Origin: Collinsella sp. AK_207A
GTDB lineage: Bacteria > Actinomycetota > Coriobacteriia > Coriobacteriales > Coriobacteriaceae
Reading direction: 5' to 3'
DNA length: 64,000 nucleotides
Assembly (NCBI RefSeq): GCF_902501965.1
Contig: NZ_CABWID010000024.1
Span: 1 to 64,000, forward strand
This document shows, piece by piece, positions 1 to 64,000 of the stretch. Each line of letters begins with the position of its first letter. The stretch's first letter is position 1. The position numbers and the translations under genes are program-made. The notes beneath the pieces were generated by a model. It searched no databases and was not told the origin of the DNA. It worked only from the letters and a program-made list of their open reading frames with translations.

Positions 1-2
1 TC

Positions 3-245
3 GCGCTTGAGCGGATGGGGATAGTCCAGTCCATGTCCCGCAAAGGAAACTGCCTCGACAATGCGAAGGCTGAAAACTTCTTCTCGATGGTCAAGACCGA
101 GCTTTACTACGATTGGAAGGGAGACGATCCCGACGTTTTCGAAAGGGATTTGGGAAAGCACATCGACTGGTACAACAACGTGCGCATCAAGAAGCGCCTA
201 GGCGGAAGCAGCCCGGTCGAGTACAGACGCGGCCGGGCCGCCTGA
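3..245 (+). CDS. IS3-family transposase OrfB, C-terminal end (partial)
   Basis: The frame is open from the left edge of the window, so only the last 80 codons are seen. The residues SMSRKGNCLDNAKAENFF followed by a Lys-Thr-Glu and later WYNNVRIKKRLGGSSPVEYR are the end of the DDE integrase core of IS3-family OrfB; the Glu of KAENFF is the usual third catalytic acid. Just downstream, at about 258-285, lies sequence that may be the right terminal end of the element. The other end and OrfA lie outside the window, so whether this copy is intact cannot be judged. It borders the lac locus and marks the left limit of an accessory region. Confidence 0.85.
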   Translation, partial: ALERMGIVQSMSRKGNCLDNAKAENFFSMVKTELYYDWKGDDPDVFERDLGKHIDWYNNVRIKKRLGGSSPVEYRRGRAA

Positions 246-301
246 TTCACTTCTTTTGATGTTCAGGAAACGGGGTCCTTTGCAGAAATGGGAGGCAGTT
301 C

Positions 302-320
302 AAAAAGCGGCAGGGCTTTT
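302..320 (-). terminator. Possible weak terminator downstream of lacF
   Basis: On the minus strand a 6-bp stem AAAAGC/GCTTTT with a 6-nt loop is followed by TTTTTG, about 30 nt past the lacF stop codon. The stem is short and AT-rich, so this is tentative. Confidence 0.35.
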
Positions 321-347
321 GGAAGGGAACCGGGTTGCGGAAAAGGG

Positions 348-686
348 TTAGGCGAGCTTGGCCTCGAGCTCGGCGATGCGCTTGTAGGCATCGATGGTAA
401 AGCGGACCTGCTTCTCCAGGATCATGGTGGTCATCAGAGTGTCCTGAGCGTGGGCCATGATGAAGGTCATCTCCATCTCGGCGCCGCCGGCCTCCTGCGA
501 AAGCAACTTGGTCTGCGTGTCGTGAGCGCCGATGAGCGCATCGCTGGCATCCTTGTGCAGCTGCTCGGCCTTCTCAAAATCGCCCACGCGGGCGGCATCG
601 AGCGCAGCGAGCAAGTCGGTCTGGGCGTCACCGGCGTATGCGACGATCTCGAATCCGACCATCGAGATTTCTTCTTTGGTTGCCAT
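348..686 (-). CDS. lacF: Lactose/cellobiose PTS EIIA component
   Basis: A 112-residue all-helical PTS EIIA of the lactose/cellobiose family, the usual length. It accepts phosphate from HPr and passes it to the EIIB domain of LacE in the cytoplasm. The segment FIMAHAQDTLMT contains the expected phospho-acceptor His (H79) and the trimer-centre Asp (D82). The opening residues EEISMVGFEIVAYAGDA resemble LacF closely. A GAAAGGAACG ribosome site lies just before the ATG. It is transcribed away from the LacI-type regulator, in the same direction. The 278 bp between the two genes contain no other gene and should carry the lacF promoter, but I could not pick one out. It belongs with lacG and lacE in the same locus. 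Confidence 0.88.
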   Translation of the reverse strand: MATKEEISMVGFEIVAYAGDAQTDLLAALDAARVGDFEKAEQLHKDASDALIGAHDTQTKLLSQEAGGAEMEMTFIMAHAQDTLMTTMILEKQVRFTIDAYKRIAELEAKLA

Positions 687-964
687 ATTGCGTTCCTTTC
701 ACGTATGAAGCAATGGAGAGCATCGCGTCCGGGCATGCGCGCTGCGCTCCGTAACCCTAAAATACTAACATTCAAACAAAAGAGAGCAATGCAAAACTTA
801 ATTTCGAGCTATCAACGGTCGTTATTCGTCCGTGAACGGGATTCAAACCACTTCGAACAATATCAAACAAATCGGCTGGTAACCCAAACAGACCTGCACG
901 CCAGCGAAGTTATCTCACCGCCTCCCTTATGTCAAAGCGAAGAGGAGAACACTGACTTCTATGA

Positions 965-1966
965 TTATGCCCGCAGGTCTTTCACGCTGGAACGCTCGAC
1001 CAGCACGCCCGAGACAAGCGTACGGCTTCTGGAGCTCGGGGCTTCCAGGCCCGCAACGACCTCGTTGAGCGCACGAACACCCAACTCACGGTGGCGATAC
1101 TTTACGGAGGTCAAAATCGAATTGGGAATCGTCTTGTAGAGTTCGTCGTCAAAGCCGATTATTGACACATCCTCCGGAACGCTCAACCCCTTGTTACGCA
1201 GGGCCATCATGATGCCGTTCGCCATACAATCATTAGCGGCCAGGACCGCCGTGCAATCAGGTTTATCGGCGAGTACAAGACCCGCGGCATATCCGCTGTC
1301 CGCACCCCAGTCACCCTGCAGAGGCTCAGGTGGCTCAATTCCCCTCGCCTCAAGCGCGCTCCTCCATCCCTTCAGGCGACATTGGCTTGAAAGAGACTCC
1401 TCCTTACCTGCAACGAAATAAACGTTTTGATGACCACGATCCAAAAAGTACTCGCACGCCATGCGCGCGCCGCCTTCCTGATCATCACTAACCGTAGAAC
1501 ATGTGGAATGCTCCATAGGTGTAATGATTACCGTCTTAAGGTCTTTAGGGGCCCTGAACGTATCGAAGTCATCAACCATCTGGCGCAAGTTAAAGATCAT
1601 TCCGTCAACAGGCAACCGTGACATCCTGCGCGCCGCATCGGCAAGGGTCATCTTCTCCCCCGCACGCTTCTTGATCATCGTGAGTGCAAACCCGCGCTCC
1701 TCGGCAGCGTCGGCGATGCCGTCAATCATGTCCACGGCGCCGCCCGACAAATGGAACATCACCACACCGATGCACCCGTAACGGCCCAATTTGAGTGAAC
1801 GCGCGGCAAAGTTGGCCCGGAACCCAAGCGCCTCCATGGCCGCATGAACCTTATCGCGCGTCGACTCGCGCACGTTATCGGGTTCATTGATCACCCTAGA
1901 CACCGTTTTGAGGGAAACACCTGCGGCAACCGCCACATCGTTCATTGAGACGTTTTTCTTGTCCAT
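965..1966 (-). CDS. LacI-family transcriptional regulator of the lac PTS locus
   Basis: A 333-residue LacI-family repressor. The N-terminal helix-turn-helix reads VSMNDVAVAAGVSLKTVSRV at residues 6-25, followed by the hinge and a periplasmic-binding-protein-like effector domain ending near LVSGVLVERSSV. I chose the ATG at 1966 because the open frame upstream adds 26 residues before the conserved HTH start. A perfect 30-bp palindrome with a TGACAACGTTGTCA core, typical of LacI-family operators, lies 155 bp upstream of this start, between this gene and the divergent EIIB-fragment/lacG unit. The likely target is therefore the lac genes, with a sugar phosphate or galactoside as inducer. The effector is inferred, not shown. 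Confidence 0.85.
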   Translation of the reverse strand: MDKKNVSMNDVAVAAGVSLKTVSRVINEPDNVRESTRDKVHAAMEALGFRANFAARSLKLGRYGCIGVVMFHLSGGAVDMIDGIADAAEERGFALTMIKKRAGEKMTLADAARRMSRLPVDGMIFNLRQMVDDFDTFRAPKDLKTVIITPMEHSTCSTVSDDQEGGARMACEYFLDRGHQNVYFVAGKEESLSSQCRLKGWRSALEARGIEPPEPLQGDWGADSGYAAGLVLADKPDCTAVLAANDCMANGIMMALRNKGLSVPEDVSIIGFDDELYKTIPNSILTSVKYRHRELGVRALNEVVAGLEAPSSRSRTLVSGVLVERSSVKDLRA

Positions 1967-2121
1967 CGTTGCCACTGCTTCTCCAGTCGGTTCTCTATCG
2001 ATTGTTCTTTGCGGTCTAGTAAACACTACCTGCTCATTTTTCAAATGTACCGTTTATCGGACAATACCAACCGTTCACCCGTAAAAACTTGTTGCCCTTC
2101 CCAAAGATTTCTAGGTTGTTG

Positions 2122-2151
2122 CTGCATAATGACAACGTTGTCATTATGCAG
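2122..2151. promoter_or_regulatory. Perfect 30-bp palindromic LacI-type operator
   Basis: Two 15-bp arms meet with no spacer. The centre reads TGACAACGTTGTCA, with the central CG and AACGTT half-sites typical of LacI-family operators. It sits between the divergently transcribed LacI-type gene (start 1966) and the EIIB fragment/lacG (2260 and 2506), so it could control either side or both. Confidence 0.8.
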
Positions 2152-2259
2152 TGCCTTCCCTAGCCGGAGGGTACCGGACAGTCCTGACCATCCATCAACG
2201 ACCAGTTCCATCCACATGCATCGCGCATCAAGTAGCAAAGGAGCTCTTTAGACGCCATC

Positions 2260-2436
2260 ATGGATCAGTACGATGTCATCGTGTTTGCCCCGCAGGCTCG
2301 TAGCTACTACGATGATATGAAGGTCGACACCGACCGCCGGGGCTTTAAGCTACTCGCCCCGCGCGACAAGGAAAACATCGACCTCACCCGCGATCCTGCC
2401 GGCGCCATCAAGTGGCTCCGCGAGAATCACGACTAA
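2260..2436 (+). pseudogene. Truncated lactose-PTS EIIB remnant
   Basis: This frame encodes 58 residues beginning MDQYDVIVFAPQARSYYDD and ending in a stop 69 bp before lacG. It aligns without gaps to the last 58-59 residues of the intact LacE at 4334-6028, with 36 identical positions. The membrane EIIC domain and the N-terminal part of EIIB with its phospho-cysteine are absent, so it cannot carry phosphate. An AAAGGAG lies 16-17 nt before the ATG, so it could still be translated. I read it as the 3' end of an older lacE that once sat directly upstream of lacG and was cut by a deletion. Translation as a small protein is possible but unsupported. Confidence 0.82.
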
Positions 2437-2505
2437 TCCCCCTGTGGTGCCCGAATCCCCGTTCGGGTACCTCCCCCTTTTCGTATCCCACAGAAAGGAT
2501 GACTC

Positions 2506-3927
2506 ATGAACAACCCCATGCAGTTCCCCGACGGCTTTGTGTTTGGCGGCGCCACCGCTGCTTACCAGGTTGAGGGCGAAACCCGTACGCACGGAAAGGG
2601 CAAAGTGCCCTGGGACGATTTCCTGGCAGCTCAGGGTCGCTTCTCTCCCGACCCCGCAAGCGATTTCTACAACAAATATCCGGTCGATATCGACCTGTGC
2701 CAGCGCTTCGGCATCAACGGTATCCGCGTCTCCATCGCTTGGAGCCGCATCTTCCCCAACGGCACTGGCGAGATCAACCCCGAGGGCGTCGCCTTCTATC
2801 ACGAGCTTTTTGCCACCTGCAACAAAGCCGGCGTTATCCCCTATGTCACGCTCGATCACTTTGATACGCCCGAGGCCTTCTACCAGGACGGTGGCGAGGG
2901 CTTCCTGACGCGCGCGACGATCGACGCCTTTGTGGAATACGCCAAGTTCTGCTTTGCCGAATTCACCGAGGTCAAGCACTGGTTTACCTTTAACGAGATT
3001 CCCGCGACAGCCGAGGGCAGCTTTATTGTCGGCAACTGGCCGCACGGCGAGAAGTATCGCCTGGACAAGGCCTTCCAGCTCATGCACAACATGATGGTTG
3101 CCCACGCCAAGGCCGTCGTCGCCTTCCATGATGGCGGCTTTGAGGGCGAGATAGGCATCGTCCAGAATCTGGAGCCCAAGTATCCCCTCGATCCCAACAG
3201 CGCCGCCGACTGCGAGGCCGCTCGCATGGCCGACGTCATCAACAACCGTTGGGTACTCGACGCCACGTTCCGCGGCCACTATGCAGCCGATACCATGGAA
3301 GCCGCGACCAAGCTGGCCCATATCGCCGGCGGCGAGCTCGATGTTCGCGACGAGGACATCACCGCGCTGTCCGCTGCGCTCCCCTACAACGATTGCCTGG
3401 GCGTCAACACCTACAAGTGCCAGTTCCTGCGTGCCGCCGAGGGCGAAAACGACATCAACCACAACGGCACCGGCGACAAGGGTTCCTCGCGTTGGTTCCT
3501 CAAGGGCGTTGGCGAGGCATGCGTGCGCCCGGGCGTTCCCACCACCGATTGGGACTGGATCATCTATCCCGAGGGCCTGTACGACCTGCTGCTGCGCATT
3601 AAAAACGATTACCCCAACTACAAGAAGATCTACATCACCGAAAACGGCATGGGCTATAAGGACGACTTCGAGGACGGTTTTATCGACGACGCTCCCCGTA
3701 TCGACTACATGCGTCAGCATCTCGCGTGGATCCTCAAGGCGATCGACGGCGGCGTGAACGTTGACGGCTACTTTGTGTGGTCGTTGCAGGATCAGTTCTC
3801 CTGGACCAACGGCTACAACAAGCGCTACGGCCTGTTCTACATCGACTTTGAGACCCAGGAGCGCTATCCCAAGGCAAGCGCGTACTGGTACAAGAACGTC
3901 GCGGAGACCGGCCTGCTCATGGCCTAG
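2506..3927 (+). CDS. lacG: 6-phospho-beta-galactosidase, GH1
   Basis: A 473-residue GH1 enzyme that cleaves lactose 6-phosphate delivered by the lac PTS into galactose 6-phosphate and glucose. It resembles staphylococcal LacG along its whole length, for example FVFGGATAAYQVEG near the start, HHNMMVAHA-like residues mid-protein and FETQERYPK near the end. The catalytic acid/base is E164 in TFNEI and the nucleophile is E379 in ITENG. The phosphate-binding set Ser432, Lys439 and Tyr441 in SWTNGYNKRYG matches the LacG signature rather than plain beta-glucosidases. An AGAAAGGATG ribosome site precedes the ATG. It probably shares a transcript with the EIIB remnant under the palindromic operator. 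Confidence 0.92.
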   Translation: MNNPMQFPDGFVFGGATAAYQVEGETRTHGKGKVPWDDFLAAQGRFSPDPASDFYNKYPVDIDLCQRFGINGIRVSIAWSRIFPNGTGEINPEGVAFYHELFATCNKAGVIPYVTLDHFDTPEAFYQDGGEGFLTRATIDAFVEYAKFCFAEFTEVKHWFTFNEIPATAEGSFIVGNWPHGEKYRLDKAFQLMHNMMVAHAKAVVAFHDGGFEGEIGIVQNLEPKYPLDPNSAADCEAARMADVINNRWVLDATFRGHYAADTMEAATKLAHIAGGELDVRDEDITALSAALPYNDCLGVNTYKCQFLRAAEGENDINHNGTGDKGSSRWFLKGVGEACVRPGVPTTDWDWIIYPEGLYDLLLRIKNDYPNYKKIYITENGMGYKDDFEDGFIDDAPRIDYMRQHLAWILKAIDGGVNVDGYFVWSLQDQFSWTNGYNKRYGLFYIDFETQERYPKASAYWYKNVAETGLLMA

Positions 3928-3948
3928 TTTCAGCCGCATACCCCTGTC

Positions 3949-3995
3949 GGCCGCATGCGAATCCCTCACGGGCTCGCATGCGGCCTGTTTGTTTT
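3949..3995 (+). terminator. Rho-independent terminator after lacG
   Basis: A perfect 12-bp stem GGCCGCATGCGA/TCGCATGCGGCC with a 13-nt loop is followed by TGTTTGTTTT, 21 nt after the lacG stop. Confidence 0.88.
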
Positions 3996-4333
3996 GGATC
4001 AATGCGTTAAGAGGGCACATCTTGATCAACAAGCTCTTTGATGCATGCGCCGCGAGCAAATCAGGCTCTATCTTCGTGAGATTTGGCAAGGGCGAGTCAA
4101 CGTCCCGCTCGGCGCCAAAGGAAGCAGAGTCATTTGCATCGTCGACCTAGCGGAAATGACCTTTGGTCACATAGATGGAAGGCAGTTTGTAGGTGACTCG
4201 GAGAGCGACAGTACGCTCTCACGACGGTTGCGTTCATTGCTGCAATGAGACACTCAATGCAGCATGGCCCCGCAGCTCAATGAACTGCGGGACCATGTCA
4301 TACACCGACGAATAAACGACGAATGATAATCTA
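3996..4333. other. Gene-free stretch between lacG and lacE, with a lacE-side hairpin
   Basis: I see no convincing gene here. An inverted repeat at 4263-4297 (CATGG-CCCGCAG arms, one mismatch) lies about 35 bp past the lacE stop. It could end lacE transcription on the minus strand, but no T-run follows it. A 67-codon open frame at 4045-4248 matches no family I know and lacks a ribosome site. Confidence 0.5.
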
Positions 4334-6028
4334 TTATTTGGCCAGTTCCTGAACGATCCAGTCGATTGCGCCTTCTGGATCGTTGGTAAGGTCGATATAC
4401 TGCTTGCCCTTTGTGGTGAGCAGTTTAATTCCAAGACGATCGGTATCGGCCTTCATAGCGTCATAGTACATGCGTGCCTGGGGCGCAAGAACGATCACGT
4501 TGTACTGGTCCATTGTCTCATAGTGGCTTCCGTACGCACCGGACTGAGAAACCAGGTCAATACCCTTAGCAGCGGCGCCTTCGCGAAGAGCATTTGCCAA
4601 AAGAGTTGACGTGCCGGCACCCTGGCAAAGCACAAGCACGCGGATCTGCTCCACCTTGCTCTTTACCGCCTCGAGAGCCTTTTCGGCGTTTTCTTGTGCG
4701 GCGATAGCATCTGCATCCGAAGTTCCCGCAGCCTCCTTTGCAGACTCTTCCAAACAAAGCTGATGGTCGTACGCCTTACAGAACGGATAGTAAATTACAA
4801 AGTCAACGACCAACAGCACTGCAATCAATACGAGAGAACGTGGATCGAGACCCGTGGTGAGAAACGCACCGATTGGGCCGGGAAGCGCCCACGGCATGGT
4901 ATACATGGGGGCGTTCATTCCAATTACGTCAATGAAGAACTTACCGATTATGGCGTTAACCATAGGAGCCGCGAGGAAGGGCACGAACATATAGGGATTG
5001 AGAACGATCGGCAAACCGAAGAGAACGGGCTCGTTAACTCCAAAAATCACCGGGATAATCGATGCCTTGCCCATGGCTTTAAGCTGCTTGGAACGCATAA
5101 GCATGATCAGGATAATAGGAACGATGAACGTGCAGCCCGAACCGCCCAAACCACCGATGAAGCTTGTAAAGTCCTGCGTGAGAGCAATTGACGGGTGTCC
5201 ACCTGCTTGGAAAACCTCAAGATTGGTAACGGTATTGCCGTAGAGCGCTGCATTGATCGGACTCATGACAACCGAAGCACCGTGAATACCCATAAATTGG
5301 AAAAGTGCGACCGCGCCTTCGATAAGCGCCATGCCCGGATAGGTGTCGACCGCGGAGAACAGCGGCGAGATGAGAGCGGATACCAAATTAGCGAACGGCA
5401 CAGCAAGCAGCGTACGGCTCGCGAGATCGATAACGGCGCACGCAAGGATTGAAAACCCAAACGCAAAGATATCGCGAAAACTCTGCGCAATAGCGCCAGG
5501 GACCTCTTTGGGGAGCTTGATCGTCACATTATGGCTAATGCACACCTTGTAGATATTAACGGTCAAGAATGCAGACACGAACGCAGAGAGAAAACCCTTG
5601 GTTCCCATATAACCGGTTTCAAAAACAGATGTATCTGCTCCGCCAATCGAGACAACATCGTTCGTCACCGATAACAGGAACATGCCGCACATGGCGCAAA
5701 CCATACACGAGGTAGGATTGAGAGATTTACCCGAAGGCATGCGGCGGTTCATCGATATGGCAAGTGAGCTCGCCGTGGTGCCGGCGACCATAATGCCAAG
5801 AAGCCCCATCGTATATGCATAGATTTTATTAAAGAAGTCCAGCACCTCAGACGGAAGCGTGATGCCTACATATGCAGGGAGCGTCGAAAGAAGAAGGAAC
5901 AGGCTCGAGAACAGCACAATTGGCATGTTCGAGAGAAAGCCATCCTTAATCGCCACCAGATAAATGTTCTTTGAGATTTTGTCAAAGAAGGCCTGGTGTT
6001 TTTCTAGGAATTTGACGATAGCATCCAT
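4334..6028 (-). CDS. lacE: Lactose-specific PTS EIICB permease
   Basis: A 564-residue membrane permease that imports and phosphorylates lactose, close to the 570 residues usual for LacE. The N-terminal EIIC domain begins with the family-like FFDKISKNIYLVAIKDGF and spans the membrane repeatedly; MGIHGAS and FGVNEPVLFG are conserved sugar-channel segments. After a linker near residue 440 comes EIIB, with the phospho-cysteine C468 in VLVLCQGAGTS. I start at 6028 because AAGGGA lies just upstream and LacE homology begins there; the open frame extends 46 residues further. It faces away from the neighbouring PEP-mutase-like gene across a 355-bp control region, and works with lacF and lacG. Confidence 0.9.
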   Translation of the reverse strand: MDAIVKFLEKHQAFFDKISKNIYLVAIKDGFLSNMPIVLFSSLFLLLSTLPAYVGITLPSEVLDFFNKIYAYTMGLLGIMVAGTTASSLAISMNRRMPSGKSLNPTSCMVCAMCGMFLLSVTNDVVSIGGADTSVFETGYMGTKGFLSAFVSAFLTVNIYKVCISHNVTIKLPKEVPGAIAQSFRDIFAFGFSILACAVIDLASRTLLAVPFANLVSALISPLFSAVDTYPGMALIEGAVALFQFMGIHGASVVMSPINAALYGNTVTNLEVFQAGGHPSIALTQDFTSFIGGLGGSGCTFIVPIILIMLMRSKQLKAMGKASIIPVIFGVNEPVLFGLPIVLNPYMFVPFLAAPMVNAIIGKFFIDVIGMNAPMYTMPWALPGPIGAFLTTGLDPRSLVLIAVLLVVDFVIYYPFCKAYDHQLCLEESAKEAAGTSDADAIAAQENAEKALEAVKSKVEQIRVLVLCQGAGTSTLLANALREGAAAKGIDLVSQSGAYGSHYETMDQYNVIVLAPQARMYYDAMKADTDRLGIKLLTTKGKQYIDLTNDPEGAIDWIVQELAK

Positions 6029-6282
6029 AGCACATCCCTTCATGATTTCCTGGCACGCAACGATTAATCCGGACTCAACCGCCGTCATCCCAGTTTGTAT
6101 CCACCTATGTACGTGAATACGTTCCGCGCGAAATGTAATATCATTTGCGCGATTTGTCATAACCAATTTTTTTTCCGCTTTGTCGACATGTCAAGATTTA
6201 GATTATTAATTCGGTGAACGGCAGTTTCTAAATAGTATATTTGCCCAGTTCATGGCTATTTTTTCTGAGCAGAAGATCACGT

Positions 6283-6335
6283 TTGTAACCGTTTACCGAT
6301 TGGATATAACATGTTGAATAAATTGTTGTAACAAT
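6283..6335 (+). promoter_or_regulatory. Promoter and dyad upstream of the PEP-mutase-like gene
   Basis: TTGTAA (6283-6288) and TATAAC (6305-6310) are 16 bp apart and oriented towards the gene at 6384. A 14-bp dyad ATTGTTGTAACAAT at 6322-6335 lies just downstream, where a repressor such as the GntR protein encoded at 7378 could act. The rest of the 355-bp gap to lacE shows no gene. Confidence 0.55.
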
Positions 6336-6383
6336 ATTAGAGACAATGTCACAATCCTGTCACTCTAGTCAAAGGAAGTAACA

Positions 6384-7304
6384 ATGCCCAAACGATTGCT
6401 GAACATGTCCGCATCCGATTTTGCCGCCACGTCACCCATGGATCTAAAGCAGGCGATTCTGGCTTCCGAGGGACGTACCATCATGGCGGAAAACGTACCC
6501 TCTTCCCAATTTCTCGGCGGCGTTACTAATGCAGAAATCGAACGTGCCGCAGGTGCCGACCTTCTTCTGTTTAACGCGCTCGATGTGTTCAATCCAGTGA
6601 TTGCCGGCATTCCAGATGATCTCAATGAAAACCCGGTCACGTGGGTGAAGAGAGCATGCGGAAGGCCCATTGGCGTCAATTTGGAACCAGTTGATAACAA
6701 GGCAGAGATGTCTGAATCCCGTACGGAAATCCCCATGGGTCGTCGCGTCTCTCCTAAGACCTTAGAAAAGGCTAACGAACTCGGATTTGATTTTATCTGC
6801 CTGACGGGCAACCCTGGAACTGGCGTCTCCAACGATGCAATCGCCCATTCGATCAAACTCTCCAAAGAGCATTTCAATGGCCTTATCATAGCCGGAAAAA
6901 TGCATGGAGCGGGCGTTGCGGAACCTGTCATGACGCTCGAAATAGCGCGCAAGTTTGTTGACCTCGGCGTCGATATCCTTCTCGTGCCAGCCCCCTACAC
7001 TGTCCCCTGCTTCCAAGAAACAGACCTACGCGCCATCGTAGACTTTGTACGGTCCCACAATGCAGGCAAGTCAATTGAAGAGAAGGTTCTCGTCATGGCG
7101 GCGAACGGGACGAGTCAAGACTCCTGCGACAGCGAGACCATTAAGAAAATAGGCCTTGCAGCAAAAGCAGCCGGTGCAGACCTCCAACATATCGGAGACT
7201 CCATGAACGGTATTTGCCTGCCCCAGAACGTCTTCGCGCTCGGACAAGCCATTCGTGGCTACAGGCATCAGATCGTCATGCTGAGCCGCTCTGTGATACG
7301 TTAA
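6384..7304 (+). CDS. PEP-mutase-like TIM-barrel protein of unknown substrate
   Basis: A 306-residue cytoplasmic protein with no signal or membrane segment. Segments such as [35 protein letters not shown] and [18 protein letters not shown] look like strands and loops of a TIM barrel. They recall proteins annotated as PEP phosphonomutase-like that lie beside PTS genes in low-GC bacteria. An AAAGGAAG ribosome site precedes the ATG. The GntR regulator follows 73 bp later in the same direction, and lacE diverges upstream, so a role in handling a PTS-derived sugar phosphate is plausible. The family assignment rests on memory of similar sequences and the reaction is unknown. Confidence 0.5.
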
Positions 7305-7377
7305 GGTTGTTGCGCCCAGGCTATATCTTGACCCAAGGCAACCATCAGATACCACCAACATGCAATCTGAGGCTCCA

Positions 7378-8097
7378 ATGCTCGATACACACGAAAAACG
7401 GCCACTCTATTTACAGCTCACCGACGCGCTGCTCAAGCAGATCGTCGATGTATACCAAGCAGACGATAAACTTCCAACAGAAATGGAACTCTGCGACGAA
7501 TACGCCGTAAGCAGAACGACCGTTCGACTTGCAATGAGTGAACTGGAGCGCCGCGGTAGTATCTATCGAATCCAAGGTAAGGGGTCATTTGTTGCACCAA
7601 AACGCGTTGGTGGGCTCAATTCACTTTTAGACTTTGACTTTGCAAGCCATTGCGATGGTGTTGATCCGGATACCGTCACGAAACATTTCGGCGGTCTCAC
7701 ATCAGGTCGTTCAATTTCCGTAATGATGCTCCAACATTTTGGATGCCAAAGTCGCGATGAGATTCAGCGTCTTGAATTGACCTACGAACTTGAAGGCAGC
7801 TTCATAGCCGCCGATACGTTCTTTATTTCGAAGTCGCACGTTCCGAATAATCAGTTAGATTTTCAGGCATTTTGTAGAATCATGGATGACTTGTCCGAGT
7901 CTATCCAATCTGTTCGAGAGAGTTATAGAGCACGTCAGCTTAGCGATTCCGAAGCCAGCAATTATGGTGTTGCAAAACTTCCAGCACTCGAGTTAACTCA
8001 TTATGCTTACAACTCCGGCGGCAAACTAATTGCGATAGTCTGCCGCACCGTCTTAACTGGACGAATCCCTTATCAGAACTACTTTTTCAAGTCCTGA
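7378..8097 (+). CDS. GntR-family (HutC/UTRA-type) transcriptional regulator
   Basis: A 239-residue regulator. Residues 1-70 form a GntR winged helix, with [15 protein letters not shown] and [23 protein letters not shown] followed by the wing [12 protein letters not shown]. The C-terminal half has the UTRA-type effector fold seen in regulators of PTS sugars. I prefer the ATG at 7378, which has TGAGG 5 nt upstream, over the in-frame ATG at 7360 that lacks a ribosome site. It lies just downstream of the PEP-mutase-like gene and probably shares its transcript. The dyads near 6322 are candidate binding sites for feedback control. Base composition here is visibly less GC-rich than the surrounding core genes, in keeping with acquired DNA. 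Confidence 0.85.
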
Positions 8098-8110
8098 TGT
8101 TCTTTTTCTC

Positions 8111-8205
8111 TTGTCTCGATCTGTAACACGTAGCCGTATTTTAAGCACAGTTACAGATCGAGACAAACAGGGTAGATCCGGCCGAATTGTCTCAATCTGT
8201 AACAC
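8111..8205. repeat. Three copies of an IS terminal repeat
   Basis: TTGTCTCGATCTGTAAC occurs at 8111-8127, in inverted form at 8150-8166, and again in direct orientation with one change at 8187-8203. The third copy abuts the decayed transposase, as an IS end should. The first two form a 17-bp inverted repeat with a 22-nt loop just after the GntR stop. I read them as leftover ends of overlapping or tandem IS3-type insertions. Confidence 0.7.
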
Positions 8206-8553
8206 TAAGACCGGTTTTCGACGTCCAGTTGCAAACTAGGTAGCCATCCAGCATCTCCATGAACCCCTCGATGCTGACACCGTGCCAGTCTCTTCCGTAG
8301 AAGAACTCTCTTTTGCATCTGCCGAAGAATCCCTTGCGCCTTTGGTTGTCCGGCGAGCGCCCCTTCCTCGACATCGACCGCATGATCCCGCGCTCGTCGC
8401 ATATCCCGATCCACCCCGGCCAGCGTTAAGGCCTCCGCAGTCACTGTACCCGCGAGGATGCTCACCCTCCTTGAGCTGAGCGCATGCCTGCCTCAGGGAC
8501 GAGTTTGCGAGCTCGGCGTCGGGCGATGTGCCGATCTCAGTTGCCTCCACTCA
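8205..8553 (-). pseudogene. Decayed IS3-family transposase fragment
   Basis: On the minus strand, IS3 OrfB-like peptides appear in two frames. First comes TSPDAELANSSLRQACAQL with a degraded HSDRG-like segment. Then, after a frameshift near 8435, WPGWIGICDERGIMRSMSRK continues into GFFGRCKREFFYGRDW and EMLDGYLV. The N-terminal half of the transposase is missing, and the C terminus is cut short by the terminal-repeat sequence at 8187-8205. It cannot encode an active transposase. It differs from the IS3-type copy at the left edge of the window. Confidence 0.82.
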
Positions 8554-8613
8554 TCACTGGCGCTAAACTCACGTTCATCAACATATTGGCTTTGCCCCCG
8601 GGTAAAGCATGCG

Positions 8614-8680
8614 AGCACGCATACGTGCCGACACCGTAAGGGCTTTGAAGGTGGTCGGCAGGTATGTGTGCTTTTTCTTT
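8614..8680 (+). terminator. Long hairpin plus T-run in the leader of the B3/4-domain gene
   Basis: Arms 8614-8635 and 8650-8672 pair along about 20 bp with a few mismatches, closed by a 14-nt loop and followed by TTTTTCTTTT. The structure ends only 2 nt before the AAAGGAG of the gene at 8696. The nearest upstream plus-strand gene ends 500 bp away, so this looks more like an attenuator of the downstream gene than a terminator of the upstream one. Confidence 0.65.
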
Positions 8681-8695
8681 TGAAAGGAGAACGTT

Positions 8696-9418
8696 GTGGA
8701 CCGTTTTGTTACCGAGGACTCGTTTTGGAAGCTGTTTCCGGGCGCTTCGTTCGGCATCGTGATCGCGCGGAACATGCTACCCGCCGAGGACGTGCCCGAG
8801 GATGACCGGAAGGAGCTTTCCGACCTGCTGCGTCGCGCGAACGCACGCGCCGAGCGCTTTCTCACCAGCTCGACCATCTCGGAGATTGAACCGGTGAAGG
8901 TTTGGCGCGAGGCGTATCGACGTTTCAAAACCAAGCGAGGTGCCCGCTGCAGCATCGAGAATCTTCTGAAGCGCGTACTGAAAGACCATCCCGTGGAACC
9001 GATCTCACCGGCGGTCGACATCTACAACACCATCTCGCTTGAATACGCCCTTCCGCTGGGAGGCGAGGACTTGGATGCGGTTCGAGGTGACATGCGCCTG
9101 TGCGTGACCGATGGCGGTGATGCGTTCCTGCCGCTCGGAGAAGACGAGACCGACCCCACCCTCCCCGGCGAGCTCGCCTACCTCGATGACGAAGGCACCG
9201 TGTGCCGCTGCTGGAATTGGCGAGACGGCCAGCGCACCGCCCTGCGCGACGATTCCCGAAACGCTTTCCTTATCGTGGAGTGCGTCGATCCCGAGCGTCG
9301 CGATGACTGCGCCGCCGCGACGAACGACCTCGCACGGCTCGTCAAGCACTACCTACATGCAGATATCACGGTGAAGGAGATCGTTACGGCGGAGAACCGG
9401 AGGGTTGATGTGTCGTAG
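8696..9418 (+). CDS. B3/4 tRNA-binding-domain protein
   Basis: A 240-residue soluble protein related to the B3/4 domain of the phenylalanyl-tRNA synthetase beta chain, which in stand-alone form is thought to act on mischarged tRNA or amino acids. Recognisable segments are VWREAYRRFKTKRGARCSIE, VDIYNTISLEYALPLGGEDLD and CRCWNWRDGQRTAL. The start is a GTG preceded by AAAGGAG at 8683-8689. A hairpin with a T-run lies just before this ribosome site. A small membrane ORF overlaps its last 11 nt. The substrate is not evident from sequence. Confidence 0.8.
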   Translation: MDRFVTEDSFWKLFPGASFGIVIARNMLPAEDVPEDDRKELSDLLRRANARAERFLTSSTISEIEPVKVWREAYRRFKTKRGARCSIENLLKRVLKDHPVEPISPAVDIYNTISLEYALPLGGEDLDAVRGDMRLCVTDGGDAFLPLGEDETDPTLPGELAYLDDEGTVCRCWNWRDGQRTALRDDSRNAFLIVECVDPERRDDCAAATNDLARLVKHYLHADITVKEIVTAENRRVDVS

Positions 9419-9581
9419 CAGAAGGAATGCGCTGGCACCTTTGCTGGTTTTACCGGCAGGCCGATGGCCGATCGGGATGTCGCTCGGAAAGCGGCTCTCA
9501 GCCCACATCGCGGCTCCCTGGGTGCTCTCGCTCGTCCTGCGCCTCATCGCGCTCATCGCATTCGGCCTAATCGGAGCGTAA
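9408..9581 (+). CDS. Small membrane protein, unknown
   Basis: A 57-codon frame starting at an ATG with GGAGGG just upstream and overlapping the 3' end of the B3/4-domain gene by 11 nt, an arrangement typical of translational coupling. The N-terminal half is basic (MCRSRRNALAPLLVLPAG). The last 25 residues, from AAPWVLSLVLRLIALIAFG onward, form one strongly hydrophobic helix. I do not recognise a family. The good ribosome site, coupling and amphipathic layout support a real gene, but conservation in relatives would be needed to prove it. Confidence 0.5.
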   Translation: MCRSRRNALAPLLVLPAGRWPIGMSLGKRLSAHIAAPWVLSLVLRLIALIAFGLIGA

Positions 9582-9616
9582 AAAGACCGTATTCACGGGA
9601 CACGATCCGGATAGCG

Positions 9617-10666
9617 TCAACGGCTTCGACGCAGCCGCCCCTTCAACTCCGGCGGCACGCGACGGCTCTCGATGGCCTTCTGGATGGCCTTGCGCCGAGT
9701 CCATTCGTCGAGGAACAAAGCAGCGTCGTCACCCGCGCTCTCCCGCTCAAGATACGGCAACGCGGCGGCCGGCTGCTTCACCACCGCTTCGGCGAAATAC
9801 CAGGCACGCATCATGTTGAGGTAGTAGACATCGTCCCTCGAGGCGCCGCGCTCCCCGCCTAGCGACAGCCGCGCGCCCGCAACCAGATCCAAAAACCGCA
9901 GCTCGAACCGCTCGTCCAGAAACTGCGCCATAAGCACGCGGATGGCGAATCTCATGATGTAGCAGCGGCCCGATTCCAGCCATCGCCCGACGTGCGCGAG
10001 CGTCTCCTCAAGGCGCGCCTCCAGCACCCGCGCGGGCAGCTGGTCGCACGTCGCCCAGTTGTCGATATACGGCAGAAACGCCTCGATACGCGCGAGCGCC
10101 GCATCGTAATCGCGCTCGAGCCCAATAGCGAAGGCATGTACCTGCATCTCCTCGAAGAGCTGATGGGGAGGCTCGCGTAAAAAGCCGTCCGCGTCGTCGC
10201 GCCGCACGAGCTCACGAGCGATCTTCCGAAGCTCCGGCGTACGCACGCCCACGATGCGGCGTGGATCGATATTGGGAATGAGCGAAGCGAGAAAAGCCTG
10301 GTAGCCATTATCAACATGTGCGGCGAGCGACCGTCGCACAAACTCGCAGGCCGTGTCATCCCCGAACCCCGGCAGTTCCCGCCGCAACACATCCTCGAAG
10401 GGGGTCCGCTCGGCCAGCGCCAGCAGCCGATCCTTCTCCCCGCGCGAGAGCCGCTTGAAACGCGCCTCGGCGCTCATCGCCCGCTGTTTGGAATAGAAAC
10501 GCGCCCGCGCCACCACGCACACCGGCTCGTACGCCTTGGTATAGCGCGCTCCTCTACCTGTCCGATGCGCCGCCAGCCGCGCCTCGACATCGACGGCATA
10601 GCCCGTGTACAGACTTCCGTCCCCGCACAAAAGAACGTACATGTTGTGTTCGAACGGATTCGCCAT
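9617..10666 (-). CDS. GIY-YIG nuclease fused to a DNA-alkylation-repair (AlkD-like) protein
   Basis: A 349-residue two-domain protein. Residues 1 to about 90 match the small UPF0213-type GIY-YIG domain: MYVLLCGDGSLYTGYAVDVE, then GRGARYTKAYEP. From about residue 100 to the end it matches the helical-repeat AlkD-like DNA-alkylation-repair family: RTPELRKIARELVRR and the family hallmark YIDNWATCDQL. Each half is usually a separate protein of about 90 and 220-240 residues. No clear ribosome site precedes the ATG at 10666; a second Met nine codons in would still keep the GIY-YIG motif. The gene may be transcribed alone or by readthrough from yceD. A role in DNA damage repair is inferred from the domains. 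Confidence 0.8.
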   Translation of the reverse strand: MANPFEHNMYVLLCGDGSLYTGYAVDVEARLAAHRTGRGARYTKAYEPVCVVARARFYSKQRAMSAEARFKRLSRGEKDRLLALAERTPFEDVLRRELPGFGDDTACEFVRRSLAAHVDNGYQAFLASLIPNIDPRRIVGVRTPELRKIARELVRRDDADGFLREPPHQLFEEMQVHAFAIGLERDYDAALARIEAFLPYIDNWATCDQLPARVLEARLEETLAHVGRWLESGRCYIMRFAIRVLMAQFLDERFELRFLDLVAGARLSLGGERGASRDDVYYLNMMRAWYFAEAVVKQPAAALPYLERESAGDDAALFLDEWTRRKAIQKAIESRRVPPELKGRLRRSR

Positions 10667-10689
10667 GCCGCACGCAATCGCAAAAGGAT

Positions 10690-10718
10690 GACCCCAAGCG
10701 GAACCGTAGCGCTTGGGG
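10690..10718 (-). terminator. Hairpin between yceD and the nuclease fusion gene
   Basis: A perfect 9-bp stem CCCCAAGCG/CGCTTGGGG with a 9-nt loop. On the minus strand it is followed by TCATCCTTTTG, a broken T-run. It would partly end the asp23-to-yceD operon. Confidence 0.5.
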
Positions 10719-10740
10719 ACATGACAAAGATATCGAGCTG

Positions 10741-11313
10741 TTAGTTATCGAGCTTGAGGTCGCGGAGCTTGGCGAAGGGATTATCGTCAGACGCAGCGTG
10801 TTCCTCAACCTGATGCGACGAGCAGCCGCAGTCGCCAAGGTTCAGGTTGGCGCCGCAGGTGGGGCACAGCCCTTTGCAATCGGGCTGGCAGAGCACCACG
10901 AACGGCGTATCCATGACCACGGCGTCGTGGATGGAATCAGCGAGGTCGATCACGCGGTCCTGGCCGAGCACCTCAAAATCGTCCTCATACGCGTCTGGAT
11001 CGTCAGGCTCGGCAAAGAGGTAGTACTCCTGGATCTCTCCGGCGACCTCAAACGACGCGGGCTCCAGGCAGCGATCGCACTCGCCCTCCGCATGGGCGCG
11101 CACCATACCGGAAACGAGCACGCCATCGCCCGCGTTGGTGAAGACCACATCGTAGGAGACGCCGTCGGTCAGACGGTACTCCTTCTCGCCCACACGGTAG
11201 CTATCTGCCTCCACGCGCCCCGACACCGCATGCGACTCGCCGGGATTCTCGACGAGACCGGTCAGGTCGACGCGAACGGGCGGAAAACCGGAGAACTCCG
11301 TCTGCCCGGCCAT
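10741..11313 (-). CDS. yceD: YceD/DUF177-family protein
   Basis: A 190-residue member of the DUF177 family, linked in other bacteria to ribosomal protein L32 and 23S rRNA assembly. It carries a CDRCLEP segment and a C-terminal cluster CQPDCKGLCPTCGANLN followed by CGC, which probably binds zinc. The start was set at 11313, where its ATG overlaps the stop of the preceding coiled-coil gene as TAATG. In many bacteria rpmF follows immediately, but here no L32 gene is present; a hairpin and the nuclease fusion come next. It is the last gene of the asp23-fakA-recG-rsmD-coaD operon. Confidence 0.82.
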   Translation of the reverse strand: MAGQTEFSGFPPVRVDLTGLVENPGESHAVSGRVEADSYRVGEKEYRLTDGVSYDVVFTNAGDGVLVSGMVRAHAEGECDRCLEPASFEVAGEIQEYYLFAEPDDPDAYEDDFEVLGQDRVIDLADSIHDAVVMDTPFVVLCQPDCKGLCPTCGANLNLGDCGCSSHQVEEHAASDDNPFAKLRDLKLDN

Positions 11314-11816
11314 TACCATTGACCGTTCTGCTGCTGGTTGGCACCCTCGTTGAGCTGTTGGCGGCAACGCGAGACCGTGCCCGTGAGCGACTTCAGGTTC
11401 TCCTCCAGATGCGTGAAGACCTGCTCGGCGTAGTCCTCAGCCGCATAGCGGGTCTCGCGCTCGTATTGCTGCGCGCGGTCGCGGATGTCGTCGGCCTGGC
11501 TCTGCGCCAAGCGCACGATCTCCTGCTCGCTCGCAATGGTGAGCGCCTGCTGCTGAGCATCGGCGATGATGGAGTCCGCTTGCGCCGTGGCAGAGGCCAG
11601 AAGCTCGTCACGCTCCTTCAGAATGCGACGGGACTTCTGCCACTCCTCGGGATAGCTCATGCGAATCTCGTCGAGGATGTTGTAGAACACATCGGTCTCG
11701 ATGACCTTGAACTGGGCATTTTTACCAAAGGGAGGCTTGGCCTCGTCGATGATGCCCTCAAGCTCGTTGACCAGGCTCTCGATCCTCTCGCCAGGAAGGT
11801 TGCTCTCGCCCGGCAT
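11313..11816 (-). CDS. Coiled-coil protein, DivIVA-like or ATP-synthase-b-like
   Basis: A 167-residue soluble protein dominated by a long charged helix. From about residue 60 it runs RRILKERDELLASATAQADS through heptad-rich Ala/Gln/Glu segments to ENLKSLTGTVSRCRQQL. Similar proteins are often labelled ATP-synthase subunit b-like or DivIVA-like because of the coiled coil alone; there is no membrane anchor. A GGAAAGGAG ribosome site precedes the ATG and the stop overlaps the yceD start. It lies between coaD and yceD in the operon. I cannot assign a specific function. Confidence 0.6.
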   Translation of the reverse strand: MPGESNLPGERIESLVNELEGIIDEAKPPFGKNAQFKVIETDVFYNILDEIRMSYPEEWQKSRRILKERDELLASATAQADSIIADAQQQALTIASEQEIVRLAQSQADDIRDRAQQYERETRYAAEDYAEQVFTHLEENLKSLTGTVSRCRQQLNEGANQQQNGQW

Positions 11817-11875
11817 CGGGACTCCTTTCCAAAGGGTTCACGTCAAATTCCCATGGTACCACAAGCAGCGGTTAC

Positions 11876-12367
11876 TCAGGCGAAGCGCTCCTTCAGCGCG
11901 AGCGCTACACAGGGTGGCACGAATTCCGCCACATCCCCTCCAAACGAGGCGATCTGCCGCACCACGGAGGAGGAGAGGTAGCCGTATTGCGGGGCGCTCA
12001 TGATGAAGATGGACTCCAGGTTCTCGTCCAGGCGATAGTTCAGATCCGCCTGCTGGAGCTCGTACTCAAAGTCCGTCATGGCGCGCAGTCCCTTGACCAC
12101 GGCGCCGGCCTCCTGCTCGCGCGCGAAGTCGACCAGCAGCCCACAGAAAGGCTCAACCGCCACGCCCGGCATGTCCGCCAGCGCCTCGCGCGCGAGCGAC
12201 ACGCGCTCGTCGAGGGCGAACGTAGTGCCGCCACGCTTGCCGAGCGACTCCGCAACGGCAACCGTCACCCGGGGAAACAGCCGCCGGGCGCGACGTACCA
12301 CATCGATGTGGCCGAACGTGATCGGGTCGAACGTGCCCGGCACGAGGGCGTGGGCGATCTGGGTCAT
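11876..12367 (-). CDS. coaD: Phosphopantetheine adenylyltransferase
   Basis: A 163-residue cytoplasmic enzyme of coenzyme A synthesis that joins ATP and 4'-phosphopantetheine to give dephospho-CoA. The N-terminal nucleotidyltransferase motif GTFDPITFGHIDVV contains the T/HxGH signature, and YGYLSSSVVRQIASFGGD is the conserved C-terminal loop. Length is normal for the family. GGAGGATTC precedes the ATG. It follows rsmD in the same operon, a pairing seen widely in bacteria. Confidence 0.95.
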   Translation of the reverse strand: MTQIAHALVPGTFDPITFGHIDVVRRARRLFPRVTVAVAESLGKRGGTTFALDERVSLAREALADMPGVAVEPFCGLLVDFAREQEAGAVVKGLRAMTDFEYELQQADLNYRLDENLESIFIMSAPQYGYLSSSVVRQIASFGGDVAEFVPPCVALALKERFA

Positions 12368-12438
12368 GAATCCTCCATCTGGTGAACTACCACGGCGCGA
12401 TCAAGTGCGCAGCGCCTTCGTCCGCACGCCGCGCCTGG

Positions 12439-13020
12439 TTAATCCTGCCTGCTTCGCATGAGCACGTCAACAGCAGTGATGCCGTAGCGCTTCTCGCGTA
12501 GCAGCTCGAATCCCTCGGGGCATATGCCGGGCGCGCTCGCCGCATGCTCGTAGAGCACCACGGCACCGGGGGCTAGCGCGCCAGCTTGATCGAGGGCGAT
12601 GACCAATGCCGAGACCTCGTCGGCCGCCATGGCATAGGGCGGGTCGAGCAGCACGAGGTCGAAGGGGACTCCCACCACGCGCGCGCGACGGGCAGCGAGG
12701 GCCACGTCTCCGATCACCACCCGGTAGCGCGAGCGCGCGCAACCGAGTGTGGACAGGTTTCGCTCCACGAGCGCCGCCGCGCGGCGGTCGATATCGAAAA
12801 AGGTGGCCCACGCGGCGCCGCGCGAGAGCATCTCGATACCGAGCGCGCCGGAACCGGCGAAGGCATCGAGCACGCGCGCACCCGCGATGCCGTCCTCGAG
12901 CGCGGACTCCACCATGGAGGCGCAGGCCTCGCGCACGCGATCGGTAGTGGGACGCGTCACGTCGCGCCCCTGCGGCTCACCGAGCTTCCTGCCGCGCCAC
13001 TCACCCGAAACGATCCTCAT
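12439..13020 (-). CDS. rsmD: 16S rRNA (guanine966-N2)-methyltransferase
   Basis: A 193-residue SAM-dependent methyltransferase. It starts with the family's MRIVSGEWRGRKL, carries the SAM loop VLDAFAGSGALGIEMLSRGA at about residues 49-68, and the catalytic DPPY motif in LVLLDPPYAMA. It modifies G966 of 16S rRNA during 30S assembly. Its start overlaps the end of recG by 4 nt, and coaD follows, as in many bacteria. Confidence 0.93.
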   Translation of the reverse strand: MRIVSGEWRGRKLGEPQGRDVTRPTTDRVREACASMVESALEDGIAGARVLDAFAGSGALGIEMLSRGAAWATFFDIDRRAAALVERNLSTLGCARSRYRVVIGDVALAARRARVVGVPFDLVLLDPPYAMAADEVSALVIALDQAGALAPGAVVLYEHAASAPGICPEGFELLREKRYGITAVDVLMRSRQD

Positions 13021-15200
13021 CCCCCGCTGACCTCCTTGAAGATGGAGCCATAGCGCTCCACGACCTCGAATCTGAGCGGCCGGGTGGCGACCGCGTCCAA
13101 CGTGTGAGCATACCGGAGCAGCTCGAGTGCGTCCTCGTGCGCCGCCTCCACCAGGTCGGCATCCACGCCCAGATCGACGAAGCGGAGCGTCACGCCGCCG
13201 CTCTGCCGAAGCCCCAGGATCTCGCCCTCATGACGCAGACGCAGATCCATCTCGGCGAGCTCGAAGCCGTCGGACGACCGTTCCAGGGCGCGCAGGCGCT
13301 CGAGCGCAGGGCTTTTCTTCCCCCGCTTGGACTTGAGCGCGGCCATGACGAAGCACGAGCCGGCATGCCGCCCGCGCCCCACGCGCCCACGCAGCTGATG
13401 CAGGGCGGCCAAACCGAACCGCTCACCGTTCTCGATCACCATCACGGTGGCGTTGGGGACGTCCACGCCCACCTCGACTACCGTGGTGGAGACGAGCACC
13501 TGAATCTCGCCAGCGCGGAACGCATCGATGACGGCGGTCTTCTCGGCCTCGCGCATACGCCCGTGGAGCGCTTCGACGCGCGCCTGCGGAAACACGTGGC
13601 GAAGATGCTCGACCTCGGTCTCCACCGCATGGAGCGGAACCGTCGTCTCGACGTTTCCGTCATCGTCGCGCGGAAGGCCGGGCACGTCGTCGAGTTCCTC
13701 CTCCGCATCGTCTCGCTCCGCCACGAGCGGGCAGACGACGTACGCCTGCCGCCCCTCCTCGAGCGCGGAACGAATCGCGCCGTATGCGATATCGCGATTC
13801 GCCTCGTCGAGCACCTTGGTCGCGATCCCGGCGCCCGGCACGGGACGGTGCCGGATGATGCTCACATCCAGGTCACCGTACAGCGAGAGCGCAAGCGTCC
13901 GGGGAATGGGCGTGGCGGTCATGACGAGCAGGTCTGCCCCCGGTCCCTTGGCGCGGAGCGCGGTGCGCTGCCCCACGCCGAAGCGATGCTGCTCGTCGAT
14001 GACCGCGAGTGTCAGGCGCTTGAACGCAACATCATCGGAGAGCACCGCGTGCGTGCCCATGACCACGTCGAGCTCGCCGGATGCCAACCGACGCAGGATA
14101 CCCGCACGCTCCTCGGCAAGCGTGGCCCCCGTGAGCAGCGCCCAGGAGATACCTGCGGCCTCGAGCAGCGGACCGGTCCCGGTGGCGTACTGACGGGCGA
14201 GCACGCCGGTCGGTGCCATGACGCAGGCCTGGCCACCTGTATCCACCGCACTGGCAAGCGCCAGACAGGCGACCGCGGTCTTGCCCGTGCCCACATCGCC
14301 CAGCAGCAAGCGGTTCATCACGTGCGAGCCGTTCGCCATATCGGCAAGGATGTCCCGGGCAGCCGCCTCCTGCTCGTCCGTGAGCGCGAACGGCAGCGCG
14401 TGCCGCATGGCCTCCACGTGCTCGCCCGCCACATGGGCCATGGGAGCCACGTCGAGCAGGTTGGCATCGTTCCGCAGACGGAGGGCGAGCTGCAGGTAGA
14501 GCACCTCGTCGTAGGCAAGACGACGCCGCGCGAGCGGAACCTCCGCAAGCGCGCGCGGAAAATGGATGCAGCGAAGCGCCCGGGAAAGCGGCATCAGGGC
14601 CCGACGCGAACGCAAGCGGGCAGGAAGCGGATCGGGAAAAGCGTCCACATCCTCGAGCGCCACGCTCACGAGCCGGCGCATCCACGCCGCCGAAAGTCCC
14701 TCCGTAGCCGGGTGGACGGGCAAGATGGAGCCGGTGAAGGTGCCCTCATCGAGCTTCTCGAAGTGCGGCGAAGCCATCTGCTTGAACCCGTAGGCAAACT
14801 CCACCTTGCCCATCACCGCCAGGCGGTCGCCCTTCTGAATCTGCTTGGAGAGCCAGGGCTGCCGAAAGAACGCCACCTGCAGCACGCCCGTGTCATCGAC
14901 CAGAAACACCTGGGTGACCACCATGCGCGGCCGCGGGTGCTTCTCCACCACCTTGTCCACGGTGCCGACGATCGTCGCCACCTGGCCCAGCGGCGCCTGC
15001 TCGATGGCGTAGGCGCGGGTGAAGTCGAGGTAGCGACGCGGAATACGCAGCAGCAAATCGCCAACAGTGCCCACATGGAGGCGCCGAAGCACCTCCTCGC
15101 GGGCATCGTTCACGAAACGCAAGCGGGCGATATCGCGCCCGAGCACACCGGCGCGCGCGAGCCGACTCGCAGCGGTGGGAAGCTCCAAAGCGCGCGGCAT
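13017..15200 (-). CDS. recG: ATP-dependent DNA helicase RecG
   Basis: A 727-residue superfamily 2 helicase that remodels stalled forks and branched recombination intermediates. An N-terminal wedge/OB domain (about residues 40-230) has the LRIPRRYLDF and VTQVFLVDDTGVL segments. The helicase core has Walker A in LLGDVGTGKTAVA, the DEQH box in VIDEQHRFGVGQR, MTATPIPRTL, and late motifs TTVVEVGVDVPNATVM and HQLRGRVGRG. Length and motif order are complete. It begins 15 nt after the FakA-like gene and overlaps rsmD by 4 nt. Confidence 0.95.
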   Translation of the reverse strand: MPRALELPTAASRLARAGVLGRDIARLRFVNDAREEVLRRLHVGTVGDLLLRIPRRYLDFTRAYAIEQAPLGQVATIVGTVDKVVEKHPRPRMVVTQVFLVDDTGVLQVAFFRQPWLSKQIQKGDRLAVMGKVEFAYGFKQMASPHFEKLDEGTFTGSILPVHPATEGLSAAWMRRLVSVALEDVDAFPDPLPARLRSRRALMPLSRALRCIHFPRALAEVPLARRRLAYDEVLYLQLALRLRNDANLLDVAPMAHVAGEHVEAMRHALPFALTDEQEAAARDILADMANGSHVMNRLLLGDVGTGKTAVACLALASAVDTGGQACVMAPTGVLARQYATGTGPLLEAAGISWALLTGATLAEERAGILRRLASGELDVVMGTHAVLSDDVAFKRLTLAVIDEQHRFGVGQRTALRAKGPGADLLVMTATPIPRTLALSLYGDLDVSIIRHRPVPGAGIATKVLDEANRDIAYGAIRSALEEGRQAYVVCPLVAERDDAEEELDDVPGLPRDDDGNVETTVPLHAVETEVEHLRHVFPQARVEALHGRMREAEKTAVIDAFRAGEIQVLVSTTVVEVGVDVPNATVMVIENGERFGLAALHQLRGRVGRGRHAGSCFVMAALKSKRGKKSPALERLRALERSSDGFELAEMDLRLRHEGEILGLRQSGGVTLRFVDLGVDADLVEAAHEDALELLRYAHTLDAVATRPLRFEVVERYGSIFKEVSGG

Positions 15201-15215
15201 GTTGGAAAAGACTTG

Positions 15216-16883
15216 CTACTCGATGGAGAAGATCACCGGGTAGAGCGGCTGCTCGCCACGGTGGGAATCAATCTCAAGATCGGGCTGGGCCTCCTCGATG
15301 GCATCGAGGATCTCCTGGAAGGCGGCGTCATCAAGCTCCTCACCGGCGAGGATGGTGAGCGTGTCTCCCTCCTCTTCCTCCTGCATGCGGTTGATGCAGT
15401 CGACCGTGACCTGCTTGACGGAGGAGCCCACGATGTCGATAGAGCCGCCGATGATGCCCATGACGTCGCCGGCGTGGATGGGAGCGCCGTCACTCGCCGC
15501 GCTATCGCGCACAGCGCGCGTGACCTCGCCATCGCGTACGTCAGCGAGAGCCTCGGTCATGACCTCCACGGCATCTTCGAGCGAGGAGCCCGGCTCCACG
15601 TTGAAAAGCGCGGAGAACGCCTGGGGCACGGTCTTGGTGGGGACCACAGCCACCTGCTTGTCCTCGCAGGCAGATGCCGCAGCCTCGGCGGCCATGCGGA
15701 TGTTGCCGTTGTCGGGCAGTATGATGACGGCGTCGGCGTTCACCTTGGCCACGGCGTCCAGTAGGTCGGCCGTGCTCGGATTCATGGTCTGGCCACCCGA
15801 GACGACCACATCGACACCCAGGGACTTCAGGATGTCGGCCTCGCCGGAGCCGGCCGCCACCGCCACGAAGCCGAGCGGCTTCGTGGGCTCGGGAGCCGCG
15901 GCGTCCTGGTCGGCGTGGATCTTGGCGGTACGCTCGGCAGCCTCCAGGTCCATGTTGTGGATGAAGACCTCGAAGATCTGACCCAGGGCCAGGAAGTGCT
16001 TGAGCACCTTGTCGGGCGTGTTGGAGTGAACGTGCACCTTGTAGTCGGGAAAGGAGCCCACGAGCAGCTCGCAGTCGCCCATGCTCGCCAGGAACTTGAG
16101 CGTCTTCTCCTCGTTGAACTTCTTGTCGGCCTTGAAGAGGAACTCGTTGCAGTAGCGGAACTCGGAGCCCTCCCAGTCATCGTTGGCCTCGATCTCCACG
16201 CGACCCATGGCCGTGGCCTTGGCATCGCTGGCATTGACGGCATCGAAGGTGGTCTGGATATCCGCCTTGGCGGTACGGCCGAGGGCGGCGGCCACGAAGC
16301 TCTCCAGGAAGATGGCGAAGCCGAAGGCGCCGGAGTCCACGACGCCGTTCTCCTTCAGCACGGGCAGTAGGTCAGGCGTGCGGGCGACGGACTGATAGGC
16401 CTCGACCACGATGGCGTCGAGCGCGTCGGCGGCGGAGAGGCGCTTCTTCTCGCACTCATCGGCCTTGGTGGAGACGTCGCGCAGCACGGTGAGGATCGTG
16501 CCCTCCACCGGCTTGCGCACAGCCTGGAAGGCGACCTTCACGGCTCGACGGAAGGCCGCGGCGATATCGGAGGAGTTCACCGGATCGTGCGCGTCGACGA
16601 GGCCCTCGGCCACGCCGCGGAGAATCTGGCTCGTGATGACGCCCGAGTTGCCGCGCGCACCCATGAGGGACCCGTGCGTGATGGCGCCGGCGATGGCCTC
16701 CATGTCGGCATCCGTGGGGAGCTGGTTCAGCTCGCGCACCACGGAAGCCAGGGTGAGGGACATGTTGGTACCCGTGTCGCCGTCGGGCACGGGAAAGACG
16801 TTCAGCTTGTTGATGTCCTCAGCCTTGTCGGCAACGGCTTGGGCGGCCACGGGAAAGCAGGTGCGTACGGTCTTGGCAATCAT
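15216..16883 (-). CDS. fakA: DAK2-domain fatty acid kinase-like protein
   Basis: A 555-residue protein of the YloV/FakA family. The N-terminal DAK2 kinase domain has LNVFPVPDGDTGTNMSLTL, with the metal-binding aspartates, and GSLMGARGNSGVITSQIL. A middle EDD-like part and a C-terminal degV-like region ending HRGEQPLYPVIFSIE follow. In Firmicutes FakA phosphorylates fatty acids bound to a FakB partner for phospholipid synthesis; no fakB is seen in the window. It lies 50 nt after asp23 and just before recG, the same order as yloU-yloV-recG in Firmicutes. Confidence 0.88.
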   Translation of the reverse strand: MIAKTVRTCFPVAAQAVADKAEDINKLNVFPVPDGDTGTNMSLTLASVVRELNQLPTDADMEAIAGAITHGSLMGARGNSGVITSQILRGVAEGLVDAHDPVNSSDIAAAFRRAVKVAFQAVRKPVEGTILTVLRDVSTKADECEKKRLSAADALDAIVVEAYQSVARTPDLLPVLKENGVVDSGAFGFAIFLESFVAAALGRTAKADIQTTFDAVNASDAKATAMGRVEIEANDDWEGSEFRYCNEFLFKADKKFNEEKTLKFLASMGDCELLVGSFPDYKVHVHSNTPDKVLKHFLALGQIFEVFIHNMDLEAAERTAKIHADQDAAAPEPTKPLGFVAVAAGSGEADILKSLGVDVVVSGGQTMNPSTADLLDAVAKVNADAVIILPDNGNIRMAAEAAASACEDKQVAVVPTKTVPQAFSALFNVEPGSSLEDAVEVMTEALADVRDGEVTRAVRDSAASDGAPIHAGDVMGIIGGSIDIVGSSVKQVTVDCINRMQEEEEGDTLTILAGEELDDAAFQEILDAIEEAQPDLEIDSHRGEQPLYPVIFSIE

Positions 16884-16933
16884 CGGTTGTGCAGCTCCAT
16901 ATCGTAGGGGAACGTAGGTGCGTGGCGCGAAGC

Positions 16934-17287
16934 CTAAGCGCGCGACTTGAGGGCGTCGATGTGAATGGCAATCTTCAAACGGGAGGGGTCGATCTGCGCG
17001 ACCTCCTCGAGCGAGAACGTGACCGCGCTGGCAAGGTTCTCGGAGACCGAGCGCATATTGACACCGGACTCGAGCACCACATGCAGATCGACGGACAGGC
17101 CCTCTTCGGTCGCGGTAACCGAAACACCCTTGCGCAGGCGCTGAATGGGCAGGATGCGAACGCTCTCGGCACCCTGCAGCTGCTCGGCCATGCCTACCAC
17201 GCCGTAGCAGGACATGGCAGCGTAGCCGGCGAGGTCGGCGATGACGTCGTTCGAGACGGCGAGCGATCCGGGAATGGTCTCAGGCAC
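16934..17287 (-). CDS. Asp23/Gls24 envelope-stress protein family
   Basis: A 117-residue protein of the Asp23/Gls24 (YloU) family. Diagnostic segments are ISNDVIADLAGYAAMSCYGVVGM-like at residues 8-30 (here SNDVIADLAGYAAMSC) and LRKGVSVTATEEGLSVDLHV in the middle. Members sit under the membrane and are tied to cell-envelope homeostasis. It is the first gene of the operon running to yceD. The spacing to the fakA-like gene and their co-occurrence elsewhere support a functional link. Confidence 0.88.
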   Translation of the reverse strand: MPETIPGSLAVSNDVIADLAGYAAMSCYGVVGMAEQLQGAESVRILPIQRLRKGVSVTATEEGLSVDLHVVLESGVNMRSVSENLASAVTFSLEEVAQIDPSRLKIAIHIDALKSRA

Positions 17288-17375
17288 GGAGGTCTCCCTT
17301 CCTTGGCGAGCAATCCCATGTATGTTACTACGATGAGCACGGGGGCAGAAGAACGCTACAAGCCGTCCATATGGC

Positions 17376-17416
17376 GTTCGCGCCGGGGCCGGTGGCCCTC
17401 CGGTCCCGGCGCGAAC
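17376..17416 (-). terminator. Strong hairpin after the C_GCAxxG_C_C gene
   Basis: GTTCGCGCCGG pairs with CCGGCGCGAAC around a further GC-rich stem, ending 3 nt from the stop codon at 17420. No T-run follows on the minus strand, so termination is likely but not certain. Confidence 0.5.
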
Positions 17417-17419
17417 GAC

Positions 17420-17860
17420 CTAGCTCACCGATCTCAGTACATCAACCGCGATATCGATCGCGTCGTCGATGCAACCGGGACAGCTCCGAAGCGGACCGGC
17501 GGCACTGCCCACGCCCTTGAGCTCCCTGCAGATGGTCGAGCCGTTCTTCTCGGCAAAGTCGCGGGCGATGCGGCGGGACAGCTGGTAGGTGCGACCCTTG
17601 GTGACGGGGTCCGCCATGCCGCCGCTCATCACCTGGCCCGCCGCCATCACGGCGCCCGAGATTGCCCCGCAGGTCTCCGTCATGCCGCCCATGCCGGCGC
17701 CGAAGCCCTCGGCAAGCCGGAACGCGGTATCCGCGTCCATGCCGAGCTCGGGTGCCAGCGCGCAGACGACCGCCTGGGCGCAGTTGTAGCCCTGCTTGTG
17801 ATAGTCGGCGGCGCGCGCCTTCAGCGCGACTCGATCCAAATCCTCTGCCCTTGCCGTCAT
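17420..17860 (-). CDS. C_GCAxxG_C_C-family (redox) protein
   Basis: A 146-residue protein with the full cysteine pattern of the family: YNCAQAV near residue 25, then GFGAGMGGMTETCGAISGAV, then ICRELKG and CPGCIDDA near the C terminus. These proteins are thought to bind a metal or iron-sulfur centre or act in redox chemistry, but the reaction is unknown. I start at 17860, where GGGAGAGCGAC precedes the ATG; the open frame allows 9 more residues. It lies just downstream of the importer operon ATPase, in the same direction with a 43-nt gap, so it may be its last member. Confidence 0.85.
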   Translation of the reverse strand: MTARAEDLDRVALKARAADYHKQGYNCAQAVVCALAPELGMDADTAFRLAEGFGAGMGGMTETCGAISGAVMAAGQVMSGGMADPVTKGRTYQLSRRIARDFAEKNGSTICRELKGVGSAAGPLRSCPGCIDDAIDIAVDVLRSVS

Positions 17861-17903
17861 GTCGCTCTCCCCTCGCGATGTGGCCAACAGGAAGATGATA
17901 GCC

Positions 17904-18719
17904 CTACAGCGCGGGACGCCACACGTGCTCGGCGGCGGTCACGCGACACCCGTAAGCGCGCTCCAGATTATCCCGCGCGAGGAGCTCGTCCGCCGACCCC
18001 GTGAGGTACGTGCCGTCGGGCATGATCAGCGTGCCCGACGCCTCGAGCATGCGGAGCTGGTCCGGCTCGTGCGTGGTCATGAGGATGCCCAGGCCCGAAT
18101 CGGCAAGCTCGCGCGCGCAGCGGAGCACCTGCGCCTGGTTGCCCAGGTCGAGGGCCGCGGTTGGCTCGTCCATCATCAGGTACTCGGGTTCCTGCGCCAC
18201 GGCGCGGGCGATGAGCACCATCTGGCGCTCGCCTCCGGAAAGCTCCGTTAAGGGGCGATCCGCAAGGTACTCGATACCCAACCGGGCGAGCACGCTCCCC
18301 ACGATCTCCCGGTCGCCTTTTGAGGGCGAGGCGAACACGCCCATGCGGGAGAGGCGACCGAGCGCCACCACGTCGCGCACGGAGAAGGCGAACGGGTTCT
18401 CCCCTGCTTGCGGCACGTAGGCCACCACGTGCGACAGCGCGCGATCGGAGAGCTGGGAGGCATCGCGCCCGTCGACTGTGACGGTGCCCGAAAGAAGTGG
18501 CAGGAAGCCCAGGATGGAGCGGAAGAGCGTCGTCTTGCCCACGCCGTTTCGACCCAGCAGGCAATGGATCTGGCCGGGCGCGACCGTCAGCGAGACATGG
18601 TCCAGCACCGCATGGCCGTTATAGCCCACGGATGCACCCCGAACGGCGAGCATGCGGTCGGCATCACACGCATCCCGGCGCGCGGGCGCGCCGGCACCCG
18701 CCGTACCCCGAAACCGCAT
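17904..18719 (-). CDS. ABC importer ATP-binding protein, FecE-type
   Basis: A 271-residue ATPase. Walker A is LLGRNGVGKTT, the signature is LTELSGGERQMVLIARA, and Walker B is YLMMDEPTAALDLG, followed by the switch His in TTHEPDQ. It energises the adjacent FecCD-type permease at the cytoplasmic face. Its ATG overlaps the permease stop by one nucleotide (TGATG). The order lipoprotein-moeA-permease-ATPase points to uptake of a metal, siderophore or oxyanion. Confidence 0.9.
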   Translation of the reverse strand: MRFRGTAGAGAPARRDACDADRMLAVRGASVGYNGHAVLDHVSLTVAPGQIHCLLGRNGVGKTTLFRSILGFLPLLSGTVTVDGRDASQLSDRALSHVVAYVPQAGENPFAFSVRDVVALGRLSRMGVFASPSKGDREIVGSVLARLGIEYLADRPLTELSGGERQMVLIARAVAQEPEYLMMDEPTAALDLGNQAQVLRCARELADSGLGILMTTHEPDQLRMLEASGTLIMPDGTYLTGSADELLARDNLERAYGCRVTAAEHVWRPAL

Positions 18720-19816
18720 CACAACCACTCCTTCCGGCCGCGTATGAGCAGGTAGATAAAGAGCGGGGCGCCGATCAGCGCCGTGAGGACGCCCGCGGGC
18801 ATCTCGCCGGGCACGATGATGCGCGCGACATCGTCGACCACCATGGTGAAGACCGCGCCGCCGAGCATGGAGACCGGCAGCAGGATACGGTAGTTGGGAC
18901 CCACCACCAAGCGCGCCATATGCGGCACGATGAGTCCGATCCAGCCCACCACGCCGCAGAAGCTCACCGTGGCGGAGGTAAGGAGCGTGGAAGCGAGGAT
19001 CAGCACCAAGCGCGTGCCCTTCACGCCCACGCCCATCGCCTTGGCCTCGTCGTCGCCGAAGGATAGCGCGTTGATGCGCCAGCGAATCGCCATGAGCAGA
19101 CCGCCTGCGATGACGACCACGGCGGCCAGGAAGCCGATGTTCTGATAGGTGCCCGAGCGCGAGAAGCTGCCCATAAGCCAGTAGGTGATGGCGGGCAGCG
19201 TGTCGTCGGGGTCGGCCACGTACTTGCAGAGACTCACGAGCGCGCTGAAGAGCGATGACATGACGACGCCCGCCAGGATGATGACCACCACGGAGCTCGA
19301 CCCCTTGCCGAGCGCGCGGGCGATGGTCATCACAAGCGCCACGGCGAGCAGCCCCATGAGGAAGGAGACCACGTGGACGCCCGTGGAGGAGAAGCCGAGC
19401 AGGATCGTGACCGCGGCACCGAGCGCCGCACCGTTCGAAACGCCCAGGATGTCCGGAGAGACCATGGGATTTCGAAACATCCCCTGGTAGGCGGCACCTG
19501 AGGCGGCGAGCGCCGCACCCGAGAGCGCAGCGAGCACGATCCGCGGAATGCGGATGACGAACAGCACCACGGAATCGCGCGAGGTGGTGAACACCGGGGC
19601 GGGGCCGCCGCCGAAGAGCGCGGAGATGCGCGCGGGGACCGTCTGGACCCACCAGAAAACGTAGGAGCCCACGAGCTCCGCCACGCGGGCGGGGGCCATG
19701 TCGTAGTCGCCCGCGGTCAGGGAGAGCAGTCCCACGACCACGAGCGCCGCCACAAGCCCGACGACGACCAGCCGTTCTCGGGCGATGCCGACCCGAGGAG
19801 ACGCGATGTTCTCCAT
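18719..19816 (-). CDS. ABC importer permease, FecCD family
   Basis: A 365-residue integral membrane protein with the long hydrophobic segments of FecCD/BtuC permeases. Family hallmarks include RIPRIVLAALSGAALAASGA, the conserved MFRNPMVSPDILGVSNGA, FCGVVGWIGLIVPHMARL and the C-terminal GAPLFIYLLIRGRK. I start at 19816, preceded by GAGAGGAG; the open frame extends 16 residues further. It begins 20 nt after moeA and overlaps the ATPase gene. Class II importers of this kind carry iron complexes, cobalamin, haem or, in the MolBCA group, molybdate and tungstate. Confidence 0.92.
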   Translation of the reverse strand: MENIASPRVGIARERLVVVGLVAALVVVGLLSLTAGDYDMAPARVAELVGSYVFWWVQTVPARISALFGGGPAPVFTTSRDSVVLFVIRIPRIVLAALSGAALAASGAAYQGMFRNPMVSPDILGVSNGAALGAAVTILLGFSSTGVHVVSFLMGLLAVALVMTIARALGKGSSSVVVIILAGVVMSSLFSALVSLCKYVADPDDTLPAITYWLMGSFSRSGTYQNIGFLAAVVVIAGGLLMAIRWRINALSFGDDEAKAMGVGVKGTRLVLILASTLLTSATVSFCGVVGWIGLIVPHMARLVVGPNYRILLPVSMLGGAVFTMVVDDVARIIVPGEMPAGVLTALIGAPLFIYLLIRGRKEWL

Positions 19817-19836
19817 ATCGCTAAACTCCTCTCGCG

Positions 19837-21168
19837 CTATCGGAACCCGACCTGCAAGACGCAACCGACCTGCGGGGGCTCGACACCCGGCCCCGTCGGC
19901 ACCATGCAGTAGGCGTTGCAGGCAGCCACCGCAGCGGAGCCGGGACCACCAGCCACCGGCCGTGCCTCGAGCGTGCCGTCGGGACCCGGTGCCACGTTCA
20001 GGAAGCGAATGGCGAAGAACCCATCGGGGCCGTCCTCGAGGGGGCGCTTCTCGCCCGGCAGCGGGCGCCCCAGAACGCGCGCGCCCTTATGCCCGTGCGC
20101 ATGCGCCGCGGGGAAGGGCTCCATCAGGCGCGCGGACACCCGAGGCGCCACGGCCTCAAGTCCGAGAAAGTGCCGGATGAGCGGTCGCAGGTAGAAGTCC
20201 ATGGTGGGAGAAGCCCCTCCCGAGGGACCGGAGATTCCCACCACGGGCGTTTCCTTGATGACGGCGTAGCTGCTGTGATGGCCGGGGCCGTGGTTGGTCT
20301 GATGGCAGATGACGCGGCCCATCTCCTCCATCACCTCGCAGGACCAGTCCCCCGAGCCCTTGGAGGAGCCGGCGTTCAGCACGACGATATCGGCCGTGCC
20401 GCATGCTTCGGCGAGCGCAGCGTGAATCTCCTCGGGGCGGTCGCGCACCGTTTGGAAGGGCACGAAGATGCCGCCCCAGCCCTCCACCTTCAACTGGCAG
20501 AGCACGGAGTTCGTCTCGATGTTCTTACCCGCAGCGACAAAGGGACTCCCCGGGGTCTGCAGCTCGTCCCCCGTGGGAATGAAGGCTACGCGCGGGCGGC
20601 GCGTCACGGGCACCGTGGAGACGTTGCCGCCCGCGATGCGCGCGGCGATATCGGGCGACACCACGGAGCCTGCCGTCGCGAGCACGTCGCCCTCCCGCAT
20701 GCTGCTTCCTGCGGGGCGCGTTCCGGCAAAGCGTGCGCTCGGCGCCGCGTCCACGGCGAGCACCCGCTCGCCGTCCTCGGAAAACGTCACATGCTCGACC
20801 ACGATGGCCGTATCGAACCCAGCGGGCATGGCGGTGCCGGTGTTGGCGAACTCCCAGTCGCGTCCGCGCTCCCATGTGGTCGTATCGGGCAGCGCGCCAC
20901 CTGCAGCCGCCGCTTCAAAGGCATCGAAACGCACGGCGATGGAATCCATGGCGCACGTGAGGCACGTGGGGAGCGTCGCCCGAGCGCGCACGTCAGCTGC
21001 GAGCACGCGTCCGCACGCCTCGAGAACGGAAACGCGCTCGACCGCACTCCGTTTGGCCACCTCCCCTGCGCACCAGCCAAAACCACCAGGCAGCTCGTCC
21101 ACGGCGACGAGCATCTGGCGCACGGCCTCCTCGCGGGTAAGCTGGATGTGGTGCGAATGGTCCCTCAT
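19837..21168 (-). CDS. moeA: MoeA-like molybdopterin molybdenumtransferase
   Basis: A 443-residue MoeA-family protein, which inserts molybdate (or tungstate) into molybdopterin. Recognisable parts are the N-terminal LTREEAVRQMLVAVDELP, ACGRVLAADVRARATLP, the domain III start RPRVAFIPTGDEL, LNAGSSKGSGDW and VVGISGPSGGASPTMDFYL, and a C-terminal beta domain. The usual MDGYAV loop reads MDSIAVR, so the protein is a divergent member, although the Asp is kept. It sits inside an ABC importer operon between the lipoprotein and the permease, which suggests the importer brings in molybdate or tungstate. Confidence 0.8.
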   Translation of the reverse strand: MRDHSHHIQLTREEAVRQMLVAVDELPGGFGWCAGEVAKRSAVERVSVLEACGRVLAADVRARATLPTCLTCAMDSIAVRFDAFEAAAAGGALPDTTTWERGRDWEFANTGTAMPAGFDTAIVVEHVTFSEDGERVLAVDAAPSARFAGTRPAGSSMREGDVLATAGSVVSPDIAARIAGGNVSTVPVTRRPRVAFIPTGDELQTPGSPFVAAGKNIETNSVLCQLKVEGWGGIFVPFQTVRDRPEEIHAALAEACGTADIVVLNAGSSKGSGDWSCEVMEEMGRVICHQTNHGPGHHSSYAVIKETPVVGISGPSGGASPTMDFYLRPLIRHFLGLEAVAPRVSARLMEPFPAAHAHGHKGARVLGRPLPGEKRPLEDGPDGFFAIRFLNVAPGPDGTLEARPVAGGPGSAAVAACNAYCMVPTGPGVEPPQVGCVLQVGFR

Positions 21169-21188
21169 GGATGGATTCCCCTCTCAAG

Positions 21189-21232
21189 AAAAAGGCCCGG
21201 CCCGCCTGCGGGATCGCAGGGCGAGCCAGGCC
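21189..21232 (-). terminator. Internal terminator between the lipoprotein and moeA
   Basis: On the minus strand a GC-rich stem (GGCCTGGCTCGCC against GGCGGGCCGGGCC, with G-U pairs and one bulge) is followed by TTTTTCTTG. It starts 25 nt after the lipoprotein stop and would lower expression of moeA and the permease/ATPase relative to the binding protein. Confidence 0.75.
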
Positions 21233-21256
21233 TCGCACGCCATATCGAGCGCTTGG

Positions 21257-22438
21257 TTACTTCTTGCTGCCGGCAACGGTGGAGTTAGTGGCACCCGTCA
21301 GGATACTCTCGGCGTCATGCGTGGAGAGCTTGGTGTTGTACCAATCCTTGTAGAAGCTCTTCAGCGTGTCCTGCATGCTGAAGTCCTCGTACTGCTCGGG
21401 GTACACGTACTGGCCGATGAACTCGGGCAGCAGGCAACCCTCGGCAGAGCGGACGCTCCAGAGGTAGAGACCCTTCGGGCAGACGAACACCTTATCGAAG
21501 TTGCTGGAGCCGCCGTCGGACATGGAGGTCAGCTTGCTGAACGCCTTGTCCTTGATGATGGCGTCCTTGGTGGCCTGGTTGAAGCACATGATGTAGTCCG
21601 GGTTCCACGCGGCGATCTGCTCGGCGGAGACGGCCATGAGCGAACCGTTGGCGCTCTTGGTGTCGCTCGTGTAGTCGGCGGCGAGGTTCGTCACGCCGGC
21701 AGCCTCCATGTACTGGCTGGAGATATCGGTGCTCGGGGCCACGAAGTACTGACCGCCCTCGACGGAGAGCTCGATCATGGTGACCTTCTTGTCGTCGGAG
21801 ACCTTCTTAGCGCGATCCTCGGCGTTCTTGATCTGCTTCTTGTAGTACTTCACGAACTCCTTGGCGCGGGCGCTCTCATCCTTGCCCAGGATGTCGCCGA
21901 TGGTCTGGATGGAGGTGCAGATCTCGTCGGGCGTCTTCATGGCGGCGACGTTCACGAAGGTCACGCCGGCATCCTTGAGCTGCTGGAGCTGCTCGTCGGA
22001 AAACGCGGACTTGGGACCGTAGGCCACCTGGGCGCCGCTGGCGATGATGCCCTCGACGGACGTGGAGTCGTTGTTATCCGGGTTGGACTTGGTGTAGTCG
22101 GAGAACACGGACTTGAAGTTGTCGTCGACCTGCTTGGTGGCGGCGGCGACGATCTTGCCGTTGCCGTTGGTGAGCATCTCGGTCACCTGGGCGAACGCGC
22201 CGATGGTCGGGGCGACCTTGGTCACCTTGGCCGGGATGGTCACCTCGTTGCCGTCGGTGTCCTTGACGGTGCGCGTGGCGCCGGAATCGCTGGAACCAGC
22301 GGCCTCGGTCACGGCGGCGGAGCCGGCCGCGGAGCCGGCACTGGTGGCCGCGCCCGAGCAACCCGTCAGCAGGGCGCTCGACATCAAGAGCGCGCCGAGT
22401 CCAGCCACGGCGAACTGCCGCACCTTCATGAGCTTCAT
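21257..22438 (-). CDS. ABC importer substrate-binding lipoprotein
   Basis: A 393-residue exported lipoprotein. The N-terminal signal ends in the lipobox LLTGC at about residues 23-27, followed by an Ala/Ser/Gly-rich linker. The rest resembles the class III binding proteins (FepB/BtuF/MolA type): VTIPAKVTKVAPTIGAFAQ, then EGIIASGAQVAYGPKSAF, and ISAEQI-like AVSAEQIAAWNPDYIMC. It delivers substrate to the FecCD-type permease. First gene of the operon, behind a clear promoter and a structured leader. The ligand is not identifiable; the moeA neighbour suggests molybdate or tungstate, while an iron complex remains possible. Confidence 0.87.
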   Translation of the reverse strand: MKLMKVRQFAVAGLGALLMSSALLTGCSGAATSAGSAAGSAAVTEAAGSSDSGATRTVKDTDGNEVTIPAKVTKVAPTIGAFAQVTEMLTNGNGKIVAAATKQVDDNFKSVFSDYTKSNPDNNDSTSVEGIIASGAQVAYGPKSAFSDEQLQQLKDAGVTFVNVAAMKTPDEICTSIQTIGDILGKDESARAKEFVKYYKKQIKNAEDRAKKVSDDKKVTMIELSVEGGQYFVAPSTDISSQYMEAAGVTNLAADYTSDTKSANGSLMAVSAEQIAAWNPDYIMCFNQATKDAIIKDKAFSKLTSMSDGGSSNFDKVFVCPKGLYLWSVRSAEGCLLPEFIGQYVYPEQYEDFSMQDTLKSFYKDWYNTKLSTHDAESILTGATNSTVAGSKK

Positions 22439-22461
22439 ATTACCTTGCCTTCTTCCCCTGT

Positions 22462-22544
22462 CCGCGTCGCGTTCTCTGGGACGCGGTTGTTCGATGGCGG
22501 CGCGTCGGTACCGTTCACCGACACGTCAATACCGGTCATCGAAC
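22462..22544 (-). ncRNA. Structured 5' leader of the importer operon, candidate riboswitch
   Basis: On the minus strand an 8-bp stem GTTCGATG/CATCGAAC (22537-22544 with 22489-22496) encloses a 9-bp stem with one G-U pair (22517-22525 with 22501-22509) and a 7-nt loop. An adjacent hairpin CCGCGTC/GACGCGG (22480-22486 with 22462-22468) follows. The ribosome-binding region comes next. The leader starts within about 10 nt of the predicted transcription start. I recognise no known riboswitch class. Confidence 0.5.
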
Positions 22545-22559
22545 TAATCTCGACAAAGG

Positions 22560-22587
22560 ATAATAGTCCGAGGGGATTTTGAGTCAA
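22560..22587 (-). promoter_or_regulatory. Promoter of the importer operon
   Basis: On the minus strand TTGACT (22582-22587) and TATTAT (22560-22565) are separated by 16 bp, a near-consensus sigma-70-type promoter. Transcription would begin around 22552 and give a leader of about 115 nt. Confidence 0.72.
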
Positions 22588-22653
22588 GCATCAATTATCG
22601 GCAAAAGGCGCCAGCGATATCGCGCGGCGAAAAGCGTCGTCCGAGCACCCATC

Positions 22654-23289
22654 CTAGAACTCGGCGAAACGAGGCGTCCCCACCTCAACGCACTCGCGCC
22701 CCGCCAGGAACTCGCGAAGCGAGGCAAGGAACGTCTCCTCCCCACCCGTTTTGAATACCAGGTGAAGCGCCACCGAATCGGTGAAGTCGGTCCCCGCCAC
22801 ATGCGCACCACCCCGGTTCGCCAGATCGAGGACGCGCTGATAATCGGGGTACGCGAGCGACACATCCACCGGCACCACGGAGGTCATCTCGACGAGCAGC
22901 CCCGCCGCGCGGGCGCTCTCCACCGCCGCCTGGGCCGCCGCGGTGTAGGCGCGCACGAGGCCGCCCGGGCCGAGGAGCGTGCCGCCGAAGTAGCGCGTGG
23001 TGACGCAGCAGACGTCGCGAAGCCCGGCACCGCGGAGCACCTCGAGCGTGGGCATGCCGGAGGTGCGCTGGGGCTCGCCGTCGTCCGAAGCGCGCTCGCG
23101 ACCATCGGATAGAATCCAGGCGGGTACGTTGTGGCGCGCGTCGTAATGGCGGGCGCGCACGGCGGCAACGTGCGCCGCGGCGGCATCCTCGGATTCGACG
23201 TGCACGATCTGGGCGATGAAACGGCTGCGACGGTCCTCGAACTCGCCGACCGCCTCAGCGCCGGCGCGCATCGTAATGTAGCCGTCCAT
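22654..23289 (-). CDS. yigZ: YigZ/IMPACT-family protein
   Basis: A 211-residue protein of the UPF0029/IMPACT family. The conserved core includes EFEDRRSRFIAQI near residue 16, ARHNVPAWIL, SDDGEPQRTSGMPTLEVL and VTTRYFGGTLLGPGGLVRAY. In eukaryotes the family modulates GCN2; the bacterial role is not settled. It lies between the importer operon and rnpB, all on the minus strand, and is probably monocistronic. Confidence 0.9.
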   Translation of the reverse strand: MDGYITMRAGAEAVGEFEDRRSRFIAQIVHVESEDAAAAHVAAVRARHYDARHNVPAWILSDGRERASDDGEPQRTSGMPTLEVLRGAGLRDVCCVTTRYFGGTLLGPGGLVRAYTAAAQAAVESARAAGLLVEMTSVVPVDVSLAYPDYQRVLDLANRGGAHVAGTDFTDSVALHLVFKTGGEETFLASLREFLAGRECVEVGTPRFAEF

Positions 23290-23311
23290 GGCGCCTCCCC
23301 TTGCACGCAGA

Positions 23312-23680
23312 AGACGCGAAGCGGGCCTGTAAGCCGGGTTCTGTCGGGGACGACCATTTATCTTGCCTACGCGTCACCGCGCAGTTCCACGCACGCTACC
23401 CGGGTGCGGGCCGGGCCGACCCATCGCACCCCTATTTGCGCTTGCTCCGGATGGGGCTTGCCAAGCCGCCCTGTTGCCAGGACGCTGGTGGTCTCTTACA
23501 CCACCGTTTCAGCTTTTCCCTTTACGCTCGCGCGCAGGTGGGAGTCTTCTTTTCTGCGGCGCTTTCCGTCGGATCACTCCGCCCGGCCGTTAGCCGGCAT
23601 CCTGCCCTATGGAGCCCGGACTTTCCTCACGCGAGCGCTCCAAGGAACCCCGCGCGCGGCCGTCTAGCCCACTTCGCGGG
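23312..23680 (-). ncRNA. rnpB: RNase P RNA, bacterial type A
   Basis: On the minus strand the 5' part carries the universal GAGGAAAGTCCGGGCTCC followed by a P3/P4-type region and GCCGGCTAACGGCCGGG. The 3' part has ACAGAACCCGGCTTA. The two ends pair as P1 through GCGAAGTGGGC and GCCCGCTTCGC. About 370 nt fits type A. This RNA is the catalytic part of RNase P, which matures tRNA 5' ends. End positions are estimates to within about 10 nt. Confidence 0.95.
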
Positions 23681-23772
23681 AGGAATTGTAGCACAACGCA
23701 TGCGCAGAGACCGCAGGCGGCCTCGGCGCGGGAAGCAGAAATGAGCTTGGACGCTATCGATTCAGGTCTCCC

Positions 23773-24309
<537 letters not shown>

Positions 24310-24429
24310 CTATTCTCCATGAGGGACAGTTCAATCTCAAGTTTTTGCAAACTGCGTTGCGGAGCACGATGCGAGGATGCGTCGGGCGATTCCGTCCCGT
24401 CGGGACCCGTCCCGGTCAACTGCCGGCAC

Positions 24430-25053
24430 CTAGCTGTTCTTCATCACCACGTTCTCGATGGTCTCGGCAACGACCTCGACGGAGTCGGCGCAGACCTCGA
24501 GGAAGGTGTAGACGTCGCGCCAAGCGATCACCTGCATGACATCAGGCTCCTTGGTGTGCAGCTCGCGCATGCTCTCGATGTAGAGCTCGTCGCACTCGCT
24601 CTCGATGGTGTTGATGGTGATGACCTGATCGCGCAGCGTCTTGGAACGCTTGAAGCGCGGCAGCTCGCGCACCAGACCCGCCAGCTGCTCGGTGGCATCC
24701 ACCAGCTTCTGCGACATCTTGAGCGCGGAGGGGCGCATCTCCTGGATATTGGTGAAGTACACGCGGTGCAGCACGCCCTCAAGATGGTCCGTCACGGAGT
24801 CTAGGCGCTCAGAGAGCAGCGCGATGTCCTCGCGCTCGATCGGGGTGATGAACGCGGTCACGAGCGCGTCGGCGATCTCGTGGTTCTTGTCGTCGCCCTC
24901 GTTCTCGATGGCATGCATCTTGTCGAGTGCCACGTCGATCTGCTCGGGATGGAAGTCCGCGAGCTCGGCATGCAGCAACTCGGCGGCGCGATGGGCGATG
25001 TCCGCACACGCGATGAAGTTGTCGAAGTAGAACTCGTCCTTTTTCTTAGCCAT
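24430..25053 (-). CDS. DUF47 PhoU-like protein
   Basis: A 207-residue all-helical PhoU-like protein of the DUF47/YkaA family. Characteristic segments are KMHAIENEGDDKNHEIADAL and FITPIEREDIALLSERLDSVTDHLE, which carry the acidic metal-binding clusters of PhoU folds. Such proteins partner with Pit transporters and tune phosphate uptake. It starts 41 nt after the Pit gene in the same direction. Confidence 0.92.
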   Translation of the reverse strand: MAKKKDEFYFDNFIACADIAHRAAELLHAELADFHPEQIDVALDKMHAIENEGDDKNHEIADALVTAFITPIEREDIALLSERLDSVTDHLEGVLHRVYFTNIQEMRPSALKMSQKLVDATEQLAGLVRELPRFKRSKTLRDQVITINTIESECDELYIESMRELHTKEPDVMQVIAWRDVYTFLEVCADSVEVVAETIENVVMKNS

Positions 25054-25094
25054 GGAATCTCCCTTTATCGTTGGGCGCGCACGCGCTCAGGAAA

Positions 25095-26144
25095 CTAGAT
25101 GAGCAGCACGAAGAGCTTTGCCATGAGGAAGCTGATCAGGCCGCAGCCGGGGAAGGTGAACACCCAGGTGAGCATCATGTCCTTCACCACGGAGAAGTTG
25201 ATGGCAGAAACGCGCTTGACGGCGCCCACGCCCATGATGGCGGAGGTCTTGACATGCGTGGTGGAAACCGGAATTCCGGTGACGGTCACGATGAACAGGG
25301 AGAGCGAGCTCGCGAGGTCGGCGGAGAAGCCCTGGTACTTCTCGAGCTTCACCATGTCCATACCCACGGACTTGATGATGCTCTCGCCGCCCACGGAGGT
25401 GCCGACGCCCATCATGGTGGAGCAGAGCATCATGAGCCAGATGGGGATGACGACGCCCTCGACGCTGGGCTGGCCGTTGCAGAACGCCATGCCCAGGAAG
25501 AGCACGCCGATGAACTTCTGACCATCCTGTGCGCCGTGCATGAAGCTCGTGGCCGCGGCGCCGAAGATCTGCGCATACCGGAAGAACGTGTTCGCGGGAC
25601 GCCGGTCCAAGCCCGAGCAGAGCAGGGTCACAAGCTTGCAGCAGCCCCAACCGAGCGCGAAGCCGCCCACGAGCGAGAGCACGAGACCATAGAGAACCTT
25701 CACCCACTCGTTCATGTTGATGCCGGACGCGCCGCCGAGCGCGATAGCCGCACCGGAGAGGCCGGCGATCAGGCTATGGCTTTCAGAGGTCGGGATGCCG
25801 AACTTCGCGGCGGTCACGCTGTAGACCACGATGGAGAAGAGCGCGGCGCAGAGCGCGACCAGCGCGGTTGAGGTGTCGGAGCCGAAATCCACCATGTTGG
25901 AGATGGTGGAGGCAACGCTGGCGTTCAGATGCGTCATGATGAGCACGCCGAGGAAGTTGAAGATGGCGCTCATGATGATGGCAGGCCGCACGCGCATGCA
26001 CCGCGTGGTGACGCAGGTGGCGATGGCATTGGGGGCATCGGTCCAACCGTTGACGAAGATAACGCCGAGCGTCAGGGCAACGGTCATGGCAAGCACGGGC
26101 GAAGAGAACACTTGCTGCACGAAATAGCCGAACGAAACGTCCAA
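25095..26144 (-). CDS. pit: Inorganic phosphate transporter, Pit family
   Basis: A membrane protein of about 349 residues that imports phosphate with a cation. It has the two PiT signature repeats: GVIFVNGWTDAPNAIATCV near the N terminus, and SFMHGAQDGQKFIGVL plus VSTTHVKTSAIMGVGAV in the second half. The start is uncertain: no good ATG fits the family N terminus, and I chose the TTG at 26144 (LDVSFGYFVQQVF), which has AGAAAG upstream. An ATG 16 codons earlier is the alternative. It forms a two-gene unit with DUF47. Confidence 0.88.
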   Translation of the reverse strand: MDVSFGYFVQQVFSSPVLAMTVALTLGVIFVNGWTDAPNAIATCVTTRCMRVRPAIIMSAIFNFLGVLIMTHLNASVASTISNMVDFGSDTSTALVALCAALFSIVVYSVTAAKFGIPTSESHSLIAGLSGAAIALGGASGINMNEWVKVLYGLVLSLVGGFALGWGCCKLVTLLCSGLDRRPANTFFRYAQIFGAAATSFMHGAQDGQKFIGVLFLGMAFCNGQPSVEGVVIPIWLMMLCSTMMGVGTSVGGESIIKSVGMDMVKLEKYQGFSADLASSLSLFIVTVTGIPVSTTHVKTSAIMGVGAVKRVSAINFSVVKDMMLTWVFTFPGCGLISFLMAKLFVLLI

Positions 26145-26279
26145 GATAATTCGCTTTCTCGTCGGTTCAGCGGACAGGCTACAGGATATCATTTCGTTTG
26201 TATTACAAAACCAATACCTGCAGCTTTTCGTGTAAGCGTTCCGTAAAGAGCCCGATAACAATCGGCATGGTGCAGCGAT

Positions 26280-26308
26280 AAGAAAAGGGCCCTGCATGCA
26301 CAGGGCCC
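26280..26308 (-). terminator. Terminator after divIVA
   Basis: A stem GGGCCCTG/CAGGGCCC with a 6-nt loop; on the minus strand it continues into TTTTCTTAT. It closes the division-gene operon. Confidence 0.85.
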
Positions 26309-26332
26309 TCGACCTCATATGCGGGTGAAGAA

Positions 26333-27019
26333 CTAATCCAGATCGTCCACGGCAAAGTTGACCTGCGGCGCGAAGGGATCGACAGCGGGCTGCGACGCGG
26401 GTACGGGCTGGGCCGCCGGCTCGGGCGCGGGCGCGGGGGCCGCCGGGGCAACCTCGGCGGCAGCGGAGCCGTTGGGCAGAGAGGCCATCAGCGAGGGCGG
26501 GAAGGAGTTCTGAGCCTCGTCCATGAAGTGCTGGATGAGCTTCAGGTACTCGTTCTTGAAGTCCTCGCGGGAGGCCTTCAGGCGGTCGATCTCCTCGATC
26601 TCGGTCTGCTTCTCGGCGAGCGCCTGGCGAATGACCTCGCGCGCCTTGGCGTCGGCCTCGTTCTTGATGCGCTCGGCGTTCTCGGTAGCGTCGGCCACGA
26701 TGGCGTCGGCGGTCTGCTGGGCGGCGATGAGCGCTGCGGAGATCTGGCGCTCGGTGGCACCGTGGTTCTCAACGGGAGCGGGCGCGGGCGCAGGAGCGGG
26801 AACGAGCGCGGCCTGCGTCTGGGAGTTGAGCTGGTTCTGAGCGTCGGCGAGTTTCTGCTCGGACGCATCCAGGCGCTTCTTCAGGTCCACGATCTTGTTG
26901 AGCATCGCATCGACCTCGACGGAAACGCGCTCGAGGAACTCGTCGACCTCGGCGGGATCGTAGCCGCGCTTGGCCTCGGAAAAACGCTGGGCCTGGATGT
27001 CTGCAGGGGTGATAGCCAT
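26333..27019 (-). CDS. divIVA: DivIVA-domain cell-division/polarity protein
   Basis: A 228-residue protein. The first 60 residues are a DivIVA domain: ITPADIQAQRFSEAKRGYDPAEVDEFLERVS, given here in part as RGYDPAEVDEFLERV. It binds curved membrane and poles in Gram-positive bacteria. A long coiled coil (about residues 60-165) and a flexible Ala/Pro-rich C terminus follow. GAAAGGACT precedes the ATG. It is the last gene of the murC-to-divIVA cluster, after yggT, the order common in Gram-positive bacteria. Confidence 0.9.
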   Translation of the reverse strand: MAITPADIQAQRFSEAKRGYDPAEVDEFLERVSVEVDAMLNKIVDLKKRLDASEQKLADAQNQLNSQTQAALVPAPAPAPAPVENHGATERQISAALIAAQQTADAIVADATENAERIKNEADAKAREVIRQALAEKQTEIEEIDRLKASREDFKNEYLKLIQHFMDEAQNSFPPSLMASLPNGSAAAEVAPAAPAPAPEPAAQPVPASQPAVDPFAPQVNFAVDDLD

Positions 27020-27070
27020 CTTGGTAGTCCTTTCATCGTGCGCGTGCTGAAAAGGGACGCGCTCGCAAAC

Positions 27071-27334
27071 CTACAAAAGTATATTCAACAGCAGCCGCTC
27101 AACGAAACTTAACGCGAGAATCGCAATGATGGGCGAAAAGTCCATGCCGGCGATGGGCGGAATGAAGCCTCGAAAGACGCTCAGGAACCGGCCGACCAAC
27201 ACGTCCAGCGCATAGCGCAGATCATTCACGATCATGTTCCCGCTCCGCGGAAACCACGAGAGGATACAGTACACGAGGATGAGCCCGTTGTAGAAGTTGA
27301 AGGCGAGCTGAACGATCCGTGCGATCGAATACAT
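27071..27334 (-). CDS. YggT-family membrane protein
   Basis: An 87-residue YggT protein with two hydrophobic helices. Family segments are YCILSWFPRSG and VGRFLSVFRGFIPPIAGMDFSP (first 20 residues only needed to recognise it). The function is unclear; association with division genes is widespread, and here it lies between sepF and divIVA. Confidence 0.88.
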   Translation of the reverse strand: MYSIARIVQLAFNFYNGLILVYCILSWFPRSGNMIVNDLRYALDVLVGRFLSVFRGFIPPIAGMDFSPIIAILALSFVERLLLNILL

Positions 27335-27349
27335 GAAACCGAAACTCCC

Positions 27350-28084
27350 CTACTTCTTGAGGTAGCCGTCCTGGCGCAGCTTCGCCAGATCGGACTCGCG
27401 TACCTCGCAGCCGGCGGGAAGCACCATGAAGATGCGGTCGCCCACCTCGCGCACCGTGGCGCCGAGACCGCAGGCAAAGCCGTAGCTGAAGTCGAGCACG
27501 CGCTTGGCGATCTCGGTGCGCACGCCCACGAAGACGAGGGCGACAGGCTGCTTGGTGCGCACGCGGCGGACGACGGTCTCCACGTCGTCGTAGCTCTCGG
27601 GGCGCAGCACGTAGGCCGGCAGCTGCGCGGTGCTGTTGACGAGCGCGCTCATGTGGGCTGTCACCTGGTCCTGCTGGGGCGCCGTCGGCATCTGCGGCAC
27701 CGAGCGGAGCGACTCGGCATAGCTCGAGGGCGTGTCGTAGGCACCGGGCCGATGCACGGCGGCATCGGTGCTGCGAGCGGGAGGGTTGTACGTGGTGGCA
27801 TGGCGATCGGCATCCCCCACCAGCTCGCCGGAACGGGTATACACGGCTACGCTCTCGGCCTCGCCGCGACGCGTCTGGCCGAGTACGCCATTGCCGTCCT
27901 CGGGCTGGTAGGACTGCTGATATGCCGGGGTGCTGTAGCCATCCTGGTAGGTATCGCCGTACCCGCCCTGGGCGGAGCCATCATCGTAGTAATCGTCGTA
28001 GCCATCGCCCTGGTCGGCGTAATCGTCGTACCCCTGGTTCTGGCCGAACGAGAGCTTGCTCTTGATATCGTCTAGGAAGCCCAT
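27350..28084 (-). CDS. sepF: Cell division protein SepF
   Basis: A 244-residue SepF, which tethers FtsZ to the membrane. It begins with the membrane-binding amphipathic stretch MGFLDDIKSKLSFG. About 140 residues of Tyr/Asp/Gly/Gln-rich flexible sequence follow. The conserved C-terminal core has VLRPESYDDVETVVRRV, TKQPVALVFVGV and VREVGDRIFMVLPAG. The linker is longer than in Bacillus SepF (about 150 residues in all) but resembles actinobacterial forms. The start at 28084 matches the family N terminus. It sits between the yggS-like gene and yggT. Confidence 0.93.
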   Translation of the reverse strand: MGFLDDIKSKLSFGQNQGYDDYADQGDGYDDYYDDGSAQGGYGDTYQDGYSTPAYQQSYQPEDGNGVLGQTRRGEAESVAVYTRSGELVGDADRHATTYNPPARSTDAAVHRPGAYDTPSSYAESLRSVPQMPTAPQQDQVTAHMSALVNSTAQLPAYVLRPESYDDVETVVRRVRTKQPVALVFVGVRTEIAKRVLDFSYGFACGLGATVREVGDRIFMVLPAGCEVRESDLAKLRQDGYLKK

Positions 28085-28153
28085 TGCTCCACCTCTCTGC
28101 ACGGTGTGCGTTTCTGGTTCGTGAGTGCAGGACGGACGCGCAGTCCGACCCAT

Positions 28154-28912
28154 CTATTCTAGCTCAAAGGCGGGATCGAAGACCACCCTTCCCAAACGGA
28201 CCACGGTCGATCCCTCCTCGACCGCGATGGGAAAGTCCTCGCTCATGCCGCAGGAGAGCTCGCCCAGGTCCTGTGCGGGGTACGCGGCGGCAAGCTCGTC
28301 GCGGAGCTCACGCAGCTCGGAGAAAGTACGGCGAGCCGCCTCGGCGTCCCCGCGCGGTGCCATCGTCATGAGGCCGCGGATGCGGATGCCCGAGAGCTCC
28401 ACTAGATCGGGCATGGCGCGCCGCAGCTCATCCGGCGAGAAACCCGACTTGCTCTCCTCGCCCGAGACGTTCACCTCGAGCAGCACGTCTTGGACGAAGG
28501 GGGCCTTCATCGCGGTGTCGGCCTTCTCCTCGCCCGCATGCTTGAGGACGCGCGAGCTCACGGCCTCGGCGAGATGGGCCGAGCTGATGGAGTGGATGAG
28601 CCCCACCCTTCCGAGCACGGCGTTGATCTTGTTTTTCTGCAGGTTGCCGATCATGTCAAAGCGCACGGTCGGCAGGTCGTCATGCTCGGCAAGACCCGCG
28701 AGCTTGCGACCGAGCTCCTGAGGGCGGTTCTCCCCAAAGCAGCGATACCCCGCATGGATGGCGGCGATGACCTCGTCGACGCCCACGGTCTTGGAAACGG
28801 CGACCAGGCGGACGTCTGCCGGGTCGCGCCCGGCACGCTCCGCAGCTTGCTCGATGCGCTCCAGAATAGCCTGTCGGCGACGCGCTACCTCATCCGCATA
28901 TGACTTGTCCAT
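28154..28912 (-). CDS. YggS-family PLP homeostasis protein
   Basis: A 252-residue pyridoxal-phosphate-binding TIM-barrel protein of the YggS/PROSC family, which keeps free PLP in balance. The PLP lysine lies in VRLVAVSKTVGVDEV. Other marks are CFGENRPQEL, FDMIGNLQKNKINAVL and GLMTMAPRGD with RLGRVVFDPAF at the end. The start is uncertain: Met codons at 28912 and 28930 are both possible, with weak ribosome sites. It lies between pgeF and sepF, as in many Gram-positive genomes. Confidence 0.9.
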   Translation of the reverse strand: MDKSYADEVARRRQAILERIEQAAERAGRDPADVRLVAVSKTVGVDEVIAAIHAGYRCFGENRPQELGRKLAGLAEHDDLPTVRFDMIGNLQKNKINAVLGRVGLIHSISSAHLAEAVSSRVLKHAGEEKADTAMKAPFVQDVLLEVNVSGEESKSGFSPDELRRAMPDLVELSGIRIRGLMTMAPRGDAEAARRTFSELRELRDELAAAYPAQDLGELSCGMSEDFPIAVEEGSTVVRLGRVVFDPAFELE

Positions 28913-29021
28913 ACGGCTCACCAGTCTCATACATCCATCAAAAACCGGGACCATCCTACCCCACGATCATCGAACGATACCTCTCACCAGCGGTATCCAC
29001 ACGAGCTTCTCCCCTTGAGCC

Positions 29022-29819
29022 TCAGGCAAGGATGGCGAGGGCGCCGTGGCGGCCGCATGTTCCCGCCTCGCGCCGGTAGGAGTAGAAGCGATCGGCAAGC
29101 TTCATCGTGGAAAGCAGAGGGTCCTCCACATGCTCGGAAGGAACGCCGGCCTCGCCCATGGCCTCCCGGATGCAGGCGCCCAGGTCGAGCAGGCGGCTCC
29201 CCGCACCAGCGGCTTCGCGCATGCAGGTGAACTCGCCCGCAAACCGCTCCATGAGCTCAGGCGAGACCTCGTACTCGTCACCCAGGATATGCGGCCCCAC
29301 GAAGGCGCGGATCTCCGAGGATTCGCAGCCGGATTCCTCCGCAAGGGCGCGGACGGCACTTGCCACGATGCGGGCGATCGTTCCCTTCCAACCCGAGTGG
29401 ACGACGGCGAAGCCCGTCTCGCACGTCAGGATCACGGGCACGCAGTCGGCAAAGCAAAGCAGCACCGGCACGCCGGGGGCGGTGCACACGATGGCATCGG
29501 CTCCACGGGCGATCTCGTCGCGCACGCAGGCAAGCTCGTCCGGGGAACTCGTGCGCGCGCGAGCGATATGGACACCGTGCACCTGGTTGGGGACGAGTAG
29601 GCGGTCGAAGGCATCCGCGCAGTCCAAGGTCGCGAGCGCACGGCGGCGGTTCTCGGCAACCGCATCGGGATCGTCCCCCACATGCGAACCTAGGTTCAGG
29701 CTCGCATACGGCGGTAGCGAGATCCCGCCGGTACGCTCCGTGAAGCCGAAACGCACGCGCCCAGCGCGATTCCCCACCAGGGTCACGCCATCCTTCGAAA
29801 AGCGCTCGAGCATATCCAT
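29022..29819 (-). CDS. pgeF: PgeF/YfiH-type multicopper oxidase-fold protein
   Basis: A 265-residue protein of the YfiH/PgeF (polyphenol oxidase/laccase-domain) family. Members act as purine nucleoside phosphorylases or as an edit step in peptidoglycan synthesis. The metal-site residues are present: NQVHG, CFADCVPVIL, VVHSGWKGT and the C-terminal TCGRHG. GGAGGG precedes the ATG at 29819. The start of ftsZ lies upstream, with a terminator between the two genes, so pgeF probably has its own promoter or depends on readthrough. Confidence 0.9.
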   Translation of the reverse strand: MDMLERFSKDGVTLVGNRAGRVRFGFTERTGGISLPPYASLNLGSHVGDDPDAVAENRRRALATLDCADAFDRLLVPNQVHGVHIARARTSSPDELACVRDEIARGADAIVCTAPGVPVLLCFADCVPVILTCETGFAVVHSGWKGTIARIVASAVRALAEESGCESSEIRAFVGPHILGDEYEVSPELMERFAGEFTCMREAAGAGSRLLDLGACIREAMGEAGVPSEHVEDPLLSTMKLADRFYSYRREAGTCGRHGALAILA

Positions 29820-29924
29820 CGCGCACCCTCCATTCACGATTCAGAGACGAGTGGGCTGAAAGCTGCAAACGTCCGCCGAAATCAGGACCCGCACAAGAGG
29901 GCACCGGATGTCAGGCGGACGCAG

Positions 29925-29953
29925 GAAAGAAAAAGGGGCGCTCGCGGCGCCCC
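29925..29953 (-). terminator. Terminator after ftsZ
   Basis: A stem GGGGCGC/GCGCCCC with a 5-nt loop is followed on the minus strand by TTTTTCTTTCC, 10 nt past the ftsZ stop. Confidence 0.85.
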
Positions 29954-29962
29954 TCATGACTG

Positions 29963-31120
29963 CTAGAAGTTGCCGCGCTTGAGGAAGTCGGGCAGCTCGA
30001 ACTGATCGTTCCCGAAGTTGGGCAGCTCGGTGCCGCCGATGTTGCGCGTGGCGGGAGCCGAACCGGCTGCCGGGGCGGCCGTAGAGGCAGCGGACGCGGC
30101 CGGAGTCGCAGCCGGCTTGCCGGAGGCGCGACCAGCGCTGAAGAGCTCGTCCTGCTTGTTGACGTTGGCGTCGGTGAAGCCGGTGGCGATGACGGTGATG
30201 CGCACCTGGTCGCCGAGCGACTCGTCCACGACGGTACCGAAGATGATGTTCGCCTCGGGGTCGACCGCGTTGGCGACGAGGTCGGCGGCGTCGTTGATCT
30301 CCTGGATGCCGAGGTCCTTGGAACCGGCGATGGAGAGCAGCACACGAGTGGCGCCGTCGATGGAGCTCTCGAGCAGGCGGCTCGAGATGGCCTGCTGGGC
30401 GGCATCCACAGCGCGGGTGTCGCCGGAGGCCACGCCGATGCCCATCATGGCGGTGCCGGCCTGGCGCATGATGGTTTTGACGTCGGCGAAGTCCAGGTTG
30501 ATGACGCCCGGGACGGTGATGAGGTCGGTGATGCCCTGGGTGCCCTGGGAGAGCACGCCGTCCGCCATGGCGAAGGCCTCGAGCATGGAGGTCTTCTTCT
30601 CGGCGATGTCGAGCAGCTTGTCGTTGGGGATGACGATGAGGGTGTCCACGCAATCGGAGAGCGTCTTGATGCCCTCCATGGCGGCGCCGCGGCGCTTGCG
30701 GCCCTCGAAGGTGAACGGCTTGGTGACGACGGCGACGGTCAGCGCGCCCACCTCGTTCATGGCGATGTCGGCCACGATGGGAGCGGCGCCCGTGCCGGTA
30801 CCGCCGCCCTCGCCCGCGGTGATGAAGACCATGTCGGCACCCGCGAGCGCCTCGGCGATGTCGTCGCGGCTCTCGTCGGCCGCCTTGCGGCCCACCTCGG
30901 GGTTGGCACCGGCGCCCAGGCCGCGGGTCAGGTCGGTACCGATATGCACCTTGATATCGGCATCGGAGATGGCAAGCGCCTGCGCATCGGTGTTGATGGC
31001 AACGAACTCGACACCGCGGATGCCCTCCTCGATCATACGGTTGACGGCGTTGGTGCCGCCACCGCCCACGCCCACCACCTTGATGACTGCCAGGTAGTTG
31101 TTGATCTCGTTCTCGTGCAT
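29963..31120 (-). CDS. ftsZ: Cell division GTPase FtsZ
   Basis: A 385-residue tubulin-like GTPase that forms the Z ring. The nucleotide loop is GGGGTNAVN near the N terminus, the tubulin signature is [10 protein letters not shown], and the T7 loop is [12 protein letters not shown] flexible Ala/Pro-rich linker of about 60 residues leads to the conserved tail [11 protein letters not shown] that binds SepF and other partners. GGAGGACCGACAC precedes the ATG at 31120. It is separated from ftsQ by about 255 bp with no other gene. Confidence 0.97.
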
Positions 31121-31376
31121 GTGTCGGTCCTCCGAACGTCGGGGTTTCGCATGTGCGTGCGCGCGATCCACGCCGACGTTAACCTTCAAGTAGAGATTAA
31201 ACATCGAGGTAAATCATGGTATGTTTGCACAAAATCGCAAACCAAGTCAAATAAAAACCACTACAAATGTGGAGGGAGCGGCAATCGCGCAGGTACGGCG
31301 CGCAGCCGTTCGCGGAACCGCAGGTCCCGAATGGTCGCGCGCACCGGAAGTGACGCAGCCCGCGCGACCGCAGATG

Positions 31377-32678
31377 CTAGTTGCTCGTGTCGGCGCTCCG
31401 GAATGTGTAGGAATCGGGCGTACGGACGTTGATATAGGTGACGCCCTGCTCCTGCTCGAGCAACTTGGTGACGACCTGTTCCTTGGTCTTGATGTTGTCG
31501 GGCGAGCCCAGCAGCACCTCCACACCGGAGTCCAGGTTGGCGGCGATGGCCTCAACGGACGGCACGGACAGGTCCTTCACCTGCGAGATGAAGGACTCCG
31601 AAAACCCGTTGGCATACGCCAGGCCGGCGAGCACGATCTTCGACTCCACCTTGGCGCCGCTCGAGGGAGAGACGTCGGCCGAGACATCGGTCAAGAGCAC
31701 CGCCCCCACCTGCTTGGCGAGCACGAGCGCAGCGTCCAAACCGGAGAGCTGGGTTACCTGGGCCCCCGTGGCGAGCTTGGTGGTATCGGAGATGGGCTTA
31801 CCGTCCGAGCCGAGCGTGACGTCCAGCGAGAGCGGGGCGATCCACGTTTCATCCGAGCCGATGGCCCAGGCGACGTCGTCGGCCGCGATGTATGCGATGG
31901 CGGCCACCTTGCGCTCCACCGGCGTGATCACGAGCGTGTGCGGGAACGTGCGCTCGATGCTCACCCCGGACACCCAGGGACTTCTCTCAAGGCCCTGAGC
32001 GATCGCAGCCTCGTTGACGTTCAGGAGCGTGGTGCCCTCCGGCACCTGGAGCAGCGCCTGCGCCTCTTGCTGGGAAACGTGCTCGCTCCCCTGCACCTGG
32101 ATATCGGTGGCGGAGAACACGGGGGAGAACGCCAGCACCGCAAAGGAGACGCCGAGCACGGCCAGCGCGGCGAGGGCGATGAGCGCGTAGCGCCGTACCG
32201 TCGCGGGAAGCTTCGGATGCGGAATCAAGCGCAAGAACCCGGCAAGGAACCCGAACACGAGCGCGAACGCGCCGCCGATCGCCCCAAGAGCGCCTAACCG
32301 CCGCTTCTTGGGCTTCGGTGCCGCCGGACGCGCGGGCGCAGCGACGCTCGTGAAGGTGCGACGCGAGGGCGCCTTGGGCGCGGAGGTGGACCGGGTGGGG
32401 GTCGCGACCCTGCCGGCACCGGCTTTCCGTGTCGTGGGCTTCGCGAGCGAGCGCGGTTTCTTGTGCGGAGAGGGCACGGCATAGTAGCCGGCGGGCGGCT
32501 TGTAACCGGGGGCGGCGGGAGCGGGCCCCGACCCAAAGGCGCCAGAGGCAACGGAGCGCCGCGCCCTGGGCGCAGACGAGCTCACGCGTGGCGTGCCCTT
32601 GCCGGACGCCCGACGAAACGTCGGCCGCGGCGAGCTAGAAGCCGAGGAACTTGACTTCTGGTTGAAGCTCGATGCCAT
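31377..32678 (-). CDS. ftsQ: Cell division protein FtsQ/DivIB
   Basis: A 433-residue bitopic membrane protein. Residues 1 to about 130 are a Ser/Pro/Arg/Lys-rich flexible cytoplasmic tail, far longer than usual. A transmembrane helix near residues 165-190 (ALIALAALAVLGVSFAVLAF) follows. A POTRA domain (FSATDIQVQGSEHVSQQE) and the FtsQ beta domain (GVSIERTFPHTLVITPVER) complete it outside the cell. It links early and late divisome proteins. GAAGGAAACGT precedes the ATG. The first 44 nt overlap the end of murB, so the two are probably translated together. Confidence 0.9.
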   Translation of the reverse strand: MASSFNQKSSSSASSSPRPTFRRASGKGTPRVSSSAPRARRSVASGAFGSGPAPAAPGYKPPAGYYAVPSPHKKPRSLAKPTTRKAGAGRVATPTRSTSAPKAPSRRTFTSVAAPARPAAPKPKKRRLGALGAIGGAFALVFGFLAGFLRLIPHPKLPATVRRYALIALAALAVLGVSFAVLAFSPVFSATDIQVQGSEHVSQQEAQALLQVPEGTTLLNVNEAAIAQGLERSPWVSGVSIERTFPHTLVITPVERKVAAIAYIAADDVAWAIGSDETWIAPLSLDVTLGSDGKPISDTTKLATGAQVTQLSGLDAALVLAKQVGAVLLTDVSADVSPSSGAKVESKIVLAGLAYANGFSESFISQVKDLSVPSVEAIAANLDSGVEVLLGSPDNIKTKEQVVTKLLEQEQGVTYINVRTPDSYTFRSADTSN

Positions 32679-33546
32679 ACGTTTCCTTCACTGTCCGGTG
32701 CACGTGCTGGATGACGGACGCCACGTCCGCAGCACTCGCGGTGCCGTTGTTCACGATAAAGTTGGCGTGCACGGGGGACACCTCTACCCCGCCCACGCGG
32801 TAGCCCTTGAGGCCGCATTCCTCGATCATCGCGCCGACGCTGCGATCGGGCGGGTTCCTGAACACGGAACCGCAGCTTGCCTTGCCGATAGGCTGGGTAC
32901 GGCGCCTACGTGCGAGAGAGCGCTCCATACGCTCGCGGATGTCCTGCTTGAGAGCGGGCTCGAGCTCGAACGTCGCCTCGAGAACGATCTCGTCGCGCGG
33001 AAGCGTGGAGGTGCGGTACCCCCAGGTGACCTCACCCCGCCCATAGTGGCGAATCCCCGCACCCGGACGGTACGTCACCACGTCGCGCACCACGGAACCG
33101 ATCCACTCCTTGCGCGACCCCGCGTTCATGGAGACGGCGCCGCCCACGGTGCCGGGAATGCCCACGGCGAACTCCAGACCGGAGAGGCCGCGCGTGAGCG
33201 CCTCGTTCACCAACCGGGCGAGCAGCGCCCCCGCACCGGCCGTGAGCACGCGCCCCTCCTCATCAAGCGAGAAGTGAGAGAACTCGCGGCCGAGCGTCAC
33301 CACGGCGCCCCGGTAGCCGGTATCGGCCACCAACAGGTTCGATCCCTTGCCGATGACCACCCACGGCACCTGCTCGCGCGCGAGCACCTCAATGGTGCGC
33401 CGGAGCGCGTGGTAGCTGTGGCAGGTGATGAAGAGATCCGCCTTGCCGCCGATGCGGTAACTGGTGTGGCGGGCAAGACGTTCGCCCTCCACGACCTCGG
33501 TATCGATCTGCCCCGAAAGGGCGTATGTCGCGTTGAAGAGCCCCAT
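32635..33546 (-). CDS. murB: UDP-N-acetylenolpyruvoylglucosamine reductase
   Basis: A 303-residue FAD enzyme that completes UDP-MurNAc in peptidoglycan synthesis. FAD-binding residues lie in TSYRIGGKADLFI and GKGSNLLVADTGYRGAVV. The active-site Ser is in GKASCGSVFRNP, and the C-terminal VSPVHANFIVNNGTASAADV is typical of the short type II MurB. It begins 6 nt after murC and overlaps ftsQ at its end. Confidence 0.96.
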   Translation of the reverse strand: MGLFNATYALSGQIDTEVVEGERLARHTSYRIGGKADLFITCHSYHALRRTIEVLAREQVPWVVIGKGSNLLVADTGYRGAVVTLGREFSHFSLDEEGRVLTAGAGALLARLVNEALTRGLSGLEFAVGIPGTVGGAVSMNAGSRKEWIGSVVRDVVTYRPGAGIRHYGRGEVTWGYRTSTLPRDEIVLEATFELEPALKQDIRERMERSLARRRRTQPIGKASCGSVFRNPPDRSVGAMIEECGLKGYRVGGVEVSPVHANFIVNNGTASAADVASVIQHVHRTVKETYGIELQPEVKFLGF

Positions 33547-33552
33547 GGGTTT

Positions 33553-34974
33553 CTAGCGGGACTCAGAGCTGTACTTCAGGTACTCGGGCCCCACGTTGGT
33601 GACGTCGCCCGCACCCATGGTGATGAGCAGGTCTCCCTCCCCTGCCATCTCGTCGATGGCGCGCATGAGGGCGGGGCGATCCGCCACGTAGCGGACATCC
33701 TTGCCGGGATGGCGCTCGGCCACGGCGTCGGCAAGCGCCTTGGAGGTCACGCCGGGGATGGGCATCTCGCCCGCCGGGAAGACGTCGATGAGGATCAGCT
33801 TGTCGGCATCGGCGAACGCGTCGGCGAAGTCGTCGAGCAGCGCCTGCAGACGCGAGTAACGATGCGGCTGGAATACCACGCACACATGGCTAAAGTCCAG
33901 GCCCTTCGCAGCGGCAAGGGTCGCGCGAATCTCGGTGGGATGGTGGCCGTAATCGTCCACGATGGTCACGCCGCGCACGTCGCCCACGTGCGTGAAGCGC
34001 CGGCGCACGCCCTCGAAGCTCGAGAGGGCCTTCGCCGCGTCGTCGGTGGAAAGCCCCAGTACGTAGGACACTGTCAGGGCGGCGGAGGCGTTCAACATGT
34101 TATGGCGGCCGGGATTGCTCTTGATGGAGACGTGGTGCTTCGTGCCGTCGGGTAGGAAGACCTCGAAGGCGGAACCCAGGGTGTGGCCGCCGGCAACCTC
34201 CGTGATGCGCGCGTCGCAGGAGGGGTCGAAGCCGTAGGTGAGCACGCGGCGCCCGGTGGAACGAGCGAGCTCCACCAGATGGGGATGGTCACCGCACACC
34301 ACGACGGTGCCGGCATCGCCCACGAGCTTCATGAAGGCGCAGAACGTGTCCTCGATCTCCTGGATACCGGAGTAGTGGTCCAGGTGGTCGGCCTCGATAT
34401 TGGTGACCACCACCACGTCCGGATCGAGGTAGAGGAACGAGCTGTCCGACTCGTCAGCCTCGCACACGAAGTACTGGGAGGAGCCGTTGCGACCGTTGGT
34501 GTCGAAGCCCTCCACGATACCGCCGATGAGGAAGCTCGGATCGAGGCCCATGCGGTCGAGCATGGTGGCGCACATGGACGAGGTGGTCGTCTTGCCGTGC
34601 GTGCCGGCAACCGCGACGGTCACGTGACCGGCACCGAGCGCGGAGAGCATCTTGGCGCGCGGCCAGACGGGAATGCCCAGCTCGCGAGCACGCACGAGCT
34701 CGGGATTAGTCTCAGGGATGGCGGTGGAGACGACCACGACGTCGGGCTTCACCGCGTCGATGGTGGCGGCCTCGTGGCCGATGTGGATGTCGATGCCGGC
34801 TCGCGTGAGCTGGCGGATGTAGCGCGAGGTCTTAAGATCGGAACCCGTGACCGCAAAGCCGCGCTCGTGGAGCACGAGCGCGATACCGCTCATGCCGGCG
34901 CCGCCGATGCCGATGAAGTGCGCGCTCTTGAACGTGGGCGCATCGGTATGGTCTGGTACGGTGATGGTGGACAT
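33553..34974 (-). CDS. murC: UDP-N-acetylmuramate-L-alanine ligase
   Basis: A 473-residue Mur ligase. It opens with the Rossmann motif HFIGIGGAGMSGIALVL, has the ATP loop VAGTHGKTTTSSMCATML, the CEADESDSSFL metal site and the C-terminal VDDYGHHPTEIRATL and HRYSRLQALLDDF motifs. The start at 34974 has GGGAGGATTC upstream; the open frame continues further but is not conserved. In a standard cluster murG would lie directly upstream, but here murG is at 60-61 kb. Confidence 0.96.
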   Translation of the reverse strand: MSTITVPDHTDAPTFKSAHFIGIGGAGMSGIALVLHERGFAVTGSDLKTSRYIRQLTRAGIDIHIGHEAATIDAVKPDVVVVSTAIPETNPELVRARELGIPVWPRAKMLSALGAGHVTVAVAGTHGKTTTSSMCATMLDRMGLDPSFLIGGIVEGFDTNGRNGSSQYFVCEADESDSSFLYLDPDVVVVTNIEADHLDHYSGIQEIEDTFCAFMKLVGDAGTVVVCGDHPHLVELARSTGRRVLTYGFDPSCDARITEVAGGHTLGSAFEVFLPDGTKHHVSIKSNPGRHNMLNASAALTVSYVLGLSTDDAAKALSSFEGVRRRFTHVGDVRGVTIVDDYGHHPTEIRATLAAAKGLDFSHVCVVFQPHRYSRLQALLDDFADAFADADKLILIDVFPAGEMPIPGVTSKALADAVAERHPGKDVRYVADRPALMRAIDEMAGEGDLLITMGAGDVTNVGPEYLKYSSESR

Positions 34975-35149
34975 GAATCCTCCCAAATATGCAGGGTCAA
35001 TCCGAGTCATTGTAGCGCGGAGACGTCCGACGATGGCAGACCCGACAAAAGGGACAGAGGGCACGGCAACGGAGGCGGTGCGCGGGCGCTTGGCCCCGCA
35101 GGTTTGCGGATAGCCCCTCCAAGTGGCGCGCTTCCGTAGTTGCTGGGGA

Positions 35150-35300
35150 GACAAACGCTAAAGTGTAGAGTTTCAACGCACCGGAGGGCGAACAGCGGGA
35201 AGAGCCGCCAGCCCGTTGGACGGTGACCTGCGGTTTTGTCGCGGGCATAAGTGGGTGTACCGGCAAGGGTCACCGGAAAGTCTACATTTTAGCGTTTATC
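35150..35300. repeat. Intergenic inverted repeat, word AAACGCTAAARTGTAGA
   Basis: A 26-bp word at 35150-35175 recurs in inverted form at 35275-35300 with three differences. Inside lies a second inverted pair CGGTGACC (35221-35228) and GGTCACCG (35268-35275), next to GACCTGCGGTTTT (35225-35237), a 13-mer shared with the element at 48.2 kb. The 596-bp gap between murC and the exporter pair (34975-35570) holds no gene that I can support. Confidence 0.7.
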
Positions 35301-35492
35301 TTCGGCCGGGGAGGAGGAATCCCCCGGGACAGCCCTGCGGCCCGATCGGGCAACCCGGCTATAGCGGTCGTCCCCACTTTTCCCGCGTCATGAGCACCAG
35401 GCTCCGGGGCAGCGGGCAGATCCACACGAAACCCGGGTCGGAGCACCGGCGCCGCAGGCATCACCCGCCCCGATCGCACGCCTCCCCACACG

Positions 35493-35524
35493 AAAAGGGG
35501 CCGCGACCCGAAGGCCACGGCCCC
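35493..35524 (-). terminator. Terminator after the ABC exporter pair
   Basis: On the minus strand GGGGCCG/CGGCCCC forms a stem capped by a TTCG loop and followed by TTTTCGTG, about 45 nt past the exporter stop. Confidence 0.8.
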
Positions 35525-35570
35525 AACCCCATACAAACAATTCACTTTAACATGCCCGCTGCCAGCAGAA

Positions 35571-37427
35571 TCAGTCGCAATCCTCAAACTGGCTGTTGTA
35601 CAGTTCCGCGTAGAACCCGCCCGCGGCGAGCAGCTCCTCATGGGTGCCGCTTTCCACCACGTCGCCGTCACGCAGCACCAGGATGCGGTCGGCGTTGCGG
35701 ATGGTGCTCAGCCGGTGCGCGATCACAAAGCTCGTCCGCCCCTGCATGAGCGCGTCCATGGCCCGCTGCACGACCCCCTCGGTACGCGTGTCCACGTTCG
35801 AGGTCGCCTCGTCAAGGATGAGGATCGGGCGGTCCGCCAGAATCGCGCGGGCGATGGTGATCAGCTGCCGCTGGCCCTGGGAGACGTTCGTCCCCTCCTC
35901 GTTGATCACGAAGTCGTAGCCGCCCGCGAGCGTGCGGATGAAGTGGTCGCACTGCGCCGCGCGCGCCGCCGCCTCCACCTCGGCGTCCGACGCATCGGCG
36001 CGGCCATAGCGAATGTTCTCGCGGATGGTCCCGTGGAAGAGCCACGTGTCCTGCAGCACCGTTGCAAAGTCGGTGCGCAGCTCGTTGCGCTGCCAGTCGC
36101 GCACATCGATGCCCTCCACGCGCACCGCACCGCCGTCCACGTCGTAGAAGCGCTGCAGCAGCTTCATGAGCGTCGTCTTGCCGGCGCCCGTGGGACCGAC
36201 GATGGCCACGGTCTCACCCGGCTCGACCGTGCACGAAAAATCGTGGATGATGGTCTTGCCCGACACGTACCCAAAACGCACGTGGTCGAAGGAGACGCGC
36301 CCCGCGCGACGCTCCGGCAGCTTCGCCGCGCCTTCCGCGGGTTCCTCCTCTTCCGGTGCCCCCAGGAACTCGAACACGCGCTCCGCTGCGGCCGTCATGC
36401 TCTGCAACATGTTCGACACATTCGAGAGCTGCTGGATGGGCTGGGTGAAGTTGCGCACGTACTGGATGAAACTCTGGATGTCGCCCGGTGTGGCCTGCCC
36501 GTTCACCGCGAGCGCTGCGCCCACGGCGACCACGCCCACGTAGCCCATGTTCCCCACGAAGGTCATGAACGGCATCATGAGTCCCGAGAGGAACTGGCTC
36601 AGCCACGCGCTCTTGAACAGGCGGTCGTTGCCCTCATCGAACTCGGCGATGCTCGCCTCGCCGCGGTCGAAGACCTGAATGACCTCCTGGCCGGCAAAGT
36701 TCTCCTCCACCATGCCGTTCACCGCGCCGAGCTCCACCTGCTGCGCGCGGAACCACTTCTGCGAAAAGTGCACCACGCACATCACGATGGCCACGGACAC
36801 GGGCAGCGTGAGCAGCGTCACGCCGGTCAGCGGCAACGAGATCGAGAGCATCATCGCCAGCACGCCGATGACCTGCGTTATGCTCGTCACCAGCTGCGAG
36901 ATGGACTGGTTAAGCGAGGTGCCGAGCGTGTCGACGTCGTTCGTGATGCGGCTGAGCACGTCGCCCTTGGAGTGCTCGCCGAAATACGACAGCGGCACCA
37001 CCGAGATCTTGCGGGCGATCTCTCCGCGCAGGCGGTAGACCACCTTCTGCGAGACGCTCGACATGAGCCAGCCCTGGATGAAGCTCGCCCCCGAGCTCGC
37101 CAGGTAGAGGCCTACGAGCAGCATAAGCGTCCGTCCGATCCAGCCAAAGTCTATGTCGCCCGTGCCCTGGACCTTCGCCACGAGTCCCTCGTAGAGCTTC
37201 GTGGTGACCTGGCCTAAGATCTTGGGCCCCACGATATTGAACACCACCGAGACGATGGCGAACGCAAGGCCGATGACGAGCGCCACCCGATGCTCGCCCA
37301 GATAGCCGAATAGCCGGAGAACCGTCCCCTTGAAGTCCTTGGCGTGCTCCACGGGCCGACCGCCGCCGAAGCGACCGCCCGCGGGCACCTTGCGCTTGGG
37401 CGTCTCGACCGTCTTTGCCTCAGCCAT
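35571..37427 (-). CDS. ABC exporter, ATP-binding/permease (second of a pair)
   Basis: A 618-residue half-transporter. Six membrane helices occupy residues 45-350, with the coupling region RLRGEIARKISVVPLSYF. The ATPase domain has Walker A in VGPTGAGKTTLMKLL, the signature NVSQGQRQLITIARA and Walker B PILILDEATSNVDTR. It begins 1 nt after the first half-transporter, so the two almost certainly form a heterodimer. The MarR gene upstream suggests drug or toxic-lipid efflux. The substrate is unknown. Confidence 0.92.
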   Translation of the reverse strand: MAEAKTVETPKRKVPAGGRFGGGRPVEHAKDFKGTVLRLFGYLGEHRVALVIGLAFAIVSVVFNIVGPKILGQVTTKLYEGLVAKVQGTGDIDFGWIGRTLMLLVGLYLASSGASFIQGWLMSSVSQKVVYRLRGEIARKISVVPLSYFGEHSKGDVLSRITNDVDTLGTSLNQSISQLVTSITQVIGVLAMMLSISLPLTGVTLLTLPVSVAIVMCVVHFSQKWFRAQQVELGAVNGMVEENFAGQEVIQVFDRGEASIAEFDEGNDRLFKSAWLSQFLSGLMMPFMTFVGNMGYVGVVAVGAALAVNGQATPGDIQSFIQYVRNFTQPIQQLSNVSNMLQSMTAAAERVFEFLGAPEEEEPAEGAAKLPERRAGRVSFDHVRFGYVSGKTIIHDFSCTVEPGETVAIVGPTGAGKTTLMKLLQRFYDVDGGAVRVEGIDVRDWQRNELRTDFATVLQDTWLFHGTIRENIRYGRADASDAEVEAAARAAQCDHFIRTLAGGYDFVINEEGTNVSQGQRQLITIARAILADRPILILDEATSNVDTRTEGVVQRAMDALMQGRTSFVIAHRLSTIRNADRILVLRDGDVVESGTHEELLAAGGFYAELYNSQFEDCD

Positions 37428-37428
37428 G

Positions 37429-39768
37429 CTACTCGCCTCCCTTCACCGTCAAATCACCCAAGGCGGCAGCCTCCGCGGAGGAACCCGCAGCTGCCTCGTC
37501 ACCGCAGCCATCAAGCCCCAGCTCAGCCGCCGAGAGCTGGCTCTCGGCGATCTCCAGGTACGTGGGACAGGAGCGCAGCAGCTCCTCGTGCGTGCCGCGG
37601 CCCACGACCTTCCCCTCGTTCAGCACGAGGATCTCGTCGGCGTGCATGATGCTCGCGATGCGCTGGGCCACGACCACGAGCGCCGTGCCCCCTGCCGAGC
37701 GCGCCAGCTCCTCGCGGAGCGCCGCGTCGGTCTTGTAGTCGAGCGCCGAGAAGGAGTCGTCGAGCACGAGCACCTCGGGCTTCTTGGCGAGCGCGCGGGC
37801 GATCGCCAGGCGCTGGCGCTGGCCGCCGGAGACGCTCGTGCCGCCCTGCGAGACCGCGGTTTCGTACCCGTCCGCGGATTCCTCGATGAAGCCCTCGGCC
37901 TGGGCGATGCGCGCCGCTTCGCGAACGTCCCCGTCGCTCACGCCGTCGCCGGCGAACTTCAGGTTGCTCTCGATGGTGCCCGAGAAGAGCCTGCCCTGCT
38001 GCGGCACGTACCCGATGCGTCCGCGCAGATCGGAGAGCGCAAGATCGCGCACGTCCACGCCGTCGAGCATCACGCGGCCACCGGTCACGTCGTACAGCCG
38101 CGGAATGAGCTGCACGAGCGTGGACTTGCCCGAGCCCGTGGAGCCAATGAGCGCTGTCATCCTGCCGGCGCGCGTGGTGAACGACACGTGCGACACCACG
38201 TCCTCCTCGGCATCCGGGTAGCGGAAGGACACATCCTCAAACGCCATCTCACCGTGCGGCGCGCCAGCCGCGATAGCCTTCGGCTGCGCGGGGTCCACGA
38301 TGGCGAGCGGGCAGTCGATGACCTCCTGCACGCGGCCCGCGGCCACGCTCGCACGCGGCAGGATGATGGACACCATGGAGAGGATCATGAAGCTCATCAC
38401 GATCTGCATCGTGTAGGAGATGAACGCCATCATGTCGCCCACCTGCAGGTTTCCCTCTCCCACGCCGTGCGCGCCGAACCACACGATGAGCACGGTGACG
38501 AGGTTCATCACGAGCATCATGAGCGGCATCATGAAGGCCATGGAGCGGTTGGTGAACAGCTGCGTTCCCATGAGCTCGCGGCTGGCGTCGTCGAACTTCT
38601 GAAGCTCGTGCTCCTGCCGGCCGAAGGTGCGGATGGGCATGATGCCGTCGAGCATCTCGCGGGCGGCGAGGTTCACGCGGTCCACCAGCTGCTGCATGCG
38701 GCGGAACTTGGGCATGGTAAGGCCCATGAGCAGGCCGACCACGGCGCACACGGCGATGAGCGCCACGCCGATGGTCCACTCGAGGCCGGTGGAGGTGGCC
38801 ACCACGCGCATCACGGCCACCACGCCCATGATGGGCGCGAGCATCACGAGGCGCAGCAGCATGACGACGGCCATCTGGATCTGCTGGATGTCGTTGGTGC
38901 AGCGGGTGATGAGCGAGGCCTGCGAGAACCGGTTGACCTCGGCCGGCGAGAAGCGCATGACCTGGGCATACGTATCGTGGCGCAGGTCGCGGGCGATGCT
39001 CGCGGCGGTGCGCGAGGCGATGGCGCCCACGGCCACGCTCATGAGAAGGCCCACCAGGCAGAGTCCGAACATGAGGGCAGCGGTGCTTGCCAGGTAGTCG
39101 CTCTGCACCTGGTCCAGATTACGCCCCTGAGCCTGATACTCAGCCTTCACGTACTGCACGGCGCGCTGCGAGACGATCGAGCCGCCCATGGCACCCATGG
39201 CATCGGCCATCTGCTCACCGGACTGGACGAGCTCCTCGCGGGTGATGGCTCCCGCCTGGTAGGCTAAGCGAATGAAGTCGAGGTCGATCTTTCCACCGCT
39301 CTTCGCGAGCTGGGCCTGCAGGGCGGCCGCGGTAGCGGGGTCCTGCTGGGCGGAAGCGCCGGAACCGGCACCGAGCGCACCCTCGGAGAGCGTGGAGGCG
39401 TCCACGCCCTTCTCGAGCGAGAGCACGATGGTCTCGGGCGTCGCCATGATGGCAGCGAGTTCGGAATCGTCGGCCATGTCATCGACGGAACCCGTGAACG
39501 CCCGGATACCGTCCGCATCCGCCTCGCCGTAGACCGCCTCGACCTTCTTCGCATCGGATGCGGTCGTGAACATCTCGAGGTCGGAAAGCGCGTCGGCGCG
39601 AATCCTATCCGGCACCGCCGAGCGGATGCCACCCTGCTGGATACCCACGTCCACGATCTCGCTCATGTAGCTCGGCAGCGCAAGCTCCACGTTCGCCTGC
39701 ACCACGAGCAGGGCGAAGATGGCGATCACCGCGAGCACGTGACCGCGAAGCAGCTTGAACACCTTCAT
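37429..39768 (-). CDS. ABC exporter, ATP-binding/permease with a large extracellular insert (first of a pair)
   Basis: A 779-residue half-transporter, about 180 residues longer than usual. After the first membrane helix (HVLAVIAIFALLVVQANVEL) and SYMSEIVDVGIQQGGI comes a long Ala/Asp/Gln-rich soluble insert reaching to about residue 235, before the second helix. It should lie outside the cell. The ATPase domain has Walker A IGSTGSGKSTLVQLI, the signature TSVSGGQRQRLAIARA and Walker B EVLVLDDSFSALD, where the usual catalytic Glu after the Asp is replaced by Asp. That points to a degenerate site, common in heterodimeric exporters. The start overlaps marR by 4 nt (ATGA). Confidence 0.92.
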   Translation of the reverse strand: MKVFKLLRGHVLAVIAIFALLVVQANVELALPSYMSEIVDVGIQQGGIRSAVPDRIRADALSDLEMFTTASDAKKVEAVYGEADADGIRAFTGSVDDMADDSELAAIMATPETIVLSLEKGVDASTLSEGALGAGSGASAQQDPATAAALQAQLAKSGGKIDLDFIRLAYQAGAITREELVQSGEQMADAMGAMGGSIVSQRAVQYVKAEYQAQGRNLDQVQSDYLASTAALMFGLCLVGLLMSVAVGAIASRTAASIARDLRHDTYAQVMRFSPAEVNRFSQASLITRCTNDIQQIQMAVVMLLRLVMLAPIMGVVAVMRVVATSTGLEWTIGVALIAVCAVVGLLMGLTMPKFRRMQQLVDRVNLAAREMLDGIMPIRTFGRQEHELQKFDDASRELMGTQLFTNRSMAFMMPLMMLVMNLVTVLIVWFGAHGVGEGNLQVGDMMAFISYTMQIVMSFMILSMVSIILPRASVAAGRVQEVIDCPLAIVDPAQPKAIAAGAPHGEMAFEDVSFRYPDAEEDVVSHVSFTTRAGRMTALIGSTGSGKSTLVQLIPRLYDVTGGRVMLDGVDVRDLALSDLRGRIGYVPQQGRLFSGTIESNLKFAGDGVSDGDVREAARIAQAEGFIEESADGYETAVSQGGTSVSGGQRQRLAIARALAKKPEVLVLDDSFSALDYKTDAALREELARSAGGTALVVVAQRIASIMHADEILVLNEGKVVGRGTHEELLRSCPTYLEIAESQLSAAELGLDGCGDEAAAGSSAEAAALGDLTVKGGE

Positions 39769-40280
39769 GCGCACGCGCCCCCATCGCAACCGTCCGGACT
39801 CGGCGGGACCTCGCGCCCCTCGACGCGGCGGCGCTCCATGACATCGTTGATGCGCCTGAAGATGCGGACGAACTCACGCGAGTCCTCAACGCCCAGCTCG
39901 GAGAAGAAGTCGACCATGAAGCGCTCGCCTTCTTGGAAGCGCCGGCGCTCCTCCTCGCGACCCTTCTCGGTCACCACGACCTCCACGCGACGGCGATCCG
40001 CCTTCGCGGTCCGCCGCTCTATCACGCCGCGCTCTTCGAGCACCTTGAGGATGTTCGCGATGCGCGCGTCGGACACATGCGCCACGCGCGCGAGCTCGCC
40101 GGGAGAAAGCGGGCGGGCGCTCAGGCACAGCTCGCGCGTAACGGCACCGAGGCCGCGAACGGAATCCTGCATGGCGGGCATGGGCTTCAACCGCATCATG
40201 CGCTGGCCCTCTTCGAAGAGCCCGTGCACGATATCGCGTAGCTCCTCCTCGCGGGCGTCGCCCTTGGATGGTCCTTCCAT
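39765..40280 (-). CDS. MarR-family regulator of the ABC exporter pair
   Basis: A 171-residue winged-helix regulator. The recognition region reads SPGELARVAHVSDARIANIL followed by LEERGVIERRTAKADRRRVEV, the MarR beta wing. The start at 40280 has GGAGTGATCGAG upstream. Its stop overlaps the first exporter gene by 4 nt, so all three are one unit. A dyad directly downstream of a TATAAT box in its promoter is the likely operator, giving autorepression lifted by a drug or metabolite. Confidence 0.9.
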   Translation of the reverse strand: MEGPSKGDAREEELRDIVHGLFEEGQRMMRLKPMPAMQDSVRGLGAVTRELCLSARPLSPGELARVAHVSDARIANILKVLEERGVIERRTAKADRRRVEVVVTEKGREEERRRFQEGERFMVDFFSELGVEDSREFVRIFRRINDVMERRRVEGREVPPSPDGCDGGACA

Positions 40281-40291
40281 CTCGATCACTC

Positions 40292-40341
40292 CTAACACCA
40301 GAAATAGTTTCTACTATTAGCTTCTAGCGTTAGGTATTATA
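40292..40341 (-). promoter_or_regulatory. marR promoter with MarR-type operator
   Basis: On the minus strand TATAAT occupies 40336-40341. Immediately downstream an imperfect dyad runs from 40292 to 40333, with outer arms CTAACRCYAGAA. A smaller dyad AGAAATAGTTTCT at 40300-40312 lies inside it. A protein bound here would cover the transcription start. No clear -35 box is seen. Confidence 0.6.
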
Positions 40342-40408
40342 TCCAGCAGAAGACACCCCATGCCCTCGCACAGTGTCTCCACAGAGAGGCGCGGGGGTGG
40401 CGCCGACC

Positions 40409-41959
40409 CTATTCCGGATGCTCGACCGCGCCGAGCAGGAGTCGCTCGTCCCCATCCCGTTGCAACCACATGGCGCTCGGCTCGACATCGCTCACCGGCA
40501 GCTGCTCGACGCCGTACGTAGTCCCCTCGGCGCCTACGGAGAGCCTTCCGCCCGCCGCGACGTTCGCGACCTCCATGCTGAAAAACTCGGGAACGCTCTC
40601 CCCCGAGGACCAGGAATCCGAATCGGACGGAATCCCATACCCTTCGGCCCAGGAGCTGGGCGCGAACACGCGGAAGGACGGCGACCCCACCCGTTCCGCA
40701 TACGCGTTCAATTGCTTACGCACCGAATCAGAGAAGCTCAGCCGCCATACCGGCGTCTTGAGCGTCACGGGCCAGTCATCCAGCGCCGCGAGGGCATCGT
40801 TTACCTGGCGCTCGCCCACCGTCTTCAGCTCCTCGAGCGAGACATCGCCCCTTTGGAGCACGATCCCCGGCATGGCACTCGAGACCATCAGGGCGTCGGG
40901 ATACTTCCCATCGAGGGGCACGTAGCTCAGTGTCACCGGTTCCTCGGGCTCTTCTCCCAGCCCGCGTGGCTCGTACCAGCCAAGCTGATCGATGGCATCG
41001 CTCAGGCCGGTATAGGCGGCATACGTCGTCACCGCGTTCACGCGCGGACGCTCGGCGAAGACGTCATCGAGCTCGTCCACGAGCGCATCGGCCTGAGCGC
41101 GCCACCCCGGAACCTCGCCAGCGTCCAGCCGTACAGGAAGCTCGACCTCTCCCCCATCCGCCGGCTCAAAGCCCAGAAAGAGCAGGTCGCCCGCCGGCAT
41201 GGCGAGCTCACCGGTCTTCTTCGCCTGATCGAGAAAGGCATCCAGATCACCGTCGTAGTACGTGGAGAACCCGCTCCAAGACTCATCCTCCTCGCTCGCA
41301 TGCTCATAGATGCTGAACACCGGTGGCTGGTACTCGCGCGAACGCTCGGGCTTCCCCGTGTCGGGGTTCCCCGGCTGGCCGGCGAGCTGCCAGCGCTGGG
41401 AATCGAGCGTGGCCACCGAGAGCTTCCAGCCGTCTTTCGCCGAATCGCCCACCGCCTGCTCAAGCCGCTTCGCCAGCCACTCGCGCAACGCCTTCTGTAT
41501 CACGGGCGCCTGACGGTTGTCGCGCAAGAGCTTGTCGTCGTCCCGGTAGAAGATCCGGTACCCGTCCTCCGTTTGGATGAGGACGTCGTCCAAACGGTAG
41601 GAGCCGATATCCGTGCCCGCGAAGAGCTCGCGCGCGAAGGCGGCGGATTTGATCTTGAGGTCCTCGCCGTACTTCTCGCTCCAATAGCGCGCGGCCTCGC
41701 CCTTCACGCGATCGAGCTCCATGAGCGCCCGCGGGTCGGCATCGCAGGTGGTGAGAAACGAGGTGCAGGACGCAAGGAAGAACATGCTGATGGCAAGAAC
41801 GAACGCGAGCGCGGCACCCGCCGCCGTCAGGGCGACGCGCCGGCCGTTGTTCTCCGTGGTCCAACCGGCGGCATCATCCCCGCTGGAGGATGATGGCCGG
41901 TGCGCGGGATCAGGCACCGGAATCTCCGGCGGAGATGGACGGGAATCTCGATCAGCCAT
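40409..41959 (-). CDS. Unknown membrane-anchored protein
   Basis: A 516-residue protein I do not recognise. Residues 1-40 are Pro/Ser-rich. One hydrophobic helix follows at about 42-64 (VALTAAGAALAFVLAISMFF), ending in LASCTSFLTTC, which could serve as an anchor. The remaining 450 residues are acidic and Trp/Tyr-rich and should lie outside the cell, for example DGYRIFYRDDDKLLRDNRQA and MPAGDLLFLGFEPADGGEVE. GAAAGGTCACGAC precedes the ATG. It is isolated between marR and rpmB, so context gives little help. Confidence 0.75.
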   Translation of the reverse strand: MADRDSRPSPPEIPVPDPAHRPSSSSGDDAAGWTTENNGRRVALTAAGAALAFVLAISMFFLASCTSFLTTCDADPRALMELDRVKGEAARYWSEKYGEDLKIKSAAFARELFAGTDIGSYRLDDVLIQTEDGYRIFYRDDDKLLRDNRQAPVIQKALREWLAKRLEQAVGDSAKDGWKLSVATLDSQRWQLAGQPGNPDTGKPERSREYQPPVFSIYEHASEEDESWSGFSTYYDGDLDAFLDQAKKTGELAMPAGDLLFLGFEPADGGEVELPVRLDAGEVPGWRAQADALVDELDDVFAERPRVNAVTTYAAYTGLSDAIDQLGWYEPRGLGEEPEEPVTLSYVPLDGKYPDALMVSSAMPGIVLQRGDVSLEELKTVGERQVNDALAALDDWPVTLKTPVWRLSFSDSVRKQLNAYAERVGSPSFRVFAPSSWAEGYGIPSDSDSWSSGESVPEFFSMEVANVAAGGRLSVGAEGTTYGVEQLPVSDVEPSAMWLQRDGDERLLLGAVEHPE

Positions 41960-42077
41960 GTCGTGACCTTTCACCAGCGGGAGCGCCATAGCCAACCGCG
42001 CCTTGAGACCCGCGTCCGACGAGAAGAGAACCGCGAACTCCGAACAGTATACGGGCAAGCGAGCCTACATCGTTCCA

Positions 42078-42117
42078 AAACGCAAAGAGGGCGCTTCCCA
42101 CCATGGGAAGCGCCCTC
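42078..42117 (-). terminator. Terminator after rpmB
   Basis: A perfect 13-bp stem GAGGGCGCTTCCC/GGGAAGCGCCCTC with a 5-nt loop; on the minus strand it is followed by TTTGCGTTTTGG. Confidence 0.85.
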
Positions 42118-42182
42118 AAGAAGTCGTAGACCGCGAGGTACCGGGGCCCGGAGAGTCCGGAAGCCGCGAGTGGGAACCTTGC

Positions 42183-42371
42183 TTAGGAACGGGCGACCTT
42201 CTGAGCCTTGAGGCAGCTGGTGCACACGTTCATCTTGCGACGGTTGCCGTTCTGAACCACGTAGACGCGCTGGATGTTCGGGCGGAACGTACGGTTGGTG
42301 ACGCGGTGAGAGTGGCTGACGGAACGACCGGCAACGGGGTGCTTACCGCAGATCTCGCAAACTTTGGACAT
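42183..42371 (-). CDS. rpmB: 50S ribosomal protein L28
   Basis: A 62-residue L28. MSKVCEICGKHPVAGRSVSH and the C-terminal CTSCLKAQKVARS carry two CxxC pairs, so this is the zinc-binding form. AGGAGGGTCATT before the ATG is a near-perfect ribosome site, fitting high expression. In many Gram-positive genomes rpmB lies beside asp23 and fakA; here it stands alone 25 kb away, between an unknown gene and a peptidase, with its own strong terminator. Confidence 0.96.
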   Translation of the reverse strand: MSKVCEICGKHPVAGRSVSHSHRVTNRTFRPNIQRVYVVQNGNRRKMNVCTSCLKAQKVARS

Positions 42372-42505
42372 AATGACCCTCCTTGGGCGGGCGCCCCAGG
42401 GCGCGCGCGTGAACAAACGCCGATAACTATACCACAGATGGGAACCCGTGCGAATCTTCTTCTTTCCTGCATGAAACCACCGAAGAAACGCACGCCGGGC
42501 ACCCG

Positions 42506-44011
42506 TCAGCGCGCATAGAACGACGCCATATCGGCCGCCATGGCGCGGCAGGTCTCCTCGTCGGTGTAGGCCATGTGCCCGCACCCATAGCGATGGAACT
42601 CCACGCGATCGCGGGCCTGCGGGGACAGGAACTGGCAGGCGATGTCGTGCTCCACATTCCAGTACGTGGTGGCGGCATCGTATCGTCCGCCGAGAATGGC
42701 GAGCTTGCACGTGGTGTTGCGACGAAGCGCCGTGGCGATGTCGTGGGCCACGTTCGCGCACGGCAGCTTGCCGTCATCCGAACCGGGCTGCTCGTGACCC
42801 CAATCCCACGCCTCGCTGACCTTGGCGTAGTTGTTCACCAGGTACGGCAGCGGGTTCTTGTAGCCCAGACGCGCCACGAAGGCGCGGAACGCAGCGGTGT
42901 AGGCCCCCTCGATGGCATCGTCCGCCGCGTCCTCGCACGCAAAGAAGAGCGAGGAGACCTGGTAGGTGGACGGAGCGTCGGCGGTGAAGCGCGTATCGAG
43001 GCGACCCGTGGCAAGACCCTCGTCGGCCAGAAGCGACCGGCGGAAGGTGTCGAGGTCGATGCGCAGGTTCCGGCGTTCGATCAGCTCCTGAGGCAGGCCG
43101 ATGAAGCGCGAGAGCTTCTTCGCCACGGCCGCGCGCTGGCGCGCCGGCAGCCGGTCGCCCCGCAGCAGCGCGGTCGCGAACTCCCCCTCCGCGAAGGCGC
43201 ACGCGGCGTCGAACCACGTATCCACGTCCTTGCCCGCGCCGGCGCGCCCGTGGAACTGCGCCGCGGCGGCAAACGTGGGCACCATGCCCATAAAGTAGAG
43301 GTCCTGGCCGGGAAGCGCCTGCACCCAATCGAAGAGGGCGGAGAGCATCACCACGCCCGTGGGCTGGATGCCGCGCTCGGCGAGCAGGCGCATGAGCACG
43401 GCGTTGCGCACCGTGCCGTAGCTCTCACCGAACAGGTAGACGGGCGAGCCCCAGCGACCGTTCCCCTCGAGCCAGGCCGCGATGGCGCGGGCGAAGCAAT
43501 CCGCGTCCGCGTCCACGCCCCAGGCCTTCTTGGCATCGACGCCCTCGGCGAGCTGGGACCATCCCGTACCGAGCGCATCGAGGAACACGAGGTCGCTCTG
43601 GACGAGCAGAGTGTGCGGGTTGTCCTCCGCCGGAGCCGTGGCAGCCAGGTGCTCCACGCCCTCCACCGGCACGCGCACCGGACCGATACCGCCGAAGTTG
43701 ATAGGCACCGAGCACGAACCCGGCCCGCCGTTGAAGCAGAACGTCACCGGGCGCGCCGCATCCGGCTCCCCGGACTTCCCCACCTTCGCATAAGAGAGCG
43801 CGAACATCTTGCCGATGAGCGCGCCCGCATCCGAGCGCACGTCCACGTGCCCGGCCCGGGCCACGTAGTCCATCGACGCGCCGTCCGAACCGTGCCACGC
43901 AAGCCGCGCCGACGCCGCCTCCGGCACCGCCGTCAGCGTATCTGCCGGCACGCGCGAAAGCTCGTCGTCGCGTTTCTTCTCAACCGCGCCGGAACCCGTT
44001 TCCTCAGCCAT
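42506..44011 (-). CDS. Serine carboxypeptidase-like (S10) alpha/beta hydrolase
   Basis: A 501-residue alpha/beta hydrolase of the S10 type. The nucleophile is S197 in FGESYGTVRN. The oxyanion segment is CFNGGPGSCS, the acid is likely the Asp of GGRYDAATTYWNVEHD, and the His lies in GCGHMAYTDEE. No signal peptide is seen, so it is probably cytoplasmic, unlike eukaryotic S10 enzymes. It may trim peptides. No operon partner is apparent: rpmB follows after a 134-nt gap. Confidence 0.85.
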   Translation of the reverse strand: MAEETGSGAVEKKRDDELSRVPADTLTAVPEAASARLAWHGSDGASMDYVARAGHVDVRSDAGALIGKMFALSYAKVGKSGEPDAARPVTFCFNGGPGSCSVPINFGGIGPVRVPVEGVEHLAATAPAEDNPHTLLVQSDLVFLDALGTGWSQLAEGVDAKKAWGVDADADCFARAIAAWLEGNGRWGSPVYLFGESYGTVRNAVLMRLLAERGIQPTGVVMLSALFDWVQALPGQDLYFMGMVPTFAAAAQFHGRAGAGKDVDTWFDAACAFAEGEFATALLRGDRLPARQRAAVAKKLSRFIGLPQELIERRNLRIDLDTFRRSLLADEGLATGRLDTRFTADAPSTYQVSSLFFACEDAADDAIEGAYTAAFRAFVARLGYKNPLPYLVNNYAKVSEAWDWGHEQPGSDDGKLPCANVAHDIATALRRNTTCKLAILGGRYDAATTYWNVEHDIACQFLSPQARDRVEFHRYGCGHMAYTDEETCRAMAADMASFYAR

Positions 44012-44182
44012 AGAGCCACTCCCATCAGTCTCAGGTTCAATACGGCCGCCATTCTACCCCTTGCGCAGAAGGTAGCGGCCGCGGGGCAGCCGCGGGGCGG
44101 GACAGAACCAGGTCCCAACCAGAACACCCCACCAGGCTACCGGAACAACCGAGCCGCCCCGGCTCGACCCGGTAGACGAAAG

Positions 44183-44288
44183 CCGGCCGCACGTACCCGA
44201 AGCGACACTCCGCAGCGAACTGCGCGAATGGCAAAACCGTTCGCGCAGTCTCGAGAGGACTGAGCGCAGGGTACGTGCGACCGGCCGG
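44183..44288. repeat. Nested inverted repeat between the S10-like and kinase genes
   Basis: Outer arms GCACGTACCC and GGGTACGTGC (44189-44198 and 44269-44278), flanked by CCGGCC and GGCCGG, enclose an inner perfect pair ACTGCGCGAA (44219-44228) and TTCGCGCAGT (44240-44249). No T-run follows either strand. The whole 313-bp gap (44012-44324) otherwise shows no gene. Confidence 0.65.
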
Positions 44289-44324
44289 TCAATCAATCAC
44301 CCAGCGAGCCGTACCGGCGCGAGG

Positions 44325-45086
44325 TTAGTTGTAGTCCACCACGTCGATCCAGCGCATGAGGAACTCCTTCTGGTCGCCGCGCTTGCGCGCCAGCTCGGAG
44401 GCGGCCACGATGCTCATCCACTGGCGAACCACCTGCATGGGCTCGTCGGCGCGGTCGCAGTAGAGCTCCAGGTACGCCTCAGCCTGCTGCTGGTCCTTCA
44501 TGGCGAAGAGCAGGTAGGTCATGGCGGCGTCGGCCGCGGGCGAACCCTGCGTGGCGTGGGCCCAGTCGCACACGGACAGCGTGCCGTCCTCGGACACGAT
44601 CACGTTGGACGGGTTGAAGTCGCCGTGGCAGATGCGACGATGGCGGCGCATGCCGTTCAGACGCTCCTGCAGGTTGTAGCGCGTGGTCGCGTTCAGGCCG
44701 TCAAGGCTGTCGATCATGCGGCCGTACTTGTCCTTCTGGCGCGGCAGCAGCTGGTTGTGCAGCTGGTGGATGGAGATCTGCAGATCCACGAACTGCTCCA
44801 GGTACTCGTAGAAGCGGCTCGGATCCTCCTCCATCTTCTGCTCGAGGGTGACGCCCGGCACCTTCTCGGTCACGAGGGCCCAACCGGCGCCCTCAACCTG
44901 GGAGACCTCCACCACGTGCGGGGTCTTCACGCCGGACTCGGTCACGCGAGCGAGGTTCAGGGCCTCGTTCAACACGTCGCTGGCGGGCTTGTCGGCGTTG
45001 AACACCTTAACGATCTGGGTACCCAGGTCGTAGACCTTCTTGTTGCTGTGCTCGACGATGAGCTGCTTGGAATCGGGAAGCTGCAT
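44325..45086 (-). CDS. APH/choline-kinase-like phosphotransferase
   Basis: A 253-residue kinase-fold protein. The catalytic loop is RRICHGDFNPSNVIVSEDG and the metal-binding segment is LSVCDWAHATQG, typical of the aminoglycoside/choline phosphotransferase family. The N-terminal ATP lobe is short. Its substrate cannot be named; a sugar, choline or protein is possible, and antibiotic resistance is not implied. CAGAAAGGACGTGGAAAC precedes the ATG. It lies just after adhE in the same direction. Confidence 0.82.
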   Translation of the reverse strand: MQLPDSKQLIVEHSNKKVYDLGTQIVKVFNADKPASDVLNEALNLARVTESGVKTPHVVEVSQVEGAGWALVTEKVPGVTLEQKMEEDPSRFYEYLEQFVDLQISIHQLHNQLLPRQKDKYGRMIDSLDGLNATTRYNLQERLNGMRRHRRICHGDFNPSNVIVSEDGTLSVCDWAHATQGSPAADAAMTYLLFAMKDQQQAEAYLELYCDRADEPMQVVRQWMSIVAASELARKRGDQKEFLMRWIDVVDYN

Positions 45087-45108
45087 GTTTCCACGTCCTT
45101 TCTGGTTG

Positions 45109-45131
45109 GGGCCCCGGCCTCACCGGGGCCC
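45109..45131 (-). terminator. GC-rich hairpin between adhE and the kinase gene
   Basis: A perfect 9-bp stem GGGCCCCGG/CCGGGGCCC with a 5-nt loop. There is no T-run, so it may slow rather than stop transcription or protect the adhE mRNA end. Confidence 0.45.
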
Positions 45132-45156
45132 TCATGCGTATGCTCGTCGCGTCGTC

Positions 45157-47799
45157 CTACAGGACGCCGTAGTCCTGCGGCTCGCGGCCGTAGTAGGCAT
45201 CCAGGTAGAGCTCCTTGATCTCGGAGATGAGCGGGTAGCGCGGGTTGGCGCCGGTGCACTGGTCGTTGAAGGCCTGCTCGGACATCTCGTCGAGCGTGTC
45301 CAGGAAGTACTTCTCGTCCACGCCGTACTCGGCGATGGTGTGCTTCACGCCGATGAAGTCCATGAGCTCCTGCAGCTTCACCAGCAGGTTCTCGAACACC
45401 TCGCGGTCGTCCTTGCCGGTGCAGCCGCAGTAGCGGCCGAACTCGGCGTACGCGGCGAGCGCGTTGGGATAGGGGTACTGCGAGAAGGTGCCCATCTTCA
45501 CGGGCGCCTCGGCGGCGTTGTAGCGCATAACGCGCAGCAGGATGACGGCGTTGGCCAGGCCGTGCGGAATGTGGTGGAAGGCGCCGAGCTTGTGGGCCAT
45601 GGAGTGGTTCACGCCCAGGAAGGCGTTAGCGAAGGCCATGCCGGCCATGCAGGAGGCGTTGTGCATCTCCTCGCGGGCGTGCGGGTCGGCGGCGCCCTTC
45701 TCGTAGGCCGCGGGCAGGTTCTCGAACACGAGCTTGCCGGCCTTCATGGAGAGGCCGCGCGTGTAGTCGGAGGCCATGATGGAGACGAAGCTCTCGAGCG
45801 CGTGCGTCATGACGTCGATGCCCGAGGCGGCGGTGAGGCCGCGCGGCGCGGTCATGGCGTTGTCAACGTCGACGATGGCCATGTTCGGCAGCAGCGCGTA
45901 GTCGGCGAGCGGCCACTTGATGCCGGTGTCCTTGTCGGTGATGATGGCGAACGGCGTCACCTCGGAGCCGGTGCCCGAAGAGGTCGGCACGGCGACGAAG
46001 TAGGCCTTCTCCCCCATCTTGGGGAAGGTGAAGACGCGCTTGCGGATGTCCATGAAGTCCATGGCCATGTCCTCGAAGTTCGCCTCGGGGTGCTCGTACA
46101 TCATCCACATGATCTTGCCGGCGTCCATGGCGGAGCCACCGCCCACGGCGATGATCACGTCCGGCTCGAAGAGGCGCATCTGAGCGGCGCCGCGGCGAGC
46201 GCACTGGAGCGACGGATCGGGCTCGACGTCGTAGAAGCAATCGTGCGCGATGCCCATCTCGTCCAGCTTGGCCTCGATGGCGCGGGTGTTGCCGTTCTTG
46301 AACAAGAACTGGTCGGTCACGATGAAGGCGCGCTTCTTGCCCATGACGTGCTTGAGCTCGTCGAGCGCCACGGGCGTGCAGCCCTTCTTGAAGTAGACCT
46401 TCTCGGGGGCACGGAACCACAGCATGTTCTCGCGGCGCTCGGCCACGGTTTTCACGTTCAGCAAGTGCTTCACCCCAACGTTCTCGGAGACGGAGTTACC
46501 GCCCCAGCTACCGCAGCCCAGCGTGAGCGACGGCTTCATGCCAAAGTTGTACAGGTCGCCGATGCCACCGTGGCTGGAGGGCGTGTTGATGACGATGCGG
46601 CAGGCCTTCATCGTGTCCTCGAAGAGCGCGATCTTATCGGCCTCGGCGGGGTGCACGTAGAGCGAGGCGGTGTGGCCCGGGCCACCGGCGAGCACCAGGT
46701 GCTCGGCCTTGTCGACGGCCTCCTGGAAGTCCTTGGCGTGGTACATGGCGAGCACCGGGGAGAGCTTCTCGTGGGAGAACTCCTCCTTGGAGGGATCCGT
46801 GGAGGTCACCTCGGCGATGAGGATCTTGGTCTTGGCGGGCACCTCGATGCCGGCGAGCTCGGCGATCTTGGCGGCGGGCATGCCGGGGATGCGGTGGTCG
46901 AGCGCGCCGTTCTTGAACATGGCCTCGCGCAGCGCCTCGAGCTCCTTGCCCTTCTTGACAAAGTAGCAGCCACGGCGCTTGAACTCATCCTTCACCTGGT
47001 CGTAGATGGTATCAATCACGGTCACGGACTGCTCGGAAGCGCAGATCATGCCGTTGTCGAACGTCTTGGAGTGGATGATGGAGTTGACGGCGACCTGCAC
47101 GTCGGCGGTGTCGTCGATGACGACGGGCGTGTTACCGGCGCCCACGCCCAGGGCGGGCTTGCCGCTGGAGTAGGCCGCCTTCACCATGCCCGGGCCACCG
47201 GTGGCCAGGATGATGTCGACGTCGCGCATCACCATGTTGGTGAGCTCGATGGAGGGAACGTCCACCCAGCCGATGATCTCCTCGGGGGCGCCGGCCTTGA
47301 CGGCGGCCTCGAGCACCAGCTTGGCCGCGGCGATGGTGCACCGCGCGGCCGCGGGGTGCGGGGAGATGATGATGGCGTTGCGGGTCTTCAGGCAGATGAG
47401 GCACTTGAAGATGGCCGTCGAGGTGGGGTTGGTGGTGGGGATCACGGCGCCCACGATGCCGATGGGCTCGGCGATCTTGGTGATGCCGTAGGCCTCGTCG
47501 TGCTCGATCACGCCGCAGGTCTTGGTGTCCTTGTAGGCGTTGTAGATGTACTCGGCGGCATAGTGGTTCTTGATGACCTTGTCCTCGAGCACACCGCGGC
47601 CGGTCTCCTCGATGGCCATCTTAGCCAGCGGGATACGCGCCTTGTTCGCGGCCATGGCGGCCTCGAAGAAGATCTTGTCGACCTGCTCCTGGGTGTAGGT
47701 AGCAAAAATCCCCTGGGCGGCACGCATACGAGCGAGCTTGGCCTCAAGGGATTCCACGGTGTCGACGATCTCCGGCTGAACGGGTGGTTTCTTCGCCAT
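45157..47799 (-). CDS. adhE: Bifunctional acetaldehyde-CoA/alcohol dehydrogenase
   Basis: An 880-residue fusion enzyme that reduces acetyl-CoA to acetaldehyde and then to ethanol, regenerating NAD during fermentation. The N-terminal aldehyde dehydrogenase has its nucleophile C253 in NGMICASEQSV. After a linker near residue 445 comes the iron-dependent alcohol dehydrogenase: VIIAVGGGSAMDAGKIMW, PTSSGTGSEVTPFAII and GAFHHIPHGLANAVIL with the metal-binding histidines. Length is typical of AdhE, which forms spirosome filaments. AAAGGAGAAACGT precedes the ATG at 47799. Three LacI-type operator-like sites lie upstream. Confidence 0.96.
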   Translation of the reverse strand: MAKKPPVQPEIVDTVESLEAKLARMRAAQGIFATYTQEQVDKIFFEAAMAANKARIPLAKMAIEETGRGVLEDKVIKNHYAAEYIYNAYKDTKTCGVIEHDEAYGITKIAEPIGIVGAVIPTTNPTSTAIFKCLICLKTRNAIIISPHPAAARCTIAAAKLVLEAAVKAGAPEEIIGWVDVPSIELTNMVMRDVDIILATGGPGMVKAAYSSGKPALGVGAGNTPVVIDDTADVQVAVNSIIHSKTFDNGMICASEQSVTVIDTIYDQVKDEFKRRGCYFVKKGKELEALREAMFKNGALDHRIPGMPAAKIAELAGIEVPAKTKILIAEVTSTDPSKEEFSHEKLSPVLAMYHAKDFQEAVDKAEHLVLAGGPGHTASLYVHPAEADKIALFEDTMKACRIVINTPSSHGGIGDLYNFGMKPSLTLGCGSWGGNSVSENVGVKHLLNVKTVAERRENMLWFRAPEKVYFKKGCTPVALDELKHVMGKKRAFIVTDQFLFKNGNTRAIEAKLDEMGIAHDCFYDVEPDPSLQCARRGAAQMRLFEPDVIIAVGGGSAMDAGKIMWMMYEHPEANFEDMAMDFMDIRKRVFTFPKMGEKAYFVAVPTSSGTGSEVTPFAIITDKDTGIKWPLADYALLPNMAIVDVDNAMTAPRGLTAASGIDVMTHALESFVSIMASDYTRGLSMKAGKLVFENLPAAYEKGAADPHAREEMHNASCMAGMAFANAFLGVNHSMAHKLGAFHHIPHGLANAVILLRVMRYNAAEAPVKMGTFSQYPYPNALAAYAEFGRYCGCTGKDDREVFENLLVKLQELMDFIGVKHTIAEYGVDEKYFLDTLDEMSEQAFNDQCTGANPRYPLISEIKELYLDAYYGREPQDYGVL

Positions 47800-47896
47800 A
47801 CGTTTCTCCTTTTGTCGCAGGCGGGCATGAACCATGACTCGACTATAGCGCGGCGCAAGCCCGTTTTTGCCAACTCCGTGAACGGTTTGAAAAGAT

Positions 47897-48066
47897 TGAA
47901 GCGCTTCATAGCCTGATTTGAGATTAAACTGGATGAGGGTGCTTTGCTTGGATGGCATTCACGAAGACTTGATGTGTTGGCAGTTTAAGCGTTTTACCTG
48001 CAATAACTTAAATCATTGCAGTATAAGTCTCATTTGAAATATCTTCATATATATTGAAGCGTTTCA
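47897..48066 (-). promoter_or_regulatory. Three LacI/CcpA-type operator-like sites upstream of adhE
   Basis: TGAAGCGCTTCA (47897-47908, a perfect palindrome), TTAAGCGTTTTA (47985-47996) and TGAAGCGTTTCA (48055-48066) share the core AAGCGYTT with the central CG typical of LacI-family operators. Their centres are 88 and 70 bp apart, suiting looping by a dimer of dimers. They span the likely adhE promoter region. Confidence 0.65.
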
Positions 48067-48176
48067 CTAGTTTTAGCGCTCGACATCTTCATAAGATAAG
48101 CAGTTCGTCCCAGACGCTTGCCGACAGCCCGAGCGACAGCTCAATTCAAATGGGCACCGTGGCCCCATTTCCCGTA

Positions 48177-48328
48177 GGTTTTTCCGAGTAGTGAACGCCC
48201 AAGGCCCATCAACTGCCGAGTAGTGAACGCTGCATTCACAACTCGGATAATCCCATGAAAGCTGACCTGCGGTTTTTCGAAAGGCCCTCACGGTGGCGGA
48301 TGGCAGGCGTTCACTACTCGGAAAAACC
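48177..48328. repeat. Intergenic repeat array, word CCGAGTAGTGAACGC
   Basis: Direct copies lie at 48184-48198 and 48216-48230. A degenerate inverted copy is at 48232-48246 and an exact inverted copy at 48307-48321. The outermost pair (48177-48199 and 48306-48328) is a perfect 23-bp inverted repeat. GACCTGCGGTTTT at 48264-48276 is shared with the element at 35.2 kb. It lies between the adhE control region and thiN; no gene is seen in 47800-48389. Confidence 0.75.
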
Positions 48329-48389
48329 GATGCGGACCCGCCGGCGTCATGCACTCGTCGCAGCACCGGAAATGTCTCTCCCGCACCCC

Positions 48390-49040
48390 TCAGTCAAAGA
48401 GCCAGCAGGCTATGGCACCGAAATCGCACGCAACGCGGGCGGGCGAGTCCTCCACCACGTTCGAGATGCCCAGATCGGAGAGACAGCCTACGGGTGCGTC
48501 ATCGAGGTTCCAGCGCATGCCGGCAAGCGACACGCGCGTACCCGGTGCAAGGGGCACGAACGAGAACGTTCGACCACGAGCGCCCTCGATGCCCCACGTC
48601 TCCCCCGCCCGCAGCACGCGGCCGCGAAACGCGTCCTCGACGATCTCTACGGCGCCGCCCCACGAGACGAGCCTCCCCAACACGCCGAGCAGGTGGTCGG
48701 GTCTACCCCCGGAAAGGCAGGTGGCGCAGAGCGTCGCCCCCGGCCAGCGCGCGCCAATCGCCCGGAGCGCGAGCGAGAGGTCCGTGAAGTCCTTGTGCGG
48801 GTCGTACCGCTCGACCTCGAAGCACCCCTCCGCAACCGCGCGGGCCACGAGGGCGGCACCCTCGGCGCTCACGGTGTCGGCGTCCCCGCAGAACAGATCG
48901 CAGATCAGGCCGGCAGCCAGCACGGCGTCGAGTCCGCGGTCAACGGCGACGACGGCATCGCACCCTTGGGCGGCCCGGCGGACGACCTCAGGTGATGCCC
49001 CCTGCGGGGACCCGCCCACCACCAGAACGCGCGCACCCAC
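48390..49040 (-). CDS. thiN: Thiamine pyrophosphokinase
   Basis: A 216-residue enzyme that converts thiamine to thiamine pyrophosphate. The catalytic domain has AVDRGLDAVLAAGLICDLFCGDADTVS (in part VAVDRGLDAVLAAG and CGDADT), YDPHKDFTDLSLAL with the metal-binding Asp and Lys, and SGGRPDHLLGVL. The C-terminal TPP-binding part follows. It starts 3 nt after the HAD phosphatase stop, so the two form one unit. ThiN is often encoded after rpe and rsgA; here its partner is different. Confidence 0.9.
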   Translation of the reverse strand: MGARVLVVGGSPQGASPEVVRRAAQGCDAVVAVDRGLDAVLAAGLICDLFCGDADTVSAEGAALVARAVAEGCFEVERYDPHKDFTDLSLALRAIGARWPGATLCATCLSGGRPDHLLGVLGRLVSWGGAVEIVEDAFRGRVLRAGETWGIEGARGRTFSFVPLAPGTRVSLAGMRWNLDDAPVGCLSDLGISNVVEDSPARVACDFGAIACWLFD

Positions 49041-49043
49041 GGG

Positions 49044-49760
49044 CTACGCCCCCTCCGAGCGGAAAGCGAGGACGCGATCGAGCAGGTCGTCCTCGTACGC
49101 GGTGATGAAGATCTCGCTGTTCGCCCCGACCTGCTCCAGCGTGAACCGGCCGGCTGGGTCGTGGATGCCCACACGGCGGTAGCCGACAGCCCCCGCGCTC
49201 AAAAGCCCGAAGAGCGCATCCTCGAACACCCAGACGCGGCGGCGGTCAACCTCGCCCAGGCCATGTGCTTCAGCCAGCCGCGCGAGCGCGAGGTTGTAGA
49301 CGTCCGGATGCTCCTTGGAGGCACCCGCCTCCTCCGTGGTGGTGATGCCCTCCAGGTAGGGCGCGAGCCCCGTGTGCTCGAGCGCCGCCTGCACCAGATG
49401 CGCGGGCGTGGACGTGGCGACCGTACAGGGAATCCCCGCCGCGTGCACGCGCTCGAGGAAGGCGGGGGCACCCGGCCGCGCCGGCACGTCCTCGGCGTAC
49501 GCCTGCTCGAGCATGCCCAGCAAACGCTCGAAGATGTCCCGGCCGCCCGGCTCGCCCACGCCCCATTTATCGTGGTAGGCCGCGCACTCGTTTTCAACGG
49601 AGAGCGCCTCGAACTCGGCAAAGTCATCGGGCGTGAGACCCTCCACGCCAAAGCTCGCGAGCAAGCGGGGCTGGACGTCGAGCCAGGCACCCATGGAGTC
49701 CACGAGGGTTCCGTCGCAGTCGAAGATAAAGGCGGCGGGAAGGGCTTGATTCTGGGACAT
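49044..49760 (-). CDS. HAD-superfamily phosphatase, beta-phosphoglucomutase-like
   Basis: A 238-residue HAD hydrolase. Motif I is FIFDCDGTLVDSM with both catalytic aspartates. Motif II is TVATSTPAHLV, motif III the Lys in AGASKEHPDVY, and motif IV is VWVFEDALFG. The helical cap between motifs I and II is of the beta-PGM/phosphatase type. AAAGGAGCGCC precedes the ATG. It is the first gene of a two-gene unit with thiN, which raises but does not prove a role with thiamine or sugar phosphates. The substrate is unknown. Confidence 0.87.
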   Translation of the reverse strand: MSQNQALPAAFIFDCDGTLVDSMGAWLDVQPRLLASFGVEGLTPDDFAEFEALSVENECAAYHDKWGVGEPGGRDIFERLLGMLEQAYAEDVPARPGAPAFLERVHAAGIPCTVATSTPAHLVQAALEHTGLAPYLEGITTTEEAGASKEHPDVYNLALARLAEAHGLGEVDRRRVWVFEDALFGLLSAGAVGYRRVGIHDPAGRFTLEQVGANSEIFITAYEDDLLDRVLAFRSEGA

Positions 49761-50141
49761 GGCGCTCCTTTCGGGACCGATTCGCACGGCGCACATCCTA
49801 GCAGATGGCGGGGACAAGGACCCATCGCGCACGGTCCCTTTACGCAGTCCTGAAACGCCTTGCGGAAGGTTCTGAAAAACCAACTGAAATTCGATTTGTC
49901 AAGCATTTTTACCCGGGGAACGCCCACGGTGAAAACCAGTCCGCTCCTCACCTTCTGACGATGCGCGCCCCCTCGGAGTGTTACATTCAGGGGGTCATGG
50001 CTTCCGTTCCGGCACCCTGCCGCATGCCGCGACCATCGCGCACATGCCGGCGCCCATATCGATACCGAGCGATCCATGACCGCATCTGCAGTCGAGCGGG
50101 CGCTCCATGCGTGCCCGCGCGTTTGAAGGGAACGGATTCCT
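49761..50141. other. Divergent control region between the HAD and glgB genes
   Basis: 381 bp without a gene. A TTGACA hexamer on the minus strand (49897-49902) points towards the HAD gene, but no good -10 box is at the right distance. I could not identify a glgB promoter or operator. Confidence 0.4.
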
Positions 50142-52367
50142 TTGGCCACCAAGAAGTCGACCCGGTCGAAGCTCGCCGTAACGGACGGCGATATCCATCT
50201 TTTCAAGCAGGGAACCTGGCAGCGCAGCTGGGAGAAGATGGGCGCTCACCCCGACGTCCAGAACGGCGTCGAGGGCTGGCGCTTCTGCGTGTGGGTCCCG
50301 GACGTGCGCTCCGTGCACGTGATCGGCGAGTTCAACGACTGGGACGAGACCGCCTGCCCGCTCTCCCCCGTAAAGTCTACGGGCCTCTGGGAAGGCTTCG
50401 AAGAGGGTGCCGAACGCGGCCAGCTCTACAAGTACCTCATCGAGACCGATAACGGGGAGCGTCTCTACAAGGCCGACCCCTACGCGTTCTACTCCGAAAA
50501 GGCCCCCGGCACCGCCTCGCGCCTGTGGACCCTGGATGGCTACGAGTGGCAGGACGCCGCCTGGCTCAAGGCGCGCGGCAAGCGCGACTTCATGAAGAGC
50601 CCGCTGAACATCTACGAGGTGCACCTAGGCAGTTGGCGCCGCCACGGCGACGAGCCGCAGGGCGAGCCCCGCGCGGACGGCACCTACCCCGGCCCCGGCG
50701 ACCCCTTCCCCGCGCAGCGCGGCACCTACTACACCTACGACGACCTCGCGGACGAGCTCGTGGCCTACGCGCGCGACATGGGCTACACGCATATCGAGGT
50801 CATGCCGCTCGCCGAGCATCCCTTCGACGGCTCCTGGGGGTACCAGGGCACCGGCTTCTACTCCGCCACCTCGCGCTACGGAACGCCGCAGCAGCTCATG
50901 CACTTCATCGATGCCGCGCACGCCGCCGGCATCGGCGTCATCATGGACTGGGTTCCCGGCCACTTCTGCCAGGACGCCCAGGGGCTCGCCAACTTCAACG
51001 GCCACATGCTCTATGAGAGCGAGTACCACCCCAACTGGGGCACCTACAAGTTCGACTTCGGCCGCCCCGAGGTCGTCTCGTTCCTGCTCTCCAACGCCAT
51101 CTTCTGGGTCGACCAGTTCCACGTGGACGGCCTGCGCGTGGACGGCGTCTCGTCCATGCTCTACCTCAACTTCGGCGTGGACAACCCGGCAGATAAGAAG
51201 TTCAACGAGCTGGGCACCGAGGAGAACCTGGAAGCCTCCGCGTTCCTGCGCAACGTCAACGGCGCCATGGGCACCCTCCACGAGGACGTGATGATGATCG
51301 CCGAGGAATCCACGGCTTGGCCACTCGTCACCTACCCGCCCGAGGACGGGGGCCTGGGCTTCCAGCTCAAATGGGACATGGGTTGGATGAACGACACCCT
51401 GCACTACATGCAGACGGACTTCCCCTGGCGCCCAGGCAACCACAACCTGCTCACCTTCTCGATCATGTACGCGTTCTCCGAGAACTACGTGCTGCCGCTC
51501 AGCCACGACGAGGTCGTGAACGGCAAGTGCTCGCTCATCACCCGCATGCCGGGCGACCAGTGGCGCCAGTTCGCAGGGCTCCGCTGCCTCTCGCTGTACC
51601 AGATGACGCATCCGGGCGCCAAGCTCAACTTCATGGGCAACGAGATCGGCCAGTACATCGAATGGCGCTACTACGAGTCCATCCAGTGGTTCCTGGCCGA
51701 GCAGTTCCCGCTGCACGCCGGCGTCCAGGAGTTCGTGCGCACGGTCAACCACCTATACACGCAGGAGCCCGCGCTCTGGCAGCGCGCCTACACCGAGGAC
51801 GGCTTTGAGTGGATCAACGCCAACGACTCCGAGCAGTCCGTCATCAGCTATGTGCGCCATGGCGAGAATCCTGACGACGACCTGCTCGTGGTCATCAACC
51901 TCACCCCCGCCTACTACGAGAGCTTCCGCGTGGGCGTGCCGCGCGAGGGCAAGTGGAAAGAGATCCTGAACTCCGACGACACGCGCTTTGGCGGCTCCGG
52001 CAAGGTGAACCCGCGCCAGCTCATCAGCCGCCACGAGGATTGCGACGGTCGCGAGTACTCGATCATCCCCCAGCTGCCCCCACTCGCCGGCGTGGTGTTC
52101 AAGCGCACCGGCACGGCCAAGCGCAAGCCCGCCGCCAAGAAGAGCGCGGCCGCAAAGAAGCCGGCGGCAGGCAAGACGACCGCGAAGCCGGTGGCGTCCA
52201 AGGCACCCGCCAAGCCCACGTCGGCAACGAAGGCGCAGGCTGCCAAGAAGGCGGCACCCGCGCCCGCAGCAAAGCCCGCGGCAAAAAAGCCCAGCGCGCC
52301 CAAAGCCGCGGTAAAGAAGGAATCAACCTCTGTTAATTCCGCAGGCAAGCGCAAGCGCGCGAAGTAG
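50142..52367 (+). CDS. glgB: 1,4-alpha-glucan branching enzyme with a Lys/Ala-rich tail
   Basis: A 741-residue GH13 branching enzyme that makes the alpha-1,6 branches of glycogen. A CBM48 domain (VIGEFNDWDE) comes first, then the catalytic barrel: MDWVPGHF, GLRVDGVSSMLYL with the nucleophile D334, the acid/base Glu in IAEESTAWP, and LSHDEVVNG. The start is a TTG with GAAGGGAACGG upstream; no better start exists. Unusually, the last 85 or so residues are a low-complexity Lys/Ala/Pro tail (AKKSAAAKKPAAGK and similar), ending GKRKRAK. First gene of glgB-glgP-glgC-glgD-glgA. Confidence 0.94.
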   Translation: MATKKSTRSKLAVTDGDIHLFKQGTWQRSWEKMGAHPDVQNGVEGWRFCVWVPDVRSVHVIGEFNDWDETACPLSPVKSTGLWEGFEEGAERGQLYKYLIETDNGERLYKADPYAFYSEKAPGTASRLWTLDGYEWQDAAWLKARGKRDFMKSPLNIYEVHLGSWRRHGDEPQGEPRADGTYPGPGDPFPAQRGTYYTYDDLADELVAYARDMGYTHIEVMPLAEHPFDGSWGYQGTGFYSATSRYGTPQQLMHFIDAAHAAGIGVIMDWVPGHFCQDAQGLANFNGHMLYESEYHPNWGTYKFDFGRPEVVSFLLSNAIFWVDQFHVDGLRVDGVSSMLYLNFGVDNPADKKFNELGTEENLEASAFLRNVNGAMGTLHEDVMMIAEESTAWPLVTYPPEDGGLGFQLKWDMGWMNDTLHYMQTDFPWRPGNHNLLTFSIMYAFSENYVLPLSHDEVVNGKCSLITRMPGDQWRQFAGLRCLSLYQMTHPGAKLNFMGNEIGQYIEWRYYESIQWFLAEQFPLHAGVQEFVRTVNHLYTQEPALWQRAYTEDGFEWINANDSEQSVISYVRHGENPDDDLLVVINLTPAYYESFRVGVPREGKWKEILNSDDTRFGGSGKVNPRQLISRHEDCDGREYSIIPQLPPLAGVVFKRTGTAKRKPAAKKSAAAKKPAAGKTTAKPVASKAPAKPTSATKAQAAKKAAPAPAAKPAAKKPSAPKAAVKKESTSVNSAGKRKRAK

Positions 52368-52455
52368 ACTGTAATCGCCCCCTCGCGGCGCAGGCCGCGG
52401 AGGGCTGTTGCACAACCGAGAGAGAGAGGGGCCCCGCGGCCCCGGAGAGGAACGC

Positions 52456-54882
52456 ATGAAGCCCCTTTTCAAGAGCAGGGAAGAGTTCGAAGAGCTGTAC
52501 CGCCAGGCCGTGGTCTCCTCTTGCGGCAAGGAGTTCGAGGACGCGAGCGATCTCAACCGCTACCAGGCCCTCGCCAAACTCGTCGCCTTCAAGGCCCGCG
52601 ACGTCGAGGCCGATACCGAGAAGCGCTACGCCGACAACGGCCAGAAGCGCGTGTACTACTTCTCCATCGAGTTCCTGATCGGCCGTCTGCTCGACAACTA
52701 CCTGCTGAACTTTGGCGTGCGCGATCTGGTTGCCGACTCCCTGACCGAGATGGGCAGCGACCTTGACGCGCTCTGCGCGCTCGAGCCTGACGCCGCGCTC
52801 GGCAACGGCGGCCTGGGCCGTCTGGCCGCGTGCTTCCTGGACTCCATGGCCCACGAGGGCATGGCCGGCTACGGCAACGGCATGCGCTACAAGTACGGCC
52901 TGTTCAAGCAGGAGATCGTGGACGGTCACCAGGTCGAGGTGGCCGACGAGTGGCTCACCAACGGCTATCCGTGGGAGGTGCGCCGCGCCGACCGCGCCGT
53001 GCGCATCGGCTTCGGCGGCCACGTGGTCTCCTACCAGGAGGGCGGCCGCACCTTCTTCCGCACCGAGGGTACGAGCGACGTGCTCGCCGTCCCGTACGAC
53101 ATCCCCGTGGTGGGTTACGGCGGAGAGACCGTTAACAAGCTCTGCGTGTGGAGCTCCGAGCCCGTTGACGAGCACTTCGACCTGGACGCCTTCAACCGCG
53201 GCGACTACTCCGGTGCCGACAAGGCCCGCGCCGATGCCGAAGCCATCAGCGCCATCCTCTACCCCAACGACCAGGGCGAGCACGGTCGCCTGCTGCGCCT
53301 CAAGCAGGAGTACCTGTTCGTGGCCGCCGGCATCCACCGTCTGATGGAGACCTTCGAGGAGGAGCACGGCGCCGACTGGCAGAGCCTGCCCAAGTACGTG
53401 GCCATCCACACCAACGACACCCACCCCGCCATGTGCGGCCCCGAGCTCATGCGCGTCCTCATGGACGAGAAGAAGCTCACCTGGGAAGAGGCCTGGGACA
53501 TCGTCACCAAGACGGTCTCCTACACCAACCACACCATCCTGCCCGAGGCCCTGGAGAAGTGGCCCATCCCCACGTTCTCCGCACTGCTGCCGCGCATCTA
53601 CCAGATCATCGAGGAGATCTCCCGCCGCTGGCGCGACCAGTTCACGCCCGAGATGCCCGACTGGCAGGAGCGTCTGCGGAACACCGCCGTGCTCTGGGAC
53701 GGCGAGGTCCGCATGGCCAACCTGTCCGTCATCTGCAGCCACAGCGTGAACGGCGTGGCCAAGATCCACACGGACATCCTCGAGGAGACCACGCTGCACG
53801 ACTTCTACGCGCTGCAGCCCGAGAAGTTCAACAACAAGACCAACGGCATCTCGCCCCGCCGCTTCTTCGCCGAGGCGAACCCCAGCTACGCCAAGCTCGT
53901 GACCGAGGCCATCGGCGACGGCTGGCTGGACGACGCCTCCGAGCTAAGCAAGCTCACCGAGTTCGAGGACGATTCCTCCTTCCTCATGCGCGTGGGCGCC
54001 TCCAAGCGCGTGAACAAGCTGCGCCTCGCCCGCTACGTGCGCCGCGAGACAGGCCTCATGATCGATCCGGACTCCATCTTCGACGTGCAGGTGAAGCGCT
54101 TCCACGCCTACAAGCGCCAGCTGCTCAACTGCTTCAAGATCATGGATCTCTACAACCGTCTGATCTCGGACCCGCGCTTTACCGTCCAGCCCACCACGTT
54201 CATCTTCTCGGGCAAGGCGGCCTCGAGCTACACCTTCGCCAAGGAGGTCATCCGCCTCATCAACGCGCTGGCCGACGTCATCAACAACGACGAGCGCGTG
54301 AACGACCTCATCAAGGTGTGCTTCATCCCCAACTTCCGCGTCTCGAACGCCCAGCTCATCTACCCCGCCGCCGAGATCTCCGAGCAGATCTCCACGGCCG
54401 GCAAGGAGGCCTCGGGCACCTCGAACATGAAGCTGATGATGAACGGCGCGATCACGCTGGGCACCCTCGACGGCGCCAACGTGGAGATCGCCGACCTCGC
54501 CGGGCGTGAGAACGAGATGATCTTCGGTCTCACCAAGCCCGAGGTGGCGGAGCTCCGCGCGAGCGGCAACTACTTTGCCTGGGACATCGTCAAGAGCGAC
54601 CCGGACCGTCTGGGCCGCATCATCAACGAGCTGACGGACGGCACCTTCGCGCGCCAGTCCGGCAACTTCGAGAGGATTCGTCACGAGGTCATGCTCAACA
54701 ACGACTACGACCTCGTTATGAAGGACTTCCATTCCTACGTGGACGCCTGGGAGGAGCTCACCGCCTCCTACAAGGACACGAGGGACTGGAACCGCCGCGC
54801 CCTGCACAACACGGCCATGTCTGGCTGGTTCTCGAGCGATCGCACGATCCGCGAGTACCGCGACGACATCTGGCACGCGTAG
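52456..54882 (+). CDS. glgP: Glycogen phosphorylase
   Basis: An 808-residue PLP enzyme that releases glucose 1-phosphate from glycogen. Motifs include YFSIEFLIGRLLDNYLLN, ALGNGGLGRLAACFLDS, HTNDTHPAMCGPELMR, and VKRFHAYKRQLLN. The PLP lysine is K659 in ASGTSNMKLMMNG, followed by LDGANVEI. I start at 52456, preceded by GGAGAGGAACGC; an open frame extends 16 codons upstream. No Lys/Ala tail is present here, unlike in GlgB and GlgA. It follows glgB by 88 nt. Confidence 0.96.
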   Translation: MKPLFKSREEFEELYRQAVVSSCGKEFEDASDLNRYQALAKLVAFKARDVEADTEKRYADNGQKRVYYFSIEFLIGRLLDNYLLNFGVRDLVADSLTEMGSDLDALCALEPDAALGNGGLGRLAACFLDSMAHEGMAGYGNGMRYKYGLFKQEIVDGHQVEVADEWLTNGYPWEVRRADRAVRIGFGGHVVSYQEGGRTFFRTEGTSDVLAVPYDIPVVGYGGETVNKLCVWSSEPVDEHFDLDAFNRGDYSGADKARADAEAISAILYPNDQGEHGRLLRLKQEYLFVAAGIHRLMETFEEEHGADWQSLPKYVAIHTNDTHPAMCGPELMRVLMDEKKLTWEEAWDIVTKTVSYTNHTILPEALEKWPIPTFSALLPRIYQIIEEISRRWRDQFTPEMPDWQERLRNTAVLWDGEVRMANLSVICSHSVNGVAKIHTDILEETTLHDFYALQPEKFNNKTNGISPRRFFAEANPSYAKLVTEAIGDGWLDDASELSKLTEFEDDSSFLMRVGASKRVNKLRLARYVRRETGLMIDPDSIFDVQVKRFHAYKRQLLNCFKIMDLYNRLISDPRFTVQPTTFIFSGKAASSYTFAKEVIRLINALADVINNDERVNDLIKVCFIPNFRVSNAQLIYPAAEISEQISTAGKEASGTSNMKLMMNGAITLGTLDGANVEIADLAGRENEMIFGLTKPEVAELRASGNYFAWDIVKSDPDRLGRIINELTDGTFARQSGNFERIRHEVMLNNDYDLVMKDFHSYVDAWEELTASYKDTRDWNRRALHNTAMSGWFSSDRTIREYRDDIWHA

Positions 54883-54960
54883 GGACCGCGAACGATCGTC
54901 GGGCACGCACGACCCCAGAGAAGGCAGTATCGGAAGCAATCGGTTGAGAGGAAAGGTTCG

Positions 54961-56106
54961 ATGGGCAAGAAAGAATGCATCGCGATGCTCCTCGCAGGAG
55001 GACAGGGAAGCAGGTTGGGGGCTCTGACCTCGAAGATCGCTAAACCGGCCGTCTCGTTTGGCGGCAAGTTCAGGATCATCGACTTCGCGCTTTCAAACTG
55101 CACGAACTCCGGCATCGACACGGTGGGCGTGCTCACCCAGTACCGACCCTACCTGCTGCACAGCTACATCGGTTCCGGCGAGGCGTGGGACCTGGACGCC
55201 CGTGACGGCGGCGTCTCCATCCTCCCCCCCTACGCCACCCAGGAGGGAGGCGCCTGGTACGCGGGCACAGCCGACGCCATCACGCAAAACCTCGAGTACA
55301 TCAAGATGTACGACCCCGAGTACGTGCTGATCCTCTCCGGTGACCACCTGTACCGCATGGACTACCGCAAGATGCTCGCCAGCCATATCCAGCACAAGGC
55401 CGACCTCACCGTGTCGGTCATGCCCGTGCCCTGGGAGGAGGCCAGCCGCTTCGGCATCCTGACCGCCGACGACGACGGCCGCATCCAGCGGTTCGACGAG
55501 AAGCCCGAGAAGCCCGAGAGCAACCTGGCCTCCATGGGCATCTACATCTTCTCGACCAAGGTGCTCGTGGACGCCCTCGAGGCCGATGCCGTTGACCAGC
55601 GCTCGAGCCACGACTTCGGCAAGGACATCATCCCCAAGCTGCTCAGTGAGGGCTATGGCCTCTACACCTACGAGTTCCACGGCTTCTGGAAGGACGTCGG
55701 CACCATCGCGAGCTTCCACGAGACGTCGATGGACCTGCTCGGCCCGAACCCCGAGTTCGACCTGTACGACAAGAGCTTCCCGATCCTGAGCAACATCACC
55801 ACGCGCCCGCCGCACTACATCGGTCCCGACGCGGTGATCGACGACGCGCTGGTCTCGAACGGATGCAAGGTGTACGGCACCGTGCGCCACTCGATCGTCT
55901 CCACCGACGCGGTGGTGGGCGAGCGCGCCGTCGTCGAGGATTCCGTGCTGCTGCCCGGCGCGCAGGTGAAGGCCGGGGCGCACGTGCGCCGCGCCATCCT
56001 GGGCGAGAACGCCGTGGTTGAGGAAGGCGTCAAGCTCGGCTCCGTGGACACGACGAAGGATACGGCCGTCGTTGGAAACGACGTCGTCATCGGGAAGGGG
56101 GAATGA
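54961..56106 (+). CDS. glgC: Glucose-1-phosphate adenylyltransferase
   Basis: A 381-residue enzyme that makes ADP-glucose, the donor for glycogen synthase, and is normally the controlled step. The nucleotide motif is [15 protein letters not shown], with [19 protein letters not shown] next. [13 protein letters not shown] holds the catalytic Asp, and [16 protein letters not shown] is conserved. The C-terminal left-handed beta helix has hexapeptide repeats. GAGGAAAGGTTCG precedes the ATG. It is paired with glgD 4 nt downstream. Confidence 0.96.
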
Positions 56107-56110
56107 ACCG

Positions 56111-57229
56111 ATGAGCATGACGCAGAACCGCACTCTCGGCTATATCACCGCTAACTACATCACCCGCGAGAACAGCGTGCTGACCGCCAACCGCCCGCTG
56201 GCGTCCGTGCCGTTCATGGGCCGCTACCGGCTCATCGACTTCCCGCTCTCCAACATGATGAACGCGGGCATCAAGACCGTCGGCCTCGTGATGCCCGGCA
56301 ACTGCCGCTCCATCATGGACCACGTCGGCTCGGGTAAGGACTGGCTGCTCGACCGCAAGAAGGGCGGTCTCTTCCTGGTGCCCGGAAATGCCTACGGCAC
56401 CTCCAAGCGCGGCATGCGCTTCCTGCTGCGCGACATCATCGCCAACAAGGAGCTCTTCAAGCGCTCCGATAAGCCCTACGTGGTCATGATGGGCTCCTCC
56501 ATCGTGTTCAACCTCGATCTGCACCAGATCGTGGACGCGCACGAGACCTCGGGCGCGGGCATCACCATGGTGTACGTCAAGGCGGTCCGCCACCAGGACG
56601 ACGCCTCCTCGCTCGTGATCGGCGACCGCGGCCGCGTGACGCAGGTCAGGCCCGGCTGCGATTACGGCGACAACAAGTTCATGGACTGCTTCATCATCGA
56701 CCGCAAGCTGCTGCTCGACATCATCGAGGACTACGCCACGGCCGACTACCTCGACATCTTCGAGGCCATCGCCGGCGACTTCGCGCGCATCGACGTGTGC
56801 AGCTACGAGTTCAAGGGCCTCGTGGTGGGCATCCATGGCGAGGAGACCTACTACGAGCGGAGCATGCAGCTCATCGACCCGAGCATCTACGAGCAGCTCT
56901 TCAACCCCGATCGCCCGATCATCACCAAGGCGCACGACGCGCCCCCGGCGAAGTACTTCGCGGGCAGCCGTGCCACCAACTCACTGATCTCTACCGGTTG
57001 CGAGATCAAGGGCACCGTCCGCGGCTCCATCCTCTCCCGCGGCGTGATCGTGGAGAGCGGTGCACAGGTGGTCAACTCCATCCTCATGCAAAGCTGCGTC
57101 ATCAAGAGCGGCGCGCGCGTGGAGAACGCCATCCTGGACAAGAACAACGTGGTTCCCGCCAACACGGAGCTGCGCGGAACGCCCGAGCACACCCTGGTGC
57201 TTGGTAAGGCCCCGCTGAATGCCGAGTAA
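56111..57229 (+). CDS. glgD: GlgD, regulatory-type glucose-1-phosphate adenylyltransferase subunit
   Basis: A 372-residue GlgC paralogue. It keeps the fold (VPFMGRYRLIDFPLSNMMNAG, YVVMMGSSIVFNLDL) and the C-terminal beta helix (GSILSRGVIVESGAQVVNSI). The N-terminal GGxGxR-type nucleotide loop is replaced by TANYITRENSVLTANRPLAS, as is typical of GlgD. In Firmicutes GlgD is catalytically weak and raises GlgC activity in a mixed tetramer. GGGAAGGGGGA precedes the ATG at 56111. Confidence 0.92.
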   Translation: MSMTQNRTLGYITANYITRENSVLTANRPLASVPFMGRYRLIDFPLSNMMNAGIKTVGLVMPGNCRSIMDHVGSGKDWLLDRKKGGLFLVPGNAYGTSKRGMRFLLRDIIANKELFKRSDKPYVVMMGSSIVFNLDLHQIVDAHETSGAGITMVYVKAVRHQDDASSLVIGDRGRVTQVRPGCDYGDNKFMDCFIIDRKLLLDIIEDYATADYLDIFEAIAGDFARIDVCSYEFKGLVVGIHGEETYYERSMQLIDPSIYEQLFNPDRPIITKAHDAPPAKYFAGSRATNSLISTGCEIKGTVRGSILSRGVIVESGAQVVNSILMQSCVIKSGARVENAILDKNNVVPANTELRGTPEHTLVLGKAPLNAE

Positions 57230-57316
57230 CACCCCGGCAACGTGAGAGCGCTATGATGAGACCGTCGTCCGGGCATTGCGCGCGGGCGGCGGTCTCTCGA
57301 ATGTAAGGAGTTTTAC

Positions 57317-59731
57317 ATGTCTGATACAAGGAAGCTCGGCGTCGTCTTTGCCTCTGCCGAGGCCGCGCCCTTCGTGAAGACCGGCGGGCTCGGCGACGTG
57401 GCGGGCTCGCTGCCTCCCGCGCTCGAGGCCGAGGGCGTGAACGTCATCGTCATGGTCCCGCTCTACAGCACCATCCCCGAGGAGTACCAGCGCCAGATGG
57501 AGCATCTGTGCGACTTCTACGTTCCGCTGGGCTGGCGCAACGAGTACTGCGGCCTGGAGCGCCTGGTGCACGACGGCGTGACCTACCTCTTCGTAGATAA
57601 CAAGCGCTACTTCGACCGCAGCTACCCTTACGGCTTCTTTGACGATGGCGAGCGCTTCGCGTTCTTCTCAAAGGCCATCGTGGAGAGCCTGCAGCACCTG
57701 CCCGAGGGCTTTACCTGCGACATCCTGCACTGCAACGACTGGCAGACGGCGCTCGCCCCGGTGTTCCTGCGCGAGTTCTACCAGGGTCTCCCCCTCTACG
57801 AGAACGTTCGGACAATCTTCTCCATCCACAACGTGGCGTTCCAGGGCCAGTTCACCGACAAGATGCTGAACGACGTGCTGGGACTGGCGCATATCACCGC
57901 TGCCGCGAGCCAGCTGCGCTGCGACGACAGCTCCATCAACTACATGATGGGCGCACTCAACTACGCGGACGCCATCACCACCGTCTCCCCCACCTACGCG
58001 GCAGAGATTCAGACGCCGGCCTTCGGTGAGCGCCTGGACGGCGTGCTGCGCCGCCGTAGCGAGGCCCTGCAGGGCATCGTGAACGGCATCGACGTGAACG
58101 CCTGGAACCCGGCCACCGACAAGGCGATCGCAGCCACGTACACGGCCGAGGACCTCTCCGGTAAGGCCGCGTGCAAGCGAGCACTGCAAGAGGAACTGGG
58201 GCTCGAGGTCCGCGATGACCGCCCGCTCATGACGATGGTCACGCGCCTCACGCGCCAGAAGGGCATGGACCTCGTGACCTACGCGCTCGACCGCATCCTC
58301 TCCGGCGGCGTGCAGGTGGCGGTGCTCGGCACGGGAGACTACGAGTACGAGAATGCGCTGCGCTACTTCGAGGGCAAGTACCCTGGTCAGATGAGCGCGC
58401 GCATCCAGTTCGACGCCGCGCTCTCCAAGCGCATGTACGCCGGCTCGGACCTGTTCCTCATGCCGAGCCTCTTTGAGCCCTGTGGCCTCTCCCAGATGAT
58501 CGCCATGCGCTACGGAACCCTGCCCGTGGTTCGCGAGACGGGCGGCCTCAGGGACACCGTGGCGCCCTACAACTACGTGACGGGCGAGGGCACAGGTTTC
58601 TCGTTCGCCAACTTCAACGGCGACGAGATGGGCGACGCCGTGTTCCGCGGCGCGCGCCTGTTCCGGGATGATCCCGAGGCCTTCCACCAGCTGCGGCTAA
58701 ACGCCATGAGCCAGGACTTCAGCTGGAAGAAGAGCGCGGACAAGTACCTCGACCTGTACTTCTGGATGCATCCGGAGGTGCCGCGGCGGGCGTCCGAGGC
58801 GGTTGTGGATGCGGAGGCCGCTGCGAAGCCGGAGGCCAAGGTTGAGCCGGTTGCCGAGCAGTCCGTGACACCCGCGGCGAAGAAGCCCGCCGCAAAGGTA
58901 GAATCTGCGGAGAAGCCTATCGAGAAGAAGCCCGCAGCGAAGGGTGTAACCAAGCCGAAGGCCGCGAGCAAGCCGGCAGCCAAGCCCACGGCGCGCAAGA
59001 CGGCGGCGAAGGCCGCTTCCGCGAAGGCTGCTGCCGAGAAACCTGCCGCCGAGAAGACGTCGGAAGCCTCGAAGCCGGCTGCCAAGTCCGCGACCAAAAC
59101 CGCACCGAAGAAGACAGCCGCTGCGCCTGCGGCCAAACCTGCCGCTCAGTCCCCCGCCAAAGCCGCGGTAAAGACCACTCCCAAGGCGACTACCAAGACC
59201 GCCGCGAAGCCAGCGGAGGAGAAGGCGGCGGCGACAAAGGTAACGGTCAAGGTGGCGGAAGCCAAGGCAGCCACGAAGGCTACGGCTGTCGAACCCGCCA
59301 AGACCGAGGTAAAGGCCCCGGCCAAGCCCGCGGCCCACAAGACGGCCCATAAGACGACAGCGACGAAACCAACTGCAAAGCCCGCGACGAGCGCCAAATC
59401 CGTCGCTGAGATGCCTGTGACGGCTAAGAGGGCAACCAAGGCAGCGTCGGCGGAAGCCACTCCGGCAGTTAAAGCTTCGGCGAGCTCCAAGCCTGTTGCC
59501 GAGGTAAAGCCCGCCGAGAAGAAGAAGACTGTCGCGAAGCCAGCTCCCAAGCACATAGCCGCGAAGCCCGCGGCGAAGAAGGAGACTCCGACCAGCCCGA
59601 AGCACATGGCGGAGCCCGCGCCCGCCGAGAAGCCGGCTGTTTCGGCCCCGGCCAAGCCGGCAGCCAAACCGGTGACGAGGACGCGCGTCTCAGCTGCTAA
59701 GAAACCGACGACCCGCAGCAAGCGGAAGTAG
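57317..59731 (+). CDS. glgA: Glycogen synthase with a 310-residue histone-H1-like tail
   Basis: An 804-residue protein. Residues 1-490 are a complete GT5 glycogen synthase, which extends glycogen from ADP-glucose: the N-terminal loop is VKTGGLGDVAGSLPPALE, followed by HCNDWQTALAPVFL, MVTRLTRQKGMDLV and LFEPCGLSQMIAMRYG. From about residue 495 to the end it is almost only Lys, Ala, Pro, Thr, Ser, Val and Glu, with repeats such as AAKPAAKPTARKTAAKAA, ending TRSKRK. Such tails are known in H1-like and AlgP-like proteins but not usually on glycogen synthases. AAGGAGTTTTAC precedes the ATG. Last gene of the operon, with a terminator 26 nt later. Confidence 0.94.
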   Translation: MSDTRKLGVVFASAEAAPFVKTGGLGDVAGSLPPALEAEGVNVIVMVPLYSTIPEEYQRQMEHLCDFYVPLGWRNEYCGLERLVHDGVTYLFVDNKRYFDRSYPYGFFDDGERFAFFSKAIVESLQHLPEGFTCDILHCNDWQTALAPVFLREFYQGLPLYENVRTIFSIHNVAFQGQFTDKMLNDVLGLAHITAAASQLRCDDSSINYMMGALNYADAITTVSPTYAAEIQTPAFGERLDGVLRRRSEALQGIVNGIDVNAWNPATDKAIAATYTAEDLSGKAACKRALQEELGLEVRDDRPLMTMVTRLTRQKGMDLVTYALDRILSGGVQVAVLGTGDYEYENALRYFEGKYPGQMSARIQFDAALSKRMYAGSDLFLMPSLFEPCGLSQMIAMRYGTLPVVRETGGLRDTVAPYNYVTGEGTGFSFANFNGDEMGDAVFRGARLFRDDPEAFHQLRLNAMSQDFSWKKSADKYLDLYFWMHPEVPRRASEAVVDAEAAAKPEAKVEPVAEQSVTPAAKKPAAKVESAEKPIEKKPAAKGVTKPKAASKPAAKPTARKTAAKAASAKAAAEKPAAEKTSEASKPAAKSATKTAPKKTAAAPAAKPAAQSPAKAAVKTTPKATTKTAAKPAEEKAAATKVTVKVAEAKAATKATAVEPAKTEVKAPAKPAAHKTAHKTTATKPTAKPATSAKSVAEMPVTAKRATKAASAEATPAVKASASSKPVAEVKPAEKKKTVAKPAPKHIAAKPAAKKETPTSPKHMAEPAPAEKPAVSAPAKPAAKPVTRTRVSAAKKPTTRSKRK

Positions 59732-59757
59732 CGGCTTCAAGAAGAAGCGATCTCGAA

Positions 59758-59790
59758 GGGGAGCCCATCAGCCGACGGGCTCCCCTTTTT
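59758..59790 (+). terminator. Terminator of the glycogen operon
   Basis: A perfect 9-bp stem GGGGAGCCC/GGGCTCCCC with a 10-nt loop is followed by TTTTT. Confidence 0.9.
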
Positions 59791-59832
59791 CATCCGCATC
59801 CACGGTGTCCGGCAAACGATCAACAGACGGTT

Positions 59833-59994
59833 GCTAAGCAGATCGGACGCCAGGCGAACACCAAGGGGCGGTTGCTAAGCAGGTTGGACACCAAGGTGGC
59901 GGTTGCTAAGCAATATCGCCATCAGCAGAACGTAGCTAAGCATATCGGACGCTAAGACGCCCTAAATGGGCCCTTAGCGTCCGATATGCTTAGC
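59833..59994. repeat. Intergenic repeat array, word GCTAAGCAKATCGGACGC
   Basis: Direct copies start at 59833, 59874, 59905 and 59935, three of them preceded by CGGTT, with spacings of 41, 31 and 30 bp. The second and third copies are degenerate. A fifth copy at 59973-59994 is inverted and forms a perfect 22-bp pair with 59935-59956 around a 16-nt loop. It lies between convergent glgA and murG. Confidence 0.8.
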
Positions 59995-60026
59995 AAAAGC
60001 CTCGTAGCACCCCGTTCAGGAGAGGG

Positions 60027-61172
60027 TCAGTCCTGGGAGACGAGTCCTTCCACCGCATCTGCCAGGGCCTCGGCGGCGCGATCCTGACCAAGGCCCCGCG
60101 CCGCGGTGCGCATGGCCGCTCGCCGCGCGGGGTCCTCGAGCAGCGAGACGAGCTCGGTACTGAACGCGTCGTCGTCGATGTCCTTGTCGGCGAACATCAC
60201 CGCGGCACCGGCATCCACCAAGTAGCGCGCGTTGGTCGTCTGATGGTCCGCCGTGGCGAGCGGGTACGGAACGAGCACCGAGGGAGCCGCCAGCGCCGCG
60301 ATCTCGGCGATCGTCGAGGCACCGGCACGCGAGAGTACCAGATCGGCCGCGGCAAGCATGTCGCCCATGCCGTCGATGTAGGGGCGAACGTCCCAGCGAG
60401 CAGCTTCCGCGTCATCAAGCGCCAGCGCCGCCTTGGTCGCCTCGAAGTCCGCGGCCCCCGTGGAGTGGACCACGCGCAGACCGGGCAGGTCGAGCAACTG
60501 CTTCTTCAGCCCGGCCATGCGCTCGTTCAGATGCCGCGCCCCCAGGCTGCCGCCGAAGACGAGCAGCAGCGTCTCGTCCTCCCCCACGCCCTCGGCCGCG
60601 CGACCGTGTGTGCGATCGCCCACGAGCACCGAGCGACGCACCGGATTCCCTGTAAACCGCACGACCTCATCGCGCGCACCGGCGGCCAGAAAGACCTCAC
60701 GGACGCTCGGCTGGGCGATGGCGATGAGTGCAGCGCCCTTGGCCGACGTCTTATTCGCAAGCCCCGGCACCGAGTTCTGCTCATGCAGCGCCACGGGGAT
60801 ACCCAGCTGATGGGCGGCACGCACCAGGGGCAGCTCCACGTAGGCGCCGAAGCCCACGACCACATCGGGCCGAAGCGAGGAATCCGCGCGGAACGCCTTC
60901 ACCAGACGGCGCTGCTCATGCGCCACGTGCACGAGCGCGGTGACGAGCGTCCACGGGCGGGTCCGATTAAAGCCCGTCACCTCCACCGGAAAGAAGTCGA
61001 AGCCGGCTTCGGGGACCAAGCGACCCTCGAGGCGGCGCGTCTGGCCAAAGAAGCACACGTGATGACCGCGCTCGCGGAGCTCCTCGGCAAGAGCAAGCGC
61101 GGGGTTCACATGACCCGCCGTTCCTCCCGCCGCAATCGCGATATTCAACGGTCGATCAGCCTTCGTCGTCAT
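60027..61172 (-). CDS. murG: UDP-GlcNAc:undecaprenyl-PP-MurNAc-pentapeptide GlcNAc transferase
   Basis: A 381-residue GT28 enzyme that converts lipid I to lipid II at the inner membrane face. Motifs are IAIAAGGTAGHVNPALALA at the N terminus, PDVVVGFGAYVELPLV, HEQNSVPGLANK, FGGSLGARHLNE and LVLSRAGASTIAEIAAL. The start overlaps the end of ftsW by 17 nt. In the usual order murC would follow, but here the repeat array and the glycogen operon come next. Confidence 0.96.
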   Translation of the reverse strand: MTTKADRPLNIAIAAGGTAGHVNPALALAEELRERGHHVCFFGQTRRLEGRLVPEAGFDFFPVEVTGFNRTRPWTLVTALVHVAHEQRRLVKAFRADSSLRPDVVVGFGAYVELPLVRAAHQLGIPVALHEQNSVPGLANKTSAKGAALIAIAQPSVREVFLAAGARDEVVRFTGNPVRRSVLVGDRTHGRAAEGVGEDETLLLVFGGSLGARHLNERMAGLKKQLLDLPGLRVVHSTGAADFEATKAALALDDAEAARWDVRPYIDGMGDMLAAADLVLSRAGASTIAEIAALAAPSVLVPYPLATADHQTTNARYLVDAGAAVMFADKDIDDDAFSTELVSLLEDPARRAAMRTAARGLGQDRAAEALADAVEGLVSQD

Positions 61173-62832
61173 AGCGCGTGTCCCCTCTCACTTCACGATG
61201 GGTCCGTAGGCGCTCACCCGGATCCGCGTTCAAATCGATGCGCTCGTAACCGCCGCGGCCGGTGCCGGCGAGTGGAGACGAGCCCCGCATGCGGCCAGAC
61301 GCACGCCCGGAAGCGCCGGCGCCGCCCTCATATACCGAGAAGCCGCGGATCCTCTGGGAAGCGGATCGCTCGCCGCCACGCCGCGCTTCGCGCCCGGCGC
61401 GATCGGGGGCGCTCCCGCCACGCGAAGCGGTGCGAACGTGGGGGACGCCGGCCGTGCTCCGACCAAGATGGCTGGAGACGTCAGCGCCCGGATCTGCCGG
61501 AGCACCCGGGGTTCCTTCCCGCCCCACCACAGAGAACGTGGAGCGGGCGGCGCGGTAGAGGCTGCCATCGCGGCTCTCAACCGATACGCGGACGATGAGC
61601 CCCGCCAAGATCATGGACGCCCACATTGACGAGCCGCCGTAACTCACGAAGGGCAGCGTCTTGCCGGTCATGGGCGTCACCGAGAGGATGCCGAGCACGT
61701 TGATGAAGAACTGGAGCCCCAAGACGGTCGCGCATCCCGCCGCGACGAGCTTTCCGTACAGGGTGGGCGACTGCTCGGCGATCTTGAACGCCGCGTACAC
61801 CATGAGCATGAAAACCGCGAAGAAGATCAGGGTCCCGACAAGCCCCAGCTCCTCACCGATGATGGCGAGGATGTAGTCGTTGTGCGCCTCGGGCAGGTAG
61901 TTGTACTTCATGGTGGAACCACCGATGCCGCGCCCGAACAGCCCGCCGGAGGCGAACGCCATGATCGCGAGCGCGGCCTGGTAGCCGTCGCCGTACGGGT
62001 CCTTCCACGGATCAAGCGCCACCTGGAAGCGCGCCAGACGGTACGGCGAGAACGCAACCAAGACGATTCCCGCAAGGACGACCACGGCGATGCTGCCTAA
62101 GATCACCTTGGGAGAAAGGCCGGCGAGCATGGCGCACGCAGCCACGGTGAGCACGATGATGAGAGTGGTACCCGTATCCGGCTCCGCGATGATGAGCAGC
62201 AGCGGAACGAGCACCTCGACGCCCAAACGCGCGAGGAGTTCGCGTAGGTCGATGCTGTGCTCACCGAAATAATCGTTGAGCGAGCGTGCGGCCAAGATGA
62301 TGATGAGCGGCTTGGCGAACTCGGATGGCTGCAACGTGAAGCTGTCCAAGCGAATCCAGCGATGCGCACCGCCCGCCGACCTGAACGCGAACACCGCGAG
62401 GAGCAGGACCACCACGCCCACGAGCAGGAAGCGCGCACCGCCCTGGCGGTAGCCCTCGAGCGTGCAGGGCTTACCGTACGCGACGCACACGGCAAGGATG
62501 ACGCCCACGGCGACGAACCCGAGCTGGCGGGTCAGGAAGAACGTCGGGTCGCCGAGCTCGGAGAGCGCCTCCACGGCGGATGCCGAGTAGACCATGAGCA
62601 CGCCGAAGCAGACGATGGCCGCCAGGCAGGCGATGAAGACGAGCCGCGGACGCATGATGCGGGCCGGCACGCCCGCGATGAACTTGTCATGCAGCGTGGA
62701 GCGACCCTCCGCGGCGCGACGACGTGAAGCCTGAACCCCCTTCTGCTTCGATGCGCGCGCATCGGCCGGAGCACCCGCCTGCGTGCGCACACCGCCGGGC
62801 ACGGCACGCTCCGGGGCGCTACTCACCGTCAT
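61156..62832 (-). CDS. ftsW: Peptidoglycan polymerase FtsW with extended termini
   Basis: A 558-residue SEDS-family protein that polymerises septal peptidoglycan. The membrane core (about residues 60-420) has VMVYSASA-like FGVLMVYSASAVEAL, LQPSEFAKPLIIILAARSL, EELGLVGTLIFFAVFML and TGKTLPFVSYGGSSMW. An N-terminal extension of about 60 basic residues and a C-terminal Arg/Gly-rich cytoplasmic tail of about 140 residues flank it; FtsW is usually near 400 residues. The start overlaps murD by 14 nt. Confidence 0.93.
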   Translation of the reverse strand: MTVSSAPERAVPGGVRTQAGAPADARASKQKGVQASRRRAAEGRSTLHDKFIAGVPARIMRPRLVFIACLAAIVCFGVLMVYSASAVEALSELGDPTFFLTRQLGFVAVGVILAVCVAYGKPCTLEGYRQGGARFLLVGVVVLLLAVFAFRSAGGAHRWIRLDSFTLQPSEFAKPLIIILAARSLNDYFGEHSIDLRELLARLGVEVLVPLLLIIAEPDTGTTLIIVLTVAACAMLAGLSPKVILGSIAVVVLAGIVLVAFSPYRLARFQVALDPWKDPYGDGYQAALAIMAFASGGLFGRGIGGSTMKYNYLPEAHNDYILAIIGEELGLVGTLIFFAVFMLMVYAAFKIAEQSPTLYGKLVAAGCATVLGLQFFINVLGILSVTPMTGKTLPFVSYGGSSMWASMILAGLIVRVSVESRDGSLYRAARSTFSVVGREGTPGAPADPGADVSSHLGRSTAGVPHVRTASRGGSAPDRAGREARRGGERSASQRIRGFSVYEGGAGASGRASGRMRGSSPLAGTGRGGYERIDLNADPGERLRTHREVRGDTRYDDEG

Positions 62833-64000
62833 TGTCCTTCATGCCGGCAACGATGGCCTTGAAGACACGTCCGCGCTCCTCGAAGCCCGAGAACTCGTCA
62901 AAGGAGGAGCAAGCCGGGGAAAGCAGGACTACGTCGCCCGGATGAGCGAGCGAGCGGCCCACCTGCACGGCGTCTTCCAAATCGTTGGCCTCGGCGATGT
63001 CGATGGCATCGGCGCCCGGGGCATCCTCGACGGCGCGACGGAAGCGCTCGCGCGCGTCGCCGAAGCAGACGATGGCGCCCACCTGGGGCACCACGCGCGA
63101 GACAAAGCCCTCGAGCGGCGTTCCCTTGTCATGGCCGCCGAGCAGCAGCACCACGCGGTCATCGGGAAAGGCGGTGAGTGCCTTCTCAACGGCATCGGTG
63201 TTGGTCGCCTTGGAATCGTTGACGAAGCGCACGCCGTCGATCTCACCGCAGGGCTCCACACGGTGCTCGAGCGGCTTGAAGTTGCGCAGGCCCGCGCGGA
63301 CGCCGTCGTCCGTGGCGCCGCAGAAGAGCACGAGGACCGCCGCGGCGAGCGCGTTCAGCCAGTTGTGGCTGCCCTTGAGGATGAGCTCGTTTGTGCGCAC
63401 CAGCTCGTGCTCGGCGCCGCCCAGGCGCACCACGAGCATGCCGTCGCGCACGAACGCGGCGTCGGTGGTACCGGGCTCGGCAAGCCCCAGACGACAGAAG
63501 CGCCGACCCGGCAGGAAGATCTCGTCGGCAAAGGCCATCGTGCCCGGATCATCCACGTTGACGACGCAGAGGTCGTGCTCGTCCATGTTCTGGAAGAGCC
63601 TGATCTTCGCCCGGGCGTACGCCTCATGGGTGCGGTGCCAGGCTAGGTGATCGGGGGTGATGTTCAGGAGCGCCGCGGCGCGCGGATGCAGCTCGGACGT
63701 CGTGGCGATCTGGTAGCTCGAGAGCTCGGCGGCGAACCAGGAGCCCGGAGCGCGCCCGTCGACCTCGTGGATGGGCGGCTCGCCGATGTTTCCAACCGCG
63801 TGGCTCGCGATGCCGCTCGAACGCAGCAGATGGTCCACAAGCGAGGTAGTCGTGGTCTTGCCGTTAGTGCCGGTGACCGCGATCCAGCGATCGGGCGAGA
63901 GGCGATAGGCGAACTCAGGCTCGCCCATGATCTGCGCGCTCGCGGCACGCCCGGCGGCGAAGAAGTCGGAGAACTCCGAGATACCGGGGCTCGTCACGCA
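62819..64000 (-). CDS. murD: UDP-N-acetylmuramoylalanine-D-glutamate ligase (partial)
   Basis: About 393 residues of MurD are seen; the frame runs off the right edge, so roughly the first 60-90 residues are missing. The ATP loop is WIAVTGTNGKTTTTSLVDHL, followed by GNIGEPPI, AELSSYQI, ITPDHLAWH and the C-terminal HRVEPCGEIDGVRFVNDSKA and LLLGGHDKGTPLEG. It adds D-Glu to UDP-MurNAc-L-Ala. Its end overlaps ftsW by 14 nt, so murD, ftsW and murG are tightly coupled. Confidence 0.94.
   Translation of the reverse strand, partial: CVTSPGISEFSDFFAAGRAASAQIMGEPEFAYRLSPDRWIAVTGTNGKTTTTSLVDHLLRSSGIASHAVGNIGEPPIHEVDGRAPGSWFAAELSSYQIATTSELHPRAAALLNITPDHLAWHRTHEAYARAKIRLFQNMDEHDLCVVNVDDPGTMAFADEIFLPGRRFCRLGLAEPGTTDAAFVRDGMLVVRLGGAEHELVRTNELILKGSHNWLNALAAAVLVLFCGATDDGVRAGLRNFKPLEHRVEPCGEIDGVRFVNDSKATNTDAVEKALTAFPDDRVVLLLGGHDKGTPLEGFVSRVVPQVGAIVCFGDARERFRRAVEDAPGADAIDIAEANDLEDAVQVGRSLAHPGDVVLLSPACSSFDEFSGFEERGRVFKAIVAGMKDNDGE

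Follow-up and report, generated by a model that had tools for sequence, protein, structure and literature searches.

The window, i.e., the whole 64-kb stretch of DNA that was analysed, contains a glg operon with the gene order B-P-C-D-A (Table 1). This order was contiguous in all 20 loci that we inspected closely, Atopobiaceae among them. Pfam analysis placed the GlgB core (CBM48, GH13 and Alpha-amylase_C domains) and GlgA (Glyco_transf_5 and Glycos_transf_1) in their expected families, and GlgB structures from PDB matched the GlgB core with E-values of 1e-136 to 6e-185. A short basic segment, MATKKSTRSK, precedes the conserved core at the N-terminus of GlgB (window 50142–50180).

Table 1. Genes of the glg operon and tail features in the window
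Feature	Position	Strand	Evidence and remarks
glgB, GH13 glycogen branching enzyme with CBM48	50142..52367	+	Core residues 1-655; Pfam CBM_48, Alpha-amylase, Alpha-amylase_C; PDB GlgB structures
GlgB cationic disordered tail	52107..52364	+	86 Lys/Ala/Pro-rich residues (656-741), net +24; composition and AlphaFold
glgP, glycogen phosphorylase, tail-less	52456..54882	+	ORF open from 52408; ATG at 52456 with GGAGAGG upstream
glgC, ADP-glucose pyrophosphorylase, tail-less	54961..56106	+	Pfam, ORF
glgD, GlgC-like regulatory subunit, tail-less	56111..57229	+	ATG start probable; frame open from 56018
glgA, GT5 glycogen synthase with long C-terminal tail	57317..59731	+	Pfam Glyco_transf_5 and Glycos_transf_1
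GlgA disordered tail	58778..59728	+	Residues 488-804, net +47; lysine-rich from ~58808; AlphaFold
Conserved Arg-rich C-terminal end of GlgA tail	59681..59728	+	Here TRVSAAKKPTTRSKRK; in relatives VSAARKTTTRKKR and variants

The alignment with solved GlgB structures stops at residue 650–662 and the Pfam Alpha-amylase_C domain at residue 655, leaving a C-terminal tail of very different composition. Counted with two further upstream residues, for a total of 88 aa, this tail has 26% Lys, 32% Ala and 11% Pro and a net charge of +26. Lys makes up only 3% of the core, and the binomial probability of the observed lysine count given this frequency is 5e-15. The GlgB tail is real, coding and well above chance expectation, and a sequence-only reading of the same DNA, which had placed about 85 such residues at 52110–52367, was right to within one codon. 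As that reading also noted, GlgA ends in a tail of the same low-complexity type (~307–310 aa, 20% Lys, net charge about +46 to +47), and GlgP, GlgC and GlgD of the window have no tail and stop at their domain ends. No secondary structure was predicted by AlphaFold in either tail, with pLDDT of about 32–42 for GlgB residues 671–741 and about 40–50 for GlgA residues 494–804.

Tails of this kind are rare in the source genome, as judged from a whole-genome scan for the KPAAK motif and a 730-kb genome sample. KPAAK codons occurred in frame within a low-complexity tail only in TopA (topoisomerase I), GlgB and GlgA, and the same three proteins were the only ones with strict K/A/P/T/S tails in the 730-kb sample. 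A six-frame scan of the window detected no K/A/P-rich stretch of 85 residues besides the GlgB and GlgA tails, and no gene neighbouring the glg genes carried such a tail in ~90 glg loci of relatives. The TopA tail of this genome is 38 aa long and has the same motif as the Glg tails. TopA tails were K/A/T-rich in Coriobacteriaceae, where their motif type matches that of the Glg tails, and shorter, mostly Gly/Arg-rich in Atopobiaceae (L184:13305-15854 (-), L227-L252). In the latter family, GlgB tails were of the KPAAK type although TopA tails were mostly Gly/Arg-rich, a comparison in which low complexity precludes a homology test between TopA and Glg tails.

We then scanned 80 loci from named genomes of Collinsella and Enorma (Coriobacteriaceae) and Olsenella, Thermophilibacter and Atopobium (Atopobiaceae), with Clostridia as the outgroup; more genomes were added later. 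Median GlgB tails were 82 aa (net +22.5) in Coriobacteriaceae, 77 aa (+19) in Atopobiaceae and 12 aa (+2) in Clostridia. Median GlgA tails were 269 aa (+28.5) in Coriobacteriaceae and 9 aa in Atopobiaceae, and there were none in Clostridia. The median tail length of GlgP, GlgC and GlgD was 0 (74–111 orthologues), and none of the glg operons examined had a cationic tail on any of these three proteins. Thus, the earlier claim that tails are restricted to the polymer-building enzymes holds in all operons examined.

A tail was scored as present at 30 aa and net +10, a threshold on which the calls for two borderline loci (L051 and L204) depend. Among the 37 Coriobacteriaceae, 29 had both tails, two had only the GlgB tail and six had only the GlgA tail; none of the 37 lacked both. 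Among the 43 Atopobiaceae, 37 had the GlgB tail only and six had neither, so that all four combinations of tail presence were seen among the 80 genomes. The sequence-only reading had suggested a common tether, with co-occurrence of the two tails across genomes as a check and, as the first half of what would count against it, their independent occurrence; the latter is what we observed. No co-occurrence of GlgA and GlgB tails was detected in the 80 distinct genomes with both genes (Fisher odds ratio 0.74, p 0.76), GlgA tails in six of 37 Coriobacteriaceae were without a strong GlgB tail, and neither the length nor the charge of the GlgA tail was correlated with that of the GlgB tail. On a FastTree phylogeny of concatenated cores (86 rows, some on long branches), a single change accounts for the GlgA tail, on a branch with full support that holds 36 Coriobacteriaceae; for the GlgB tail, eight changes are needed. 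Together, the contingency table and the tree rule out strict pairing of the two tails. They indicate that the GlgB tail, shared by Coriobacteriaceae and Atopobiaceae, predates the GlgA tail, that the latter arose once, inside Coriobacteriaceae, and that the two were gained and lost independently.

The idea of a common tether for glycogen assembly was therefore only partially borne out: the tails are found on the builders only and, as described below, their lysines are selected, but the tails are not paired in evolution. The GlgB tail was absent from all four genomes with a GC content at or below 0.48, and was also missing in a few Collinsella and several Atopobiaceae. L187, a member with both enzymes of a family tentatively taken to be Eggerthellaceae-like, had a tail on neither GlgB nor GlgA. 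Being lineage-bound and lost in several genomes, the tail is dispensable. A second GlgB paralogue (35–40% identical), which is carried by many Atopobiaceae and some Coriobacteriaceae (L207-L226), was tail-less in 20 of 20 Coriobacteriales genomes.

The body of the tails shows a rapid turnover of length, sequence and composition. This turnover, together with the loss of the GlgB tail in the four lowest-GC genomes, could be explained if the tails were neutral low-complexity extensions of GC-rich genomes that spread through repeat slippage. However, the pattern of substitutions argues against this. In the C. aerofaciens clade, identity between species was 94–95% for Lys, 79% for Ala and 42–75% for Thr positions of the tails, and in the GlgA tail 49 of the 52 lysine columns showed no variation; Ala, Thr, Ser and Pro interchange freely while lysines are nearly invariant. 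The strongest evidence of selection comes from a matched control, in which Lys-to-Glu and Thr-to-Ala changes both result from the same mutation type, A-to-G at codon position 1. K to E accounted for 0.7% (GlgB) and 3.3% (GlgA) of residue comparisons and T to A for 36% and 18%, respectively; thus, Lys-to-Glu changes were 6–50 times rarer than the mutation-matched Thr-to-Ala changes. The dN/dS ratio was 0.26–0.57 for tails, values biased downwards by low-complexity alignment, and 0.035–0.16 for cores. These data show that the tails are under selection for lysine charge and are not junk, and selection on the lysines argues that the tails have some function. In addition, AAG is not a GC-rich codon, tail charge was not correlated with GC content inside either family, tails were absent from all neighbouring genes and from the GlgB paralogue, and the Arg-rich end of GlgA is conserved. 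Neutral drift is unlikely and largely refuted by lysine conservation, and we give it a very small chance. We also rejected GC content as a driver of the tails given the lack of a within-family correlation, although the four lowest-GC genomes had no GlgB tail.

The end of the GlgA tail behaves differently from its body. The last 16 residues (VSAARKTTTRKKR and variants) contained 23.1 bits compared with 4.6 +/- 0.44 bits for random tail windows, a score inflated by shared ancestry; the enrichment of Arg, 19.5% in this end and 2.0% elsewhere in the tail, is independent of the alignment. This conserved Arg-rich end was seen in Coriobacteriaceae (L045-L119) and is a possible docking motif.

Several known proteins resemble the tailed Glg enzymes in part. 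PhaF, a Pseudomonas phasin of PHA granules, joins a part that binds the storage polymer to a disordered and repetitive C-terminal part that resembles H1 and AlgP, binds DNA and is natively unfolded without it (PMC3574117). AlgP, which is found on polyphosphate granules of Pseudomonas aeruginosa, has the KPAA-type composition, predicted disorder and high positive charge (PMC9239181). Both GlgB and GlgA have the corresponding Lys/Ala/Pro-rich, predicted disordered and strongly positive C-terminal region, and the putative polymer-binding end of GlgB, judged from its Pfam domains, would consist of CBM48 and a glucan active site. However, PhaF is a structural phasin of a different polymer (PHA) and not a polymerising enzyme; DNA binding and granule segregation were demonstrated for PhaF and can only be proposed for the Glg tails. 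No phasin N-terminal domain was found in GlgB or GlgA by Pfam, so that the similarity to PhaF is one of tail type and not of family membership. AlgP also differs in that it has a predicted helical domain, not an enzyme, at its N-terminus and its granule is polyphosphate, whereas Glg tails are retained in genomes that lack both Ppk1 and Ppk2. The third comparable case, the lysine-repeat domain of actinobacterial topoisomerase I, is likewise a Lys-rich H1-like C-terminal tail, which stabilises TopA on DNA and increases its processivity (PMC7398561); unlike the Glg enzymes, TopA acts directly on DNA, and its tail is short here. On the other hand, GlgB and GlgA of Clostridia are similar to the Coriobacteriales enzymes in their cores (~52–58% identical) and domain order, but these and other ordinary GlgB and GlgA proteins, including those with solved structures, terminate at a catalytic or all-beta domain and lack a cationic tail.

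By analogy with these proteins, the tails may be PhaF/AlgP-like, histone H1-like polycationic disordered anchors that attach glycogen to the nucleoid. We favor this reading tentatively and place it somewhat short of an even chance. The catalytic cores would grip nascent glycogen, GlgB via CBM48 and its active site and GlgA via its active site, and the lysine-rich tails would grip a cellular polyanion non-specifically, most likely nucleoid DNA (or RNA). Tethered in this way, glycogen particles would stay spread over the nucleoid rather than clustering at a pole and keeping the chromosome out of it. In E. coli, whose glycogen enzymes are untailed, glycogen of csrA mutants gathers at old poles, from which the chromosome is excluded (PMC4836754). 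Anchoring would then be solved as by PhaF for PHA and AlgP for polyphosphate, with the anchor placed here on the polymerising enzymes. GlgB would be the ancestral anchor, to which GlgA of Coriobacteriaceae would have added a longer anchor that ends in the conserved Arg-rich motif. Several observations support a nucleoid tether, including lysine conservation, dN/dS below 1 and the lack of AlphaFold structure in the tails; the location of the sole other strict tail in 730 kb on a DNA enzyme, TopA; a KPAA motif type that is also that of the DNA-binding AlgP and PhaF; the absence of tails from GlgP, GlgC, GlgD and the GlgB paralogue; and the retention of at least one tail by every Coriobacteriaceae genome (n=37). 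Against it, polycations bind many things and the tails are dispensable. In addition, TopA retains Lys where the GlgB tail was lost, which suggests that the GlgB tail is expendable while DNA-type tails persist.

The acidic part of most GlgA tails also counts against nucleoid tethering, as DNA binding alone does not explain it. In Coriobacteriaceae, these tails are mostly di-block: their proximal quarter is acidic, of PEPE/EEPK type (net charge down to -22), and the remainder is strongly basic (L047, L057, L078, L050 and others). This organization would fit an enzyme-enzyme scaffold, in which the cationic tails bind the strongly acidic cores of GlgB, GlgP and GlgC or the acidic block of the GlgA tail, and the resulting electrostatic condensate builds glycogen with no need for nucleic acid. 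The cores are acidic (median net charge -39 for GlgB, -29 for GlgP, -19 for GlgC and -18 for GlgA), and the glg genes form a single operon of fixed order. However, most cytosolic proteins are acidic, which makes the core charge weak evidence. The independent variation of the GlgA and GlgB tails is contrary to mutual dependence, Atopobiaceae retain the GlgB tail although their GlgA is tail-less, and the acidic block is absent from the GlgA tail of the window and a few others. We consider such a scaffold improbable, if worth keeping in mind.

Polyphosphate, which the sequence-only reading had listed along with DNA as a possible common ligand, is weakened by the distribution of polyphosphate kinases. 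If the tails bound polyphosphate granules, they would couple two reserves. AlgP has the same KPAA composition and associates with polyphosphate granules (PMC9239181), and 42 of the 45 genomes examined from the genus encode Ppk1. Weak GlgB tails were found in three of nine genomes without Ppk1 and three of 58 with Ppk1 (Fisher p 0.028), but these rows are not phylogenetically independent and the association is confounded, since of the three Ppk1-less genomes with a lost tail, two have a GC content of at most 0.48. Moreover, neither Ppk1 nor Ppk2 was matched in G034 or in the genomes that contain L102, L104 and L105, yet the GlgB tails of these four carry net charges from +16 to +37, although L105 is a metagenome assembly in which Ppk absence is less sure; three Collinsella (G015, G026 and G034) with no Ppk match had GlgA tails of +22 to +31. 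The four Ppk1/Ppk2-less genomes with strong GlgB tails rule out polyphosphate as an obligate ligand, and a polyphosphate tether in general has a slim chance. Both Ppk1 and Ppk2 were unmatched in the genomes of L127 (G015), L128 (G026), L129 (G034), L102, L104, L105 and L109, near-complete Collinsella included, and polyphosphate synthesis looks to have been lost repeatedly in this order.

The tails might also act on the enzymes themselves, either raising affinity for glycogen that carries phosphate monoesters or serving as entropic bristles that alter the processivity or solubility of both enzymes. They sit on both enzymes that act on growing chains, the lysine repeats of TopA raise its processivity, and phosphate monoesters of glycogen and starch are reported to affect the affinity of branching enzymes (PMC13011383). 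However, GlgP, which also acts on chains, was never tailed, chains of this kind are presumably also the substrate of the tail-less GlgB paralogue, and a bristle needs no lysine in particular, yet lysine is conserved. We regard this explanation as rather unlikely.

PhaM, PhaF, PhaH and AlgP each attach to a storage granule and also bind DNA, and the review that describes them names PHB, polyphosphate, carboxysomes and magnetosomes among positioned organelles and does not mention glycogen (PMC13052382). The positioning of bacterial glycogen and its sharing between daughter cells have scarcely been studied. If the nucleoid-tether reading is extended to its full form, Coriobacteriales glycogen would be anchored and segregated on the nucleoid by H1-like tails fused to the polymerising enzymes, a third, independently evolved use of such tails for a third polymer (after PHA with PhaF and polyphosphate with AlgP), with the conserved Arg-rich docking end of GlgA adding specificity; we consider this complete scenario doubtful. 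A literature search, with subscription papers mostly outside its reach and hence weak as evidence of novelty, found no report of Lys-rich GlgB or GlgA tails or of glycogen-nucleoid tethering. Were the tails to tether glycogen to the nucleoid, its placement would be controlled by a simple segment of two enzymes that is genetically separable, and one cheap type of polymer-to-DNA tether would have evolved repeatedly for different reserves. Natural tail-less relatives, such as Atopobium fossor, and the tail-less GlgB paralogue in the same cells provide ready controls, and the hosts, Collinsella and Olsenella, are common gut bacteria.

Finally, two Coriobacteriaceae loci, L131 (G001) and L199 (G258), had GlgA tails that kept a net charge of +22 while being richer in Arg and Ser and poorer in Lys (in L199, 15 Lys in 226 aa), and TopA of the same genomes retained Lys. 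In these two GlgA tails, the conserved feature seems to be charge rather than residue.
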